64,000 nucleotides of DNA, taken from Laspinema sp. D2d (lineage in GTDB: Bacteria > Cyanobacteriota > Cyanobacteriia > Cyanobacteriales > Laspinemataceae). Each line of letters opens with the position of its first letter. Positions within the stretch are counted from its first letter, which is position 1. Positions 1 through 64,000 of the stretch are shown in pieces. The DNA is taken from positions 2,540 through 66,539 of the forward strand of contig NZ_JAMXFC010000017.1 in assembly GCF_025370755.1 (NCBI RefSeq), written 5' to 3'. The notes beneath the pieces are model-generated. The model worked only from the letters and a program-made list of their open reading frames with translations, had not been told where the DNA came from and ran no database searches. The position numbers and the translations under genes were made by a program.

Positions 1-294
1 ACAGGAGGATTAGCTTCCACTTGGGGAATATCTTCGTTCAATACAGGAGGATTAGCTTCCACTTGGGGAATATCTTCGTTTAATACAGGAGAATTAGCTT
101 CTACTTGGGGATTGTTAGCTTCCACTTCTGGAGTATTCCCGTTCACTTCTGGATTGTCAGCTTCCGATTCTGGATTATTAGCTTCCAATTCGGGATTATT
201 AGCTTCCAATTCGGGAGTATTCCCGTTTACTTCTGAATTGTCAGCTTCCAATGCTGGATTATTAGCTTCCAATTCGGGATTATTAACTTCCAAT
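1..294. repeat. In-frame tandem repeats (21/42/84 bp) inside the adhesin gene
   Basis: Units of 42 bp lie at 1-42, 43-84 and 85-126; the first two differ at one base. An 84-bp unit is then duplicated at 127-210 and 211-294 with only a few changes. The whole tract is built on a 21-bp sub-unit, so each step encodes a multiple of 7 residues of the type ELEANNP (minus strand). Period and reading frame are preserved throughout, so unit gain or loss would change linker length without a frameshift. Confidence 0.9.
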
Positions 295-1622
295 TCTGTG
301 GAGTCTTCTCCTTCCACTTCTGGAGTGGGTATTCCTATACTGACTGCTAGATTAAAAATATCACTAAGGGCGAAATTACCATCAGATGCGGTGACTTTAA
401 TATTCACACTGCCGACATGATTTTCGATGGGGGTTCCGCTAAAGGTGCGAGTTGTGGTATCAAAGATTAACCAAGAGGGTAAATCGCTGCCATCTTCTAA
501 GGTAGCGGAATAACTGAGGGGATTACCATCGGGGTCGTTGAAGGTATCTGCCGGAATAGTAAAGTTAAATAGAGTGGATACGGTTGCGGTTAAATCGGCG
601 ATCGCATTCACAAGTACGGGAGGATTATTGGGGCGATCGTTATCGGTGATATTTACCGTGATTGGATTAATGCTAATTCCATTATAATTCGGGTCGGTAG
701 ATGTTGCGGCATGAGTAATCGTTGCCACATGGTTTCCTTCTACAAGATTATCATCAATAGCAACAATTTCCACGGTTTGAGGTGCATTCCAATTCTCTGG
801 AGTGAATATCACAGAATTAACCCCGGTTGTCGTTTGAATATCGGGATTAATCGTAATTGTTACATCTGCCGTGGGTGGGTTTGTTAAAACTACCGTACAA
901 GTATCCGTTGCACCCCCTTCTGTCACCGTCGTAATGCCATCAGACTCGGTGATAATGGCACTATACCAAGCTAAACTAAAATTATCGATCGCCAATCCGT
1001 GGTCATTTCCCACATCATTAAGGGTTACCCACCGAATCCACAGCGTTTGATTATTATCCCACGTTAAATCATGGATTGTCCCCCCCAGATTGGGAAGCAA
1101 ACCCTCTGTGTTTCCATTGACTTCACCCGCCGTTTCCGTCGCGATTGGGGAAGTAAAATCAAAATTTCCCCCGAGGTTAGTCCAAGTAGTAACCGTCTCA
1201 AATGTTGCTCCCAATCCATACTCTAATCTCCTCGTTTGCGGCGTTGAATTTGCCCCACTTCGCCATTGTTCCCCATCAAAATCCAAGGTGATACTATTGA
1301 TGGGTAAACCTGTGGTATTCGTTGCAGCAAAAGCAATCCATCCGGCAACTTGTTCGGGGTCCGGATTGTCAAAATAAGGACCACCTGAACCCAGTCCTCC
1401 CAAAGCGCGATCAAGCTCATTGGGTAATCCATAACTATAAAAACTCCCTTTATTACTTGAGCCATGATTCGCATCATAAAGGGAAATTGCGGTTCCCGGT
1501 TGCGGTTGACGAAATAGAGACCATCCTGGCAAGGTAGAATGATTACTCCAGGCATTATTTGTCCCATTTGTTGCTAGAGAATCAAAATTTTGAAAGTAAG
1601 CACCCTGAAACGTGATCGCCAT
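1..1622 (-). CDS. Large surface/adhesin-like protein, 5' (N-terminal) part
   Basis: The frame stays open from an ATG at 1622 to the window edge, so this is the N-terminal ~540 residues of a longer protein. A strong GGAGG ribosome site lies 5-10 bases before the ATG. The order is: an N-terminal ~230-residue module resembling PEP-CTERM/exosortase-type beta-sandwich regions; a Calx-beta-like module (residues ~240-330, with VTEGGATD, FTPENWN and NITDND); a cadherin-like/He-PIG module (~335-430, with DPDGNPLSY and SGTP); then a Glu/Asn/Pro repeat tract up to the edge. No signal peptide is visible, as is common in cyanobacterial RTX/type I-secreted proteins. An extracellular adhesion role is inferred. 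The C-terminus, where RTX or FG-GAP repeats might lie, is outside the window. Confidence 0.8.
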   Translation of the reverse strand, partial: MAITFQGAYFQNFDSLATNGTNNAWSNHSTLPGWSLFRQPQPGTAISLYDANHGSSNKGSFYSYGLPNELDRALGGLGSGGPYFDNPDPEQVAGWIAFAATNTTGLPINSITLDFDGEQWRSGANSTPQTRRLEYGLGATFETVTTWTNLGGNFDFTSPIATETAGEVNGNTEGLLPNLGGTIHDLTWDNNQTLWIRWVTLNDVGNDHGLAIDNFSLAWYSAIITESDGITTVTEGGATDTCTVVLTNPPTADVTITINPDIQTTTGVNSVIFTPENWNAPQTVEIVAIDDNLVEGNHVATITHAATSTDPNYNGISINPITVNITDNDRPNNPPVLVNAIADLTATVSTLFNFTIPADTFNDPDGNPLSYSATLEDGSDLPSWLIFDTTTRTFSGTPIENHVGSVNIKVTASDGNFALSDIFNLAVSIGIPTPEVEGEDSTELEVNNPELEANNPALEADNSEVNGNTPELEANNPELEANNPESEADNPEVNGNTPEVEANNPQVEANSPVLNEDIPQVEANPPVLNEDIPQVEANPP

Positions 1623-1918
1623 GACAATTCCTCCGAGTTACTCCTGAGATTAATAAGTATTTACGGGTTACCGAACTCAAGTAAAAATCAGCCCATAGAG
1701 GCCGATTAAGTTTGACGGTGTTTTTCACCGCTATTTCCCGCTCAACCGGATCCAGTTGGGTAAACGATTCCCGAGAAAATCCGCACTCTGCCTATTTTAA
1801 TCGCCCCGGGGAAATAGCACAAACCTGTCGCGTGATATTGCAGATAGAAAACTCGGCTTTGTCTTGCCCGGACTTTCCGAACGCCCTAGCAGATTTTCCA
1901 GGAAATCTTCCCGATTGC

Positions 1919-2311
1919 TCAAGCAATTTGATAAATATAAGCATCATCAACCCACATCCGATTAGACAACAAATTGTTAGTCATTCTTCTCCCAGATAAT
2001 TTGAAATTACCCTCTTGTTGCAACTGACGTAAGGCTTTAATTAATTCATCGTTAGGGCTGACTGCTACAAGCCCAGTCCAATCCATTTTTAATTCGGGTT
2101 CCACCTGTCTAAATACTACCATTATTTCCTTATAGGTGTGTAGCGTTCCTTTTTGATCACATAGAGGAGAAGTCAGCATGAGCCGCCAGGATTCTCTTTC
2201 TGAAGAATAGAGCCATAGCGCTGAATCGACCGATAGACCGGCTGCATTCAGTGCATCTATGAGTCTTTTTCCTTCTTCTATTTCTTGATTTACCAATGTT
2301 GCTGTAGCCAT
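1919..2311 (-). CDS. Hypothetical protein, partner of the HEPN gene
   Basis: A 130-residue protein whose start overlaps the end of the upstream HEPN gene by 22 bases, so the two are probably co-translated. It is mixed alpha/beta in appearance: an N-terminal helix (EIEEGKRLIDAL), a strand-rich middle (SWRLMLTSP, IMVVFRQVE) and a basic C-terminal part with WVDDAYIYQI at the end. No nucleotidyltransferase GS...D motif is present, so this is not the usual MNT partner of HEPN proteins. Function not recognised. By context it could be a toxin-antitoxin or stress-module component, which is inference only. Confidence 0.65.
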   Translation of the reverse strand: MATATLVNQEIEEGKRLIDALNAAGLSVDSALWLYSSERESWRLMLTSPLCDQKGTLHTYKEIMVVFRQVEPELKMDWTGLVAVSPNDELIKALRQLQQEGNFKLSGRRMTNNLLSNRMWVDDAYIYQIA

Positions 2312-2700
2312 TGTAAAACTCCGTGAGTAGGGTCTTTAATTGACTGGTAAATATCGATGGTTTTTTGTTTACTATGTTTTTGGTAACGACTTTCTTCGTT
2401 CCACTGTATCACACTTAGCCATCGAGAATTAAAATCTGGATTTTTAAGGTGAAACTTGAGTTCATTCTCCAGTTGAGCAACTTTGACTAGCTTTTCCAAG
2501 TCGTGGGTGTAACTGTCAAGAACAGTTTTTTTGTCAGGAAAATCAAATTTTTGCGTTTTTCGGGCAATGCAAGCCTTTAACGCGCATTCAATAACATAAC
2601 CACTCAGATAATACGCGCCAGAGTATTGACGATTGTTGATCAACACTTCTACTTCTTTCAGCCGCATGAGTGCGATGGTTTTCAAATCTTGCCTATTCAA
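2290..2700 (-). CDS. HEPN domain-containing protein
   Basis: A 136-residue all-helical protein. The segment YYLSGYVIECALKACIA (about residues 30-46) followed by HDLEKLVK (~76-83) is the recognisable core of the HEPN family, which includes RNases and nucleotidyltransferase-associated proteins in toxin-antitoxin and defence modules. The canonical catalytic R-X4-6-H is not obvious. The nearest candidate is R-X3-H in SRYQKH, so RNase activity cannot be assumed. It is the first gene of a two-gene unit with the overlapping hypothetical gene downstream. A MITE-like repeat sits about 55 bp upstream of its start. Confidence 0.75.
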   Translation of the reverse strand: MNRQDLKTIALMRLKEVEVLINNRQYSGAYYLSGYVIECALKACIARKTQKFDFPDKKTVLDSYTHDLEKLVKVAQLENELKFHLKNPDFNSRWLSVIQWNEESRYQKHSKQKTIDIYQSIKDPTHGVLQWLQQHW

Positions 2701-2754
2701 AAAATTAGGAGACCTCCTAAAAAATCGTTTTATCTATTTTACTACAGATTTTGC

Positions 2755-2842
2755 CCAGGACTTACGCATATTGGGGAAATTCACCCTAAATGTAGGGGCG
2801 ATTCGCGAATCGCCCCTACATTTAGAGGTAATGCGTAAGCCC
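2755..2842. mobile_element. MITE-like element, ~88 bp
   Basis: The outer ends are imperfect inverted repeats built on GGACTTACGCAT (left) and ATGCGTAAGCCC (right). The centre is a perfect palindrome, ATGTAGGGGCGATTCG / CGAATCGCCCCTACAT. It carries no ORF. This architecture is typical of small non-autonomous transposon derivatives in cyanobacteria. The parent transposase is not in the window. Confidence 0.7.
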
Positions 2843-2863
2843 TATTGCCGTTGAAGCAGGGGG

Positions 2864-2892
2864 AAGGAACTGCGTTTTTTCGGCAGTTCCTT
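2864..2892 (-). terminator. Hairpin at the 3' end of the dual-OB gene
   Basis: A perfect 10-bp stem, AAGGAACTGC / GCAGTTCCTT, with a 9-nt loop begins at the stop codon of the minus-strand dual-OB gene. No U-run follows on the minus strand, so intrinsic termination is plausible but not certain. It may mainly stabilise the mRNA 3' end. Confidence 0.45.
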
Positions 2893-3587
2893 TAGAGTTC
2901 AATAACACCGGCGATTAATTTCCAACAGGGTGGTTCTCCTTCCCAGTTTGGAGGTGCCCAAGGCATACCGAGACTGACGGTTACGAGGCAATTAGGGACG
3001 GTTATGAGGCAATTAGGGGAGGGTGGATACCTAGAATTTAATTTGTGGACGAATTCTGGATCGGTAATCGGGGCTTTTTCTAGTTTGCATCCATTGGCGG
3101 TTTCTATTGTTCCTTTCCATTTAGTTTGTCCTTTGTCATTAGGATCCCTATGGATGGAAAACTTGTTTGTTTTTACCAGTTGGAGGGTGCGACGTTGATC
3201 CAAGGGGAGCTTTTTTAAGTCGGAAGGATTAACGTATTTTCGGGAATTATGGAGGATATATTCAAAGTTCAAACACTCCCTGGGGATATCAGTGATGTTG
3301 GCTTTTCCTAAACAGTTCCATTGGCCGGGTAGAATAGATAGGTTTTCACATTCAAAGCCGAAATTCGGTCCGGTATCGTCTAGGCGGATTTCTAAAATAT
3401 CGAGTAATTCCGGTTCTCTGCCTTGGACGAGTCGAACAAATCTAGGAACTCTTCCATCTTTGGGGTTTAGGCTATCATCGCAGACGGGACGAATCCATCG
3501 GCCAGTATCATAGTCAATTCCAGCGATACAGCGTTCCTGGTGTTTCCAGGAGTTCGCCAAACAGATAATTCTTCTCACAGATGACAT
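2892..3587 (-). CDS. Dual OB domain-containing protein
   Basis: About 231 residues. The N-terminal motif (IICLANSWKH, RCIAGIDYDTGRWIRPV) is characteristic of proteins annotated as dual OB (DuOB) domain proteins, predicted tandem OB folds likely to bind nucleic acid. The start is placed at the ATG of MSSVRR; an in-frame ATG 18 bases upstream is also possible. The gene overlaps the end of the upstream DUF488 gene by about 13 bases, making it the last of three overlapping minus-strand genes. A nucleic-acid repair, modification or defence role is inferred from domain type and DUF488 linkage. The biochemical function is unknown. Confidence 0.7.
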   Translation of the reverse strand: MSSVRRIICLANSWKHQERCIAGIDYDTGRWIRPVCDDSLNPKDGRVPRFVRLVQGREPELLDILEIRLDDTGPNFGFECENLSILPGQWNCLGKANITDIPRECLNFEYILHNSRKYVNPSDLKKLPLDQRRTLQLVKTNKFSIHRDPNDKGQTKWKGTIETANGCKLEKAPITDPEFVHKLNSRYPPSPNCLITVPNCLVTVSLGMPWAPPNWEGEPPCWKLIAGVIEL

Positions 3588-4021
3588 ATTTTCACGTCCC
3601 CCCATTTTCCGTTGAGGTATTCCGCGATGAGGCGGCGATGGCAGTGATGCGGTTTGGCTTCACTACAGAGTAAACAGGCTCCATCAAGCTGTTGTGGCGT
3701 CACTTTTTTCTCGATTTTCCGAGTCTCAATCAGGTGCAAGAATTTCTGCTCATAAATCGACCAATCCCCTTTATTTTTTTTATACTCATCCAAAATATCT
3801 TTGGTGGGGGCTAAGTCTAAAATATGAAGATAGTCGATGTCGGCGATGGTTTTCAAAAAGTATTGCAGGTCGTGTTTCTTGGCAAATCCCGCTAGTTGGG
3901 AGACATTATTTAATCGAGTATCGATAATGCGTCTGACTCCAGCTTGTTTGAGGGTGGTAAAAAAGGTTTCTGCACTCTTTTGGGTAAAACCAATGGTAAA
4001 TAAATTTACGTTATCTGTCAT
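3575..4021 (-). CDS. DUF488 family protein (second copy)
   Basis: About 148 residues from the ATG of MTDNVNLFTIGF; a tandem ATG one codon upstream and an ORF extension to 4051 also exist. The family signature is clear: NLFTIGFTQKSAE at the N-terminus, IIDTRLN in the middle, and the Cys-rich C-terminal CSEAKPHHCHRRLIAEYL. The conserved C-X6-C-H-R is a likely functional centre. The start overlaps the 3' end of the first DUF488 gene by about 11 bases, indicating translational coupling. The sequence is clearly diverged from its neighbour (TIGF against TIGH), so the two may form a heteromeric pair rather than a recent duplication. Confidence 0.8.
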   Translation of the reverse strand: MTDNVNLFTIGFTQKSAETFFTTLKQAGVRRIIDTRLNNVSQLAGFAKKHDLQYFLKTIADIDYLHILDLAPTKDILDEYKKNKGDWSIYEQKFLHLIETRKIEKKVTPQQLDGACLLCSEAKPHHCHRRLIAEYLNGKWGDVKICHL

Positions 4022-4661
4022 CATCTTCGGTATTTTTATCGATGTAGGCAATTTGGTCTCCTTGCAATTGATAGGCTGTCTTTAAACAGTCTTCTCGGGT
4101 TGGCAAGTCGTTATTGGGTTCTGCAAACAAGGAAAGTTGAATGGGTTGATTCTTGGGATTATCTTGATATTCGCTTAATCCCTGTTTAACGAGCATTCTT
4201 TCTTCTAAATCCTGATGCGGTTCCAATTGGCCGGTTTTCAAGATGTGGTTAATCTCAAGATTGTGCTGTCGCAGATGTTGACAGACTAAGATGGCGCGAT
4301 GGCAAGTAAGGGGGTCTTGTTCGGCACACATGAGGGAAATTTTATGGGTGTTTAACCCGGTGAGTATCCGGTTAAGTCCGGCTTGAAAATCTGGGGTGGC
4401 TGCAATTTTTTCATAAAGGGCTTTTCCCTCGATATAACAGTCAGGGTTGCTGGGTCTTGCACCTAATTCTTGGCCTAGAAAAACATATTTAATGCCTGCT
4501 CGTTCTAGGGATTCTTTGAGGAGGGTGCGGTTAAAGTGGGGTAAGTATCGACTGTAGGGATGAGAACGAACATCTGCTAACGCATCGATTTGATGCTGTT
4601 GCAGGAGATGGATAAATATGTCTATGTCGTGATTTGAATGGCCGATGGTGAATAAGTTCAT
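4011..4661 (-). CDS. DUF488 family protein (first copy)
   Basis: About 216 residues. The start is set at the ATG of MNLFTIGHS because an AGGAG ribosome site lies 8-9 bases upstream; the ORF itself extends to 4742. Family signatures are NLFTIGHSNHD at the start, ALADVRSHPYSR, LGQELGARP, and CAEQDPLTCHRAILVC (C-X7-C-H-R). A ~75-residue C-terminal extension (after HILKTGQLEPH) contains a PIQLSLF segment and an acidic tail, absent from the second copy. First gene of the DUF488-DUF488-dual-OB operon. Molecular function of the family is not established. Confidence 0.85.
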   Translation of the reverse strand: MNLFTIGHSNHDIDIFIHLLQQHQIDALADVRSHPYSRYLPHFNRTLLKESLERAGIKYVFLGQELGARPSNPDCYIEGKALYEKIAATPDFQAGLNRILTGLNTHKISLMCAEQDPLTCHRAILVCQHLRQHNLEINHILKTGQLEPHQDLEERMLVKQGLSEYQDNPKNQPIQLSLFAEPNNDLPTREDCLKTAYQLQGDQIAYIDKNTEDDDR

Positions 4662-4921
4662 CAAGATGACTCCTAGGATTAACGAGGGCAGAAATGGTTG
4701 ATTCTTCTCATGTTTTATTTGGGGCTTTGAGTTGAGACTCAATGACGGGTTTTAATTAATTTTAGCCATATATTCTAGCGCATAACTATTCATTTTGTCA
4801 ATCTCCTCTAACTTTTAAAAATTAAAGTGAGAGAAACAAGGGCTGCCGTAGGGTCAGGTTCAGAATGATTGAGACGGGCCGATCGCAATCAAAGGGGGGG
4901 ATTTCAAGGGTTATGCTGGGG

Positions 4922-7900
4922 TTATTTTAAGGGTAACTCGATCGCAAATTCTGCCCCGACACCTTCAGTCGAAGAAAAGCGCAGGGTTCCTTGATGATTT
5001 TCGGTGACAATTTGATAGCTGGTTGATAATCCCATGCCGGTTCCTTTACCGATCGCCTTGGTTGTAAAGAAGGGATTAAATACCTTTTCTTGAACCAATC
5101 GTTTCATACCAATGCCATTATCTTGAATGGCAATCAAAACCCGATTTGGAAGTAAAAGTCCCGTTCTCACCGTAATACAGCCTACATAATCAGATAGAGA
5201 TTCAGGAGTTAAGCGATTTCGCCGTTCTTCAATGGCCTCTATCGCATTCATTAATAGATTCATAAATACCTGATTCAGCAGACTGCTATAACATTCAACG
5301 AGGGGTAAGTTGCCATAATGTTTAATAACCTGAATCTCTGGAACTCTTCCATGTCCTTTTAAGCGATTGTGTAAAATCATTAAGGTACTGTCCAGATTTT
5401 CATGGAGGTCTACCGCTTTTAAATCGGCTTCATCTAACCGGGAAAAGGTCCGCAGAGACTTGACAATATCGCGAATCCGCGAGGCTCCATTTTTCATGGA
5501 GTTAATAATTTTAGGGAAATCACTGATGAGAAAATCTAATTCCATCTCTTCAATGAATTCCGTAATCTCATTGAGGGGACGGGGATAAGACTGTTGGTAA
5601 AGCTGAATCAGTTCTAACAACTTATCGGTGTAGTCCGAGGCATAAGTTAAATTGCCATAAATGAAACTCACGGGGTTATTAATTTCATGGGCAACCCCAG
5701 CGACTAACTGACCGAGGCTGGACATTTTTTCGGCTTGAATTAACTGGACTTGAGTATCTTGCAGTTCGCGATAGGCTTGTTGTAGTTCTTGGCTTTTGGC
5801 TTGAGAATCTTGGTAGAGTTGGGCTTGATAAATGGCGATCGCCACCTGAGTTCCAATGCTGTGCAACAATTCCAGTTCATCATCTCGCCAGGGGCGATCG
5901 CTGGCGATTCTGCCCATTTCTAAGCCCCCCATTTGCACCCCTGCGGTATGAATGGGTAAAATTAAATAGGTTCCTAATCCTGCTTGTTGACACCAGGTTT
6001 TTAAGGGTTGATCGCTAGAATCAGCTACCGGATCTAAGCGATATATTTTTCCTTCTAAAATCTGTTCTATGAGTTGAGGATAATTATCCATCGAATAGGA
6101 ACCCAGCCAACTTTCTAACTGGGGATTTTTTTGTTCTTTAACCACTTCTAAAGTGTGAGGGTCAGTGTCTGGGTGATACCAAACAAAGGTACAAATATCT
6201 ACTTCTAGTTCGGCAAAAATTGCATTGACAGCGTTCTGCAAAATGGTATCCAGATCAAGAGTATTGCGAATTTCCGTACTGATATGATTCAATAATTGAG
6301 TGCGCTTGAGCAACGCTTGAAGTCGCACTTCGGCTTGTTTGCGATCGGTTATATCCCGAATTATGGATAACACATCCTCCCCACACAATGAAAAACGCGC
6401 TTCGTAGTTTCGCACTCCCTCCGGCATCACAAGCTCGTATTCAAATAACTGCATCTGTTGAGTCTTTAACGTGGTTTCAATGAGCTGTGCGGTCGGTTGT
6501 GCAAGAAACTCGGGCAAAATTTCATATATAGTTTTGCTGAGAAATTGCTCCGGGGGTACTAAGGGGGTCATTTGTGGTGAGCATTTATAATCGAGGAAGA
6601 CTTTATCCCGGCTGTAGCGCAACATCATATCAGGTATGGCTTCTAGCAGGGCGCGAGTCTGTACTTCACTGTCTTGCAAAGCTTTTTCTGCGGCTTTTCG
6701 GGCAGTAATGTCAGCTAGAATTGACCAAATATATTGTCTCCCATCCGACCCCTCAATCTTTAACCCAATCAGTTCTACCGGAACCCGATGCCCTTGTTTA
6801 TGGATATATTCTTTTTGATAAGGACCATATCTTTTGGTCGTTTGGAGCAAGTCTAATTGAAACTCCTCAGCTTCGTTATACTCTTCCGGGGTTAAGTCCC
6901 AGTAACTTAGCTGATTTAATTCTGCCAGTGTATAGCCGGTGATAGTAGAAGCAGCGGCATTCGCTTCGAGAAATTGACCCTGGATATCATTGAGGATAAT
7001 CCCCAAGGGACAAAGTTCAAAGAGCGATCGCAGCTTTTCCTCACTGGTTCGCAAGGCGGCTTCAGCTTGGATGCGATCGGTGATATCCTCAAAGATAGCT
7101 ACAATCCCCATGACCTGACCCGTGCGATCGTGCAGGGGAATTTTTGTGGTTTCCACCCAAATTTTACTCCCATCCGGGTTCTGCACGGTTTCGATTAACT
7201 TGAGTAGCGGGCGATCGCTCATCATCACATCGCGATCGCAGTTTTTGTAATGGGTTGCTTCTTCTGGACTCAGACAAAAATCATCATCGGTTTTACCGAC
7301 AAACTCCTCGGGATTGCTTCCGTTAAACGCATTGACAAAGGCTTGATTACAGCCTAACACCACACTATGACGATCTTTCCAAACGACCGACTGTGGCAAG
7401 GCATCCAGAATCGTTCTTAACAATTCTCGGGACTGATCTAGTTCATTTTCCGTCCTGGCACGTTCGGTAATATCCATTGTCGTCCCAAACATTCGCACCA
7501 CTTGATTCTCCTGAAACTCCAGTTCAGCGCGAACATTAATATATCGCACTTCCCCATCAGGACGGAGGATGCGAATATCAAAGTTTTGAGGAATCCCTGC
7601 CTGGGCTTCCCTAACCCGGGCTTGTAGGAAGGCGCGATCATCGGGATAAATTTGTTCCAAATGTTCAGTCCAGCTAGGTTCTGGCTGGTCTGGATTCATG
7701 CCAAAAGTGCGAAAAACCTCATCAGACCAAGTGAGTTTCTGAGTGGAAACATCAATCGACCAGTTGCCCAGATGGGCGACTTTTTGGGCTTTTTGCAGTT
7801 GTTCGGTGAGTTCAAATAGCGCTAGTTCATTAGCTTTGCGATCGCTCACATCACTATGAAGCCCAATAAACCGCACTGGGTTATTTTTATCATCCCACTC

Positions 7901-9496
7901 TACGATTTTACCAATTACTAAATTCCATTTATACGAACCATCTTTACAGCGAATCCGATGTTCATTTTCATAAATTTCTGTTTCCCTTTGGATATGTTTT
8001 TCTAACTCATGATACATCTGAGTTTGATCCTCTGAGTGGACCCGATTTCCCCAGGTTAGCTCGTCCGGATCGAGAATTTCCTCGGCATCATAGCCCAAAA
8101 ATTTCTTCCACTGATTGTTAGAAAAGACCATCTCATTGGTCTGCATATTCCAGTCCCATGTCCCTGTTCCGGTCGTATCCAGAGCCAATTGTAACCGAAT
8201 ATGACTTTCCCTCACGGCAATGTCGGCTTGTTTCTGATCGTGAATATAGCGGGCAATTCCTAAAGCAGCAATCACTTGTCCCTGATCATCAAGCAACGCC
8301 GATACATTTGTGGAATGCCAGTAATAGTGACCATTTTTATGTAATACGCGATATTCAAGTCCCCTGATTTTTTCCTTTTGTAGCGATCGCTCAAAGGCAT
8401 TTATACAAATTCCCAGATCTTCAGGATGAACAAATTCGGCAAAAGAACGATGTAATAGATCGGGAGATAGATATCCTATTATAGATTCAAACGTCGGACT
8501 GACATAACTAAAAGTTCCATCCGGATCAATGATAAATACCATATCATTGAGATTGTCAATCAGGTTGCGAAACTTACTTTCGCTGATTTGTAATGCTTTT
8601 TCCCGTGCTTTAATCTCTGTAACATCCCGAACATATCCATACCAACTGATGCTACCATCGGGTTCTGGCTGGGGGGTGGAGTGGCCTAGAACCCATATAA
8701 CCCGGCCATTGGGATGACAAATTCGATACTCACAATGCCACGGGGTAAGCTGCTTACCAGACTCCAGAATCGTCTGGGTCACTCGCGGCAGGTCCTCGGG
8801 ATGGACGGATTCAAACACTGCGGCAGAATCCTCGCGCACAGCGTCCGGCGCAACGCCATAAATGTCTCTTAACCCATCACTGGCGTAAGGAAAATAAGAC
8901 TGACCATTGGGAAGGAGACGAAACTGATAAATCACCCCAGGCAAATGGCGGGTCAGTTGTTGAAAGCGACCTTCTGCTTCACTGGGTTGAGTTGGTGTGA
9001 AGTGAGATTGAAAGGGAGAAAGGGAGATATCTTGATTGGAAATGTGGTGTTGAACTGCCTCCGGTGTAACCTTGCGTTCCGTAACATCTCGGAAAATCAA
9101 CAGGTGATAATACGCCCAAAAATTGGCCTGGGCAACATATTCCAGGTCTCGCACTTCGTGATCGGGGCGGATGAGGCGAACTTGATCACTAATTTGACCT
9201 TGTGCTAACCAGCTATGCCAAGATAGGTCGAAGTCAAACCCCGATGGAGTAAAATCTCTCAGGGTACATCCGCTCAGGTCTTGTGGCAATAGCCCGAATA
9301 AGGCACAAGCGGCTGGGTTGACATGGAGATAGTAGCCTTGGTCATCCATGATGATCATGGCATCTAACGCGGCAGCAAAGAGCGCTTGGAAGGGTTGATT
9401 GTCTTGAAGGAAAAAGGGTTGAACAGAATCCGAATCTACGGTCTGGCGATCGCACGGCGGGGGCTGGTGAAACTCAATTTGACGGGGTAAGATCAT
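4922..9496 (-). CDS. Multi-PAS/GAF hybrid-less sensor histidine kinase
   Basis: About 1524 residues from the ATG at 9496; a TTG four codons upstream is an alternative. Eight PAS-type modules can be counted (roughly residues 40-145, 180-300, 310-430, 435-560, 565-690, 695-815, 820-945, 950-1060), most followed by a PAC-like DITDRK/DVTERK joint. A GAF domain follows (~1075-1215), then a coiled coil (KSQELQQAYRELQDTQVQL), the H-box VAHEINNP with the phospho-accepting His near 1274, and a HATPase with N-box (MNLLMNAIEAI), G1 (DNGIGM), F-box (FNPFFTTK) and G2 (GTGMGLS). No membrane segment and no receiver domain are seen, so it is probably a cytosolic sensor with a separate response regulator. None is adjacent. 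The signal is unknown. Confidence 0.93.
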   Translation of the reverse strand: MILPRQIEFHQPPPCDRQTVDSDSVQPFFLQDNQPFQALFAAALDAMIIMDDQGYYLHVNPAACALFGLLPQDLSGCTLRDFTPSGFDFDLSWHSWLAQGQISDQVRLIRPDHEVRDLEYVAQANFWAYYHLLIFRDVTERKVTPEAVQHHISNQDISLSPFQSHFTPTQPSEAEGRFQQLTRHLPGVIYQFRLLPNGQSYFPYASDGLRDIYGVAPDAVREDSAAVFESVHPEDLPRVTQTILESGKQLTPWHCEYRICHPNGRVIWVLGHSTPQPEPDGSISWYGYVRDVTEIKAREKALQISESKFRNLIDNLNDMVFIIDPDGTFSYVSPTFESIIGYLSPDLLHRSFAEFVHPEDLGICINAFERSLQKEKIRGLEYRVLHKNGHYYWHSTNVSALLDDQGQVIAALGIARYIHDQKQADIAVRESHIRLQLALDTTGTGTWDWNMQTNEMVFSNNQWKKFLGYDAEEILDPDELTWGNRVHSEDQTQMYHELEKHIQRETEIYENEHRIRCKDGSYKWNLVIGKIVEWDDKNNPVRFIGLHSDVSDRKANELALFELTEQLQKAQKVAHLGNWSIDVSTQKLTWSDEVFRTFGMNPDQPEPSWTEHLEQIYPDDRAFLQARVREAQAGIPQNFDIRILRPDGEVRYINVRAELEFQENQVVRMFGTTMDITERARTENELDQSRELLRTILDALPQSVVWKDRHSVVLGCNQAFVNAFNGSNPEEFVGKTDDDFCLSPEEATHYKNCDRDVMMSDRPLLKLIETVQNPDGSKIWVETTKIPLHDRTGQVMGIVAIFEDITDRIQAEAALRTSEEKLRSLFELCPLGIILNDIQGQFLEANAAASTITGYTLAELNQLSYWDLTPEEYNEAEEFQLDLLQTTKRYGPYQKEYIHKQGHRVPVELIGLKIEGSDGRQYIWSILADITARKAAEKALQDSEVQTRALLEAIPDMMLRYSRDKVFLDYKCSPQMTPLVPPEQFLSKTIYEILPEFLAQPTAQLIETTLKTQQMQLFEYELVMPEGVRNYEARFSLCGEDVLSIIRDITDRKQAEVRLQALLKRTQLLNHISTEIRNTLDLDTILQNAVNAIFAELEVDICTFVWYHPDTDPHTLEVVKEQKNPQLESWLGSYSMDNYPQLIEQILEGKIYRLDPVADSSDQPLKTWCQQAGLGTYLILPIHTAGVQMGGLEMGRIASDRPWRDDELELLHSIGTQVAIAIYQAQLYQDSQAKSQELQQAYRELQDTQVQLIQAEKMSSLGQLVAGVAHEINNPVSFIYGNLTYASDYTDKLLELIQLYQQSYPRPLNEITEFIEEMELDFLISDFPKIINSMKNGASRIRDIVKSLRTFSRLDEADLKAVDLHENLDSTLMILHNRLKGHGRVPEIQVIKHYGNLPLVECYSSLLNQVFMNLLMNAIEAIEERRNRLTPESLSDYVGCITVRTGLLLPNRVLIAIQDNGIGMKRLVQEKVFNPFFTTKAIGKGTGMGLSTSYQIVTENHQGTLRFSSTEGVGAEFAIELPLK

Positions 9497-9621
9497 GGCA
9501 TTAAACAAAATTGTAAACGATGATCAAGGCCAACCGTTGACAATCTCACGACTCAAAGCGGATGGCTGTTCAAATTATACCCACAAGCCGAAGACTCAGA
9601 ACTCAGAAGGGACAGATCCTC

Positions 9622-9651
9622 TTGACAAGGGGTTCCCCTGTTGAATATTCT
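9622..9651 (+). promoter_or_regulatory. Sigma-70-type promoter upstream of the MtnX-like gene
   Basis: TTGACA at 9622-9627 and TATTCT at 9646-9651 are separated by 18 bases. The implied transcription start is near 9658. That would exclude the TTG at 9641 as the translation start of the next gene and favours the GTG at 9731. Confidence 0.5.
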
Positions 9652-9730
9652 TAGCCCTAAACTTCTCACGGCTTGGCCTGTGAACTCTGTTGTTTTCGAT
9701 AGCCTCTACTCAACCCTGAGCAAAAAAATT

Positions 9731-10381
9731 GTGAAACCCGATTCCTTTGAACGGATTGTTTTGTGTGATTTTGATGGGACCATTACTACGGAAGATACGT
9801 TCGTGAAGATGATGCAGGAGTTCACGCCGAAACTGGCGCGAGAACTCCTGCCGGAAATCTATGCTTTACGCTTAACCCTGCGCGATGGCGTGCGACAGAC
9901 CCTAGAATCGATTCCTACGGCGCAATACCCAGATATTTTGGCGTTTATGGAGGGGGAACCAATTCGACCTGGATTTGTGGAGTTTCTGGATTTTTTGGAA
10001 CAACAGGAAGTACCGATCGCCATTGTTTCAGGGGGGTTGCGGGGAATGGTGGAGACGGTGTTAGGGCCGTTGAAACACCGGGTTTTAGCCATTCATGCAA
10101 TTGAGTTAGATCTCGGTGCAGAATATCTCCGGGTGCATTCCGAGTTTGAAGGGGGGACGGAATTGGTGAATAAGGTTGAGGTAATGAAGCGGTATTCCGC
10201 AGGGGAAACCGTAGCGATCGGGGATTCAATAACGGATTTGAATTTGGGGATGCAAGCGGAGGTGGTGTTTGCACGCGATCGCCTTGCTACTTATCTCGCC
10301 GATCGCCAAAAACCTTATGTGGAGTGGCATGATTTTTTTGACCTGCGAGACTCTCTCGATCGCCGTTGGAATTCGGTCTAA
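9731..10381 (+). CDS. mtnX: MtnX-like HAD-family phosphatase
   Basis: About 216 residues from a GTG at 9731; the ORF is open back to a TTG at 9641. HAD motifs are all present: CDFDGT near the N-terminus (catalytic Asp pair), VSGG in the middle, a Lys in NKVEVMK, and GDSITDLNLG near the end. The overall pattern matches 2-hydroxy-3-keto-5-methylthiopentenyl-1-phosphate phosphatase (MtnX) of methionine salvage. Related HAD hydrolases, such as phosphoserine-phosphatase-like enzymes, cannot be excluded. No other salvage genes are adjacent, which is common in cyanobacteria. It ends at a strong terminator shared with the convergent small gene. Confidence 0.8.
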   Translation: MKPDSFERIVLCDFDGTITTEDTFVKMMQEFTPKLARELLPEIYALRLTLRDGVRQTLESIPTAQYPDILAFMEGEPIRPGFVEFLDFLEQQEVPIAIVSGGLRGMVETVLGPLKHRVLAIHAIELDLGAEYLRVHSEFEGGTELVNKVEVMKRYSAGETVAIGDSITDLNLGMQAEVVFARDRLATYLADRQKPYVEWHDFFDLRDSLDRRWNSV

Positions 10382-10407
10382 GTGGCATCTGAAGGGCTTA
10401 TCAATCA

Positions 10408-10457
10408 TAAAGCGTGACTCATGTGAGGAATTAGCACAAAAGTCACGCTTTATTTTT
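10408..10457. terminator. Bidirectional terminator
   Basis: A perfect inverted repeat, TAAAGCGTGACT / AGTCACGCTTTA, spans 10408-10452 with a ~21-nt loop. A T-run follows on the plus strand and an A/T-rich flank lies on the other side. It lies between convergent genes and probably serves both. Confidence 0.7.
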
Positions 10458-10468
10458 ACCAGTATTGT

Positions 10469-10837
10469 TCAATTGTAACAACGAGATTTACTTGCTCTAC
10501 GTTTGGTTTCTTCGTGCCAGTAGGCGGTGAGAATTTTAGGATCGGGAGGGCCGATCAGACAGACAACTCGCAGACCCCGGAGAACATCAATGAACTTCGC
10601 ATAAGGGGTTCTTTCCAAGCTGCGATCGTTCAGGGTATAAACCAACGCGCCTCGGCTGAATGTCTTTTTGCCGTAGGTTAACGCCACGGTTATCATGGCA
10701 TTACTGATCGCACGTTGCTGCTGTCTGCGTTCTAAATGATTGAGGTCTTTGCGGCGATGAACCGCACCCAATAAACCGATCGCTTCGATATTGGAATCGC
10801 CTTCAATCATAGCGGTGAGCTTTCTGTTCGCATCCAT
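10469..10837 (-). CDS. Small hypothetical protein (DUF4258-like)
   Basis: 122 residues from an ATG with an AGGAG site 8 bases upstream; a GTG three codons earlier is less likely. The pattern ERRQQQRAISNAMITVALTYG followed by a short beta-rich region and a C-terminal ILTAYWHEETKRR resembles DUF4258-type proteins, thought to adopt an RNase-toxin-like (BECR) fold. The match is weak and by eye. The tail is basic (RRASKSR). No antitoxin-like gene is adjacent; the nearest gene is the convergent MtnX-like gene. Function unknown. Confidence 0.65.
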   Translation of the reverse strand: MDANRKLTAMIEGDSNIEAIGLLGAVHRRKDLNHLERRQQQRAISNAMITVALTYGKKTFSRGALVYTLNDRSLERTPYAKFIDVLRGLRVVCLIGPPDPKILTAYWHEETKRRASKSRCYN

Positions 10838-11683
10838 TGGTACCACTCCTGGGAATAATTTACTTGAGACCTATCGAACAATAAATTCAGTTTCATGCAC
10901 ATAAAAAAATGAGTGTAACGAGGATTGAACGGGAGTTCCCCGGTTCAATCAGAACAATTGAGGGAAAACTGGATTTGGATTCGGGTCATTTTTAACCCGT
11001 GATCAGGTCAAGGAGACCTTAACCCGTTCCCAAAATTCTGGTGAAACAAGCGGCGATCGCTAGGGGGTAGATGCCCATTTTTGGATTTAGGAAAGGTTCA
11101 CCAGCAACTTTTTCCTAGAATCATCCGTATCTCAAGAATGCCCTTGAGTTCTAACCCAATCGTAATTGAGTCAGAATTCGTTGCAATTCTTAAAAAACCT
11201 GACCTTTATTTACGATCAAACCGGAGAGGGTAACTGTCTTTAAATTAACAAAGTGCTCTCAAGAGCAACCAGACCCTGAGCGATTTCCCTTGTCGGTTAT
11301 GCTTTTGATCATAAGCAACCCTGCCGTGACTCCCTCTGTTGCTAGGGACGGTTTATTAATCGTCATAGACGAAAGGGGATATTAAGAGGTTGCAACCCGG
11401 GGATTCAAACCCCCAGTTGTGACAACAAAGCCTTGTGGGGTCAAGGAAAAGAAGGCGATCGCCTCAGATTATGCCGTTTCCCGAACTGGGCGATCGCCCT
11501 CTTGCGGGGGCATCCCATTCGCCCCAAACCTGGGACAAGGAACGGAGGAGAGTCCGGAAAGTTCTGGGACCTCAGAATGTTCCCGCCAAAAATGAACCTC
11601 CCCCTAAACTAAGGGGAGGCTGGGGAAATCAAAAATTAGAAACTGGAACGTTTAACCGCCTTTTTACTCCCGGGTTTCAGCAG
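10838..11683. other. Intergenic region, no convincing gene
   Basis: About 845 bp. It holds a hairpin at 10923-10950 (GATTGAAC / GTTCAATC plus GGG/CCC) and a small repeat-type hairpin at 11597-11619 (CCTCCCC / GGGGAGG). The hairpin at 11597 resembles C/G-rich palindromes elsewhere in this window. An ORF at 11435-11719 starts at GTG, lacks a ribosome site and looks random. Confidence 0.6.
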
Positions 11684-13789
11684 TTAGGCGACATGATAAG
11701 GAGAGGTCAACAAGTCTAAATGCTTGGTTAACAAGCTCAAGAATAGCCCCACGTCGGTGACCACTCCTGTGGATTCAACGGAACCGCGATCGCTGAGTTT
11801 AGTGACGACTGCCGGATTAATATCGACACAGACCATCTTCACCCCAGAAGGCGTCATGTTACCGACCCCAATCGAGTGCAACATGGTTGATAACATCAAA
11901 ATCATCTCTGCCCCTTCCAGTAACTTTGCATACTCTTCCTGGGCCTTAATTAAATCCATTTGAGTATCAGGCAACGGTCCATCATCTCGGATGGAACCCG
12001 CCAGAGCAAAGGGTACATTGTGCTTCACACATTCGTAAAATATACCGCTCTGGAGCGCACCTTGTTCCACCGCTTTCGCAATACTGCCATAACGGCGAAT
12101 AGTGTTAATCGTTTTCAGATGGTGCCGATGTCCACCCCGGACGGCGACACCCCGCTTCATGTCCACCCCGAGGGAGGTTCCCATAAACGCTTGTTCCATA
12201 TCGTGAACGGCGATCGCATTACCACCGAGCAACCCCTGGATATACCCTTCGCGAATTAACCGGGTCAGATGTTCGCCGCCGCCGGTATGAATTACCACAG
12301 GTCCAGCCGTCACCACCACCTTACCGCCGCGATCGCGAATTTGCCGCAATTCCCAGGCGACTTGTTCCACCACCAATTCCACCCGGCGCTCACTAGAGAC
12401 CCCGGAAGACATAAAGCTGAATTCCTGGTTGTTACGTTGTTCCCGCGCTCCCGTCTTCCGAACCGTGCGGATTCCAGCCACATCCACCACCACCGACTCA
12501 CCCAGTGCCAAATCGCGCAGGAGCTTGCATCGAGCTACCGGCCCTTGGGGGGTTTGCACCACGGCGATCGCGCCATCCATACGATGATTCTGCACCCGGA
12601 CCCACTCGCCCTTAATCCGCACTTCCGTGGGATAAATCGTGGTAACATAGAAATCATCCGGAGCTACCCCATTTTGTTGAACGGGTTCGAGTTTGGCATC
12701 CCGCTCATCTTGAGGTAAATCTACCGCACCCAAGTCAATCAACTGGGCTAAAATCTCTTCCATCACCGTATGGGAAGGCGCTGATACTTTCACCTCTGCG
12801 GTGGAGGTACTCTGCCGTTGCTCTCCCAAGTTGAAATTCAGCACTTGGAAACTGCCGCCCCCCTCCACGATCGTATCTAGCGCCCGGTTGATTAATCCCG
12901 TATCTAGGAGATGTCCTTCTAAGCGAATGGTCCGACTTTCGACGGGTTCATTGGCATGGATATTTTCCATGACAGGTTCGGTGGTTCGCAGGGTCAGACA
13001 CTTCGCTGCACCGCCTGCTTTCAGGAATTCGCTGAGGGTAGTTTCAAATACTTCAAACCCGACATTTTTGAGGCGTTGTTTCAGGTCATCGCTGACCTTG
13101 TTCATGATTACTTTGTCCTCAACATTGACCGCATTGCAGGCAAAGTTTACGGCGTCTGCTTCTCCAATGGCAATCCGTTTTTCTGGGGGAACGCGCATTT
13201 CAATGATGCGGTTAGAGTAGAAGTCAAAAGCTGGAGGATAATACAGTAAATAGCCGCGATTGAGGGGACAGAAGCAGGTATCTAGGTGATAGAACCGTTC
13301 ATCAGCTAATTGAAGGGAGATGACTTGGATATCTAACCATTTGGCAATATAGGAGTGCGAATCCAGTTCAGAACGGAACCCATATCCTGCCCACAGCCAC
13401 CGTCCTTCGCGATCGAGCAGTGCATCTCCCGCCCCTTCAAAGGGTAAATCTTTCGGAAGTTCGTAGACGGTGTACCCTTGGGCTTCAAACCACTCTTTGA
13501 AATAGGGTTCTTCCCCTTGGCGTTCTTTGTGGAAAAAGCGACTGAGGACGACTTTTTTCCCCAGAACTAATCCGGCGTTGGCGGTAAACACCATATCAGG
13601 CCAACCGGGTTGGGGATCGACGAGTTCAACGAGGGCGTGTTCTTTGATGATGTGGAAGAGTTTATGCCACTGCTCCGTGGCGCGATCGCGAGAAGATTTG
13701 TGGATGTTGCCCTCCATCCAGGGATTAATCACATAATCCACGTCATAGTGGTTGGGGGGACACATCAGGATACGAGTCTCAGAATTCAT
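11684..13789 (-). CDS. argZ: Bifunctional arginine dihydrolase / ornithine cyclodeaminase (ArgZ/AgrE type)
   Basis: 701 residues, the usual length of cyanobacterial ArgZ/AgrE. The N-terminal ~270 residues form a guanidine-modifying-enzyme domain converting arginine to ornithine, CO2 and two ammonia. The residues I count fall exactly at the known catalytic positions: Asn71 (FTANAG), His168 (FYHLD) and Cys264 (AAKCLTL). This also supports the ATG at 13789. The rest (~280-701) is the TIGR00300/LOR-SDH region with an NAD-binding C-terminal part (VVTAGPVVIHTGGG, LLGGNAIAVHD), associated with ornithine-to-proline conversion in AgrE. Role: mobilisation of arginine or cyanophycin nitrogen. An NtcA-like palindrome lies just upstream. 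Confidence 0.93.
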   Translation of the reverse strand: MNSETRILMCPPNHYDVDYVINPWMEGNIHKSSRDRATEQWHKLFHIIKEHALVELVDPQPGWPDMVFTANAGLVLGKKVVLSRFFHKERQGEEPYFKEWFEAQGYTVYELPKDLPFEGAGDALLDREGRWLWAGYGFRSELDSHSYIAKWLDIQVISLQLADERFYHLDTCFCPLNRGYLLYYPPAFDFYSNRIIEMRVPPEKRIAIGEADAVNFACNAVNVEDKVIMNKVSDDLKQRLKNVGFEVFETTLSEFLKAGGAAKCLTLRTTEPVMENIHANEPVESRTIRLEGHLLDTGLINRALDTIVEGGGSFQVLNFNLGEQRQSTSTAEVKVSAPSHTVMEEILAQLIDLGAVDLPQDERDAKLEPVQQNGVAPDDFYVTTIYPTEVRIKGEWVRVQNHRMDGAIAVVQTPQGPVARCKLLRDLALGESVVVDVAGIRTVRKTGAREQRNNQEFSFMSSGVSSERRVELVVEQVAWELRQIRDRGGKVVVTAGPVVIHTGGGEHLTRLIREGYIQGLLGGNAIAVHDMEQAFMGTSLGVDMKRGVAVRGGHRHHLKTINTIRRYGSIAKAVEQGALQSGIFYECVKHNVPFALAGSIRDDGPLPDTQMDLIKAQEEYAKLLEGAEMILMLSTMLHSIGVGNMTPSGVKMVCVDINPAVVTKLSDRGSVESTGVVTDVGLFLSLLTKHLDLLTSPYHVA

Positions 13790-13806
13790 AATTTGCGCTA
13801 TATTCG

Positions 13807-13820
13807 GTAAGTAATGTTAC
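13807..13820. promoter_or_regulatory. Putative NtcA-binding palindrome
   Basis: GTA-N8-TAC, the consensus of the nitrogen regulator NtcA, centred ~25 bases upstream of the argZ start codon. Activating NtcA sites normally sit ~40 bases before the transcription start with a -10 about 22 bases downstream, and there is no room for that here. A repressing or promoter-proximal role, or chance (expected every ~4 kb), is therefore possible. Confidence 0.4.
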
Positions 13821-13862
13821 AGATTTGGGATTCAGTGATTTTTGTAGCAGCAAGACAAAACT

Positions 13863-13887
13863 CCTCCTTTTTTACCTAAAAAAGAGG
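13863..13887. repeat. T/A-rich inverted repeat upstream of argZ
   Basis: CCTC(C)TTTTTT / AAAAAAGAGG with a 4-nt loop and T-runs on both sides. It could terminate a transcript entering from either direction, or be an argZ leader hairpin. Confidence 0.4.
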
Positions 13888-14169
13888 TTTTTTCAGAACG
13901 AATTCGTCTGAGCTATGTCATAACAGCCAATTCTTTATCTTATCACAAGATAGTAATAAGTTTTTGAGGTAAAAAAAATAGTCCCTTTTAACTCGAAGAG
14001 AGATTTTCTGCTGGCAATAGAGAAGCCGGTTGGGTCGAGTCTTTTAGGAAAGGGTTGTTCTTGGAAGGAAGAAAGGCTTAACCCGGGGGCAATTGAGGGC
14101 GATCGCATCATTGGTCTTGGCCCGGAAAGCCGCCGGAGTGAGCGCCTCTGAATGGCGGATTGAGGAGAG

Positions 14170-14221
14170 AAAAAAAAATCCCTCTAGCCGAAGCTAGAGG
14201 GCTCGTCAATCAGGGTGCATC
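14170..14221 (-). ncRNA. Candidate small RNA module, copy 1
   Basis: On the minus strand: TAATAT (possible -10), then the conserved ATGCACCCTGATTGA, then a perfect 9-bp terminator stem CCCTCTAGC / GCTAGAGGG closed by a TTCG tetraloop, then a run of T. The layout predicts a ~50-nt RNA. The conserved head and same-type terminator recur at 14429-14480 and 15537-15580. Confidence 0.55.
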
Positions 14222-14428
14222 TATATTATTAAATTCTAGTTATGGGGGGTTTATCCGGAAAATACTGCAAGTTTTTTTTAAGGGAGGTAAGTAGTCCGAT
14301 GAAGCAATGGCGATCGCCTGTAAACTGGATTTACGAGTCTCCCCAAAAACCAGCGATCGGCCTTGATAACTCCTTTTTTCTAAGACTTTTACAGCGAAAA
14401 ATTTCACCGAGGATTTCCCGACTGCGAG

Positions 14429-14480
14429 AAAAAAAAATCCCCTAGCTTCTCGCCAGGGGGACTCTCAATCAGGGTGCATC
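14429..14480 (-). ncRNA. Candidate small RNA module, copy 2
   Basis: On the minus strand: the conserved head ATGCACCCTGATTGA, shared base for base with copy 1, then a stem of about 8 bp (CCCCTGGC / GCTAGGGG with one G-U pair) and a run of nine T. It lies ~250 bp from copy 1 in the same orientation. Head and terminator are kept while the flanking bases differ. Confidence 0.55.
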
Positions 14481-14647
14481 CAATTCGTTATTTCCCCCCT
14501 GGACTGTAGGCATCCGGGAAAGACTTGAAAATAAAAATACCCTATCCCACCCTTCGTCCAGAATCCCCCCTTCCCAGGATGTTTCTGAGGCGGGTTTTTC
14601 CGAGACGCGATCGCACTCAGGCTAGAGAGTTCCCAAATATACCCCCC

Positions 14648-14676
14648 TTGACAGCACCTCGTGATTGGGGTATCTT
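14648..14676 (+). promoter_or_regulatory. Sigma-70-type promoter
   Basis: TTGACA at 14648-14653, a 17-base spacer, TATCTT at 14671-14676. No ORF with a ribosome site follows, which points to a non-coding transcript starting near 14683. Confidence 0.6.
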
Positions 14677-14682
14677 GTATCT

Positions 14683-14892
14683 CTAGCGTGCATTCTCATC
14701 AGTAAAATTATCAAACTGTCGCGATGAGTGCCTACATCTACACCCGCAGGTTACGGATTGGGTAACTGTCCTGCGCGGATGGCACAGGGAAGTCATTAAC
14801 GCATCTACAAACCACCGAGGAGATTTAGCTCACGTCAGAGGGCAACAATTTCTTGGTTTTGATCTTCTTCTTCTCTGGAGAGAGAAATTTTT
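14683..14892 (+). ncRNA. Candidate ~210-nt structured RNA
   Basis: Bounded by the promoter at 14648-14676 and a terminator-like hairpin at 14871-14892 (TTCTCT-GGAG-AGAGAA then ATTTTT). Inside are a CTCATC / GATGAG stem (about 14695-14728) and a strong two-part stem with CGCAGG / CCTGCG enclosing TTAC / GTAA (about 14755-14785). No start codon with a ribosome site leads to a sensible ORF. Length fits 6S-type or other regulatory RNAs, but I cannot assign a family by eye. Confidence 0.4.
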
Positions 14893-15536
14893 GAAGAATC
14901 ATTGTAAGCTCTCGCCGATTTAAATTGGAAAGTAGAAAATTACGAAACCCTTGGAGTGCGAGCATCGAGCTTTCCTCAGAGGAGACAATTTAAATAGCGA
15001 ATAGCTTAAGCACCATGAAAAGTCTTGAGTTTGATTACCTAAGACTGAGATAGAAAAATATTAAGGCGAGTTCCCGAACACATCAATTCAGATGTGGGCG
15101 CGATTGCCTCGGGGTTGCATTTGCACAAATAGGTTGAGAGTTGGGGCAGAAATTATCAAGCCAATGCTGATGATTCCGTTTATTGTGCAAAATCTGAATG
15201 CGATCGGCCAGACCGATGAGGGAGGGATTGCTCCCTCAGTGATCTCGATGCGGTGGGCATTGTTACGGGCGATCGCCGATCGCCCGTTCAAAACCCCATA
15301 CCCTACCCAGTGGGGCGATCGGGTCCAAGCCAGGGGGCACAGGCTCAAGGGAAACGGGCTGTTAGAAGTCAGCCTGGGGATACCTTCTATTGAGCTAGGG
15401 GATGGGGAGAGACCCGATCTCAGTTGTATCGGGACCGTTCCCGGCCTCAATCTAGCTGTGGATCTCGGAAACCTCAGAGGTTCTAACGTCTCTCCATTCC
15501 GGATCCAGGTGCAATTGTACCGAATAGATCTATTAG

Positions 15537-15580
15537 TTGCACCCTGGTTTCCTCCTAGTCTTTGGGCTAGGGGGTTTTTT
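15537..15580 (+). ncRNA. Candidate small RNA module, copy 3
   Basis: On the plus strand: TATTAG just before, then TTGCACCCTGGTTT (head shared with copies 1 and 2 over TGCACCCTG), then the stem CCTCCTAG / CTAGGGGG with one wobble pair, then six T. Opposite orientation to copies 1 and 2. Just upstream, AGGTGCAA at 15507-15514 forms an inverted repeat with the head. Confidence 0.5.
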
Positions 15581-15851
15581 CTGCGTTTCTCCCCCCTTCA
15601 ACCCAAACAATTGGGGTCCACCCCCTCTTTTTCCATTAGTCTTTATTTACCAAAAAATATCCCAATGAAATCTCGACCCTTTGGCAGCGGCCGCAGTGAG
15701 TGGAGGTTTCTTGGGTCTATTTTTGCCCATTTCCCTTGCATAAAATTACCGACGGCTTTACCTGAGTCCAATCAAAAGACAACACTGAATCCGATACTTT
15801 TTTCCTTTAAAAAGGAAAAATTAATGAGAATTACACAAAAATTGTTGCCCC

Positions 15852-15891
15852 AAAAAATTGGCGGTTTCTCCAGAGAGGCTCCCAATTTTTT
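15852..15891. terminator. Inverted repeat with T/A-rich arms
   Basis: AAAAAATTGG at 15852-15861 pairs with CCAATTTTTT at 15882-15891, with an inner TCTC/GAGA stem. It could act as a terminator on either strand ahead of the pentapeptide gene. Confidence 0.4.
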
Positions 15892-16108
15892 GCGGCGAAA
15901 AATTGCCTGAAATCAATGATTTTAGGTCCTAAGTTAGTCTGAAGTTCATCAACTCGATTTTCCTGAAACCTAGGAAATTTTGGTGTAAGTAACAGTGGTT
16001 TTTGGGGTCTTAGCCTCGGGATTTATTCCCTTTTCATTCTAACGAAACATTATAGGCCCTAACGTCAGTATTCAAGAGTTTTAGGGATTACCATCAACAG
16101 GAAGAAAT

Positions 16109-16915
16109 ATGTCTGCAAATAACGCCCACATCAAACGCTTGTTGGCAACGAAACAATGTCAAGGTGGGGACCTCCGAGATGCCCACTTAACTCGGCTCAA
16201 TCTTAGTGGCGCTGACTTGAGCGGTGCTAAGTTGATGTTTGCCAACCTCAACGGCACTAATCTGAGTAATGCCAACTTAAGCGGAGCCGAGCTCAGTTTT
16301 GCAAATTTTGTGGCCGCTGACCTCATGAGTAGCGACCTAAGCGGGGTTGACGCTAAAGGCGTCAACTTCCTTGATGCCAAGCTGAATCACGCCCAACTCG
16401 GCGGTGCTGATTTGGTCTTTGCCAATTTAGTCAATACGAACCTAGAAGAAGCTAACCTCAGTGGGGCTTCTCTCGAAGGGGCGAATTTAATTGGGGCCAA
16501 TCTCAATAACACTCAGATGAATGGGATTAACCTCTCGGGTGCCAATCTCGGCCATGCTCAAATTCGGAACGCCAATTTATCCAATGCGGACTTGAGTAAT
16601 GCCCGGTTAGTGGAAGCGGACTTGAGTGATGCCAATCTCTCCGGGGTGAATTTGAGAAACGCTAATTTATTAAATGCCAACCTCAATGGTGCTAATCTCA
16701 CAGGTGCTGATTTGACCGGCGCAAATCTAGCTCAGGCGAAGCTCGATGGTGCGATCGGTCTGTACCAGGACAATTTGGTAGGAATGCGCCCGCCCGATCG
16801 CCCTCCTGCATCCCACAATCATCCCAATATGTCTTACGTCAGCGTTCTCCAAACCAATTCCCTGCACTCGTCATCCAATCATCTCGGCCTCCCTCGTCCG
16901 GGGTTGCCGTCTTAA
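16109..16915 (+). CDS. Pentapeptide-repeat protein
   Basis: 268 residues, ATG with an AGGAAG site 5 bases upstream. Residues ~20-215 consist almost entirely of A(D/N)LXX pentapeptides (for example ANLSGADLS, ANLNGANLTGADLTGANL), predicted to form a right-handed quadrilateral beta-helix with about ten coils. The last ~50 residues are non-repetitive, Pro/Ser/His-rich and probably disordered. No signal peptide, so cytosolic. Cyanobacteria have many such proteins with mostly unknown functions; a gyrase-protecting role should not be assumed. A perfect hairpin follows directly downstream. Confidence 0.9.
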   Translation: MSANNAHIKRLLATKQCQGGDLRDAHLTRLNLSGADLSGAKLMFANLNGTNLSNANLSGAELSFANFVAADLMSSDLSGVDAKGVNFLDAKLNHAQLGGADLVFANLVNTNLEEANLSGASLEGANLIGANLNNTQMNGINLSGANLGHAQIRNANLSNADLSNARLVEADLSDANLSGVNLRNANLLNANLNGANLTGADLTGANLAQAKLDGAIGLYQDNLVGMRPPDRPPASHNHPNMSYVSVLQTNSLHSSSNHLGLPRPGLPS

Positions 16916-16929
16916 TGAAGTTAGGCAGC

Positions 16930-16961
16930 AGTCTAGCCCAGTATGGCTACTGGGCTAGACT
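16930..16961 (+). terminator. Perfect 14-bp hairpin downstream of the pentapeptide gene
   Basis: AGTCTAGCCCAGTA / TACTGGGCTAGACT with a TGGC loop, starting ~14 bases after the stop codon. Only a short T stretch follows, so it may be a 3'-end stabiliser as much as a terminator. Confidence 0.55.
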
Positions 16962-17139
16962 GTTATCACAGGGCTGGTTCTGGGAAGAGGTGGCTGGAGA
17001 TTTCCCTCTTCTTGAGCGATCGCCTGCCCTCATGTTCGCAATGGATTTCCTTCGTCATCTGAATGACTATCGGTCCGTTCAATTCCGACAGCTACAGTTT
17101 TTCATCAGGTCATCTACTCCGTGCGATCGCCGCTTCACC

Positions 17140-17319
17140 TTACCGTCCACTCCCACGATGGGGGGCTATTTCTTCCCCCGATTCTAGTCTTGCTGATAAT
17201 ACCTGTGTGTTGAACTCGGAACGCGACAGCTCTAAACTGTGAGATTCACGCCCAGAGAAGTTTGCCGCTAAACCCAGTAAGAACAGGCTACAGAAAATAA
17301 TCGAAAAGTAGCTACGCAT
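17140..17319 (-). CDS. Possible small exported/membrane peptide
   Basis: 59 residues from the ATG of MRSYFSIIFCSLFLLGLAANF; a TTG two codons upstream is also possible. The N-terminus is a good signal peptide or single membrane helix, followed by a Ser/Glu/Arg-rich polar tail. No clear ribosome site is present. It faces the 3' side of the pentapeptide gene in an otherwise empty stretch. Coding status is uncertain. Confidence 0.3.
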   Translation of the reverse strand: MRSYFSIIFCSLFLLGLAANFSGRESHSLELSRSEFNTQVLSARLESGEEIAPHRGSGR

Positions 17320-17618
17320 ATCCAAGATCCGTTTCAGAGCTTCTCTTACTCCTTACGAAATCTCGAATTTTTATCAGTTTAAATAGTCAATAAAAATAAT
17401 TAAATTACCTACATTTATAGATTCTTTTTTATATTTTTAGAAAAAATCCGGTAATTTTTTTTTCATACGGAATCCGGTTTTGAAAGGTCTATAAAACCCA
17501 CACCTATCCATAGTGGGGCTATACGGACTTAGCCCCCCTGCGCGGCGTCAGAGAGAAAATCGACTTTTAGCCACCGGATTTGGTATGATTGCAAAAATGC
17601 TAAATTGGAAATAAACTT

Positions 17619-17650
17619 AAAAAAAAATTAAGGAGCGCTAACTGCGCCCC
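17619..17650 (-). terminator. Intrinsic terminator after the small conserved gene
   Basis: On the minus strand a 7-bp stem GGGGCGC / GCGCTCC (one G-U pair) is followed within a few bases by nine T. It lies ~50 bp after the stop codon of the gene at 17698-18003. Confidence 0.7.
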
Positions 17651-17697
17651 CTAAAAAACATCCCGATCGCCCGGATTCTCAATCCTAAATTTTCGGT

Positions 17698-18003
17698 TTA
17701 TTTGCCACCGTAGTAGAAGGCGATTTCTTTCTCTTTTAAAGGAGCAAAGTCAGCCTTGATCAGCATCTGGTCGAGTTCATCTTGAGCGATATGTTTCGCC
17801 CCAATCCGCACAATGCGCGATCGCATGGTATTGGAAACACCACTGCGCTGCCGTCCCGCCTCTAGTCCCATTACCTGATTGTACAGATCCAGTTTGGCCT
17901 CGGGAATGGGAGAACCATCAAAATCAATTCCTTTGGCGATCGCCACATCGATCGCATCTGCGCCGGTGGTACTCTCCGCAACTGGCTTGTTTTCGCTCGT
18001 CAT
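17698..18003 (-). CDS. Small conserved cyanobacterial-type protein of unknown function
   Basis: 101 residues from the ATG of MTSENKP; a GTG two codons earlier is possible. Soluble and mostly helical. The segment LYNQVMGLEAGRQRSGVSNTMRSR and the C-terminal LKEKEIAFYYGGK look strongly constrained, so this is very likely a real gene, but I do not recognise the family. It is the last gene of a minus-strand run after coaBC, with a gap of ~70 bp, and is followed by an intrinsic terminator. No catalytic motif visible. Confidence 0.75.
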   Translation of the reverse strand: MTSENKPVAESTTGADAIDVAIAKGIDFDGSPIPEAKLDLYNQVMGLEAGRQRSGVSNTMRSRIVRIGAKHIAQDELDQMLIKADFAPLKEKEIAFYYGGK

Positions 18004-18074
18004 AAACACTCTTGAGGTGAAAGATTACCCCAGCATTCTACCAAGTTGCGTCCCCTCGCCATCTACCCAAAGAC

Positions 18075-19349
18075 TTACCGGGAAAGAGACTGGATAAAAT
18101 CAAAGACGTGATGGGCCAATTTCAACTTACTACAGGGGGCGATCGCCTGTTGTCGTCCCCTGGCATCAATCATCACCGCCTGATTACTATCACTCCCAAA
18201 CCCCGCATTTGGACGATCAATCGGATTAGCAACGATCGCATCTAATTTCTTGCGGCGCAACTTCTCAAGGGCGGGGGTGACAATATCCCCCGTTTGCGCT
18301 GCAAACCCAATTAACCACTGATGGGATTGCTTACATTCCCCCAATTGTGCGATAATATCAGGCACTGATTCTAAGGGTAAACTCTCCGGCAGCGCCTGTT
18401 TCGGTAACTTGTGCGAATGAAACTGTACCGGCCTAACATCCGCCACAGCTGCCGCCATCACTGTAATATCTGACTCTGGAAAAAATTCTAACATCGCCTG
18501 CTGCATCTCTTCAGCGCGAGTCACCGCCACGATCCGAGCACCCGGTATCAACTCTTGAAACCCTGGGGACATCGCCCCTCCTACAAACGTCACATCAGCC
18601 CCACGATGGAGCGCACAGCGTGCTAAAGCAATACCCATTTTGCCCGTAGCGGGATTGCCGATAAACCGGACTGGATCAAAATGCTCCCGGGTACTTCCGG
18701 CACCGATTAACACCCGTTGACCGACTAAATCCTGCTTTCCCTGGGTATGCAAGACCGATTCCAAATGGGCTAAAATTCGCTCCGGTTCCGCCATACGCCC
18801 TGTTCCGACGCGATCGCAAGCCAGCAGTCCTGAACCGGGTGCAATGCCGTGAAATCGCAACTCCTGGATCACCTGTTCCCAATTGCGTTGAGTCACCGAC
18901 TGATTCCACATTTCCGTATTCATCGCCGGGGCCAGTAAAATCGGACAAGTGGAAGCCAGAACCGTATTGGTGAGCAGATTATCCGCCATTCCCGTTGCCA
19001 ACTTCGCCAAGGTATTCGCCGTCAGAGGCGCAATCACCAAAACCTCCGCCCATTCCCCCAATTCAATATGTAAGGGTCTGGAATGGACGGGTTGCCAGAA
19101 GTTGGCATCGGTATAGGCGGGATGACGACAAAGGGTAGTCACCGTCAAAGGGGTAATAAATTCCTGTGCACCGCCGGTTAGAATCGCCCGAACCTGCGCC
19201 CCCGCTTTCGCCAGGGTTGAGATGGCATCACAAACTTTATAGGCGGCAATTCCGCCGGTGATGCCTAGCAGAATCCGTCTATTCTCAAATGAAGAAGGCA
19301 CGAGGAGGTTTCCCCCCTGAATGCCTGTCCGGTTAACGTCCTCACTCAT
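18075..19349 (-). CDS. coaBC: CoaBC: phosphopantothenoylcysteine decarboxylase / phosphopantothenate-cysteine ligase
   Basis: 424 residues, typical length. It joins cysteine to 4'-phosphopantothenate and decarboxylates the product, two steps of coenzyme A synthesis. The N-terminal flavoprotein half (~25-200) has [13 protein letters not shown], the substrate-binding PAMNTEMW and the reactive-Cys loop [13 protein letters not shown]. The C-terminal ligase half (~210-424) has [24 protein letters not shown] and AAVADVRP. A ~20-residue variable N-terminal extension precedes the conserved part, so the true start may be a little downstream. The gene follows the 70-residue protein at 19371-19583 by ~21 bp and is probably co-transcribed. 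Confidence 0.95.
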
Positions 19350-19370
19350 AGTTGAGGCTAACTCCAGAGG

Positions 19371-19583
19371 TTACCCTTCATCGTAAGGTTGCAAGTCCAA
19401 CAAATAGATGTAAGGTTCAACGAGTTCTGGACGACGAAAGGCGATCGCGCGTAGCAGATGCCAATCATTCAAGCCCTCAAACGGATCGGCATAATCATCT
19501 AGTTCAAGACGGATAGCGAGTTTCTCGATATCAGCCTCCGTCATCGAAGTAATATCCTGAGTGAAAATGGTCGTCGCTCCCAT
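19371..19583 (-). CDS. Small cyanobacterial protein, DUF2555-like
   Basis: 70 residues. The start is set at the ATG of MGATTIF because GGAGG lies 8 bases upstream; the ORF has another ATG five codons earlier. The pattern LAIRLELDDYADPFEGLNDWHLLRAIAFRRPELVEPYIYLLDL, given here only as its key parts LELDDY, FEGLNDWHLLRA and RPELVEPY, matches what I remember as DUF2555, a short family restricted to cyanobacteria and plastids. Function unknown. It immediately precedes coaBC on the same strand. Confidence 0.75.
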   Translation of the reverse strand: MGATTIFTQDITSMTEADIEKLAIRLELDDYADPFEGLNDWHLLRAIAFRRPELVEPYIYLLDLQPYDEG

Positions 19584-19681
19584 CGTTCGCCCCTCCATTA
19601 TGTATGAGCACTTGGATCTAGCAAAGCAAGTCCGCTACAAGAGTAGATTGTACTCTAATTGACCGAGTTGCAACCTAAATC

Positions 19682-20359
19682 TTAAGGCTTATTAATATTC
19701 GTCGGTTCTGATGCCGGAAAAATTTCCTCAATAAAGCCTTGCATCACCTCCATTTGTTCCGGCAAAATAGAATGACCCATTCTCCATTCTCGATATTGCA
19801 CCGCTACCCCCAGAGCTTGGAACACTTCCCACGCCTGATGAGCCGCGCTTAGGGGAACTACGGGGTCCTCGGTGCCATGCATGATTAAGGTGGGGGGGAG
19901 GCGATCGCCCATTGGTTGGGGTTCACAATGTAAGTACCCACTCATGGACACTAAACCGGCTAAGGGTAACCGCAGTCCCACATCTAAAGTCATCGCCCCG
20001 CCTTGGGAAAACCCGCTTAATAGGGTTTGTTCCAGGGGCACGCCGGTACTCCCTTCGAGCGATCGCAGCCACATCGTCAATATTTCCTGACTTTCGGGTA
20101 ACTTCTGATAATTGGGGCTGTTCAGGTCATACCACATTCTGCCTTCGAGAACCTGGGGATGGGGGAAAGGCGCATTGGGAAACAGAAACAGAAAGTCGGG
20201 GAAATGGAGCAGAGAGGCTAAGGAGGCTAAATCCTGGCTATTAGCACCCCATCCGTGAAGCATGACAATAATACCTGTCGGAGGTTTGCCGCTAGTCGGT
20301 GGAATGGCGATCGCTTCTAAAGACAAGGGGAGAGTTCCTTTAATTTGAATATTTTGCAC
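19682..20359 (-). CDS. Carboxylesterase/phospholipase family alpha/beta hydrolase
   Basis: 225 residues. Alpha/beta-hydrolase features in order: oxyanion-type VMLHGWGAN (~31-39), nucleophile elbow GFSQGG (~116-121), acid in HGTEDPVVP (~165) and catalytic His in WRMGHSI (~200). The pattern matches the acyl-protein-thioesterase/YpfH-like carboxylesterase group. Cytosolic, no signal peptide. The apparent start is GTG with a GAGG directly abutting it, so the true start is uncertain. Substrate unknown. It stands ~100 bp upstream of the DUF2555-like gene on the same strand. Confidence 0.85.
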   Translation of the reverse strand: MQNIQIKGTLPLSLEAIAIPPTSGKPPTGIIVMLHGWGANSQDLASLASLLHFPDFLFLFPNAPFPHPQVLEGRMWYDLNSPNYQKLPESQEILTMWLRSLEGSTGVPLEQTLLSGFSQGGAMTLDVGLRLPLAGLVSMSGYLHCEPQPMGDRLPPTLIMHGTEDPVVPLSAAHQAWEVFQALGVAVQYREWRMGHSILPEQMEVMQGFIEEIFPASEPTNINKP

Positions 20360-20416
20360 CCTCTATCTTAATATTCCCGAGGCTGTGGATAGAGTGAACA
20401 GACTACAACAACCGCA

Positions 20417-20486
20417 GAAGAAACCGGGTTTCTGACTCAGGTGGGTTAGTCATTCCTCCCAATGGGATGAAGAAACCGGGTTTCTG
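20417..20486. repeat. Two copies of a short palindromic repeat
   Basis: GAAGAAACCGGGTTTCTG occurs at 20417-20434 and 20469-20486 (52-bp spacing); its core AGAAACC-GGGTTTCT is palindromic. A variant lies at 60890-60907. These are dispersed short repeats placed between genes. Confidence 0.75.
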
Positions 20487-20600
20487 AGCTTTACTCTAGT
20501 GGGAGAGAAAGGCGAATCCCCGGAATTGCAGAATTAACGATTCTAAGGAATAATCAATTAAACAAGGCTCGGTTTTCCTAAAATCATTTGACGCGGGTTT

Positions 20601-23600
20601 ATGCCAACATTTAACTCCAGCTCCTGTACTCCGGGAATCCGCCGATTCACTGTCGCCCTGTGTTGTCTCACTGGGATTGTTACCATTGGCCCTAGTTACG
20701 CCCAAATCATTCCTGATACGACCCTGCCCCTCAATTCGATCGTTACCCCCAGTGGAACAATCTTGACTATTGATGGAGGTACCGCATCTGGAGCTAATTT
20801 ATTTCATAGTTTTGAGCAGTTTAATCTCCTCACGGGTGAGACTGCTTTATTTAATAATTCCCTAGAAATTCAAAATATCTTCACCCGAATTACTGGGGGT
20901 GGCAGTTCAACGATTGATGGATTAATTCAAGCCAATGGCATTGCCAATCTGTTTTTACTTAATCCTAATGGTATCATTTTTGGACCCAATGCCGCCTTAA
21001 ATCTCGCCGGTTCCTTTGTGGCGAGTACGGCAAACGGGTTTACGTTTGCGGATGGGAGTGAGTTTGCCGCTGTCGGTGGGAAAGTTCAGACCCCCCTATT
21101 GTCAGTGACAGTGCCGGTAGGTTTGCAATATGGGAGCAACTCCCAGGGAATAGAGGTGCAGGGGGCAAACTTGATCCTGCAATCGGGTCAAACTTTGGCA
21201 TTGGCAGGGTCAGAGGTGACGATCGCCTCGGGACAATTGCGAGTACCTGGGGGTCGCGTGGCATTAAATGCGGTGGGGTCAGAAGGGGCGATCGCCTTGA
21301 ATTGGGAGAATGCCGCTGTGACGTTGAACCAAAGTGCCATCGGGGAAACCCCGAATCCAAGGGGTGATATTTCTTTAACCGATAACACGGTGCTCTCGGT
21401 GATTAGCAGTAATGGGGGCGATATTTCCCTCCAGGGACGCAACATCCAGCTATCTGGGGGAAGTCGAATCATCGCCGGGATTCAGACTCAGGAAGGGGGA
21501 CCTAATGCCCAAGGGGGAGAGATTACCCTAGATGCTACCGGCGCGATCACCCTGACTCAACAAAGTGCGATCGGCAACCAAGTCGGGTTTAATGCCACCG
21601 GGAATGGCGGAAATGTCAACGTGAGAGGGCAATCTCTCTCCCTGAGTGAACGATCGCAACTGAGTGCGATTGTCAAAAATGGGGGAGGAAATGCGGGTCA
21701 GGTGTTGATTCAGGTGGCGGAGGGATTAACCCTGACAGGGACAGAAACGGGCATTTTTAGTCTAGTAGAATTCGGGAAAGGCGGCGCGGAACGCAGAGGA
21801 TTGGGGAATAGTGGAGGAATCGAGATCCAAGCGGGAACGGTGGCTTTAACCAATGGCGCACAACTCCAGTCGATCACCCAAAATCAGGGAAATGCAGGCC
21901 CAGTGGTGATTCGCACAACCGAGGGAGTGAGTCTGTCCGGTACCGGGACAGCGATTTTTAATGCGGTGGATCAGATGGGAATTGGCAATAGTGAGGGGAT
22001 TGAGATTGAAGGGCGATCGCTCGTTCTGAGTGAGGGTGCTCAAGTGATTTCCCAAACCCAAGGGATTGGCAATGCCGGTAAAATTGTCCTGCAAGTGAGA
22101 GAGGGAGTTTCCCTGATGGGACAAAGGAGCAGTATTTTTAATAATAGTGCAGGGAACGGGAACACCGATGGGATTGAGATGACTACCGGAACTCTGTCTA
22201 TGAGCGGGGGTGCACAAATTCAAGCTGTTGCCTTGGGTTTGGGGAATGCTGGTCCGGTCAAGATTAACGCCAATGATGCCGTAACTCTGGATGGGGTGAG
22301 AACGGGGATTTTGAGTACGGTTGCCTCTGGAGTGAGAGAGGGAAATAGTGGGGGAATTGACCTTCAGGCGCGATCGCTCTCCCTGAGTGAGGGGGCGCAA
22401 TTGGTGGCGGCTACCTTGGGACTGGGAAATGCTGGTCCCGTTGCGATCCAAGTGCGAGAAGATATTACCCTAACCGGCGCAAATACCGTCATTTTTAGCA
22501 GCGTTGGACCAATACCAAGTAATCCCTTTTCCCTTAATAGCTTCATTCCTACGATTGCCCGAGGAAATAGCGGGGGAATTCAGATGACTGGGCGATCGCT
22601 GTTGATGAGTGACGGCGCACAAATTATCGGTAGTACCTTTGATGCTCAACAGGGCAATGCAGGCAATATTCAAATTGAAATGGCAGACAGAATTTCCATT
22701 CAAGGAAATAACACCCAGCGCAATCCCACCGCTTCGGAACTCATTGTCTCCGTTACCCCGGCAATGCCACTGAGTCTGGTTGAAGATCTGGCAATCGAAG
22801 TCATTGATCCAGGGGTACCCACGATACCCCCAACCTCAACCCCCCCGACTCCTCCGCCAATCTCGCCCCCAACCCCTCCGCCCCCCTCGGTTATAGGTGA
22901 GGCGGGAAAAGGTGCGACGACGGGAATTTTTACCACGGTAGAAACCAATGCTCAGGGAAATGCAGGAAGTATTACTCTCCAATCCCAGACCCTAGAAGTG
23001 AGCCAAGGTGCTCAAATCCAAACTCTAACGAGAGGGGGAGGGAATTCGGGGGACATCCAAATTCAAGTCTCCAATGCGGTTTTCACCGGGGTGAATACTT
23101 TGGGAGATTTTAGTGGATTGGCAAGTACGGTGGAGAAGGATGGAGTCGGCAATGCCGGAGATATTCAAATTAATGCGGATAACCTCGCCGTGACAGGGGG
23201 TGCGGGGATTCAAGCCCTCACCCGAGGAACGGGAAACTCCGGTGAGATTCGCCTGAATATCACCCAGGGAATGACGGTAAGTGGGAGAAGTCCTAATGGG
23301 AGTTTTACCTCTGGGGTGTTTAGTAGTACAGAGGAAACGGCGCAGGGTTCTGGGGGTGGGTTAACGATCGCGACGGACCGATTACAGGTATCCGATGGCG
23401 CTGTTCTGAGTGCCCGTTCAACCACGGCGTTTCCCAGTGGTGAGATTGCGGTGAGGGCGAATCAAATTGACCTCAGCAACGATAGTCAAATTCTCACCAG
23501 TGCGACGGGAGCGGGTGCAGCAGGGAGTATCACCTTAGAAGCAGGGGAACGGGTGACGTTGAGCGATCGCGCGGTGTTATCCTCGGAAACTTCCAGTGGC

Positions 23601-24305
23601 GATCGCGGCAATATTATCTTGCGATCGCCAGACTTGATTTTACGCAATAATAGTCAAATTACTACCAATGCCACGGGTACAGGAACTGGCGGAAATATTA
23701 TCCTCACCACCGATAATATTGTGGCGATTAATAATAGTAACATCACCGCCAATTCTGAACAAGCAGCCGGGGGTGAAGTTATTATTAATACCCAAGGAAT
23801 TTTTGGTGCACAGGCGCGCCGAATAGGCAGTCCTAACACCAGTGATATTACTGCAACTTCTGCTCAGGGTCCGCAATTTGATGGAATTGTCGAAGTGAAT
23901 ACACCGGAAGTTGACCCGACATCAGGGTTAGTGGATTTACCCGTAAATTTGGGAGATTTGAGCAATGTTGTGGTACAGAATTGTTCGGCTGAGAATACCT
24001 CTCAAAGTAGCTTTGTGGTGACAGGTAGAGGGGGTTTACCACCGAGTCCCAATGATGCGATCGCCCCGGAGTCCACCTTAATTGATTTAGGTGACCCTTC
24101 CCCGGCAACTAGGTCAAACTCCAGGGAGGGATTTCCTCCCCGGATTAGCGCAATGGGAATCAATCCGGTGGAAATTTCCCGAGAATTGGTAGAAGCGCAG
24201 GGGTGGTCTCGGGATAATCAAGGTAAAATTAAGCTAGTGGCAGAAGTACCAATCCGAGAACTACGGCAACCCTTGGGGATTGTACCACCCCCGTGTAACC
24301 CATGA
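20601..24305 (+). CDS. Two-partner-secretion (filamentous haemagglutinin N-terminal) exoprotein
   Basis: 1234 residues. A signal peptide (~residues 12-35, ending SYAQ) is followed by a TPS/haemagglutination-activity domain (~36-290) with the typical NGIANLFLLNPNGIIFGPNA. A long beta-helix of repeated (G)NAG.I.I/LSEGAQ/GNSGGI units follows (~290-1080), interrupted near residues 735-760 by a Pro/Thr-rich linker. The cyanobacterial C-terminal region has NCS and a final short motif with two Cys-free proline turns. Likely exported by an Omp85-type TpsB partner, which is not encoded nearby. Function could be adhesion or outer-envelope association. It ends with a 3' overlap into the extended reading frame of the following ABC transporter. 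Confidence 0.9.
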   Translation: MPTFNSSSCTPGIRRFTVALCCLTGIVTIGPSYAQIIPDTTLPLNSIVTPSGTILTIDGGTASGANLFHSFEQFNLLTGETALFNNSLEIQNIFTRITGGGSSTIDGLIQANGIANLFLLNPNGIIFGPNAALNLAGSFVASTANGFTFADGSEFAAVGGKVQTPLLSVTVPVGLQYGSNSQGIEVQGANLILQSGQTLALAGSEVTIASGQLRVPGGRVALNAVGSEGAIALNWENAAVTLNQSAIGETPNPRGDISLTDNTVLSVISSNGGDISLQGRNIQLSGGSRIIAGIQTQEGGPNAQGGEITLDATGAITLTQQSAIGNQVGFNATGNGGNVNVRGQSLSLSERSQLSAIVKNGGGNAGQVLIQVAEGLTLTGTETGIFSLVEFGKGGAERRGLGNSGGIEIQAGTVALTNGAQLQSITQNQGNAGPVVIRTTEGVSLSGTGTAIFNAVDQMGIGNSEGIEIEGRSLVLSEGAQVISQTQGIGNAGKIVLQVREGVSLMGQRSSIFNNSAGNGNTDGIEMTTGTLSMSGGAQIQAVALGLGNAGPVKINANDAVTLDGVRTGILSTVASGVREGNSGGIDLQARSLSLSEGAQLVAATLGLGNAGPVAIQVREDITLTGANTVIFSSVGPIPSNPFSLNSFIPTIARGNSGGIQMTGRSLLMSDGAQIIGSTFDAQQGNAGNIQIEMADRISIQGNNTQRNPTASELIVSVTPAMPLSLVEDLAIEVIDPGVPTIPPTSTPPTPPPISPPTPPPPSVIGEAGKGATTGIFTTVETNAQGNAGSITLQSQTLEVSQGAQIQTLTRGGGNSGDIQIQVSNAVFTGVNTLGDFSGLASTVEKDGVGNAGDIQINADNLAVTGGAGIQALTRGTGNSGEIRLNITQGMTVSGRSPNGSFTSGVFSSTEETAQGSGGGLTIATDRLQVSDGAVLSARSTTAFPSGEIAVRANQIDLSNDSQILTSATGAGAAGSITLEAGERVTLSDRAVLSSETSSGDRGNIILRSPDLILRNNSQITTNATGTGTGGNIILTTDNIVAINNSNITANSEQAAGGEVIINTQGIFGAQARRIGSPNTSDITATSAQGPQFDGIVEVNTPEVDPTSGLVDLPVNLGDLSNVVVQNCSAENTSQSSFVVTGRGGLPPSPNDAIAPESTLIDLGDPSPATRSNSREGFPPRISAMGINPVEISRELVEAQGWSRDNQGKIKLVAEVPIRELRQPLGIVPPPCNP

Positions 24306-24327
24306 GCAAGAGGCATTGAGATCAACG

Positions 24328-26163
24328 ATGAGAAGGCGCGATCGCCAGAATGTGTTCAGTCAAATCAGGCAAAGTTTCCGCTTTAGTTTATCTGCTTTTA
24401 AGTATAGCAAAAGAGCGGTACAATTAGTGTGGAAAACTAGCCCAACTTTAACCGCAATTGTAGCCATTCTCACCGGAGTTGCGGGGTTGTTACCAGCAGG
24501 AATTGCTTATCTGGGTAAGTTAATTATCGATAGCGTAGTCACCGCCGCAAATTCCGGAACGGGACCCCAAACCGCACTCCTGTATGTGGGATTCGAGGCG
24601 ATCGCTGTGATGATGTTGACCCTTTGTCAGCGCGGGTTGAGTGTTTGTCAATCCCTGTTGCGCGTCCTCCTGGGACAGACGGTTAACGAACTGATTTTAG
24701 AAAAAGCACTCACCCTTTCTTTGTCCCATTTTGAAGATTCGGAAGTGTATGACAAAATGACTCGGGCCCGACGAGAGGCATCGAGTCGTCCCCTGAGTTT
24801 TGTAAATCGCACTTTTGGTTTAGTGCAGGAAACTCTAGGATTGGTGGCGTATAGTGGATTGTTGTTGCAGTTTTCGGGATGGGTTGTCGGAGTCTTGGCG
24901 ATCGCCGCGATACCGCCGTTTTTAGCGGAAACCAAGTTTGCCGGTGCCGCTTTTCGGGTTTTTAAACGGCGATCGCCCGAAACCCGGGAACAAATTTATC
25001 TTGAAACCCTGATTGCGCGGGAAGATTACGCCAAAGAGGTGCAACTCTATCAACTCGGACCCATTTTTTTGAATCGGTATCGAAATATCTTCCATCGCTT
25101 GTATCAGGAAGATCGAAATTTGACCCTGCGGCGAGGATTTTGGGGATATGTGCTAGGTTTACTCAGTAGCTTGGCATTTTATGGAACCTACGCCTGGATT
25201 GCGATCGCTGCCATCTCCGGAAGCATCACCCTCGGCGATATGACCATGTATTTAATGGTCTTTCGCCAGGGACAATCCAGCTTTTCCGCGACATTGAGTG
25301 CGATCGGGGGAATGTATGAAGATAATCTCTATTTGTCGAACTTGTATGAATTTTTAGAACAAGAAATACCCCAGGCAGAAGGTAGCGCTAACCGAGGACC
25401 CATTCCCCAAGATGGCGTCCGATTCCAGAATGTTTCCTTTACCTATCCCGACGCTACCCAACCCGCCTTAAGCGACATCACTTTTCAGTTAAAACCCGGA
25501 GAAAAACTCGCTTTAGTCGGCCAAAATGGGTCCGGAAAAACCACCCTAATCAAACTCCTGACCCGTCTCTACGAACCCTCATCCGGTCAAATTCTGCTCG
25601 ATGGATTAGACTTGCGCGAATGGGATATCAACCACTTACGACAACGCATCGGCGTCATTTTTCAAGATTTTGTGCGCTATCAGTTCCTCGTCGGCGAGAA
25701 TATTGGCGTCGGCGATGTGGATAGCTTAGAAGACGAAACCCGCTGGAAAACTGCCGCCGAAAAAGGCATGGCAGAACCCTTCATCGCCAGCTTACCCCAG
25801 GGATTTTATACCCAACTCGGACGCTGGTTTAAATCCGGAACCGAACTCTCCGGAGGACAATGGCAAAAAATTGGCCTCTCCCGGGCTTTTATGCGAATCA
25901 AAGCCGATATTTTAGTCCTAGATGAACCCACTTCCGCAATGGATGCCGAAGCCGAATTTGAAATCTTTGAACGGTTTCGCCGCTTGGCAACAGACCGCAT
26001 GGTTTTATTGATTTCTCATCGGTTTTCCACCGTTCGCATGGCGGATACCATTATCGTATTAGAAGCAGGTAAACTGATAGAAAGAGGCACTCATGAAGAG
26101 TTAATGCAAGCAGAAGGACGCTATGCCAAGTTGTTTACTCTCCAAGCGGCTGGATATCAATAA
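24328..26163 (+). CDS. ABC transporter, fused permease/ATPase (type I exporter)
   Basis: About 611 residues from the ATG at 24328; the frame is open to a TTG at 24280 inside the preceding gene. The N-terminal half has about six membrane helices (residues ~35-330). The C-terminal ATPase has Walker A VGQNGSGKTT, signature LSGGQ, Walker B ILVLDEPTS and the H-loop LLISHRFS. The fused half-transporter layout matches MsbA/lipid- or peptide-exporter types that work as dimers. It lies 22 bp after the exoprotein gene on the same strand, but TPS proteins do not use ABC exporters, so joint function is not implied. Substrate unknown. Confidence 0.9.
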   Translation: MRRRDRQNVFSQIRQSFRFSLSAFKYSKRAVQLVWKTSPTLTAIVAILTGVAGLLPAGIAYLGKLIIDSVVTAANSGTGPQTALLYVGFEAIAVMMLTLCQRGLSVCQSLLRVLLGQTVNELILEKALTLSLSHFEDSEVYDKMTRARREASSRPLSFVNRTFGLVQETLGLVAYSGLLLQFSGWVVGVLAIAAIPPFLAETKFAGAAFRVFKRRSPETREQIYLETLIAREDYAKEVQLYQLGPIFLNRYRNIFHRLYQEDRNLTLRRGFWGYVLGLLSSLAFYGTYAWIAIAAISGSITLGDMTMYLMVFRQGQSSFSATLSAIGGMYEDNLYLSNLYEFLEQEIPQAEGSANRGPIPQDGVRFQNVSFTYPDATQPALSDITFQLKPGEKLALVGQNGSGKTTLIKLLTRLYEPSSGQILLDGLDLREWDINHLRQRIGVIFQDFVRYQFLVGENIGVGDVDSLEDETRWKTAAEKGMAEPFIASLPQGFYTQLGRWFKSGTELSGGQWQKIGLSRAFMRIKADILVLDEPTSAMDAEAEFEIFERFRRLATDRMVLLISHRFSTVRMADTIIVLEAGKLIERGTHEELMQAEGRYAKLFTLQAAGYQ

Positions 26164-26188
26164 AATTGGGAGATTCATATGAGTTAAA

Positions 26189-27190
26189 CTACCAATTCCT
26201 CTCAATATTTGGCGGAGTATTGCGATTTTTAGAAGGGTTTTGTAAGGAGTCAAGCAAATTGATAACTAGATAAATCGGAAGGACAAAGCCCACCAAAAAT
26301 ACTAAACATAAAAATATATAGTTTGGGGAGACTTTTTCGGTTAATTTAAGTTTGGGAGTGAGGATATTCTGAGACTCCTGGAGTGCTGTTAAGGCTTCCT
26401 GTGCCGTGGAAAATCGGCGTTCTGTTGCTGGATTAACCAGACGTTCCAGCCAACGGATAAATTCGGGATCTCTGCCATGAACTTTAGAGTGAAAATCAAT
26501 CTGCATTTTCCGTTGTGGCAATTCAGCGGGAGATTTACCTGTAAGTAAATGGATTAGAGTTGCACCTAATGCATATAAATCGGAGGCGGGAATCGCTTTT
26601 CCCCATAGTTGTTCGGGTGGGGTATAGCCACTACTTCCGACTACGGTAAAAGTTGCTCCTTCTGCTTTAGCTTTATCTTGTACCGCGCCAAAATCAACGA
26701 GATAGATAGTTTGATCGTCTCCTAATATCACGTTACTGGGTTTTATATCTCGGTGTAAAATGGGGGGAGATAATTCATGCAAGTAAATTAGAATGTTGAG
26801 TAGTTGTTTAGCATATTGTTTGACTTCTTTTGTGGAAAAACCCTTGTTTTTGTCCAAAATAGCCTTAAGGGATAATCCACAGATTAATTCCTGAACCAAG
26901 ATTAGACTCGGAAATTCGAGGTCTAAGCTGGATTCTCTATAAAACGAATCTAAATATTTAGGTATTTTGGGGTGATTGATATTTTTTAAAACTAATGCTT
27001 CTCGTTCAAAGAGTTTCAATTGTTCCCAATTCATTTGAGGAGAAAAAATGAGAATTTTAATAATCACCTGACGATAAATTTCTTGTTCAGCCTTGAGGTC
27101 AGTTGCTCGCCAGGTTTGGCGATTGGAAAACTCCGAAAGTTTTTCTTCGAGTTGGTAGCGATCGTTTAAAAGCGTTTTAGAATTTATCAT
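26189..27190 (-). CDS. Serine/threonine protein kinase, C-terminally membrane-anchored
   Basis: 333 residues from the ATG of MINSKTLL; a TTG eight codons upstream is unlikely. The kinase domain (~10-265) has the invariant Lys (VIIKIL), HRDIKPSN catalytic loop and DFGAVQD metal loop, with a GSSGYTPPEQ activation segment. The usual glycine-rich loop is degenerate (LSEFSNRQTW). One membrane helix (YIFLCLVFLVGFVLPIYLVI) near residue 300 is followed by a short polar tail, so the kinase faces the cytosol. It is a paralogue of the next kinase gene upstream, ~58 bp away on the same strand. Confidence 0.9.
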   Translation of the reverse strand: MINSKTLLNDRYQLEEKLSEFSNRQTWRATDLKAEQEIYRQVIIKILIFSPQMNWEQLKLFEREALVLKNINHPKIPKYLDSFYRESSLDLEFPSLILVQELICGLSLKAILDKNKGFSTKEVKQYAKQLLNILIYLHELSPPILHRDIKPSNVILGDDQTIYLVDFGAVQDKAKAEGATFTVVGSSGYTPPEQLWGKAIPASDLYALGATLIHLLTGKSPAELPQRKMQIDFHSKVHGRDPEFIRWLERLVNPATERRFSTAQEALTALQESQNILTPKLKLTEKVSPNYIFLCLVFLVGFVLPIYLVINLLDSLQNPSKNRNTPPNIERNW

Positions 27191-27248
27191 AATGATTGAA
27201 GGAATCCAGTTCAAGACGATAGCAACCCAGATGGGTTACTTTAAACTA

Positions 27249-28637
27249 CTAGATATTTTCAAGCCAGCTATTAACCTGACGAGCGATTAATTGATAATGG
27301 GGGCGGCTTAAGTTTGTTTTGATGCCAAAATTTTGACGCGACTTAATGTTGAACAACAGATTGCGATTTTTGAAGTTCACCGAAAAATCGGTAGGACTTA
27401 TTTTGTGTTCTTCCTGGATTATTTGATTATTTTTAGCAATGGTTAGGGTCAAAAACTGACTCATTTTATCCAATCTTATATGAAAAACCGAAAGACTCGG
27501 GAAATATATATCTTTACAAAGATATACCCATTCTCTTAACGTTAGTACCCAAAATACAATAAGAAGTAGAGAAATAGTAATTTTAATCACTTCCATAAAA
27601 AATCCAATTCCCGAGATCAGTGCTGTAACCAATGCGGGTAAGATAAAAAAGCTGACAAATAATATCAACCCAATAATCAACATGAGAATTATTTTCGCCG
27701 CAAAAATAATCAATTGAGATAGAGGATTTGGGGATAAGATAATCAGAAAGACTGTGGGAGATTTTTTGAGCGTAAAGGGATAGTAAGCTGATAAGGGGAT
27801 GCTTTCCATCAGCGGGACGATTACCCGCCCAGTTTTGAGATTTTCTAAAGCTACTTTCGCCCTGGATACCCGTTGTTCAAGACTCGGTTCAATTAGGGCC
27901 TCAATCCAATTTAAAAAAATCTCCCGGATACTGACTTTATCCTTAAATTGGATGCGTAAATTATGTTGGGGTAGATCCGCTGGACAAATCCCCGTTAATA
28001 AGTGAACCAGAGTTGCACCTAATGCATATAAATCCGAGGCGGGAACCGCTTTTCCCCAAAATTGTTCTAAGGGTGCGTATCCCGTGGTTCCGACAATGGT
28101 AAAAGTTGCGCCTGCGGCTGCGGCGGTATCTTGAACGGCACCAAAATCCACCAGATAAACTTTGTCATCTTCTCCTAAAATGATATTGCTGGGTTTAATA
28201 TCCCGATGAATTACGGGAGATTCCCCCTCATGCAAATAAATCAAAATTTCTAAAATTTGAGTGGCGATCGCCTTGACTTGAGATTCACTAAATCGCTGAC
28301 CCGAATCTAATGCTTGTTGTAGGGATTTTCCCGGGATATATTCTTGGACTAATCCAAACCAACAGAGTCCCTCCCCCATCTGTTTATCCAGGGAAAAATA
28401 ATCCCGATAACGGGGAATGCGGGGATGGGTTAGTTTTTGGAGAACCTGTGCTTCCCGTTCAAATAACTTAAAATCATCCCACTGTAAATGGGGACTAAAT
28501 GCCAATAATTTGACGATCGCCAATTCCCCAGTTGAGGTGCTAATATCCTGGGCTAACCAGGTTTGACGACCGGCATTATTACCTAACTGTTGCTGAAGTT
28601 GGTAACGATCCTGTAAAATTTGCTCGGTTTGTAGCAT
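27249..28637 (-). CDS. Serine/threonine protein kinase with C-terminal membrane region
   Basis: 462 residues. Kinase domain ~12-275 with IVKLLAF (Lys), HRDIKPSN and DFGAVQD. The glycine loop is again degenerate (LGNNAGRQTW). After the kinase domain come three to four hydrophobic segments (about residues 305-385, e.g. LMLIIGLILFVSFFILPALV) and a ~75-residue soluble tail with no recognised domain. It is the first gene of the kinase pair. The ~120-bp gap to the M48 gene upstream is unremarkable. Substrates unknown. Confidence 0.9.
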   Translation of the reverse strand: MLQTEQILQDRYQLQQQLGNNAGRQTWLAQDISTSTGELAIVKLLAFSPHLQWDDFKLFEREAQVLQKLTHPRIPRYRDYFSLDKQMGEGLCWFGLVQEYIPGKSLQQALDSGQRFSESQVKAIATQILEILIYLHEGESPVIHRDIKPSNIILGEDDKVYLVDFGAVQDTAAAAGATFTIVGTTGYAPLEQFWGKAVPASDLYALGATLVHLLTGICPADLPQHNLRIQFKDKVSIREIFLNWIEALIEPSLEQRVSRAKVALENLKTGRVIVPLMESIPLSAYYPFTLKKSPTVFLIILSPNPLSQLIIFAAKIILMLIIGLILFVSFFILPALVTALISGIGFFMEVIKITISLLLIVFWVLTLREWVYLCKDIYFPSLSVFHIRLDKMSQFLTLTIAKNNQIIQEEHKISPTDFSVNFKNRNLLFNIKSRQNFGIKTNLSRPHYQLIARQVNSWLENI

Positions 28638-28786
28638 TTTGATGATCCATCCCCGAGTGATGCTTTAAAGTCAGTCGCAACCGGCACACCGATCGCGCAC
28701 TCTTCGATTGCAGACTGATTAAAGAAAAAATTTTCCCTCCCCACTAGGGTAATCTTCTTCCGAACAATCCGACCAAATCTTAATAT

Positions 28787-29659
28787 TTATTTAGGATAAG
28801 GCGATCGCAACAATGCCACGGGAGTCAAGTTTGGATGTTTACTCTCTAATTGAGGCGGAATCCCATTGGGAAAGTCTTCTGCGATCGCCTCTTCTAAACG
28901 TTGAATTCGGTTATCGGGGTTGGGATGGGTACTCACAAATTCTGGGGAGGGGGAACCGGATTGAGCTGAACTGAGGATTTCCATCACTTCAATCATTGCC
29001 CTGGGGTCATAACCCGCTTGTGCCATGAACTGCACCCCCAGGCGATCGCTTTCCAATTCCGCCTCTCGTCCATATCTCAAAGCAATCATTTCATTAGCAA
29101 CTCGGGCGATCGCAGCAGCTTGTCTCCCCCCTCCTTGTTCATCGGTAGTGGCAATTCCCACCGCTGTAACTAGGGTAGAACCGAGTTCTCGTTTGGCTAA
29201 ATGTTCTGCACCATGTCGCGCCACCACATGACCAATTTCATGGCCTAAAATTCCCGCGAGTTGCCCTGGAGAATTCAAGCGTTGCAGTAACCCATTGGTA
29301 ATAAAAACTTGCCCACCGGGGAGAGCAAAGGCATTCACAGTTTGTGAATCTTGAAGCACATAAAATTCAAAAGGATATTCCGATTGCGAAACCACAGATT
29401 GTTGAACAATTCGCTGACCCACCTGCTGGACAGCCTCCTGAACTGAGGCATCTGGGTATAAACCCCCAAATTGTTCCGCCAGTTGTCCTCGGGTTTGTAA
29501 CCCGAGTTGCACCTCTTCTGTGGGAGATAATCGGATACGCTGCTGTTCTCCCGTAATCGGATTTTCCACTTGGGTTGTATAATAACTCAAGACCCCGACT
29601 AGCCCAACAATAAATCCAATCAATAGCCGAAATAGTTGTCGTGACACCGCTTTTTCCAA
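28787..29659 (-). CDS. M48-family metalloprotease
   Basis: 290 residues. An N-terminal hydrophobic segment (~8-28) acts as signal anchor or signal peptide. The zinc motif HEIGHVVARH (~140-149) and the third-ligand region EAELESDRLGVQFMAQAGYDPRAM (key residues E and D near 205-210) place it in the M48B/BepA-LoiP-like group of envelope proteases. The protein ends without TPR repeats, so it is the short type. Likely acts in the periplasm or thylakoid lumen on misfolded proteins, by family analogy. Confidence 0.92.
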   Translation of the reverse strand: MEKAVSRQLFRLLIGFIVGLVGVLSYYTTQVENPITGEQQRIRLSPTEEVQLGLQTRGQLAEQFGGLYPDASVQEAVQQVGQRIVQQSVVSQSEYPFEFYVLQDSQTVNAFALPGGQVFITNGLLQRLNSPGQLAGILGHEIGHVVARHGAEHLAKRELGSTLVTAVGIATTDEQGGGRQAAAIARVANEMIALRYGREAELESDRLGVQFMAQAGYDPRAMIEVMEILSSAQSGSPSPEFVSTHPNPDNRIQRLEEAIAEDFPNGIPPQLESKHPNLTPVALLRSPYPK

Positions 29660-29762
29660 ACTCGCTAATTTGGAAAATAACCGATCTATTTTACATTATC
29701 ACTCTATCTGGAGGTGAGCTTTGGTTAGATTAGACCGCATCTTTAGATAGATTTAATTCACC

Positions 29763-29792
29763 AAAAAACCCCTGAGTTTACCTCTAGGGGTT
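29763..29792 (-). terminator. Intrinsic terminator
   Basis: On the minus strand AACCCCT...AGGGGTT with an inner GAG/CTC stem is followed by TTTTTT. It lies ~20 bp after the stop codon of the membrane/coiled-coil gene at 29814-30587. Confidence 0.8.
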
Positions 29793-29813
29793 GAGAGAAA
29801 GGTAGTAATGGAG

Positions 29814-30587
29814 TTAGGCGGTTTTAAAAAAGCGAATGATTTCTCGAACATGATCCAGGAATTGTCCATCGGTGGTTAATTGAGCGATCGCATTCTGTGC
29901 CTCTTTCTTCAGCGCATCATGTTCCGCTTGATTGATTGATCGCAAGCTTTCCACCGAGGCGGCTAATTGGCTTAAATCTTGGCGCAATGCTGCACTTTGC
30001 CGGTTTTTCTGACTCATCCAAGAATCCGGTTTATTTTCATCTAAACTATCGCAGAGGTTTTTAATTTGCTCTTCTAAAGTCAAGACGCGATCGCGCAACT
30101 CTAAAACATCTTCCCGGGGATATTTAAACTCGCGGCGAATCATGCTTAATCGGGTGGCAATATATTCATAAGCCCGAATCACCGGACGTAACCCAGTTAA
30201 CAACAAAGCCGCCACGGAACTGATATATCCCACCGCACTAATTCCCGTAGCGGCTAACCCATATAAAACGAGGGCAGAAATGATATGTAGGGCGATGGCA
30301 ATCCACAGCGATCGTTTGGCAATCCGCTGAACATATCTTAACTGTTTGGGTTCAATGGGAATATTTTTTTCTTCAGATTGTTCAGCATCCGCGACGACTT
30401 CTTTGGCTTGGAAATAGATATTCCAAGGCACTGTCACAATCACCACTAACCATAGAAAACTGGCCCCACCAATTACCCAGTCTAAAAAATTGCCCGCAGG
30501 CACATTTAACCAATTTAAAATTCCAAATGCCAATAGTAAGATGACCACCAACCCGAGGGAAAATCCACCGAAAAAGTTAACTCTCAT
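29814..30587 (-). CDS. Membrane protein with C-terminal coiled coil, unknown function
   Basis: 257 residues from the ATG of MRVNFFGG. Four hydrophobic segments are visible in two pairs (about residues 5-60 and 95-140), separated by a polar acidic stretch (AEQSEEKN). The C-terminal ~100 residues form heptad-like helices (LELRDRVLTLEEQIKNL and LRQDLSQLAASVESL), probably a cytosolic coiled coil. No enzyme motif seen. It is a single transcription unit with its own terminator. Not recognised. Confidence 0.75.
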   Translation of the reverse strand: MRVNFFGGFSLGLVVILLLAFGILNWLNVPAGNFLDWVIGGASFLWLVVIVTVPWNIYFQAKEVVADAEQSEEKNIPIEPKQLRYVQRIAKRSLWIAIALHIISALVLYGLAATGISAVGYISSVAALLLTGLRPVIRAYEYIATRLSMIRREFKYPREDVLELRDRVLTLEEQIKNLCDSLDENKPDSWMSQKNRQSAALRQDLSQLAASVESLRSINQAEHDALKKEAQNAIAQLTTDGQFLDHVREIIRFFKTA

Positions 30588-30704
30588 AAAACTCTGGTTT
30601 TTTTGTATCAATTCCCTCTAGTATGGCTACCATTTTCTCCCAATTTTCTAGGAGACTGTGACAGTCTACAAATTGGCATAAGACCCGAAAAACCCAAACA
30701 GAAA

Positions 30705-32297
30705 TTAGAACTGGCGTTCAACTTTGAGGGGTTCTTGATGAGTTAGGGTCGGGAGGCGATCGCTTAAATCCAACCAGGGTTGCAATTGACCCGCCTGAAA
30801 AGTTCGACTCATGACCACATAAATTGAGGTTTGGTCTCCCCCCATTCCGACGGATTGAACGTTTTGCCAAGACTCGGCTATTAATTCATCACTAATCTGC
30901 CATTTTTCATCTTTCCATTGCAAGCGTCGGATAAATTTAAACGGGGCTTTTTTCTTCCCAGTAATCAACATTTTCTGCAATAATTTCCGAATTAAATTAG
31001 GAAAAAAGCGCCCTACAGTTAGCATGACTACCCGCAAAATTAACAAATTTAAAGGGTTCATTTGTTTTTGTTTAGCCCAACCCAATTGACCTTGAATCAG
31101 GATTTCATTTGATTGAACTTGATAATCATAGCGGTCAATTAAATGTCCCACAGCATTTTTTATCAGCCTGCCTTGGGAAATTTGTAAAGAAAACTGAGTA
31201 TCGGAAGCGACCAGTTTTCCATCTCTAAATAGCTTAAAAACTCCTCCTTTATTTAAAGCTAAATAAAGCTCTATATCGTTTCGTCGGTCTATCAATAACT
31301 CTGCCTCTTTCAACCAAATTTGTCCCACAGGTCGAGGGGGCATGGCAGGGCGATTTTCCACAAAGTCTCGCCATGCTAATAAATAACTCCAAGTATGATG
31401 TCCAATAATATGGTCATCGGCATAACAAGGAACTAAACCGGCTGCTATCCCCTTTAAAAATAAATCATTAATCCCTAACGCTTCCGGCATCCATTTTCCT
31501 ACCCATTCAAACCCATGCGGGAAAAAATTATAAGTGTTTCGACTCGCATATTCTCCCCCATAAGACCCATCGGGATGGATAAATTGAGTTGCGAGTTCTA
31601 CTGCTTTCATCAATGATTCTTTCAGACGTGGGTCAGGAGAAAGTTCATAAAGTCGGGCTAAACAAGATATCGTTAAGGTATGATAACCGGGGTCACACCC
31701 TTCATATTCCTGAAACCATCCTTCGGCACTTTGCCAGGATAAAACCCGTTCTAACCGTTCGGTTTTAGCCCCCTGCCAACGGTCTGTTTCTAATAAACGA
31801 GAAATGAGTTCTAAACATAAAGCGATTAAGGCTTGATGGTTGCTGAGTTGTCCACTTTCATGATGGTTTGATAACCAAGTAGCCCGATGTTCAAAAAACT
31901 TTAAAATTTCAAAATTATTGAGGTTGAGGAGGGTGTAACTTTCTAAACAAGCCAACAGGGAAAAAGCGGCTGCGCCACTAGCCCTTTCATAGGGAAAATA
32001 ATCATCGCAAGACCCATCAGAATGAGCCGAATGCGCAGCATAAAGGATTCCTGCTTCTACCCAATCCCGGAGTGCGGTTTGCTGATAAAAGGGGTTATCC
32101 GGTAAGTTGGTGTGGTAGGCTAAAGCCAGGGGTAAAACAAATTCTTGGGCCATTCCACTGGGAAAATCAATAATTTTATAATGCCAGAAGTTGCGGTCAA
32201 AACAGCCATAAGTGGGACTGTGGGGGTTGCGATCGCACAGGGTCAGGATTTTAGGAATTTGAGCGATCGCCGTTTGGGCAAATAAATCTCTACTCAT
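30705..32297 (-). CDS. Alpha-toroid-like protein of unknown function
   Basis: 530 residues, no signal peptide. The N-terminal ~330 residues contain repeated helical hairpins with conserved aromatic/Gly motifs (DGSCDDYFPYERASGA, EGWFQEYEGCDPGYH, DGSYGGEYASRNTYNF). This resembles the (alpha/alpha)6 barrels of heparinase/alginate-lyase or terpene-cyclase-like proteins. The C-terminal ~200 residues look beta-rich. I do not recognise a named family. A glycan-related enzyme is a reasonable guess only. No glycosyltransferase or polysaccharide export genes flank it. Confidence 0.75.
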   Translation of the reverse strand: MSRDLFAQTAIAQIPKILTLCDRNPHSPTYGCFDRNFWHYKIIDFPSGMAQEFVLPLALAYHTNLPDNPFYQQTALRDWVEAGILYAAHSAHSDGSCDDYFPYERASGAAAFSLLACLESYTLLNLNNFEILKFFEHRATWLSNHHESGQLSNHQALIALCLELISRLLETDRWQGAKTERLERVLSWQSAEGWFQEYEGCDPGYHTLTISCLARLYELSPDPRLKESLMKAVELATQFIHPDGSYGGEYASRNTYNFFPHGFEWVGKWMPEALGINDLFLKGIAAGLVPCYADDHIIGHHTWSYLLAWRDFVENRPAMPPRPVGQIWLKEAELLIDRRNDIELYLALNKGGVFKLFRDGKLVASDTQFSLQISQGRLIKNAVGHLIDRYDYQVQSNEILIQGQLGWAKQKQMNPLNLLILRVVMLTVGRFFPNLIRKLLQKMLITGKKKAPFKFIRRLQWKDEKWQISDELIAESWQNVQSVGMGGDQTSIYVVMSRTFQAGQLQPWLDLSDRLPTLTHQEPLKVERQF

Positions 32298-32516
32298 GGT
32301 TACCGGGGGTCAATCAATGCAGGAAAATCCCTCTCATTTTAAACCAGGTGGGGTGTAGTTTATCAGACTGGGTTTAAAGTTTTATTTCTCAAGATTTGAT
32401 GGGTTGACGCCCTTCCCCAAGCCAGGGACACGAGTGAACCGAGTCTAACATTTCCTCGCCAGCCACGAATCCAAGCATTCTGCTATATTAAGAAAAACGC
32501 TGATAAATCTTACATC

Positions 32517-32807
32517 ATGAATCGACCCAGCGAGCCATCTCCGGCACCTTTTAACTCTCATGAACTGCCACCGCCTACAGCCGATGGAGTTGACATTGTA
32601 AATCCAGAAATTCAGAGTTCCAACACCCCGGAAAATCTTCCCCCTTCTGGTACTTCGGCAACACAAGAAGCCTTTAAACGACTGTATATAATTTTACTGG
32701 TGATTGGTCTGAGTATTGGGGTTGTAGCGGCGATCGGCGTGGTTAATTTGTTGAATCGTTGGGGCCTAACTCAACCCCCACCCCCAGTAGAAGAAACCAA
32801 CAGCTAA
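32517..32807 (+). CDS. Small single-pass membrane protein
   Basis: 96 residues. A Pro/Ser/Asn-rich disordered N-terminal ~50 residues, one membrane helix (YIILLVIGLSIGVVAAIGVV, ~57-76) and a short proline-rich tail. The N-terminal region has no signal peptide, so it is probably cytosolic. ATG start with a weak ribosome site. Unrecognised. Composition and the clean membrane helix favour a real gene. Confidence 0.6.
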   Translation: MNRPSEPSPAPFNSHELPPPTADGVDIVNPEIQSSNTPENLPPSGTSATQEAFKRLYIILLVIGLSIGVVAAIGVVNLLNRWGLTQPPPPVEETNS

Positions 32808-33042
32808 ACTCAAAAAATCCCCATAAATTAGGAGACTTATATCTGTTCAAGCTGCATTAGTCAAAAAGACGATGCAGTTTTTATCTTTCTACCGATAGAG
32901 CAAAAAGTCATTCTAAAGAGTGAGGGATTCTCTTTGAGATTTTGGCTATCCTAGGAAGGATAGAAACCCGCTTTTACCCATTTTTTTACCGCAATTCCCC
33001 GAATAATCACGTTAATTTTAATGAATTGTAAAGAGAGGAAGC

Positions 33043-33621
33043 ATGGTATTCAATCCACAGAAACGAGCGGTGGGATTATTCCCCAGTATGGAAAAGGCCG
33101 CAATCGCTCTGTGCGACCTAAAATCCGCAGGCTTTCCGATGAAAAATATTTCAGCGATCGCCCGAAACCGGAATCGGTTTCGGACGATTACCCCAAATCC
33201 AATGGAAACAACAACCCTTGATAATCCAGTGCAAGCAACCCAACTTGCTGGGGTTCTAACCGGGGGAAGTTTAGGGATGGTTCTAGGGTTGCTGGTTACC
33301 CTTAGCATCCTAGCACTTTCTGGGATTGGACCGATTCTCCTGGCTGGGGTCGAAGTGGCAACGGTCGGGACGGTTATGGTAGCAGGTGGGGCGATCGGTG
33401 CAGCGACTGGGGGTATTGTGGGTCGTTTGATGGCTTATGGAATGTCCAACGATCGCGCTCATCGCTATTGGGAACGAGTGATACAAGGGGATTATCTGCT
33501 GATTCTCACAGGCAGCGATCGCGAAATTGCCCTCGCCAGTCGCATTTTAAACGCTCGCGGTATCCAAGAGTGGGAAATCCACGAGCGATCGCCCCTGAGA
33601 AGCACTCTCCTCTCGGACTAA
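33043..33621 (+). CDS. Stress-type membrane protein (GSP17M/YflT-like N-terminus), copy 1
   Basis: 192 residues, GAGAGGAAG ribosome site 1-9 bases before the ATG. The N-terminal ~45 residues (VGLFPSMEKAAIALCDLKSAGFPMKNISAIAR) resemble the ferredoxin-like general-stress-protein 17M/YflT domain. A glycine-rich hydrophobic region follows (two segments, ~70-125, GAIGAATGGIVG). The C-terminal ~60 residues (YLLILTGSDREIALASRILNARGIQEWEI) form a second alpha/beta unit. The gene 100 bp downstream has the same layout. Role in stress response is suggested only by the family. Confidence 0.8.
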   Translation: MVFNPQKRAVGLFPSMEKAAIALCDLKSAGFPMKNISAIARNRNRFRTITPNPMETTTLDNPVQATQLAGVLTGGSLGMVLGLLVTLSILALSGIGPILLAGVEVATVGTVMVAGGAIGAATGGIVGRLMAYGMSNDRAHRYWERVIQGDYLLILTGSDREIALASRILNARGIQEWEIHERSPLRSTLLSD

Positions 33622-33722
33622 TTGTCCTTTCAACGGGGTTAGTTGTGCGATCAAAATCCGTCGGAAATCCGGCCCTGCGATCGGCCAATTGACCCGTATT
33701 TAACACCAAATGGAGGTCAAAC

Positions 33723-34433
33723 ATGACTGTAGATGAACTGAGACGTGCCATAGGCGTCTTCGCCCATTATGAAGATGCCGAAGCCGCATTCAACCAACTC
33801 CGACAAGCAGGCTTTTCCCTCAATCACCTCTCAATTATTGCTCCGGACCTCCCCCGAACCCGGGATTTACGAGAAGCTAACATGAACTCTCACCTCACAA
33901 TGGGAGATGCTGCTGCCAGCCCCCCACCCCTTCGCTACACCACTGACACCACCGGAACTCTGGCCGGGGAAGGGGCCGCCACGGGTGCTGTAGCCGGGGG
34001 AACCGTCGGGGGTTTTATCGGCTTGCTGCAAGCCTTAGTGGCCTTATCTATTCCCGGAATTGGCCCTGTACTCGCCGGAGGGACCGTAGCAACCATCCTA
34101 TTGAATACCCTCGCCGGTGGTGCGATCGGGGCTGCTACAGGCGGTTTAGTGGGAGCATTAGCAGGTTTAGGTATCCCTGAAGAACGGGCCGTAATCTATA
34201 ATGATCGCCTCTCCCAAGGCCACTATTTACTCATCGTTGAAGGCTCAGTTTATGAAATAGAACGGGCAGAAGAAATTCTAACAGGAAGAGGCATCCAAGA
34301 ATGGGGAATTTATCGTCTTCCTGGCGAACCCCTTGTTAACCCCGCTGCCATGCCGGTAGTACCGCCAGTCCATCCACCTATCCACCCTTCTTTAACAGGT
34401 CCAAATTATTTCCCAAATCCTAGAATTCCCTAA
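33723..34433 (+). CDS. Stress-type membrane protein (GSP17M/YflT-like N-terminus), copy 2
   Basis: 236 residues, start supported by GGAGG 6-8 bases upstream. Same order as the preceding gene: IGVFAHYEDAEAAFNQLRQAGF at the N-terminus, a Gly/Ala-rich membrane region (~85-150, GGAIGAATGGLVGALAG) and the tail HYLLIVEGSVYEIERAEEILTGRGIQEW. A ~35-residue Pro/His-rich C-terminal extension is unique to this copy. The paralogous pair likely arose by tandem duplication and may be co-transcribed. A hairpin follows. Confidence 0.82.
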   Translation: MTVDELRRAIGVFAHYEDAEAAFNQLRQAGFSLNHLSIIAPDLPRTRDLREANMNSHLTMGDAAASPPPLRYTTDTTGTLAGEGAATGAVAGGTVGGFIGLLQALVALSIPGIGPVLAGGTVATILLNTLAGGAIGAATGGLVGALAGLGIPEERAVIYNDRLSQGHYLLIVEGSVYEIERAEEILTGRGIQEWGIYRLPGEPLVNPAAMPVVPPVHPPIHPSLTGPNYFPNPRIP

Positions 34434-34439
34434 TCAAAA

Positions 34440-34471
34440 TATCGTGACATAGCTTTAGCCATGTCACGATA
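34440..34471 (+). terminator. Hairpin after the stress-protein pair
   Basis: An 11-bp perfect stem TATCGTGACAT / ATGTCACGATA with a 10-nt loop starts 6 bases after the stop codon. Only AAATTATG follows, so it lacks a good T-run. Confidence 0.5.
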
Positions 34472-34547
34472 AATTATGAAAAAAACCCGCGCCTTCAAGG
34501 GTAGAACTACAGGAACAAAGCCCGCCTATACGGGCTAAAATATAAAA

Positions 34548-34628
34548 TAGACCTCTTGCAAAATTCTTTAAAGCCCCCCTTGTTAAGGGGGGTTGGGGGG
34601 ATCAATCCTTTTTTTTGCAAGAGGTCTA
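34548..34628. mobile_element. MITE-like element with CTCTTGCAAAA ends, copy A
   Basis: 81 bp with perfect terminal inverted repeats TAGACCTCTTGCAAAA / TTTTGCAAGAGGTCTA. The centre holds a C/G-rich hairpin (AGCCCCCCTTGTTAAGGGGGG). No ORF. A second copy with the same ends is at 61208-61293, so the element has moved or been copied in this genome. Confidence 0.8.
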
Positions 34629-34686
34629 ATAATTGGTCACGAAAAGTTACAAAATTTGAACGCTTAATACCCGGGTTTAACTCTAA

Positions 34687-36153
34687 CTAAATAAAAGGCA
34701 AAATTCGTTTATTTAAACAGTTATCACACTGACCACATTGCATCATTTTAGCTTCCTCTATAAAACCAAAGGCTTCTAATAAAAACTGCCACCGACAGCG
34801 CCGAGTTAACAGAAACTGTTTCATCGGTTGACTCGGATCAGGGACAGATAAACCAGGAGAAGAACCCGAATGAGTAATCCGGTAATGAAACGGGTCCCGC
34901 CATTGTAACTGACCCATACTATGCAACAAAGATAGAGCGATCGCCCCATCAGGATAATCTTTAATTACTTGATTAATATTCCCCTGATTCGGTAACTTTT
35001 TCATCAAATTTTGAGCGCGGCGATAGAGGGTTTGTTGTTGCGTTGCCACAAATTGCCGCTGATGCTCATCTTGAGGGTCTAACCATCCCGTACATTCACT
35101 GATTAAAGAAAGTGCCATCGCCGGTTGACCGTCTCGACCAGCGCGCCCCACTTCTTGAATATATTCTGATAATAAAGCCGGAGTTTGATAGTGTAGAACC
35201 CAACGCACATTGGGTTTATTCACCCCCATCCCAAAGGCACAAGTACAAACTACAAATTGCAGAGAATCGCCAATCCAACTGCTTTCAATCCTACGGCGTT
35301 CCTCTCCACTCAAACCGCCATGATAAGCGTTAGTTTTGCATCCTTGTTGCCGTAACCAAGCTGCCAATTCTTCCGCATCCCGACGAGTTCTAACATAGAC
35401 TAAACCCGACTGTAAACCCTGAGACTGAATAAACCGTAACATTCGTTGCCGACGCCCTCGCGGAGTCCAAGCAATTTGAATTTGTAACGAAAGATTAGAC
35501 CGATAAGGACTGAGTAAAAATTGACTAGGTTTCTGTAACTTTAAAACTGATTGAAGGGTTTTTTGTGCCGTCGGGTCAGCAGTTGCCGTAAATGCGGCGA
35601 TCGCCAGTTTAGAACCTGGTGGTTTTGACTTCAAAAGGGCGGGACGAACCGCACCCAAACGACGATAAGCGGGGCGAAATGTATCTCCCCATTGAACTAA
35701 ACAATGTGCCTCATCTAAAATCATCCCATTAATCGGTAATTTGGGGGCTAATAAACGCTCCCAAACGGGGGGACTCAGCAAGGTTTCCGGCGATAGATAT
35801 AATAACCGTAATTGATTGTTTTCTAAGTCCTTTAAGGTAGCTTTTCGCTGTTTTGTCGGGACTTCGCTATGTAGAAGTGCAGCATTTAAGTGGCGATCGC
35901 GCAGTTCTTGCACCTGATTTTCCATCAATGCTACCAATGGCGACACCACCAGGGTTAATCCGGTTTGCAGTAACGCGGGGAGTTGAAAGCAAATCGACTT
36001 CCCCCCACCCGTGGGTAAGACAATCAGCGCATCTTTTCCCTGCAACAGAGTCTGCACAATTTCTCCCTGGGGACTTCTAAAATCATTGTATCCCCAAATT
36101 TCACGAAACTTATCCCGGACCTGATTCCACGATGCACTATTATGGGATTCCAT
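34687..36153 (-). CDS. recQ: RecQ-family ATP-dependent DNA helicase
   Basis: About 488 residues from the ATG of MESHNSA (36153); an in-frame ATG at 36189 adds 12 residues. Superfamily 2 motifs: LPTGGGKSICFQLP (I), DEAHCLVQWG (II), AFTATAD (III), EVGRAGRDG (VI). A Cys-rich RecQ zinc-binding region closes the protein (CRWQF, CGQCDNC). There is no HRDC domain and little winged-helix, so this is the short form. It unwinds recombination and stalled-fork structures. It is divergent from the glycerophosphodiesterase gene, whose start lies only ~60 bp away. Confidence 0.93.
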   Translation of the reverse strand: MESHNSASWNQVRDKFREIWGYNDFRSPQGEIVQTLLQGKDALIVLPTGGGKSICFQLPALLQTGLTLVVSPLVALMENQVQELRDRHLNAALLHSEVPTKQRKATLKDLENNQLRLLYLSPETLLSPPVWERLLAPKLPINGMILDEAHCLVQWGDTFRPAYRRLGAVRPALLKSKPPGSKLAIAAFTATADPTAQKTLQSVLKLQKPSQFLLSPYRSNLSLQIQIAWTPRGRRQRMLRFIQSQGLQSGLVYVRTRRDAEELAAWLRQQGCKTNAYHGGLSGEERRRIESSWIGDSLQFVVCTCAFGMGVNKPNVRWVLHYQTPALLSEYIQEVGRAGRDGQPAMALSLISECTGWLDPQDEHQRQFVATQQQTLYRRAQNLMKKLPNQGNINQVIKDYPDGAIALSLLHSMGQLQWRDPFHYRITHSGSSPGLSVPDPSQPMKQFLLTRRCRWQFLLEAFGFIEEAKMMQCGQCDNCLNKRILPFI

Positions 36154-36210
36154 GTGCAAAAAAGGGTATGTTACAAAGAGGACAGTCATTTATTTTACCG
36201 GATTCAGATC

Positions 36211-36951
36211 ATGCAGTTAGAAATTATCGCCCATCGAGGATACTCAAGTATCGCCCCAGAAAATACCCTGGCGGCATTTTTGGCGGCGATCGAACATCAG
36301 GCGGATTCCATCGAGTTTGATGTGCAGCTAAGTGCCGATGGAGTGCCGATAATCATTCATGATTCCACCTTAACTCGGACCACAGGAATTCGGGGCAAAG
36401 TTAGAAAGAAAACCTTAGACCAAATCAAACATCGGGAGGCCGGGTCTTGGTTTGATTGGCGATTTAAGGGCGAACCCATTCCCACTTTAGAAGAAGCCTT
36501 GATGGCATTACAAAATATTAAAAAATTCCTGTATATAGAAGTTAAAACTCATTCTTATTGGACCGACCAAAAGATAGATGAATTTATTAAAATTCTTGTT
36601 AAATATCAGTTTAAGAATCGATGTGTGATTGCCTCCTTTAATGGCTCTTTCATCGACCGAGTTCGGAAACAAAGTGATGATTTTTCCTTAGCCTATTTAG
36701 TTGCCAATCGCGCTGCATTTCGCCGACAATTAACCAAGGCAGCCCAGGTGGGAAACACCGTCATGATGAGTAAGTATAAACTATTCATCAAACATCCCGA
36801 TTTAATTAAGAGTAGTCGGGAACAAGGAGTTGATCTCGTCGCTTGGACTGTGGATAAGCCAAAAGACTTGGAAAGATTACTGGAGTTAGGAATTGTGCGA
36901 ATTGCGACCAACTGTTTAATCCCAGAAATGTTGGAACTAAAAATGCAATAG
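36211..36951 (+). CDS. Glycerophosphodiester phosphodiesterase
   Basis: 246 residues from the ATG of MQLEIIAHRG. The upstream in-frame ATG at 36142 would run into the recQ 5' end and has no ribosome site. GDPD motifs: IAHRGYSSIAPENT (catalytic His), EFDVQLSADGVPIIIHD (metal-binding Glu and Asp), and YIEVKTH. No signal peptide, so it is the cytosolic UgpQ-like type that hydrolyses glycerophosphodiesters to glycerol-3-phosphate. The C-terminal VAWTVDKPKDLERLLELG is typical of the family. Confidence 0.93.
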   Translation: MQLEIIAHRGYSSIAPENTLAAFLAAIEHQADSIEFDVQLSADGVPIIIHDSTLTRTTGIRGKVRKKTLDQIKHREAGSWFDWRFKGEPIPTLEEALMALQNIKKFLYIEVKTHSYWTDQKIDEFIKILVKYQFKNRCVIASFNGSFIDRVRKQSDDFSLAYLVANRAAFRRQLTKAAQVGNTVMMSKYKLFIKHPDLIKSSREQGVDLVAWTVDKPKDLERLLELGIVRIATNCLIPEMLELKMQ

Positions 36952-37022
36952 GGTTTTTTAGACTCTTGTGAATTTTACTTGGGATGATTTAAAATAGACA
37001 AAACATTCCAAGTTTCAACACA

Positions 37023-40000
37023 ATGAGCATGACTATAATTAATTCTGATAATCGCTGGGAATTTTGGATTGATCGCGGGGGTACTTTTACCGATGTAGTC
37101 GCCAAGCGTCCCGAGGGGCAATTGGTCATCCATAAAGTGCTCTCGGAAAATCCTGAACGATACAAAGATGCCCCGGTCCAAGGGATACGAGAATTGATGG
37201 GAATATCACAAAATGAACCTATACCCATTGACCAAATTGGGGCAATTAAAATGGGGACAACAGTTGCCACCAATGCCCTTTTAGAACGCAAAGGCGATCG
37301 CACCGTTTTGGTGATAACCAAAGGATTTAAAGATGCCCTCAGAATCGGCTATCAAAATCGCCCCGATATCTTCGCCCGGGAAATTTTATTACCGGAAATG
37401 CTCTATGAACAAACCATTGAAGTAGAAGAACGCTACAGTGCCCAAGGAGAAGAACTACAACCCGTTAATGAAGCTGCTTTAATCCAAGAATTACAAGCGG
37501 CGTATAAAAATGGAATTAGAAGTTGTGCAATCGTTTTGATGCATGGATATCGCTATCATCACCATGAACAAATAATTGCTAAATTAGCCCAAACGATTGG
37601 ATTTACTCAAGTCTCCGTTTCCCATGAAGTCAGCCCCTTAATGAAGCTTGTCAGTCGGGGAGATACCACCGTTGTGGATGCCTATCTTTCCCCAATTTTG
37701 CATCGCTATGTTGATCGCGTTTCTGGAGAACTCTCCGCCAATTCTGATGCTTTAAATCAGCGATTGATGTTCATGCAATCCAATGGCGGGTTAACCGATG
37801 CAAGACAATTTCAAGGCAAAGATAGCATCTTATCTGGTCCTGCCGGTGGAATTGTTGGGGCGGTAGAAACCAGTAAAAAAGCCGGATTTGATAAAATTAT
37901 CAGCTTCGATATGGGCGGAACTTCCACCGATGTGGCTCATTATAACGGCGAATACGAACGAGAATTTGAAACAGAAATTGCCGGAGTGCGCTTAAGAACT
38001 CCCATGATGTCCATTCATACCGTTGCTGCCGGTGGTGGGTCAATTCTATTTTTTGATGGGTCACGCTATCGCGTCGGTCCCGAGTCTGCCGGTGCAAATC
38101 CCGGTCCTGCTTCCTATCGCAAAGGAGGACCATTAACCGTCACCGATTGTAACGTCATGTTAGGAAAAATTCAACCGCAATTTTTCCCAAAAGTATTTGG
38201 AATTAATGGAGATTTACCCTTAGATTTTGAGATTGTTCGAGACAAGTTTAACCAAATAGCCCACCAGATTAAACAAGCAACGGGAGATGACAGACTCCCG
38301 GAACAAGTCGCTACCGGCTTCCTGGCGATCGCTGTGGAAAATATGGCAAATGCCATTAAAAAAATCTCCCTACAACGGGGATATGACGTCTCCGAATATA
38401 CCCTCTGTTGCTTTGGTGGGGCCGGAGGTCAACACGCCTGCCAAATTGCCGATACCTTGGGCATGAAACGGGTATTTATTCATCCTTTTGCTGGCGTTTT
38501 ATCTGCTTATGGCATGGGATTAGCTGACATTCGCACCATCCGTCAACGGGCTGTAGAAGCGCCACTATCCATTGAATTGCTAACTCAATTAAAAATTAAA
38601 TTATCGCAATTAGAAGCAGAAGGAAAAGCGGAATTAAGCAAAAACAGTGAGGGAATAAGCGGATTGGTTTCCGTTTCTAAACTGCATCTTAAATACCAAG
38701 GCACTGACTCGACCTTAATTGTTGATTTTTCCGACAATCCAGCCACCCTCAAAGCAGCATTTGAAATGGAACATCGTCAACGGTATGGATTCATCAAAGA
38801 AGACAAATCCTTAATCGTAGAAACCGTTTCCGTTGAAGTAGTCCAGCAGATGAAATCCCCCGAGGAACCCACCTTCCCCCGGCGATCGGCTGCTATTCCC
38901 TCCCCCATTGCCACCGTCCCCATGTATGATGGCGGTTGCTGGCAGGAAACCCCTGTTTTTGAGCGCCAAGAATTGCAACCGGGAGACACCATCACTGGAC
39001 CGGCATTAATCATAGAACAAACCGGCACAAATGCTATTTCCTCTGGTTGGCAAGTGCAAATCACGGACCGGAATTACTTAATCTTAAACCGGGTCGCCAC
39101 TGCCGAACTAACTCGGATAGAAACCCAGGCGATCGCCACTACTAATCCGGACCCCGTTCTCTTAGAAATCTTCAATAATTTGTTCCGCGCCATCGCCGAA
39201 CAAATGGGAATTACCCTACAAAATACCTCCTCTTCCGTCAACATCAAAGAACGCTTAGATTTCTCCTGCGCCATCTTTGATCGCGCCGGTCAACTTGTTG
39301 CCAATGCCCCTCATATTCCCGTGCATTTAGGCTCTATGAGCGAAAGCGTAGAAGCCTTAATGAACGACAGAGGAAAAACGGTTAAACTCGGGGATGTTTA
39401 TGTGTCTAATAATCCCTATAATGGCGGGACTCACCTCCCCGATATTACCGTAATTACCCCCGTATTTGATAATGCCGGAGAGGAGATTTTATTTTACGTC
39501 GCCTCCCGAGGACATCATGCAGATATTGGCGGCATTACCCCCGGTTCCATGCCACCCCATAGCAAAACTGTGGTTGAAGAAGGAGTATTATTAGATAATG
39601 TCCCAATCGTCAAAGCTGGACAATTCCAAGAATCCCATTTATTAGAAATTCTCACCACCGCCGAATATCCAGCACGAAATACCGACCAAAATATTGCCGA
39701 TTTACAAGCACAAATTGCCGCCAACGAGCGGGGAGTGCAAGAACTCCGCAAAATGGTCGAACATTATGGGTTAAAAACAGTAGAATCCTATATGGGATAT
39801 GTTCAGAATAATGCTGAAGAATCGGTCAGACGGGCAATTGCTGTACTCAAAAATGGGGAATCTACATACTCAATGGATGAGGGCGGAGAAATCCATGTTA
39901 AAATTAGTATTGATAAAAATAGCCGCAGTGTTACCATTGATTTTACCGGCACATCGGAGCAACTCAACAGTAATTTTAATGCCCCAGCAGCCGTTTGTAA

Positions 40001-40679
40001 AGCGGCAGTTTTATATGGATTTCGTACCTTAGTGGATGATAACATTCCCCTGAATGCTGGATGTCTCAAACCCCTCAATATTATTATCCCTAAAGGCAGC
40101 TTACTCAACCCTAGTTATCCAGCAGCAGTAGTGGCGGGAAATGTCGAAACTTCTCAGGCGATCGTCGATGCCTTATACCTCGCCCTTGGAGTGATGGCGG
40201 CATCCCAAGGCACCATGAATAACTTCACCTTTGGCAGCGATCACTATCAATATTACGAAACCATTTGTGGCGGTTCTGGTGCCGGTCCCAACTTCCACGG
40301 AACCGACGCCATTCAAACCCACATGACCAATTCCCGCCTAACGGATCCTGAAGTGTTAGAATGGCGATTTCCCGTCCGTTTAGAAAGCTTTTCCATCCGC
40401 AAAAATAGCGGCGGAAAAGGACAATATACCGGCGGAAATGGAGTGATTCGCCGCCTACGATTTCTGGAATCGATGACAGCAGCAATTTTATCCAATCATC
40501 GCCGTATTCCTCCTTCAGGATTAAATCAAGGCGGCGATGGTGCGATCGGGCATAATTTAGTGGAACGCACCGATGGTACAATTGAAGAATTAGGCAGCAC
40601 CAGTGCAGTTCAAATGAACCCCGGAGATATCTTTGCCATTTACACACCGGGAGGGGGTGGGTATGGTGCTAAATTCTAA
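37023..40679 (+). CDS. 5-Oxoprolinase (fused HyuA/HyuB, ATP-dependent)
   Basis: 1218 residues, the usual size of the fused enzyme that converts 5-oxoproline to glutamate using ATP. The N-terminal hydantoinase-A-like half (~1-690) opens with [13 protein letters not shown] and has [16 protein letters not shown] and [11 protein letters not shown], the actin-like nucleotide-binding motifs. The C-terminal hydantoinase-B-like half (~705-1210) has [27 protein letters not shown] and a GGGGYG C-terminus. The first ATG (37023) and the third codon ATG are both possible. It removes 5-oxoproline formed in glutathione turnover and damage. Single gene, ends at a strong terminator. Confidence 0.93.
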
Positions 40680-40706
40680 ACTATTCCTACAATAAAATGG
40701 GGAAAT

Positions 40707-40777
40707 AAAAAACAGAGTTTTTGGCACAAAATGAGAGGATAACCTAAATATGTTTTATCCAAAAACTCTGTTTTTTT
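40707..40777. terminator. Terminator between convergent genes
   Basis: AAACAGAGTTTTTGG (from ~40709) pairs with CCAAAAACTCTGTTT (from 40759), with a ~35-nt loop and a T-run at 40770-40777 on the plus strand and an A/T-rich counterpart on the other side. It serves the oxoprolinase gene and the convergent membrane spermidine-synthase-like gene. Confidence 0.7.
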
Positions 40778-40782
40778 GTAAT

Positions 40783-43104
40783 TCATCGTTGCACATCAAA
40801 CAGGCGTAAGACTCCCACTAAATCGGAAAAATCATCAGTCCATAAGGGGGCTTTTTCGGTCTCTGAAATCGGTTGCCAACGGGAATCATCTCTTAAGTTG
40901 CCAAAATGCGCCGTTTTTCGGGCTAGTAAGACCCACTGAGAGGGAGTTTTTCCCAGGGCTTTTTCTTCGGGGGAAAGGTTTCGGTCTAACTGTTGCAGGG
41001 TAGCTAATTCTAACGTTTTTGCTAGGGTTCCTAAGACGGGTTCTAAATTAATGTAGCGATTAGAAATATTAATCGCTATAATACCCCGATCGCTCAGTTT
41101 TGTCAAGTATAGTTTTAAGGCTTCTTGGGTGACTAAATGCACTGGAATGGAGTCAGAGCTAAAGGCATCCATGACGAGTAAATCATAAGTGTTATCTGGA
41201 GATTTTGCTAGTTGCAAGCGGGCATCTCCTAAAATAACCGAAAAAGATGCTTTAGTTTGTTCTAAAAAGGTAAAATATCGCGTATCTCGGGCGAGTTTTT
41301 CAACGATGGGATCAATTTCATAAAACGTCCAAGTTTGGCCCGGTTGAGCATAAGCAGCTAGGGTTCCTATTCCTAGTCCTAAGACGGCTACATTTTGAAG
41401 GCGATCGCTGGAATTTAACTGTTCAAATGTTTGACCGATCGGACCTGTGGGATGAAAATAGGTTAAGGGTTCCTGCCTGCGTTGCGGGTCAAGGCTTTGT
41501 CTACCATGTAAGGTCGTTCCATGAACTAAACTATGATAGGGCCCCCGGCGATCATACACAATGCGATTGACCCCAAAAAAGTTACGTTCGGTTTCCAAAA
41601 CTCCACTCATATTACCGATAGAAAATTGCCCTAAGAGTAAGATTAAGGTTAAGCCGAGGGCTAGGTGGAGGCGGGGTAGGGAAAAGGTAATAGAGAGGGC
41701 AATTAAGAGGGCGATCGCGAAGAAATTGCCTAACCAACCTTGGCTAATATTTCTGACGGTAAATCCGACTAACAAGGCCCCAAATAATAAACTAAAGCTA
41801 ATAATTTGGGTAGTTTTTAAGTTAAATTGGATGCCAGATTTTTGAGTTTTACGGGTTTGTTGCTCTTGGCGGAGTTTACTAAACCATGTGTCTAAATCGC
41901 CTTGGGGAGCTTCCAGTAATGGAGGATTATTTTTCGGTTGAATTGGTTCTAGTGGGGTTTTTAACGTTAATAAAGCCAAAAGTAAAATGACCGGATATTC
42001 GAGTACCGAAGGAAATAAAATTGGAGCGGTGATCGCATTAAACCAGCCTCCTAAAACACCACCGAAGGAAATCCAAAGGTAAAATTCTGTGAGATGAGTA
42101 ACAGAAGGGCGACGACGGGATAGTTCTCCATGAAAAACACAGGCGATCGCAAAAAAACCGACTAAATGTAAAGGAACCAGCAAGGCAACGGGGCGCATTA
42201 CTTTCGCTAAAAATAAAATAATGAGCGTACTAGAAAATAAGGGAACTAAGGTCATTAATGTCTGATGAGGAAGCCGAGAATGTCGGGCAAAAGTTAAAAT
42301 AAAAGAAAGTAAATAAAGGATAAGAGGAATTGCCCAAAGGAGGGGGATTGCTGCTAAATCCGTGGTGAGATAGGTAGTGACACCTAGGAGTAAGCTAGAG
42401 GGAATAAAAGAAAGTAAAATCCACTGAGCTTGTTGTTGCCAGGTGGGATTTGCAACTGTAGTTAAAGGCTTTTCAGAGATATAAAAACCGGGATTTGTTT
42501 GCTTTATTTGAGGAGAAACTTTCCATAAACAAATAGCACATCCCAGGGTAAATAAGATTAAAATGATATAGGCTACTGCCCAAAGCCAACTTTGTTCAGA
42601 CAAAGAGAAATAGGGTTCAATTAAAAGGGGATAGCTGATTAATCCTAATAAACTACCTAAATTGCTGGCACTATAGAGAAAATAAGGTTCTTTGCTGCTA
42701 GGATGATCCGTTTCTGCAAACCATTTTTGAATCAGCGGGGCACTGGTAGAAACTACAAAAAAAGGCAAGCCCACCGAGGAGATTAATAGTCCTAATACCC
42801 AAGGAATTGGATTATTATTTTCTGGAGGAAATCCGGTTTTAGAAAGAGTGATAGGTAAACTCAATAGGGGTAAAAAAAGGATCAGACTATGGGCGATCGC
42901 TTGACGGCGAGTTCCCAAATAGCGGGTACTTAAATGGGCGTAACCATAGCCCAATAATAGCGCCCCTTGAAAAAAGAATTGACAGGTATTCCAAACTGCC
43001 GGAGACCCACCGAGGAGAGGTAAAATCATTTTCGCCACCATCAACTGCACCCCAAAGAGCAGGAAGGCGCTCATAAATAGGGTAATCGAAAACAGAATTA
43101 ACAA
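40783..43104 (-). CDS. Membrane protein with spermidine-synthase-like methyltransferase fold
   Basis: 773 residues. The N-terminal ~510 residues hold about twelve hydrophobic segments in transporter-like pairs (e.g. LLFGVQLMVAKMILPLLGG, a characteristic opening). A cytosolic Rossmann domain (~530-760) follows with VAVLGLGIGTLAAYA, FYEIDP, GDAR and LLVMDAFSSDS, the aminopropyltransferase/methyltransferase fold. This is the fused MFS/spermidine-synthase-like type, common in bacteria but without a proven reaction. Start at ATG 43104; M10 (ATG) is an alternative. Confidence 0.85.
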   Translation of the reverse strand: MLILFSITLFMSAFLLFGVQLMVAKMILPLLGGSPAVWNTCQFFFQGALLLGYGYAHLSTRYLGTRRQAIAHSLILFLPLLSLPITLSKTGFPPENNNPIPWVLGLLISSVGLPFFVVSTSAPLIQKWFAETDHPSSKEPYFLYSASNLGSLLGLISYPLLIEPYFSLSEQSWLWAVAYIILILFTLGCAICLWKVSPQIKQTNPGFYISEKPLTTVANPTWQQQAQWILLSFIPSSLLLGVTTYLTTDLAAIPLLWAIPLILYLLSFILTFARHSRLPHQTLMTLVPLFSSTLIILFLAKVMRPVALLVPLHLVGFFAIACVFHGELSRRRPSVTHLTEFYLWISFGGVLGGWFNAITAPILFPSVLEYPVILLLALLTLKTPLEPIQPKNNPPLLEAPQGDLDTWFSKLRQEQQTRKTQKSGIQFNLKTTQIISFSLLFGALLVGFTVRNISQGWLGNFFAIALLIALSITFSLPRLHLALGLTLILLLGQFSIGNMSGVLETERNFFGVNRIVYDRRGPYHSLVHGTTLHGRQSLDPQRRQEPLTYFHPTGPIGQTFEQLNSSDRLQNVAVLGLGIGTLAAYAQPGQTWTFYEIDPIVEKLARDTRYFTFLEQTKASFSVILGDARLQLAKSPDNTYDLLVMDAFSSDSIPVHLVTQEALKLYLTKLSDRGIIAINISNRYINLEPVLGTLAKTLELATLQQLDRNLSPEEKALGKTPSQWVLLARKTAHFGNLRDDSRWQPISETEKAPLWTDDFSDLVGVLRLFDVQR

Positions 43105-43297
43105 GGGCGTGACTCCTTAACTACAAAAGCTATTCATCTAGTGTAAATAATTTTTAGAAATTTTGCGGATTGCCACTCCCCTGGAGTGGACCAGACTCGT
43201 TCACGCAAAAATCTCTCTTCCATAAGTTTCCCACTCCTAGGATACTCTGCTAGTCTATAATAAGTAACCCTATTATCGCATCACAGGAGATAAGAAT

Positions 43298-44143
43298 TTG
43301 AAAAATCAGTACGCGCAAAATATCCAGGCGATCGTCGTTGGAATTGCCTTAGCATTAATTCTGTTGCTTGGATCAAGTTCTTTTGTGATTATTAATCCGG
43401 GTGAGGCAGGGGTTCTCAGTATTCTGGGTAAATCTCGCGATGGCGCTTTACTCGAAGGAATACATATCAAACCACCCTTGATTTCAAAAGTAGATGTGTA
43501 TGATGTGACGGTGCAAAAGTTTGAAGTGCCTGCCAAAAGTGCCACCCGAGATTTACAGGATTTGACCGGACGGTTTGCAATCAACTTTCGCCTAGATCCG
43601 ACTCAAGTAGTGACGATTCGTCGAACTCAAGGGTCATTGGAGAATATTGTAGCGAAAATTATTGCACCTCAAACTCAAGAATCATTTAAAATAGCAGGGG
43701 CTAAAAAAACTGCTGAAGAATCGATTACTCAACGCAGTGCCTTAAAGGAAGATTTTGATAATGCTTTGAGCAGCCGATTACAAAAATATGGGGTTATTGT
43801 CATTGATACCAGTGTGATTGATTTGAATTTTTCAACTGATTTTGCTAAGGCCGTTGAAGAGAAGCAAATTGCTGAACAACGGGCGCAACGAGCGGTTTAT
43901 ATTGCTCGGGAAGCGGAACAAGAAGCTCAAGCGGATATTAATCGCGCTCAAGGCCGATCAGAAGCACAAAGGCTCTTAGCAGAAACCTTAAAAGCCCAAG
44001 GGGGTGAGTTAGTATTGCAGAAAGAAGCGATTCAAGCTTGGCGGGAAGGAGGCGCTCAAATGCCCAAGGTTTTAGTGTTAGGAAAGGATGCACCCCGGGT
44101 TCCTTTTCTCTTTAATATCGGCAATACCGCAGAGGATTCTTAA
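43298..44143 (+). CDS. Prohibitin/SPFH-domain membrane protein
   Basis: 281 residues. The start is TTG, supported by AGGAG eight bases upstream and a TATAAT-like -10 at 43256-43261. One N-terminal membrane helix (~12-33) is followed by the SPFH domain (INPGEAGVLSILGK, ~35-190) and a charged coiled coil (EEKQIAEQRAQRAVYIAREAEQEAQADINRAQGR). These proteins form ring-like membrane scaffolds linked to proteolysis and membrane stability. Localisation to plasma or thylakoid membrane cannot be told from sequence. Confidence 0.92.
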   Translation: MKNQYAQNIQAIVVGIALALILLLGSSSFVIINPGEAGVLSILGKSRDGALLEGIHIKPPLISKVDVYDVTVQKFEVPAKSATRDLQDLTGRFAINFRLDPTQVVTIRRTQGSLENIVAKIIAPQTQESFKIAGAKKTAEESITQRSALKEDFDNALSSRLQKYGVIVIDTSVIDLNFSTDFAKAVEEKQIAEQRAQRAVYIAREAEQEAQADINRAQGRSEAQRLLAETLKAQGGELVLQKEAIQAWREGGAQMPKVLVLGKDAPRVPFLFNIGNTAEDS

Positions 44144-44201
44144 CTCTTGACCTCCTACCAACTGACCCCCTTTCTTATTTTCGGAGGGGGTAAGGTAGGA
44201 A

Positions 44202-45131
44202 TTAGGTAATTTTTTGAAGTGCATCAAATAAGGCCATTAAGGCTTCTTGAGCCGTGGATTTGCCAACACCATAACAAGCTCGTTTCCGCCATGCGATCGC
44301 CGGGAGATGACCGGGTACAGCGTCTAAAGAAAAGTCGAGTTCGTCATAGTAAATCCAGTTTTCTTGGACTCGCCATCGGAGGCGATCGCAAAATTCGGTA
44401 TAATCCCCTTGGACAATTTCCCAAATTTGCTGTTGAATTCTCAATCCGAACTGACCATGACTATAGTATTCCCACAACCAATTAAGGGTAGCTAAATCAG
44501 TTTTTGGAAACCGGGCTAAGTCTTCTATGCTTAACCACCCTTCCTCTTCTCGAACCGTTGCTTTGAGGGCGATCGCCCAAGTTTCTTCATCGGCTTTTCT
44601 CCATTTGCCTTTAGAGAGTAAATTCATTAACCGACTATAATCAATTCCCACCTCTGAACTAGGATAAAAGGGTTCCGCAGTCTCTTCCGGAGTGGGGTGA
44701 ATGGGACTCCCTTTCATCCAGTCTGAAACTTGACCTAATACGGTTTCAATTTGCTGTAAATTCAACGCCTGCAAATAAGCGGAAATCTCTTCTAGCTGCG
44801 ATTGGAGAGAAGCCCGTTCTTCTCGGGCTTCTTGTAACTGAATTGTAACTTGATTAAACCGCTCATTAAACTGATTCTCTAACTGGTAAAATCTCTCAGA
44901 CTGACTCGCGTTTTCTGGCGGATGCTGATGATTGAATTCTGCTTGTATTTGGTGACGCATCCACATTTTTCTCCCCCAGTCTATCTGAATTTGTTGTTTA
45001 GCTAAAAATGCTTTTCTGAATTTGCTGGATGGACTGCCCGGAACTGGGGTCAAATCCCATCCACACCGAGAACAGCGTTGATGTTCTCCCTCTAAATAGT
45101 CCGTATCACAAATGGGACAGAGATTCGTCAT
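44202..45131 (-). CDS. Zinc-ribbon, coiled-coil, GUN4-domain protein
   Basis: 309 residues. The N-terminus is a zinc ribbon (CPICDTDY...CSRCGWD, two CxxC pairs ~5-23). A long coiled coil follows (~60-120, NERFNQVTIQLQEAREERASL). The C-terminal half (~165-300) matches GUN4: DYSRLMNLLSKGKWRKADEET, EEEGWLSIEDLARFP, LNWLWEYYSHGQFG, and the terminal WRVQ/PGHLP region. GUN4 proteins bind porphyrins and stimulate magnesium chelatase. This is a GUN4-like paralogue with an added zinc ribbon and coiled coil, so its role may be regulatory. It is not near chlorophyll genes. Confidence 0.85.
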   Translation of the reverse strand: MTNLCPICDTDYLEGEHQRCSRCGWDLTPVPGSPSSKFRKAFLAKQQIQIDWGRKMWMRHQIQAEFNHQHPPENASQSERFYQLENQFNERFNQVTIQLQEAREERASLQSQLEEISAYLQALNLQQIETVLGQVSDWMKGSPIHPTPEETAEPFYPSSEVGIDYSRLMNLLSKGKWRKADEETWAIALKATVREEEGWLSIEDLARFPKTDLATLNWLWEYYSHGQFGLRIQQQIWEIVQGDYTEFCDRLRWRVQENWIYYDELDFSLDAVPGHLPAIAWRKRACYGVGKSTAQEALMALFDALQKIT

Positions 45132-45279
45132 ATTTTCTCAAAATCTGCACTATAATTTAAAGAATAAAAATCATAAATCACAACATTAAACCAATTAGCA
45201 AGTCTAAATGAGGGTAAATGCAGAGAAAAATCTTCTGGAGTTTACCCTCACTGTATTTTTGAGGAATTAAAAACTCAAG

Positions 45280-45687
45280 TTAGCTCAAAATCCCGGATTG
45301 AGTCACCTTTAAAATGATTCCGACTAAGGAACCAATGAGCAAAATCATATTAGTTAGGGAACTAATAGCAAAGCCGATGACTCGTTTTTCAGCCGCTTGG
45401 TAATATCCCCAGGCGTAAATAATCCGTCCTAGGACCCAAACTCCACCGATCGCCCCCGCCCAAACTGGACTGACAAATTCCGAAAAAATCCATAACCCAG
45501 GCAAGAACGAAACCAGTTGTTCTAAAGTATTTTCATGGACCCGCACCACTCTTTCAAAATCTGAATTTCCTGACATGGCTGGGGGCATAATTTTGTATTT
45601 AGCTCTGGCACGACCGACATTAATCGTGACAACAAAGTAAACAATTAAGGCAGCAACGGTGGCTAAACTAGGCCAAGGCGATATCAT
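45280..45687 (-). CDS. MAPEG-family membrane protein
   Basis: 135 residues, four membrane helices. The MAPEG signature ERVVRVHENTLEQLVSFLP lies at ~45-63, with RIIYAWGYYQAAEKR later. MAPEG proteins are often glutathione- or eicosanoid-linked enzymes, but bacterial members have no settled activity. A 9-bp inverted repeat (GAGGGTAAA / TTTACCCTC, 45210-45249) lies just downstream of the gene. Confidence 0.88.
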   Translation of the reverse strand: MISPWPSLATVAALIVYFVVTINVGRARAKYKIMPPAMSGNSDFERVVRVHENTLEQLVSFLPGLWIFSEFVSPVWAGAIGGVWVLGRIIYAWGYYQAAEKRVIGFAISSLTNMILLIGSLVGIILKVTQSGILS

Positions 45688-45821
45688 AACGTAACCTCTA
45701 TTTTACGGAGAAATAGACTAATTTTATCTCGCTTTAAATTATGGCATGATTGGGGGACAGGGGGAAAGTGCTGCCATCAAGAATTTTATTTTCAATGACA
45801 ACCGTCCCCTTCCATGCCAAG

Positions 45822-46202
45822 TTAAGGACTAATCTGGACCTCGATTTCTGCGAGTCTCTCTTCAACTGCCGTGATGCGTTCTTTGAGTTCGATCGCCAAG
45901 ATAGCCAGGTTATCAAATTGTTGGGCAAGGGAGGGATCATCCGGTTTTCTGGGTGTTGACACGGGCGGAGACTCTTCCGAGGGTTGGGGACGAGAAATTG
46001 GGGGAGATGCGGCGGGTTGTCTTGCTAGTCTAGCGACGTCGGATTGTAACTGATTGAGTTGCGATCGCAGGCTGAAAATTTCGGATTCTAAGCGAGCAAT
46101 TCGAGTAGAATCGGCAACGGACCCTTGTGCAGGTGTTCCCGCGAATATCAGTAATAAAATCAAACCAAACAGGAGAATAATCCGATAAAATGGGGTCAGC
46201 AT
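45822..46202 (-). CDS. Exported coiled-coil protein, unknown function
   Basis: 126 residues. Signal peptide (~8-27, LFGLILLLIFAGTPAQG), a heptad coiled coil (IARLESEIFSLRSQLNQLQSDVARLARQ, ~34-61), a Pro/Ser linker, and a second helix (LAILAIELKERITAVEERLAEIEV, ~97-120). Two coiled coils joined by a flexible proline linker suggest an envelope scaffold. No enzyme motif. Not recognised. Confidence 0.65.
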   Translation of the reverse strand: MLTPFYRIILLFGLILLLIFAGTPAQGSVADSTRIARLESEIFSLRSQLNQLQSDVARLARQPAASPPISRPQPSEESPPVSTPRKPDDPSLAQQFDNLAILAIELKERITAVEERLAEIEVQISP

Positions 46203-46349
46203 GATATGATTTTATAAATTTTTATCCCTTTGTATCTTATCATTTTGAATCAAAACTGACTAAATTTCAAAAAACTTGAATTTAGAACAGAAAATATCGT
46301 ATAATTGAGGAAAATAATGGACTGAATCGGATTTTAAAAACCCAAGCGG

Positions 46350-47438
46350 ATGAATTGCCAGAAAACCCTATTAGAAATGGCAGAGTCTTATTTACGAGAC
46401 GCTGTAGCACCCAATGCGACTATCCTCGATCAGGATCCTGATGCCTTGAAAACTGCCCTCCAAGGATTAGGTAGTCATCATTTATTGGGATTAAAACTAC
46501 CGGAACCTCGGGGAACGGTAGATCCGCGAACCGCTTGGGAAATTCAGGAGGCGATCGCCCGTTACTCCGGTGCATTAGGGTTTTTACAAACCCAACATCA
46601 AAGTGCTGGGAGTGCAATTAGTCGGAGTCCGAATCAGGCATTAAAAGCTGAATATCTCCCCCAGTTAGCTACAGGAAATCGCTTGTTAGGGATTGGGTTT
46701 TCTCATCTGCGACGGCAGGGCCCTCCTTTAGTGAAAGCCTTACCTATCAACGGGGGATTTCTACTCTCAGGGACTGTGCCTTGGGTAACTGGATTTAGAC
46801 TATTTTCTGAGGTAGTTTTGGGTGCAGAATTACCCGATCGCAGGGCAGTTTATGGGATAATTCCCTTGGTAAATTGCCAAGAAGACGGGGGGAAAATTAC
46901 CTGGAATGCACCGATGTTTTTGGCAGCAATGCAATCAACTCAAACTGTTAGCGGCGTTTTGGAACAGTGGTTTTTGCCCGAGGAACGGGTGTTGTTTATG
47001 CAACCGGCTGGATGGATTCATGAAAGCGATCGCAAAAATGTGTTAAATAATAGTGCGTTAATCTTAGGATGTGCCCGCGCCGGATTAGATATCATTGCGG
47101 CGATCGCCCAGAAAAAACCCCTCCCTTTTATTTCTGCTGCCTATCATACTCTTAATCGGGAACTGATGACCTGTCGTCAAAACATTCAGCACTTAATGTT
47201 TAATCAATCCAGGGAGGAACTGGATATTTGGTATTCCCAGGCGTTACCTTTGCGCGTTCAAGCGATTGATTTAGCCTATCGCGTGGCGCAAGGTGCGATT
47301 ACGGTTTGTAGTGGCGCATCCAATTTGGCAGAATCCCAAGCGGGACGGGTGTATCGAGAGGCCCTGGTTTTTGGGGTGTCTGGGCAAACTTCAGCAGTGA
47401 TGGAGGCAACTTTGGCACAATTGATGCGATCGCCGTGA
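46350..47438 (+). CDS. Acyl-CoA dehydrogenase-like flavoprotein
   Basis: 362 residues. Overall layout is that of acyl-CoA dehydrogenases: N-terminal helices, a middle beta domain (GGFLLSGTVPWVTGF, ~133-147, typical of FAD/acyl contact) and a C-terminal four-helix bundle with QGAITVCSGASNLAESQAGRVYREALVF. Divergent from canonical members, with no safely identifiable catalytic glutamate, so the substrate and reaction are unknown. It is followed by a hotdog thioesterase gene 60 bp downstream, suggesting an acyl-CoA-related pair. Confidence 0.82.
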   Translation: MNCQKTLLEMAESYLRDAVAPNATILDQDPDALKTALQGLGSHHLLGLKLPEPRGTVDPRTAWEIQEAIARYSGALGFLQTQHQSAGSAISRSPNQALKAEYLPQLATGNRLLGIGFSHLRRQGPPLVKALPINGGFLLSGTVPWVTGFRLFSEVVLGAELPDRRAVYGIIPLVNCQEDGGKITWNAPMFLAAMQSTQTVSGVLEQWFLPEERVLFMQPAGWIHESDRKNVLNNSALILGCARAGLDIIAAIAQKKPLPFISAAYHTLNRELMTCRQNIQHLMFNQSREELDIWYSQALPLRVQAIDLAYRVAQGAITVCSGASNLAESQAGRVYREALVFGVSGQTSAVMEATLAQLMRSP

Positions 47439-47497
47439 ATTAGAGAGCAAATTTGTTTAAAATTAAGATAAATTCAGGCTGTTAAACGGGCTTAATC

Positions 47498-47938
47498 ATG
47501 GAAAAATTTATTACAGATATTCGGGTGCGTCATTATGAAATGGATGCGTTGGGTCATGTCAATAATGCCAGTTACCAACATTATTTAGAAGATGTGGGAA
47601 TTCAACATTCAGAATACCTGGGTTTTTCCATCAACCGCTATCGAGAATTGGGGGGGTATTTTATCATGCGGCGAGTCACTATTGATTATTTACGCCCAGC
47701 CGTTGCTGGGGATATTTTAGCGATTACGACTTGGTTAGAACAGTTACGGGGAACTCGGGTCACGCGTCATTATGAAATTCGCAAAAAAGGCGAATCGGAT
47801 TTAGTTGTAACCGCAGAAGTCCTGTGGGTTTGGGTGGATGCGGTGACGATGCGACCCAAAGCCATTCCCCAAGAATTTGTCATGGCTTATCAGCACTATC
47901 AACAAGCTGGAATTGAAGCCAATGGGGAGAAAATGTGA
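47498..47938 (+). CDS. Acyl-CoA thioesterase (hotdog fold)
   Basis: 146 residues. The motif RVRHYEMDALGHVNNASYQHYLEDVG (key residues Asp and N-N-A-x-Y near 14-28) is that of the 4-hydroxybenzoyl-CoA thioesterase/YbgC-like group. It lies 60 bp downstream of an acyl-CoA dehydrogenase-like gene and is probably co-transcribed with it. A terminator follows at 48053. Acyl-chain specificity unknown. Confidence 0.92.
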   Translation: MEKFITDIRVRHYEMDALGHVNNASYQHYLEDVGIQHSEYLGFSINRYRELGGYFIMRRVTIDYLRPAVAGDILAITTWLEQLRGTRVTRHYEIRKKGESDLVVTAEVLWVWVDAVTMRPKAIPQEFVMAYQHYQQAGIEANGEKM

Positions 47939-48052
47939 GTCATTTTTCCTGGGGAGAATATAAATTTTAGGACGATTAATTTATTAGGAAAGGATGCTTT
48001 TGATAAAGTTTAGTATAATCCTAAAAATGAGGTTTAGGAGGAACTATAATTT

Positions 48053-48078
48053 GGAAAAATTTAGGGTTTTCCTTTTTT
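48053..48078 (+). terminator. Intrinsic terminator, plus strand
   Basis: GGAAAA-ATTTAGGG-TTTTCC followed by T7. It may close the acyl-CoA dehydrogenase/thioesterase unit. It also lies ~27 bp after a TATAAT box (48014-48019) and ~12 bp after an AGGAGG (48036-48041), so a separate tiny transcript is possible. Confidence 0.6.
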
Positions 48079-48247
48079 TATGGATTTATTGAATCAAAAA
48101 GTGTCCGTCAGTCCTTATTAGTTCTGCTTTTTAATACAAACGTGTAAAAATAACGACTGACGTCGGAACACCAAACAAGTAAGGATGAGTTTTTCTGGAT
48201 TTGTAGTAACGAATTTAGGGATTTCCGAGTTTATCCCTTAATTTGAA

Positions 48248-51200
48248 CTACAAAACCTCCACCTCTAGGCGAGACCCTTGGGGAGACTTTAAGACTTTCA
48301 CTTGAGTGGGCAATCGTTCTCCTAATGATTTGACATGAGTAATCACGCCAATAGTGCGATTTTGTTGGCGGAGGGATTCTAGGATTTGGGTGACACTTTC
48401 TAGGGTTTCTGAGTCTAAAGTTCCGAATCCTTCATCGAGGAATAAACTACCTAATTCTGCCCCCATTGAGAGTTTTTCCGACAGGGCGATCGCCATTGAA
48501 AGGGAAGTCGCAAAAGTTTCTCCCCCCGAAAGGGTTCGGACTCGCCGTAGTTCGCCCCCATTCCAGTTATCTTCAACCCAATATTCTCCCTCTTGCATTT
48601 GCAAGGCATAGCGAGATTCAGTGAGTTCCTTTAATAGCAAAGTAGCCCGGGCGACTAATTCGGATTCTAAATGTTCTAAGATATAGGATTGAAATTCATT
48701 AGTTTTGAGATTTTGCGCTAAAACATGATAAATATCATAGTTTTTACTCACAGTTTCTTGTTCATCTAAGAGTTTTTCCGATTGGGCTTGTCTCTGTTCC
48801 GCCGATTGAATCCAGGTGGATAATTCTACTCGTTTATCTTGGGCGGTTTTTAACTGTTGTTCAGCAGTTTGTTTGGCTTGTTGCCGCTGTTGTAACTGGC
48901 GGGCATCGGTCGTGCGATCGCCGATTTCGAGTTGTAAGTCCGCGATGCGAGTCGATAACTCAATGCTACTTTCTCGGTGGTGGGTGATTGCCTGTTGCCA
49001 TTTCGCCTGTTCCTCCGGGGAGGCAAGGGCGGTTAGAAAGGTCGATTCAGTTAAATTAGCGGCTTGTAATTGCGTCTGCCACCGAGTATGATACTGCTGT
49101 TGTTTCCCTTGGGCAACTTCAGCGGCAACCTGGGTTTGATGGGCGGTTTCTCGGGCTTGGATGACCCGATTTTCCGCAGTTTGATGGGCAGTGTCGGCAG
49201 TAGAAATCCGGCTGCTGAGGGTTTGTTTTTGTTGGGCTAGAGTTTGGGCGAGGGCTTGATAGGATAATCCCTCCGTCATTGCGGATAGTTTTTCTCTCAC
49301 TTCTTGGAAGTTTTGCTGCCGTCGGGTCAGTTCCTCGGTGGCAGCTTGGGCGTCAGTGAGGGCGGTTTGATAGGTGCGATCGCAAAACTCTCGGGCTTGT
49401 TGCGCAGTTTCCAGGCGTGTGAGGGCTTGTTGATAGGCGGCTGCTGCTTCTTTATAAGCCCGATCGCGCTTTTGCAGGGCTTCTCGTTCCTGCTGGAGGG
49501 CGATCGCATCCAGTTCCTCCCCCTCACTCTGTTGTAAGACTTCGACAATCTGCTGTTTTAACCCCTGTTGCTGCTGAGTGAGGGCGGCGAATTGTTGCTG
49601 GATTTCTCGCTGTTTCTGGGTGAGATTTTCTAGGGCAGCTTCCGCTTTGGTGGCATTCAGTTGGGCAGTTTGTAAAGCTTGTGTCGCTGTTGCTGCCTGG
49701 GTTTGTAAGGCAGTGAGATCCACCCAGGCGATCGCAGGTAACGGGGGTAATTCCGCCTCAGAATCCGGATGGATGCCGCCACAAACCGGGCAGGTTTCTC
49801 CCGCCTCCAGAGACAAGCGTAAGGCTGCCGCATGGTTGGATTTCGTAGCTTCTGCGTTTGCCCTTTCCCCGGCAGCAATCTCTTGGGTGAGTTGAGCGAT
49901 CGCCGTTTGTGCCGCTTGTAAAGCAGTCCGGGTAGATTGATAAGTGCGATCCCCATTTGCCCAGTCCCGACTCACTTGATCCCGGGCTTGGGCTTGCTGT
50001 TTCCGTTGCTTTTCCGCCAGAGTCCATTCCAGCAATAACGGGGCAACTATTGTGAGACGTTCTAGGCGTTCCCCTCCGGGCTGGAGTCGTTCCCTGGCAT
50101 CCGTTGTGAGGGAAAGCTGGACGGTTGCCGCTTTGACTTGGGCTTCCACTTGGGTAAGTTCCTGCTTTGCCGCTTGTTGCTGCTGCTGTTTTTGTTGACA
50201 TTGGGTAGCAGCGATCGCCACTTCCTGTTCCAACTGCTGCCGCTGTTCCTCGTAGGCTTTCGCTTGGGCTAAAGCTTCCTCCCTTGCGGCAATTTTCGGG
50301 GCGAGGGCGGCAGCTTCTGCCCTCACTTCTGCCAGTTTTTGCCCTTCTGCCTGTAATTGGGTTTCCGCTTGAGTTAAATTCAGGGCGGCTTTTTGAGCCT
50401 GATTTGCCGCTAATTTATCTTGAGTGCGAGCCTCCTGAACTAATGCCCAATCCCCTTGCAGGCGATCGGCGACTTGCGATCGCGCCAATCGTTCACTCAG
50501 GGCGGTGATTTCCGGCTGTCGCTGGGTGAGTTCGGCAAATTGCCGCTGAAACTTAGTGAGGCGTTCCAACTGCTCAAATAGCCGTTCTTCGGCCTCTAAC
50601 AAAGTTTGGGCATTTAACACCCCTTGATTCAGGACTGGAATCTCAGTTTCTAAGGCGGCTAATTGCGATCGCTGCCCTTGAATGGCGATCGCATCCGGCA
50701 CTTCCAAATCAGCAATTTGTCGCTCAATTGCCGCCAATTCCTGCTTTAATAATCGGGCTAAATCATTAGTCTCCTTCCGCATCCGCTCAAAAATTTCAAA
50801 CCCCGCCAATTGCCGCAAAATTTCCCGACGCTTCCCCGTATTTCCTTTTAAAAACTCATCAAATTGTCCTTGCGGTAATAAAATTACCCGAGTAAAGGTA
50901 TCAAAATCCATGCCTAGAATTTCAGTAACCGCTTTTTTGCTTTCCCGTTCCTTGGTTTCCAGCGTTTCCCAACTGCCATCACCCTGGGATTTTTCTAGTA
51001 AGACTTGCGTCACTGGGGTACTGGGACGATATCGCCAAGTTCGGGTAATTCGGTATTCTCCTAAACTCACAGAAAACCGCAATTGCACTTTTAAAGTATT
51101 TGCCCCTTGACTGACTAATTCACCCGCTTGAGAGGTGCGAGATGTTGTCCCATAAAGGGCATAAGTCATGGCATCCAGCAACGAAGATTTTCCCGCCCCA

Positions 51201-51301
51201 GTTGCCCCGGTAATTGCAAACAAATCCAGTTCGGAGAAATCTAGGGTTTGTTCTCGGCGAAAACTGGTAAATCCTTCCAGAGACAGTTCAAGAGGTCGCA
51301 T
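48248..51301 (-). CDS. sbcC: SbcC, nuclease SbcCD ATPase subunit
   Basis: 1017 residues. Walker A GATGAGKSSLLDAM (~32-45), long coiled-coil arms with a zinc hook CPVCGG near residue 500, signature and Walker B in the C-terminal ATPase (TLSGGE, FLDEGFGTLD). With SbcD it forms the Rad50/Mre11-type nuclease that cuts hairpins and DNA ends. The sbcD gene lies ~170 bp upstream on the same strand, separated by an intrinsic terminator, so sbcC may have its own promoter. Confidence 0.97.
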   Translation of the reverse strand: MRPLELSLEGFTSFRREQTLDFSELDLFAITGATGAGKSSLLDAMTYALYGTTSRTSQAGELVSQGANTLKVQLRFSVSLGEYRITRTWRYRPSTPVTQVLLEKSQGDGSWETLETKERESKKAVTEILGMDFDTFTRVILLPQGQFDEFLKGNTGKRREILRQLAGFEIFERMRKETNDLARLLKQELAAIERQIADLEVPDAIAIQGQRSQLAALETEIPVLNQGVLNAQTLLEAEERLFEQLERLTKFQRQFAELTQRQPEITALSERLARSQVADRLQGDWALVQEARTQDKLAANQAQKAALNLTQAETQLQAEGQKLAEVRAEAAALAPKIAAREEALAQAKAYEEQRQQLEQEVAIAATQCQQKQQQQQAAKQELTQVEAQVKAATVQLSLTTDARERLQPGGERLERLTIVAPLLLEWTLAEKQRKQQAQARDQVSRDWANGDRTYQSTRTALQAAQTAIAQLTQEIAAGERANAEATKSNHAAALRLSLEAGETCPVCGGIHPDSEAELPPLPAIAWVDLTALQTQAATATQALQTAQLNATKAEAALENLTQKQREIQQQFAALTQQQQGLKQQIVEVLQQSEGEELDAIALQQEREALQKRDRAYKEAAAAYQQALTRLETAQQAREFCDRTYQTALTDAQAATEELTRRQQNFQEVREKLSAMTEGLSYQALAQTLAQQKQTLSSRISTADTAHQTAENRVIQARETAHQTQVAAEVAQGKQQQYHTRWQTQLQAANLTESTFLTALASPEEQAKWQQAITHHRESSIELSTRIADLQLEIGDRTTDARQLQQRQQAKQTAEQQLKTAQDKRVELSTWIQSAEQRQAQSEKLLDEQETVSKNYDIYHVLAQNLKTNEFQSYILEHLESELVARATLLLKELTESRYALQMQEGEYWVEDNWNGGELRRVRTLSGGETFATSLSMAIALSEKLSMGAELGSLFLDEGFGTLDSETLESVTQILESLRQQNRTIGVITHVKSLGERLPTQVKVLKSPQGSRLEVEVL

Positions 51302-51429
51302 AAAAATAAAATAATTTTATCGTAAATTTGGGCAATTTGGAGAGGGTTAACAATGGGTAATCCGCTCAGTCTCAATTAAAATTTGGGAAGCCGATTCATC
51401 ATACCCAATTTGGGTTTTATTGGGTCTGT

Positions 51430-51458
51430 AAAAACCCCGCAGGCTGAACCCTGCGGGG
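51430..51458 (-). terminator. Intrinsic terminator between sbcD and sbcC
   Basis: On the minus strand CCCCGCAGG / CCTGCGGGG (9 bp, 6-nt loop) followed by TTTTT, starting ~12 bases after the sbcD stop. Confidence 0.8.
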
Positions 51459-51470
51459 AAATTTTGCCTT

Positions 51471-52643
51471 TTAAACTGGATTTTTCTCTTTCAATTTATG
51501 ATATAAACTCTGGAATTCTTGAACAACCAACGGATCCGGGGTAGTTTCCAACCGTTCTTGGTAATAGTGTCGAAATTCCTCTACGGGGTCAAATGAATTG
51601 CTGTCTCGAATTCGTTGCCCGGGATTAGCGGTTGCCTCCGGATAAATCGGTTGAATTTGTAACGCCTGGGGACAAATTTGCCGGACGCGATCGGCCAATC
51701 CTAACTGAGGGCTGTCTAATTTGACCATCACCTTGAGAAATCCTGGATAATATTGATAGGATTCTAAGGTATCATTCAAGGTATCGCCATGACACCAAAT
51801 GACTTTTAATGGCTTCTGACAGGCAACGGGAATAAATTCGACTTGGGCTGCACTTCCCGGTTCTACTGTAATTAAACAAAATCCCTTTTCTTGTTCCGCT
51901 TCGCCGAAATCAATTTGAATCAAAGACCCAGAATAATAGGTAGGGCAACTCGCTTTAATCTGTTGATGGACATGAATATGCCCCAGAGCAATATATTGGG
52001 CTTCTGGGGGTAAAATTTGCTCACCTAACGCATAAGTATCGCGGGTGTAATAGGCAACTTCTGAGTGAGCCAACCGCGCCCCATCCATAGCTAAATGACC
52101 CATGAGAACATTCACGCGATCGCCCCGAAATCCTTGGGTCAAATCGGCAAACAAATCTGCTACAATTTCGCGATAGCTTTGACGTTGGACGACTTCATCT
52201 TGAGTCCAAAGGGCGTGCGCATCTAACATCCTCCGTTCCGAGGCAAATGGCATGGCACCGACGCACAATTTACCACTTTTTGTCTCCAATGTAATCACCC
52301 CGCCATCATCACCCCGGCGGGGTTTTCCTAATGCCTGAATTCCTGCTAAAGAGAGTAATGTAGCCAAGCCATCAATGCGCGTTGCCGAGTCATGATTTCC
52401 GGCGATCGCCACGGCTGGAATTCCGGCAGCTTGTAATCCACAAAAAAACTCATACGCCACTCGTTCAGCATAGGCGGGGGGATTGGGAACATCAAAAATA
52501 TCACCGGCAATTAGGACCGCATCCACCTCCCATTCAATGGCATAAGCCAGAATTTGCTGTAAAACACCAGCAATTTCCCGAGTCCGGTCTATCCCTTTTA
52601 AACGTCGTCCCAAATGCCAATCTGCAGTGTGGATTAGTCGCAT
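51471..52643 (-). CDS. sbcD: SbcD, exonuclease subunit
   Basis: 390 residues from the ATG of MRLIHTADWHLG; a TTG five codons upstream is unlikely. Metallophosphoesterase motifs: DWHLGRRL, GDIFD, GNHDS and GHIHVH, in the Mre11-type order. C-terminal capping region after ~270. Mn-dependent nuclease that partners SbcC for processing palindromes, protein-bound ends and hairpins. Confidence 0.96.
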   Translation of the reverse strand: MRLIHTADWHLGRRLKGIDRTREIAGVLQQILAYAIEWEVDAVLIAGDIFDVPNPPAYAERVAYEFFCGLQAAGIPAVAIAGNHDSATRIDGLATLLSLAGIQALGKPRRGDDGGVITLETKSGKLCVGAMPFASERRMLDAHALWTQDEVVQRQSYREIVADLFADLTQGFRGDRVNVLMGHLAMDGARLAHSEVAYYTRDTYALGEQILPPEAQYIALGHIHVHQQIKASCPTYYSGSLIQIDFGEAEQEKGFCLITVEPGSAAQVEFIPVACQKPLKVIWCHGDTLNDTLESYQYYPGFLKVMVKLDSPQLGLADRVRQICPQALQIQPIYPEATANPGQRIRDSNSFDPVEEFRHYYQERLETTPDPLVVQEFQSLYHKLKEKNPV

Positions 52644-52709
52644 GGAGAGGAGTTCCAAATCAGTGTAATCACAGTTTTCATTATACCATTTAGAATGGTA
52701 TTTTCTCCG

Positions 52710-53033
52710 TTAAAGGGTGGGTTCTGGACTCTCGGGCAAGGTCAAAGGGTTAGGGAATAAGCCCTCTTCTCGAATCAATCGTTCAATTAAATTCGGAGGG
52801 GTTGCGGACCGGAATGGACCACAATAAGAAATCTTTTGGACCGATAAAAACGCCCAATGATCCGGGGGAACATCACTAAAAAGCGGCGGTAAAACTTCTA
52901 CTCGGTCTTCCACACAGGCTTGCACAATTTCCTCACGAGAGACGGAGGGGGGTGGTGTGGGTTGCGATCGCCCAGGAACCGCCAAAGTGGCGATCGCCAG
53001 CAATGCAGTGGTGACAATTCGGATGGGTTGCAT
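52710..53033 (-). CDS. Small exported protein with one SLH-like motif
   Basis: 107 residues from the second ATG. Signal peptide (~5-23, ending PGRSQ), Pro-rich linker, then FSDVPPDHWAFLSVQKIS, the core of an S-layer-homology repeat. Only one SLH unit is present, unlike the usual three. Two Cys (VQACVEDR, ISYCG) could form a disulphide. Function unknown; a loose envelope association is possible. Confidence 0.7.
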   Translation of the reverse strand: MQPIRIVTTALLAIATLAVPGRSQPTPPPSVSREEIVQACVEDRVEVLPPLFSDVPPDHWAFLSVQKISYCGPFRSATPPNLIERLIREEGLFPNPLTLPESPEPTL

Positions 53034-53100
53034 CACTCTTCCTCCTCCCTTTAAATATCTTTAATTCAAGGCATAGTCTGATGATTCAGACCCCGTTTGT

Positions 53101-53943
53101 TTACTTCTCACGTTTGAGTTTAAACTGAGCCGCACCATACATCCCCAAGGCGATCGCACTTAATAAAAATATTCCAGAAATCCCGGCGATCGGATTTTGG
53201 TCCATCCCCGTTATCCACTGCGGAACAGACTCCGAATATTCGACTAATTGGCCCGTATTAATAATATAATAGCCGCAAACTAAACCCCCATGAAAGCCAA
53301 TCGGTAAACCTAAGCGACCTTCCCCCACTCTTTTGGCCGCCAGCAAGGTTAACCCCAGCAACAGCAACCCCGGAAAGGCCGGTAAATTCCGAATCATGGC
53401 CTCAATTGGTTTAATAAAATGTAAGAGGGCAAAAATTATGGTATTTGCTGCGATCGCCACTGCCGGACGGTAATCCCGTTTTAACTCATCGAACAGCCAA
53501 CCGCGAAACAGTAACTCTTCAGCAAATCCGACCCCGAGGGCGATCGCCAGTCCTTCTAAAAGAACCTTCGGCAATCCAGTCGGATTCGGCAATTGCCATC
53601 CCAACCACCCCAACAGGCCCTCAACGACCAGTAATCCGAACAGAGTCAACAAACCTAGGCCAAGACCTCCGAGAAGGTCTTGGCCGTTGTTTCGAGAAAA
53701 CTCTAACCCATAGTCTTTAAGAATCTGGGGTTCTCCGTAGACCCGGGACCCCCAAAATCGCACTAGGAGAATAAACTCTCCATATAAAACTGCCATTGAT
53801 AAAATGCTCACCCAGTTGGGGTCCGGGACAAGCCAATAAATCGGCACCGCCAACGGAACCCAAACCCCCAAAAGCATTGCCACAAAAATAGCTAACCTGC
53901 CTGGGGCCGGATAGTCACCGAAGCGGATCCAGTTCAATTTCAC
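53101..53943 (-). CDS. CPBP-family intramembrane metalloprotease
   Basis: 280 residues, about eight hydrophobic segments. Motifs of the CAAX-protease/bacteriocin-processing family are present: EELLFRG (EExxxR), FALLHF (FxxxH) and a later GFHGGL histidine. The gene starts 15 bp after clpS and is probably co-transcribed with it, which suggests a proteostasis role, as does the family. Substrate unknown. Confidence 0.9.
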   Translation of the reverse strand: MKLNWIRFGDYPAPGRLAIFVAMLLGVWVPLAVPIYWLVPDPNWVSILSMAVLYGEFILLVRFWGSRVYGEPQILKDYGLEFSRNNGQDLLGGLGLGLLTLFGLLVVEGLLGWLGWQLPNPTGLPKVLLEGLAIALGVGFAEELLFRGWLFDELKRDYRPAVAIAANTIIFALLHFIKPIEAMIRNLPAFPGLLLLGLTLLAAKRVGEGRLGLPIGFHGGLVCGYYIINTGQLVEYSESVPQWITGMDQNPIAGISGIFLLSAIALGMYGAAQFKLKREK

Positions 53944-53958
53944 GCGATTCCCTTTTCC

Positions 53959-54240
53959 CTATTCGTCCGGTTCGATGGTACTGGTCAACCCATGATTTTT
54001 GAGAGTTTCGCAGTAAAACTCCGCGTGTTCCAGGGCGCAGGTAATCACCAAAGCAATGCCATTGCTGTGGGCTTCCATCATAATGCTAACCGCTTGAGGC
54101 TGAGTCAAACTCGGAACGGTTTGCATTAACGTTTGCACCACGTGTTCCATCGAGTTAAAGTCATCATTATGTAGCAAAACTCGATAACGCGGTGCTATTT
54201 TCCGAACCGTTGAAGTCTTTTCAATGGTTTCTACTGACAC
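53959..54240 (-). CDS. clpS: ClpS adaptor protein
   Basis: 93 residues. The conserved YRVLLHNDDFNSMEHVVQTL (pocket residues N, D, D, M), AHSNGIALV and LEHAEFYCETL segments match ClpS, which delivers N-degron substrates to ClpA/ClpC proteases. The start is ATG with a weak GGAGAG site upstream. It is followed by the CPBP protease gene with a gap of about 15 bp. Confidence 0.95.
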   Translation of the reverse strand: MSVETIEKTSTVRKIAPRYRVLLHNDDFNSMEHVVQTLMQTVPSLTQPQAVSIMMEAHSNGIALVITCALEHAEFYCETLKNHGLTSTIEPDE

Positions 54241-54434
54241 GGCGCTCTCCTTTAATTCAGCGATCGTAAATTTTTGCAGTCAATCCTAGGATTTTGAAGC
54301 ATTCCTATTCAGAATAACTTACTAATCCATCCCCCATGAAGACAAGGAGGGAAAACCGCACTGTTTCCCTCTGAGGATTTAGAAAAAACCCTACCCTCTC
54401 TTCCCCAAGACTGGGAAATTGCCTGGGGAGACCT

Positions 54435-54473
54435 AACCCCCTAACTCCCTTCCCTGCGAGGGAAGGGGGGGTT
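54435..54473. repeat. C/G-rich palindromic repeat downstream of the SBBP gene
   Basis: CCCTTCCCT-GCG-AGGGAAGGG inside AACCCCC/GGGGTT. Such C/T-G/A-rich palindromes are scattered through cyanobacterial intergenic DNA. This one could also terminate the minus-strand SBBP gene, but there is no U-run on that strand. Confidence 0.55.
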
Positions 54474-54486
54474 GTAGATGACGGTA

Positions 54487-57400
54487 TTAGGGGGCTGCTA
54501 CCCGTCCCTCCTGTAATCCGAACAGGACAAAATGCTCAAAGGCACTACCAAAGGCCCCGCGATTGATAGCCTGGGCCACATCAATGTTCCGGAATAAATA
54601 AGCGGACTCGCTGAATACCGGGCTGGGTTGACGACCCTGGAGTTCTCCCTGTTCAATAAAGTGCTGGAATCCACTCACGAAACCCCCAGCGGCCACGATC
54701 GCAGCTACGTCAGGATTTTGAGTTAGATAAAAGGTTTCATCAAACGCCGGATTAGGATTGCGCCGTTCAAACTGACCCGACTGGAGATAGTGACTGTAAC
54801 CACTGCTGAAAATCCCAGCAGCAACCGCTTCGGCAACATCGGGATTTTGGCGGAGGTAGAAACTTTCTAAAAACAGCTTGACATTGCGATCGCGCCCTTC
54901 AAAAAATCCCGTCTGCACAAAATGGTCAAACCCACTCGTCACCTGACCCGTTCCCACGGCTACGGCAACATCAGGATTTCGGGCTAAATACTGCCCTTCA
55001 TTGAAAAACTGGGTCGCCGCCGGACGGCCCTCATTTCGGCCAAACAGCAAATAATGTTCTAACCCACTGGTCAAATTCCCCGCAGCCACCGCTTCTGCTA
55101 CCCCGGGATTTTGGGCTAAATAGCCTGCTTCATTAAAATACAGGCTTAGGGGGTTGATCCCGCGTTCGGTGACCGACTGAATGAAGTTTTCAAAACGTGG
55201 GGGCGGTGGCGGTGGTGCAGCGGGTTCCGTGGGTTCCGGTGCAGGGGGGAAGGGTTCGGCACCCCCTGGACCCGGTAAAGAACCTGGACCTGATGGCGGG
55301 GTTCCTACCGGGACCACAATCGGTTGAGTGGGAGAGATAGGTTGGGCGATCGCCACCACAAAAGCATCTCCTTGGACTCCCCCTGCGGCATTCGGCAACG
55401 GATTCACCGTAGCGAAATTCGCCGACCCACTTTGACCCGTGACAAACGCCGTTCCTGCGGCATTCACCGCGATCGCATTCCCCGACTCAAACCCATTTCC
55501 ACCCAGATAGGTCAAATAATCAATCGTCCTCCCATCAGCGAGAATTTTACCCACAAACGCATCCCCATTCCCCCCAAAACTGGGCTGAATCGGTGCAACC
55601 TGGGGTAAATCCGAGGAGGTGGTTTCTCCCGTCAAATAGACATTCCCGCGATTGTCGATCGCCATATCATTCCCCGACTCAAACCCGCTACCGCCGAGGA
55701 AGGTGGAATAAATCAAACTTTTCCCATCCGGTGCCATTTTAGTGACAAAGGCGGAGGATAAGCCATTTAACTGCCCTTGAATGGGATTAACCGTGGGGAA
55801 ATCTCCCAGGGGAATCACTGCCCGGGGTTGAGCATCCCGGGGGACTCCGGTGCTTCCGGCAATATAAACGTGACCCGCCGCATCCACAGCGATCGCATTC
55901 CCCACGTCACTATCTCGTCCCCCTAAATAGGTCGAGTAAATTAACTGACTGCCATCACTACTAATTTTGGTAACGAACGCATCCCCCCCGCCTCGATATC
56001 GCCGCTGCAATTCTGACACCAGGGGAAAGTTATCCGTGCTCGTTTGTCCCGTGACATACATATTCAGGGCCGCATCCACGGCGATCGCCTTCCCCACCTC
56101 ATTTCCAAATCCTCCTAGGAACGTGGAATAAAGCAGCCCTCCGAGGGGGTTAAACTTCGCCACAAACACATCAGACCCATTGGCCCCAATGGTTTTTTGC
56201 ACCGCCCCCACCATCGGGAAATTTTCAGAAAAGGTTTGGCCGGTGACATAATAATTTCCTCCACTATCGAGAGTAATACTATTCACCGCATCAAACCCCG
56301 CGCCTCCAAAATAGGTCCCGGATTCGATAAATCCTCCACCGGGAGTCAATTTGACAATAAAGCCATCGCCTTGCCCATTAGCTGTCGTCTGGGCTGCACC
56401 TATGCTGACGGGAAAATTATCTGAACTGGTTTGTCCGACAACAAACGCGCTGCCGCGACTATCAACAGCCACATCTAAAGCTTGGTCGTTTTCCAGGCCC
56501 CCTAAATAGGTGGAGTAGAAGGCGCTGGCCCCATCAGCGGCAATTTTGGTAATAAAGGCGTCAAACTTGAAGGATCCGGGATTACTCAGGGTGCTTTGTA
56601 AGGGAATCCGCGTGGGAAAGTCCGTGGAGATGGTTCTTCCAGCGATATAGATATTGCCTTCCGCATCCAGGGCGATCGCATCCCCTTGGTCTTGCAGGGT
56701 CCCGCCCAAATAGCTGGAATATTGCAGGGTTGGGTCAATAATTAAGGCATAGTTGGGGTCATAAGCGCCTAAGTCAAATCCAACTTTGCCCTCACCCAGT
56801 AATTCATACTGACCCGCCACCGCCACGCGATCGCCGTTGATATCCTGATAAATAATCGGTGCGGCCTCAATTAACTCACCCAAGGCCGTTTCCAGCACTA
56901 GCGCCCCCTCCCGCAGGGTGACTGCCTCAACTCCGGTATAGTCCAACAGAATTTGCCCCGGGTCGGCTCCAGGGTCCACCACAAATTCCCGTTTGAGTTC
57001 TCCTTCAGTGCCGCGATAGACCAAATCAATCCCGTCATAAAGGTCCCGATAGGCAATGCCTTGGTAGGTTGGAACATTCCCCGACCAACTGGACCCATCG
57101 GACCCGGATAAGAAATTTGCCAATCCAGGCAAGGGTTCTATCCCTTCGATCACCGGATCGCCATTGGCTCCCAAAAACTCTAAGCGGACCACGGAAGATT
57201 GCAGGTCATCGGATTCGGGGTCCGGTTGTGCCGCAGCGGTGAGAACCACCTCATCTGGGGTAAAGAAAATGGCATGAGAAGCCCCTCGGACCGAGAAATT
57301 CACCGTAGGGTCAAATTGCCCTGCATTGGGAATAAAACTTAAGGGTAACTGGCCTAAATTGGGGACCTGTTCCCCAATCACGGGGTCCCCGGAAGCCCCC

Positions 57401-57693
57401 TCCGGAGAAACCGATTCAGTTGGGGCGATCGCCTGCGGCATAGCTCCGCTTACCGGCAACCGTCCTTCCGGCTGACCATACAGCAGCCAATGTTGCCACC
57501 CACTCTCAAACGCCCCAATTTCAACCGCCTGAGCCACATCGGGATAGGCATTCAAATAAAACTCAGCATCGAATCCCGTGCCCCCCGCTTCAGTGGAGAC
57601 AGGCCAAAGCCCAGCGGCATCGACCAGACTAGACGGTTCTAGTGGCGATCGCCATTCGATTTCCAACCCCTCGACATCCATGTTGTTTTGCAT
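54487..57693 (-). CDS. SBBP-repeat beta-propeller protein flanked by short surface modules
   Basis: 1068 residues. One copy of a ~46-residue module with (F)YLNAYPDVAQAV...GWQHWLLYGQPEGR lies at ~45-80. Then a DUF7948-like region (FIPNAGQFDPTVNFSVRG, ~115-320) and about eight SBBP repeats (YSTYLGG...AIAVDAAG..YVTGQT, ~320-800) likely form a beta-propeller. A Pro-rich linker follows, then five more copies of the short module at ~850-1065. No signal peptide is seen. An exported or surface role is inferred from the repeat types. Start ATG at 57693; M5 is possible. Confidence 0.88.
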   Translation of the reverse strand: MQNNMDVEGLEIEWRSPLEPSSLVDAAGLWPVSTEAGGTGFDAEFYLNAYPDVAQAVEIGAFESGWQHWLLYGQPEGRLPVSGAMPQAIAPTESVSPEGASGDPVIGEQVPNLGQLPLSFIPNAGQFDPTVNFSVRGASHAIFFTPDEVVLTAAAQPDPESDDLQSSVVRLEFLGANGDPVIEGIEPLPGLANFLSGSDGSSWSGNVPTYQGIAYRDLYDGIDLVYRGTEGELKREFVVDPGADPGQILLDYTGVEAVTLREGALVLETALGELIEAAPIIYQDINGDRVAVAGQYELLGEGKVGFDLGAYDPNYALIIDPTLQYSSYLGGTLQDQGDAIALDAEGNIYIAGRTISTDFPTRIPLQSTLSNPGSFKFDAFITKIAADGASAFYSTYLGGLENDQALDVAVDSRGSAFVVGQTSSDNFPVSIGAAQTTANGQGDGFIVKLTPGGGFIESGTYFGGAGFDAVNSITLDSGGNYYVTGQTFSENFPMVGAVQKTIGANGSDVFVAKFNPLGGLLYSTFLGGFGNEVGKAIAVDAALNMYVTGQTSTDNFPLVSELQRRYRGGGDAFVTKISSDGSQLIYSTYLGGRDSDVGNAIAVDAAGHVYIAGSTGVPRDAQPRAVIPLGDFPTVNPIQGQLNGLSSAFVTKMAPDGKSLIYSTFLGGSGFESGNDMAIDNRGNVYLTGETTSSDLPQVAPIQPSFGGNGDAFVGKILADGRTIDYLTYLGGNGFESGNAIAVNAAGTAFVTGQSGSANFATVNPLPNAAGGVQGDAFVVAIAQPISPTQPIVVPVGTPPSGPGSLPGPGGAEPFPPAPEPTEPAAPPPPPPRFENFIQSVTERGINPLSLYFNEAGYLAQNPGVAEAVAAGNLTSGLEHYLLFGRNEGRPAATQFFNEGQYLARNPDVAVAVGTGQVTSGFDHFVQTGFFEGRDRNVKLFLESFYLRQNPDVAEAVAAGIFSSGYSHYLQSGQFERRNPNPAFDETFYLTQNPDVAAIVAAGGFVSGFQHFIEQGELQGRQPSPVFSESAYLFRNIDVAQAINRGAFGSAFEHFVLFGLQEGRVAAP

Positions 57694-58141
57694 CGTAAAA
57701 GTGTTTTAAATCAGACCAAAGCAGCACGACTCGGCAAGGGTAAGGCGTTTTGCCTGCTGGGAATCCATCGTGCTGGGTGTGATCATAGCCGATCCTTTCG
57801 TTAGACCCACGAATTTTCCCATTCTCGCCTGGGGGAGTCCCGCCATTGGTCCACCCTATCTCTCCCAGATTACCCACTACGGCCCATTTCTCAACCTCGG
57901 GAATTGAGGTTACTGAGGCGGCGCGATCGCCAGGGGTTAAAAAATCAGGGGAATTAGGGCCCCATTTGGGCGGTGAATCCCCATTTCTTGTCCTGGGAAA
58001 CAAATGGACCCCAACCCTAGCAGCAAAACTTAACAAAAACTGAGTTAAACGCGATCGCTATGGGTATCCGTCCTCTGATAGACTTTTAGACGGTTGTAGC
58101 CAGAGAAAAGGCTGCTGATAGGCAGTTGGGAGGAAAATTCC
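57694..58141. other. Divergent intergenic region
   Basis: About 450 bp between the SBBP gene and glpX. It must hold the promoters of both, but no -35/-10 pair stands out to me. Contains HIP1-like octamer pieces only. Confidence 0.5.
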
Positions 58142-59179
58142 GTGGATAGTGTAATTGGTTTAGAGATTATTGAAGTCGTCGAACAAGCCGCGATCGCTTC
58201 GGCTCGTTGGATGGGTAAAGGCGACAAAAATACCGCTGACCATGTGGCGGTAGAAGCGATGCGCGAACGCATGAACCGCATTCATATGCGAGGCCGCATC
58301 GTCATCGGTGAAGGCGAGCGCGATGAAGCTCCCATGTTGTACATCGGGGAAGAAGTTGGCATCTGCACCCAGGAGAATGCCAAGGACTTCTGTGACCCCC
58401 AACAACTGATCGAAATTGATATCGCCGTTGACCCCTGTGAAGGCACCAACTTGGTCGCCTACGGACAAAACGGTTCGATGGCCGTTCTCGCCATTGCCGA
58501 AAAAGGTGGCCTGTTCCGAGCCCCCGACTTCTACATGAAGAAGCTCGCCGCACCCGCCTGCGCCAAAAATCATGTGGACATCAATAAATCTGCCACGGAA
58601 AACCTGAAAATCCTCTCGGACTGCATGAGTCGCTCCATTGAGGAATTGGTCGTGGTAGTGATGGATCGTCCCCGTCACAAAGGCTTAATCGAAGAAATCC
58701 GCAACGCCGGAGCCCGCGTGCGTCTGATCAGCGATGGAGATGTCTCTGCCGCTATTTCTTGCGCCTTCTCCGGAACCAACATCCATGCGCTGATGGGAAT
58801 CGGTGCTGCTCCTGAAGGAGTCATCTCCGCTGCGGCCATGCGCTGTTTAGGCGGTCACTTCCAAGGTCAGTTAATCTACGACCCCGAAGTCGTGAAAACT
58901 GGGCTGATTGGTGAAAGCAAAGAAAGCAACATCGCTCGTTTGCAAGAAATGGGTATCACTGACCCCGATCGCGTTTACAACGCTGAAGAATTAGCCTCTG
59001 GAGACACGGTGCTGTTTGCCGCATCCGGTATCACTCCGGGAACGTTAATGCAAGGGGTTCGCTTCTTCAAAGGCGGCGCTCGGACTCACAGTCTGGTTAT
59101 TTCTAGCCAGTCGAGTACCGCTCGTTTTGTCGATACCATTCATATGTACGACGCTCCGAAGAGCTTACAATTGCGCTAA
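58142..59179 (+). CDS. glpX: Class II fructose-1,6/sedoheptulose-1,7-bisphosphatase (GlpX)
   Basis: 345 residues. GTG start with GGAGGA eight bases upstream. Lithium-sensitive phosphatase motifs: [14 protein letters not shown] (~59-72) and DVDPCEGTN-type VDPCEGTNL (~99-107), plus [11 protein letters not shown]. In cyanobacteria this enzyme is the main FBP/SBPase of the Calvin cycle. No adjacent partner genes. A palindrome follows the stop codon by ~40 bp. Confidence 0.95.
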
Positions 59180-59218
59180 TCCAAACTCAGCGCGGTTAAG
59201 GAAGGAACGAAAGCAGGA

Positions 59219-59240
59219 TGACCTCACATTTGTGATGTCA
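59219..59240. repeat. TGTGA/TCACA-type palindrome downstream of glpX
   Basis: TGACCTCACAT / TTGTGATGTCA with one mismatch pair, no loop of size. It could be a hairpin of the glpX mRNA or a protein-binding palindrome. It differs from the standard CRP site in having the half-sites inverted. Confidence 0.4.
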
Positions 59241-59572
59241 CCGGGGTAAGAATCCCGCTAATTGATCAGCAGAATCTTTACCCCCGCGATCGCCACGGTG
59301 ATCCCTTCTGCCGGTGGTGCGGACCCCCCTAAAGTCCGCTCCCTTCCTCTCCTTCCCCAACCCGCTCTCCGTGCAGGTCAGAGGATTTTTCCTCCTGGAC
59401 TTTGCCTCGATCCCTTGTTCAATCCCCGAGGATTGCGCTAACCCACCCGGGTTTCAGTTAGCATAAAAATAAAGACAACCCGATTAATTCAGTTCGCTAG
59501 AGATAGAATTTCATCGATACGCTTGTCAAACATCAAGAGGGCGTAAACGACTAAAAAATCCAGGGAGAAATC

Positions 59573-60871
59573 ATGAATATTGCAGTCGTCGGTCTTAGCC
59601 ATAAGACAGCACCCGTAGAAATTAGAGAAAAGCTGAGTATTCCCGAACCCGATATTAAAGAGGCGATCGCTCATTTATGTAGCTATCCTAATATTCGAGA
59701 AGTCGCGATTCTCAGCACTTGTAACCGTTTAGAAATTTATATCGTAACGGGTGAAACCGACTCCGGCGTTCGTGAAGCCATCCAATTTCTCTCAGAACGC
59801 GGCCAATTAAACGTTCATAAGTTACGGCAACATCTGTTTATCTTGTTACAAGAAGATGCCGTCATGCATCTGATGCGGGTTTCCGCTGGTTTGGATAGCT
59901 TAGTCCTCGGCGAAGGCCAAATTTTAGCCCAAGTTAAAAATACTCACAAACTCGGTCAGCAACATAATGGGGTCGGACGCATTCTCAATCGTCTCCTCAA
60001 ACAAGCGATTACCGCAGGCAAACGAGTCCGCACAGAAACCAGCATCGGCACCGGCGCAGTTTCTATCAGTTCCGCAGCGGTGGAACTGGCTCAAATTAAG
60101 GTTCAGGACCTCGCACCCTATCGCATTGCCATTCTCGGTGCCGGGAAAATGTCGAAACTCTTAGTTCAACATTTACTCTCCAAAGGTGCGACCCAAATTA
60201 CCATCCTTAATCGCACATTACGGCGCGCCGAAGAACTGGCTAAAAACTTCCCAGATGCAGAATTAAAACTGCATTTAATCTCAGATATGATGAGCGTCAT
60301 TGCCGATTCTGATATTGTTTTTACGAGTACCTCTTCCACTGAACCGATTTTAAATCGGTCCAAACTCGAATCAGTTTTAAGCCCTAATAGCTCGATGATG
60401 CTAATTGATATTTCAGTACCGCGTAATGTGGATTCTGATGTCAATACCCTCTCGAATGTCCATTCGTTTAATGTGGATGACTTAAAAGCCGTTGTCGCTC
60501 AAAACCAAGAAAGCCGTCGGCAAATGGCAATGGAAGCTGAGGGATTACTGGAAGAAGAAGTTGAAGCCTTTGACGTCTGGTGGCGCAGTCTGGAAACGGT
60601 GCCGACGATTAGCTGTTTACGGGATAAAATCGAAACCATTCGCGAGCAGGAATTGGAAAAAGCCCTGTCTCGTTTAGGGTCGGAATTTGCCGAAAAACAT
60701 CAGGAAGTGATTGAGGCACTCACCCGAGGGATTGTCAATAAAATCCTGCATGATCCAATGGTCCAACTGCGGGCACAGCAAGATATCGAGGCGCGCCGTC
60801 AAGCGATGGAAACTCTACGCTTGCTGTTTAACCTAGAGACAGAAACGCGATCGGGCGAACAGTACAGTTAG
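59573..60871 (+). CDS. hemA: Glutamyl-tRNA reductase
   Basis: 432 residues, start supported by AGGGAG 5-10 bases upstream. Motifs: [17 protein letters not shown], the active-site Cys in STCNRLEIY (~50), [14 protein letters not shown], and the NADPH-binding [15 protein letters not shown]. The C-terminal dimerisation helix follows (~300-430). It makes glutamate-1-semialdehyde, the first committed step to haem, chlorophyll and bilins. A variant GAAGAAACCGGG repeat lies 19 bp downstream. Confidence 0.96.
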
Positions 60872-60889
60872 TCCGGAGTCCAGTTAAAG

Positions 60890-60907
60890 GAAGAAACCGG
60901 GTTTTTG
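60890..60907. repeat. Variant of the GAAGAAACCGGG repeat
   Basis: GAAGAAACCGGGTTTTTG, one base different from the two copies at 20.4 kb. It lies just after hemA. Confidence 0.65.
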
Positions 60908-61207
60908 GCCTAAATTTCTGCTTACTTTGCATCAAATTTGGACTAAAACTCCGGTTTCGGGTCCCGGTAATCTGATTCTGTACAGGCGGTTATAGGCCAT
61001 TTGAACAGGTTTATTCTTCTCATTTACCCTGTCTGGTTAGGGACCGATCAGGAGCGTGAGCAGTCGTCTTCTCCAGCAGATTGGGCTAATTCATTTAATT
61101 TGCATATAAATTTTATTAAAACTCTTCGGATCCAGAATTAGGCAAATCTATAAAATCTAAAAAATCGAGTCTTAAATGTAGAGGGAATTTGCTTGGATGG
61201 CTCTACA

Positions 61208-61293
61208 TTATACCTCTTGCAAAATTCTTTTAAGCCGATGGGCGTTTTCAAGGGGAGTTGGGGGAATAAATCGGTATTTTGCAAGAGGTCTAT
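61208..61293. mobile_element. MITE-like element with CTCTTGCAAAA ends, copy B
   Basis: 86 bp with ends ATACCTCTTGCAAAA / TTTTGCAAGAGGTCTAT and an internal AAGGGGAGTTGGGGG segment resembling copy A at 34548-34628. It ends 4 bp before the stop codon of the lipoprotein gene at 61298. A hairpin AATGTAGAG / CTCTACATT (61175-61209) abuts its left end. Confidence 0.75.
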
Positions 61294-61297
61294 AGTC

Positions 61298-62035
61298 TTA
61301 ATCAACGACTTGAGTTTTAAGTCTTTTAATCGCGGCAATCGAAACATTCGGGGGAACGGTTCCCATTGCTTTTATTTTTACCGTTTCATCTTGAATAAAA
61401 TTACTCCCAGAATAAAGAAACTCACCAACTTTAGCCCCTGATGAATCATAAGCACCAAAGGTTACAATTATTGTGCTAATTGGTCTTAATATTTTCAGGT
61501 CCGCTTCTGCATACTTGATTCCAAAATCTCCCTCTACTAATCGCGCCTCTCCAATCGTAACGGCTTCTGTACTCTCAGGAGTGGAGTCATTTATCATTGC
61601 AATTAGAGTTTCAACAAACTCTGTGCGTTCTCCCCACTGATTTGCTGCCTTCATCTGCGGGCTAAGATTTATAGAGGGGGGTGAATTCGCCGTTAAATCG
61701 ACGGAAGAAATTAGCCCCGCTTTTTTGTTGACGATATCGATCGCCCATTGTTCATGTAGTTCGGCTTGGCTAGAGTTGGGTGAGTAGCGATAAACTTGAA
61801 TGTTCCTAGTCCCTTTATAAGAATCCCAAAAAAATGTTTTATCCCATTTAAACACTTTGTCGTTAGTTTCGATAACGCATTCATTGTCTTGACATTTAGT
61901 TTGTAGCCGAGTCCGTAAATTTAGAGAAGCTGTTTGAAAATCTGGGGAACTATTCAAAGTGTTCTCCGAAGTAATTTGGGGTTGACATCCCATTAAAAAT
62001 GTGGCTAGAAAAGAGACAATTATTCGTTTTTGCAT
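61298..62035 (-). CDS. Lipoprotein, unknown function
   Basis: 245 residues. A signal peptide ends in the lipobox FLMGC (~Cys17), so the mature protein is membrane-anchored. The rest is soluble and beta-rich (e.g. NIQVYRYSPNSSQAELHEQWAI, TIIVTFGAYDSSG). Two Cys (CQDNEC) could form a disulphide. Not recognised. It is followed ~55 bp further on, in the opposite order, by the second lipoprotein gene on the same strand. Confidence 0.75.
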   Translation of the reverse strand: MQKRIIVSFLATFLMGCQPQITSENTLNSSPDFQTASLNLRTRLQTKCQDNECVIETNDKVFKWDKTFFWDSYKGTRNIQVYRYSPNSSQAELHEQWAIDIVNKKAGLISSVDLTANSPPSINLSPQMKAANQWGERTEFVETLIAMINDSTPESTEAVTIGEARLVEGDFGIKYAEADLKILRPISTIIVTFGAYDSSGAKVGEFLYSGSNFIQDETVKIKAMGTVPPNVSIAAIKRLKTQVVD

Positions 62036-62090
62036 GGCTGATTTGTGGGGTGAAAGTAATGCCCAATGCTTGAACCGGGCATTACTGTAT

Positions 62091-62372
62091 TTATTTCAAG
62101 CGGGTTTGGGATTTACTGCTTAATGCTCCACCCTGAAACATCACGACAGCATTACTCCCGTCTGAATTGGAAAAAATCATCGTTTGCCATTCCCCCGACT
62201 CGCTCACAGTAGAGGGCGCAGCACCCATCACTTCTTTCACTTGTTCCATGCTCATGCCATTTTGGAGTTGATCATATTGGCTTAAGGTGAAACTTGGCGA
62301 TTGAGATATAGGGACACAAGCCACAAGCGCGATCGCGGATGCACTGGCTCCTATAATAATTGGAATTCTCAT
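62091..62372 (-). CDS. SmpA/OmlA (BamE)-like small lipoprotein
   Basis: 93 residues from the ATG of MRIPII; a TTG four codons earlier exists. The lipobox LVAC sits near residue 19. The segment QYDQLQNGMSMEQVKEVMGAAPSTVSESG, key parts QNGMSMEQV and MGAAPS, matches the SmpA/OmlA/DUF3862 fold found in BamE and related proteins. WQTMIFSN and a C-terminal strand follow. Upstream neighbour in the lipoprotein pair; probable co-transcription. Exact role unknown. Confidence 0.75.
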   Translation of the reverse strand: MRIPIIIGASASAIALVACVPISQSPSFTLSQYDQLQNGMSMEQVKEVMGAAPSTVSESGEWQTMIFSNSDGSNAVVMFQGGALSSKSQTRLK

Positions 62373-62673
62373 GGGGTAAACCAAAATCGAACACTAAATT
62401 GTTCTAACCAATCACGTTCGATCCGGCTTATCCCTCACCCGATCGCCCCCAAAATTCCTACCTCGACTCGCTTTATGGCAGAACGGGGATCCGAGGAGTT
62501 AGCCCGAGCCCACTGGCTTCGTTCCTATAGTCCACCCTTTAGGGTGCGGAGTTGATTAAAAATTATGCAAATTAAGAGTATTAAGGAGTGGGAGCGATCG
62601 CCATTTGCGGACTGATGACTCTACAATGACAGCTAGATCAAAACTCTAAACTAAACTCTAAACTCTAAAATTC

Positions 62674-64000
62674 ATGCTTAAAGGGTTAGGAAAACAAGCC
62701 TTTAAATGGATCGCGGCTGGATTAGCCGTATGGATGGGCATAGAACTCTTTGCTTTTTTGAGTGCCGAAAGTCTTTGGTTTGAAGAACTGGGCTACGAAC
62801 GAGTATTTTGGGTCCGCTTACTCACCCGCTTGGTGTTGCTGGGGTTAGGAGTGGGAATCACTGGCGGTTTAACCTTCAGCAATCTATTTCTGGCGAACCA
62901 TCTTAAATATGGCAAATTAGATCTCCTAAGTCGGGGACTGACGGAACCCCTGGGAGGGCGCGATCGCTGGAAACGCAATATTAGCTATCCCTTTCCCCAA
63001 CCCAACATCCCTTCCCCCAATGCCTATACCGCCCTCAACTTAGAATCCCTACTGGCGTTTGTCATCCTCCTCTCCTTGGGAATCTCCACTCTCCTGGTGT
63101 ATTACGCTCAGGTGGTGGTGGATTATTGGCATCCCGGTTCCTGGTTATTGTTGAACTCTCCCTCAGTTCCCTTGGGATTTGGACTTAAATCCAGTCAGGA
63201 AATCTTACAGCAAATGACAACAGATTGGTGGCAAATTGCCCTGTTGTTGCTATTTACCCTAGCCATTGTTCTGGAACCTCGCTTACTCTATGCGATCGCC
63301 GCTATCTTAAGCCTTTTCTTCGGTTTAGTCCTCTCGGGTCAGTGGGCAAAAGTTCTGCTTTTTTTCCACCCGAACGCCTTTGATATTACTGAACCCGTTT
63401 TTAACCAAGATATAAGCTTTTATATTTTTAATTTCCCCATTTGGGAACTCCTCGAATTTTGGCTATTGGGAGTATTTTTTTTCCTCCTGGCTTCGGTCAC
63501 TGTCCTCTATCTAATCTCCGGAAATAGTATTAGCGAAGGGAAGTTTCCGGGATTTTCTGATGGGCAATTGCGCCACCTTTATGGATTGGGTGCGGCACTC
63601 ATGGGGGCGCTCGCCTTGCGCTATTGGCTATTGCGTTATGAATTGCTCTATACCAGCAATGATGTAATTTATGGTGCTGGTTATACCCAAGCCAATGTAG
63701 AGGTTTGGAGCTATGGGGCCTTAACCCTATTATCCGGGGCATTCGCCCTTTTCTTACTCTATCTAACCTTCCGCCAACCCGAACGCCGCCACTTTAGACG
63801 GCTCAAACAGTCCTTGGGGCTCTATGTGGCAATGGTCGCGATCGCCGGTGCAGTTCTGCCTTTCGCGGTGCAACGTTTCATCGTCCAACCCAACGAAATT
63901 GAACGAGAGCGTCCCTACATCGAGCGCAGTATCGCCTTCACTCGCCAGGGATTTGACCTCGATCGCATTGATGTCCAACTCTTCAACCCGGAAAATACCC
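62674..64000 (+). CDS. UPF0182-family membrane protein, N-terminal part
   Basis: 442 codons to the window edge; the frame is open throughout. It opens with MLKGLGKQAFKWIAAG and has about seven membrane helices before ~390. Motifs such as DITEPVFNQDISFYIFNFPIW and YIERSIAFTRQGFDLDRI are typical of UPF0182 (COG1615) proteins, which usually run to ~900-1000 residues. Function unknown. The C-terminal soluble half is beyond the window. A short AAACTCTAA-type tandem repeat precedes the start (62640-62670). Confidence 0.9.
   Translation, partial: MLKGLGKQAFKWIAAGLAVWMGIELFAFLSAESLWFEELGYERVFWVRLLTRLVLLGLGVGITGGLTFSNLFLANHLKYGKLDLLSRGLTEPLGGRDRWKRNISYPFPQPNIPSPNAYTALNLESLLAFVILLSLGISTLLVYYAQVVVDYWHPGSWLLLNSPSVPLGFGLKSSQEILQQMTTDWWQIALLLLFTLAIVLEPRLLYAIAAILSLFFGLVLSGQWAKVLLFFHPNAFDITEPVFNQDISFYIFNFPIWELLEFWLLGVFFFLLASVTVLYLISGNSISEGKFPGFSDGQLRHLYGLGAALMGALALRYWLLRYELLYTSNDVIYGAGYTQANVEVWSYGALTLLSGAFALFLLYLTFRQPERRHFRRLKQSLGLYVAMVAIAGAVLPFAVQRFIVQPNEIERERPYIERSIAFTRQGFDLDRIDVQLFNPENT

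Follow-up and report, generated by a model that had tools for sequence, protein, structure and literature searches.

Three predicted small-RNA modules and their surroundings

The window, that is, the whole 64-kb stretch of Laspinema sp. D2d DNA that was analyzed, contains three short RNA-like modules between argZ/agrE (11684-13789, NF052231) and a pentapeptide-repeat gene. They lie where the initial annotation had placed them (14221..14170 and 14480..14429 on the minus strand, 15537..15580 on the plus strand), and the predicted RNAs span 14170..14222 for copy 1 (minus strand; head from ~14222, with the start deduced from the DIF1 position; stem 14201-14180), 14429..14481 for copy 2 (minus strand; terminator stem 14459-14439), and 15535..15580 for copy 3 (plus strand; terminator stem 15551-15574). 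The 64 kb contain three exact copies of the head, WTGCACCCTGRTT, against an expectation of 0.01, a count reached in none of 100 shuffles; at up to two mismatches its frequency in the 64-kb window is unremarkable (nine versus 5.93 expected). Every head is followed on its 3′ side by a terminator-like stem and a T-run, terminator-like sites number nine in 13700-16200 versus 3.4 expected, and the folding z-scores of the three copies relative to shuffled sequences are -2.84, -2.63, and -2.66. Both terminators and linkers are highly variable between copies.

Each module is also preceded by a DIF1-type element that was absent from the initial annotation. Copies 1 and 3 have an exact TCCGGA in register with the head (14254..14259, minus strand, and 15498..15503, plus strand), and copy 2 has the DIF1-like motif CCCGGA with one mismatch (14513..14518, minus strand). 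All three elements end 34 positions before the head begins, CCGGAT does not vary in the alignment, and the interval 13000-18000 has no TCCGGA beyond those of copies 1 and 3. The head combined with an exact TCCGGAT at the same spacing is found twice in the window and in none of 100 shuffles. A sigma-70 scan returned two sites (3.7 expected), neither of them at a copy.

Downstream of copy 3, the pentapeptide-repeat protein encoded at 16109-16915 matches HetL with 152.9 bits, below the cut-off of 260, and the repeat alone may be the cause of such a strong sub-cut-off match. The patX gene, encoding an inhibitor of HetR, is located at 17140..17325 on the minus strand, 1.6 kb beyond copy 3, and was recognized by both the family profile (NF047413, 39.3 bits, cut-off 30) and its C-terminal RGSGR. 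A DIF1 motif is expected just upstream of patX; the 400 nt upstream of the window patX contain no TCCGGA, and ACCGGA, with one mismatch, occurs 153 and 127 nt upstream of position 17325. The gene next to patX (17698-18009) encodes an ssr1528-family protein, described as regulated by the small RNA NsiR4 (NF050008, 160.9 bits), and provides another connection to small RNAs that respond to nitrogen. Elsewhere in the same genome, a second PatX-like gene (L431:1504-1734 on G000:C61; 76 aa, ending in HRGSGR) scores 30.3 bits with the profile (cut-off 30), and a bare head near it has no DIF1 or terminator by eye. In the regions of other genomes that were compared (~7 kb each), argZ/agrE was not found beside any copy, and the address of the window copies is not among the recurrent ones.

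Probable assignment to NsiR1

No family was reported by Rfam at the gathering score anywhere in the window, including any Yfr, NsiR4, PsrR1, or IsaR1 model that Rfam may contain. The initial annotation could not assign the modules to a known cyanobacterial family; when Rfam was run below the gathering score, all three matched NsiR1 (RF02399), with 38.8 bits for copy 2 (E 1.6e-5), 33.7 bits for copy 1 (E 2.9e-4), and 29.5 bits for copy 3 (E 0.0031). The gathering score is 39, so that a default scan misses these copies, which is why such copies remain unannotated; that all three score below it counts against the assignment. At E <= 5, the interval 13790-16108 yielded NsiR1, four unrelated weak families, and nothing else; a RybB match to copy 1 (24.9 bits, gathering score 40) was taken as chance. 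Among 14 control genomes, RF02399 had matches at E <= 10 in 13, a match at E <= 0.001 in one (E. coli), and none above the cut-off. The 6.63-Mb Laspinema genome (83 contigs) has 12 RF02399 places at E <= 0.011, five of them above the gathering score, and the next of the 23 matches returned has an E of 0.21. Located on six contigs, these 12 copies indicate that the family is not restricted to the gap between argZ/agrE and the pentapeptide-repeat gene, the "gene desert" into which the modules had been described as packed.

NsiR1 is a small regulatory RNA of nitrogen-fixing heterocyst cells, described as heterocyst-specific, and its copies known so far form a tandem array at hetF. A further hallmark of the family is that under nitrogen stress its expression depends on HetR and NtcA. 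The window copies agree with NsiR1 in having a conserved head and an intrinsic terminator within ~60 nt, as well as a DIF1 element near -35 of each predicted start site when one mismatch is allowed, as has been done before (PMC6133370); the mismatch in copy 2 still weighs against the assignment, as does the location of the window copies away from hetF and in mixed orientation. The genome as a whole has the several sibling copies expected of NsiR1, with three of the 12 linked to hetF (contig C29), divergent from it.

For comparison across genomes, 249 copies from 40 genomes were read: the 12 of Laspinema and 237 at E <= 0.001 in 39 genomes outside f6, which is taken as the heterocyst-forming family; one further genome outside f6 (G005) had no copy at this threshold. 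No other family is known to form heterocysts. The head AGATGCACCCTG is present in 221 of the 249 copies. The initial annotation's proposal of paralogous small RNAs that share a 5′ head and end in a terminator is supported, and both parts are kept in relatives.

Promoter classes, genomic addresses, and association with HetR

Among the 247 copies with full upstream sequence, GCACC is preceded at 40-45 nt by an exact TCCGGA in 124; elsewhere between 20 and 89 nt, this motif was seen in one. The 249 copies were assigned to promoter classes in the following order: 123 have an exact DIF1 (41-45 nt), 46 a palindrome (differing from GGGGTNNNACCCC at no more than two positions), 65 a DIF1 with one mismatch, 13 neither, and two are too short. 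In 16 of 17 control intervals, a one-mismatch DIF1 was found in 0 to 8 copies; the remaining interval, at 22-24 nt, had 32 such copies, which by eye trace to a repeated ACCGGAGA in f7 arrays. DIF1-type copies occur in 38 of the 40 genomes and palindrome copies in 32 (36 when an exact-pattern search is added). The Laspinema genome has eight DIF1-type copies, including the three in the window, and four palindrome copies. In 30 f6 loci with 136 distinct copies, DIF1 is present in 103, a one-mismatch form in 31, and neither in two.

The palindrome contains GGGN5CCC, the potential HetR-binding site of hetR (PMC7377430); in the same source, the DIF1 motif drives the nsiR and patS promoters and needs HetZ for hetR, patS, and patX. 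Of the 386 genomes of the phylum, 41 contain an exact palindrome together with the head (reversed control pattern, 0), and 40 of these have HetR, the exception being G223; the combination is present in 12 of 42 f6 genomes. In named genomes, at least 112 stretches have palindrome and head, and all titles among the matches listed (80) are cyanobacterial, including Lyngbya, Symploca, Spirulina, Leptolyngbya, Microcoleus, Okeania, Moorena, and Coleofasciculus, as well as Calothrix, Scytonema, Dolichospermum, and one MAG called Prochloron.

Neighboring genes of the copies were grouped by similarity, and those that we take to be lgt, cobM, hetF, gatB, and others were named from their sequences. NsiR1 has some old addresses, namely, the lgt-cobM and gatB neighborhoods and a position divergent from hetF. 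Outside f6, a copy is located beside lgt in 22 genomes, beside cobM in 22, and beside both in 18, in every case on the strand opposite to lgt (22/22) and cobM (22/22) and on the 5′ side of cobM. The lgt-cobM copy, with an exact DIF1, is also present in 21 of 22 f6 genomes tested; in the exception, G085, cobM does not adjoin lgt. In two HetR-less genomes, G005 and G223, lgt and cobM are side by side and no copy is present there. The copy nearest to hetF lies on its 5′ side and points away from it in 11 of 11 genomes, at a distance of 0 to 1,765 nt, and the layout in Nostoc is likewise divergent (PMC8406250). The copy nearest to gatB is of the palindrome type, on the same strand, and 60-400 nt 3′ in 11 of 12 genomes; in the twelfth, G191, a palindrome copy 3′ of gatB was recovered by pattern search only. 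Of 110 palindrome-copy loci, drawn from two genome sets with partly the same genomes, 49 have gatB and 20 have argJ no farther than 1.5 kb away.

These addresses also provided alignments in which the compensating stem changes of the initial annotation, a point that three paralogues alone cannot decide, could be followed. The claim stands for the lgt type, where 19 of 22 sequences (three left out) share an eight-pair stem with 96.1% of cells paired and seven pairs changed on both sides, a result matched by none of 500 shuffles; it stands weakly for the gatB type, where the ten pairs obtained from 10 of 11 sequences include two with changes on both sides.

HetR itself is present in the Laspinema genome (PF03574). 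The best nifH match there is 220.8 bits against a cut-off of 394, with none above the cut-off, and probably represents the chlL type. Across the phylum, RF02399 matches at E <= 0.001 occur in 95 of 386 genomes (80 above cut-off), and HetR, drawn with the same settings, occurs in 80 of 386. All 80 HetR genomes have an NsiR1 match, 78 of them at E <= 1e-6, and equally strong matches are found in two HetR-less genomes, G223 and G302 (Fisher's p 8e-77, a value that ignores kinship). Outside f6, a match is present in 38 of 38 HetR genomes, 36 of them strong.

The 13 weak matches in HetR-less genomes comprise seven with a true head, all in genus g23 of family f5, and six without a head. Besides the head, the seven g23 copies (L483-L489) have a GGAGAGTC...GCTCTCC terminator, and they have neither DIF1 nor the HetR palindrome. 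This module, one per genome, resembles the gatB type, yet no gatB is found within the 3-kb loci. Since a copy is retained in these seven HetR-less genomes, the association is not absolute, which counts against the NsiR1 assignment. G223, from the same family as Laspinema, has 11 copies and PatX; HetR gave no match there by profile or protein in a 320-contig draft, an empty answer that, having no positive control, shows nothing. G302 has a single copy with the motif TGCGGA. Copies in HetR-less genomes mean that the RNA can outlive HetR.

In the literature, PatX is described as accompanying HetR. A PatX profile match was found in 12 of the 29 genomes searched, two of these not above cut-off, and the small number is taken as a sign of low profile sensitivity for a short protein. 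In G123:C2 (L176:3187-3540), an NsiR1 copy of the palindrome class is followed after ~80 nt by patX in the same orientation. A general linkage of patX and NsiR1 was considered and rejected: among head-bearing loci, a PatX frame is close to a real copy only in G123.

Alternatives, proposed function, and known systems

Taken together, the three modules are very probably genes of NsiR1-family small RNAs, each with its own DIF1-type promoter. Scores under the gathering score and the wide variation of terminators and linkers would also fit a different, unnamed small-RNA family with only the head in common with NsiR1, but head, DIF1 register, size, terminator, and multicopy state all agree with NsiR1, as does the hetF address of sibling copies in the genome, and five siblings pass the gathering score, which makes a separate family improbable. 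Mobile or selfish repeats that carry promoter and terminator by chance are a still less credible source of the copies: they could account for the many copies, for positions that differ between lineages, and for the tandem duplication and apparently decayed copy in G223:C18, but not for an exact-DIF1 copy kept beside lgt in those 21 of 22 f6 genomes and in 22 others, nor for the covarying stems. The G223:C18 locus (L172:1-900) consists of tandem NsiR1 units, the third of which appears decayed by eye.

The head could, in principle, encode a micropeptide, as it reads ATG CAC CCT GAT; 244 of 249 copies have the ATG, and in many of them, 69 of the 244, the frame closes after four codons. However, wobble positions are fixed (CAC in 242 and CCT in 234 of 244), the frame ranges from 4 to over 26 codons, and copy 3 has TTG. 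Fixed wobble positions together with a variable frame length indicate a constraint on RNA rather than on coding, and a peptide product is thus very unlikely indeed.

For the NsiR1 genes of Laspinema, transcription, HetR/HetZ dependence, target pairing, and a physiological role are proposed by analogy. Each copy would use its own promoter, with the DIF1-type element near -35, to produce an RNA of ~50 nt with a single-stranded 5′ head (AUGCACCCUG, or UUGCACCCUG in copy 3) joined through a short variable linker to a terminator hairpin. On the Nostoc model, the DIF1 promoters of the window copies would be switched on by HetR through HetZ, and palindrome copies may answer to HetR directly. The RNA would then pair with target mRNAs, presumably through the head as a base-pairing seed, and block their translation, again as in Nostoc, and differences between sibling copies may direct them to different targets. 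In Nostoc, NsiR1 blocks translation of hetF and alr3234 (PMC9045159); in a later study, hetF reporters were little changed when the promoter of the hetF-proximal NsiR1 copy was altered (PMC8406250). The exact complement of the head, CAGGGTGCAT, has 22 sites in the Laspinema genome, comprising 10 NsiR1 copies and 12 others (uniform expectation 12.6; reversed-pattern control 0, so that the two baselines do not agree on an excess of sites). The 12 others have no DIF1 or terminator by eye and no target was picked from them, which counts against the NsiR1 assignment.

NsiR1 appears to be an ancestral output of the HetR circuit. It is present in a genome with no detected nitrogenase gene, and its relatives track the master regulator HetR, so that it is probably part of a circuit that predates heterocysts. 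On balance, though with considerable reservation, NsiR1 can be regarded as the ancestral RNA output of the filamentous-cyanobacterial HetR circuit, predating heterocysts and organized in two tiers with the same head, namely, palindrome copies under HetR directly and DIF1 copies under HetR via HetZ, with some copies, fixed as antisense elements, facing hetF and cobM at their 5′ sides. If so, the circuit would include RNAs that act as brakes on its own regulator. What hetR and patX do in species that form no heterocysts has been called a mystery (PMC11298460); hetR and patX deletion strains exist for one tractable species of this kind, Leptolyngbya sp. BL0902. With its tracking of HetR over 386 genomes and its two readable promoter types, this RNA family provides a reporter and a candidate effector for the role of HetR/PatX in such species, and the "heterocyst-specific" NsiR1 is suggested to be a co-opted older part. 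NsiR1, DIF1, and the HetR-PatX pair are already known, and one NsiR1-like RNA has been published from an organism that forms no heterocysts. Neither the palindrome class nor the distribution across HetR genomes nor the copy at lgt-cobM was found in a literature search that did not reach key subscription papers, where NsiR1 outside heterocyst formers may already be mentioned.

The closest known system is NsiR1 of Nostoc (Anabaena) sp. PCC 7120, which the Laspinema copies resemble in the head, a length of ~50-60 nt, an intrinsic terminator, a DIF1 promoter for each copy, many siblings, and a genome that also encodes HetR and PatX. The Nostoc arrangement, in which NsiR1 is divergent from hetF (PMC8406250), is shared by the three copies on C29. 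Unlike Nostoc, Laspinema has no nifH above cut-off; its window copies are scattered over both strands next to argZ/agrE and patX, with scores below the gathering score, and four copies elsewhere in its genome have a HetR-site-like palindrome instead of DIF1. The NsiR1-like RNA162 of Limnospira indica PCC 8005, a 57-nt RNA with measured expression in a filament without heterocysts, is likened here by description rather than by sequence, and in the available text of that report it is a single gene with no promoter or distribution analysis (PMC8400943). NsiR8 and NsiR9 of Nostoc sp. PCC 7120 are small RNAs that require HetR and are set apart, by description, by their sizes of 171 and 122 nt (PMC4734099).
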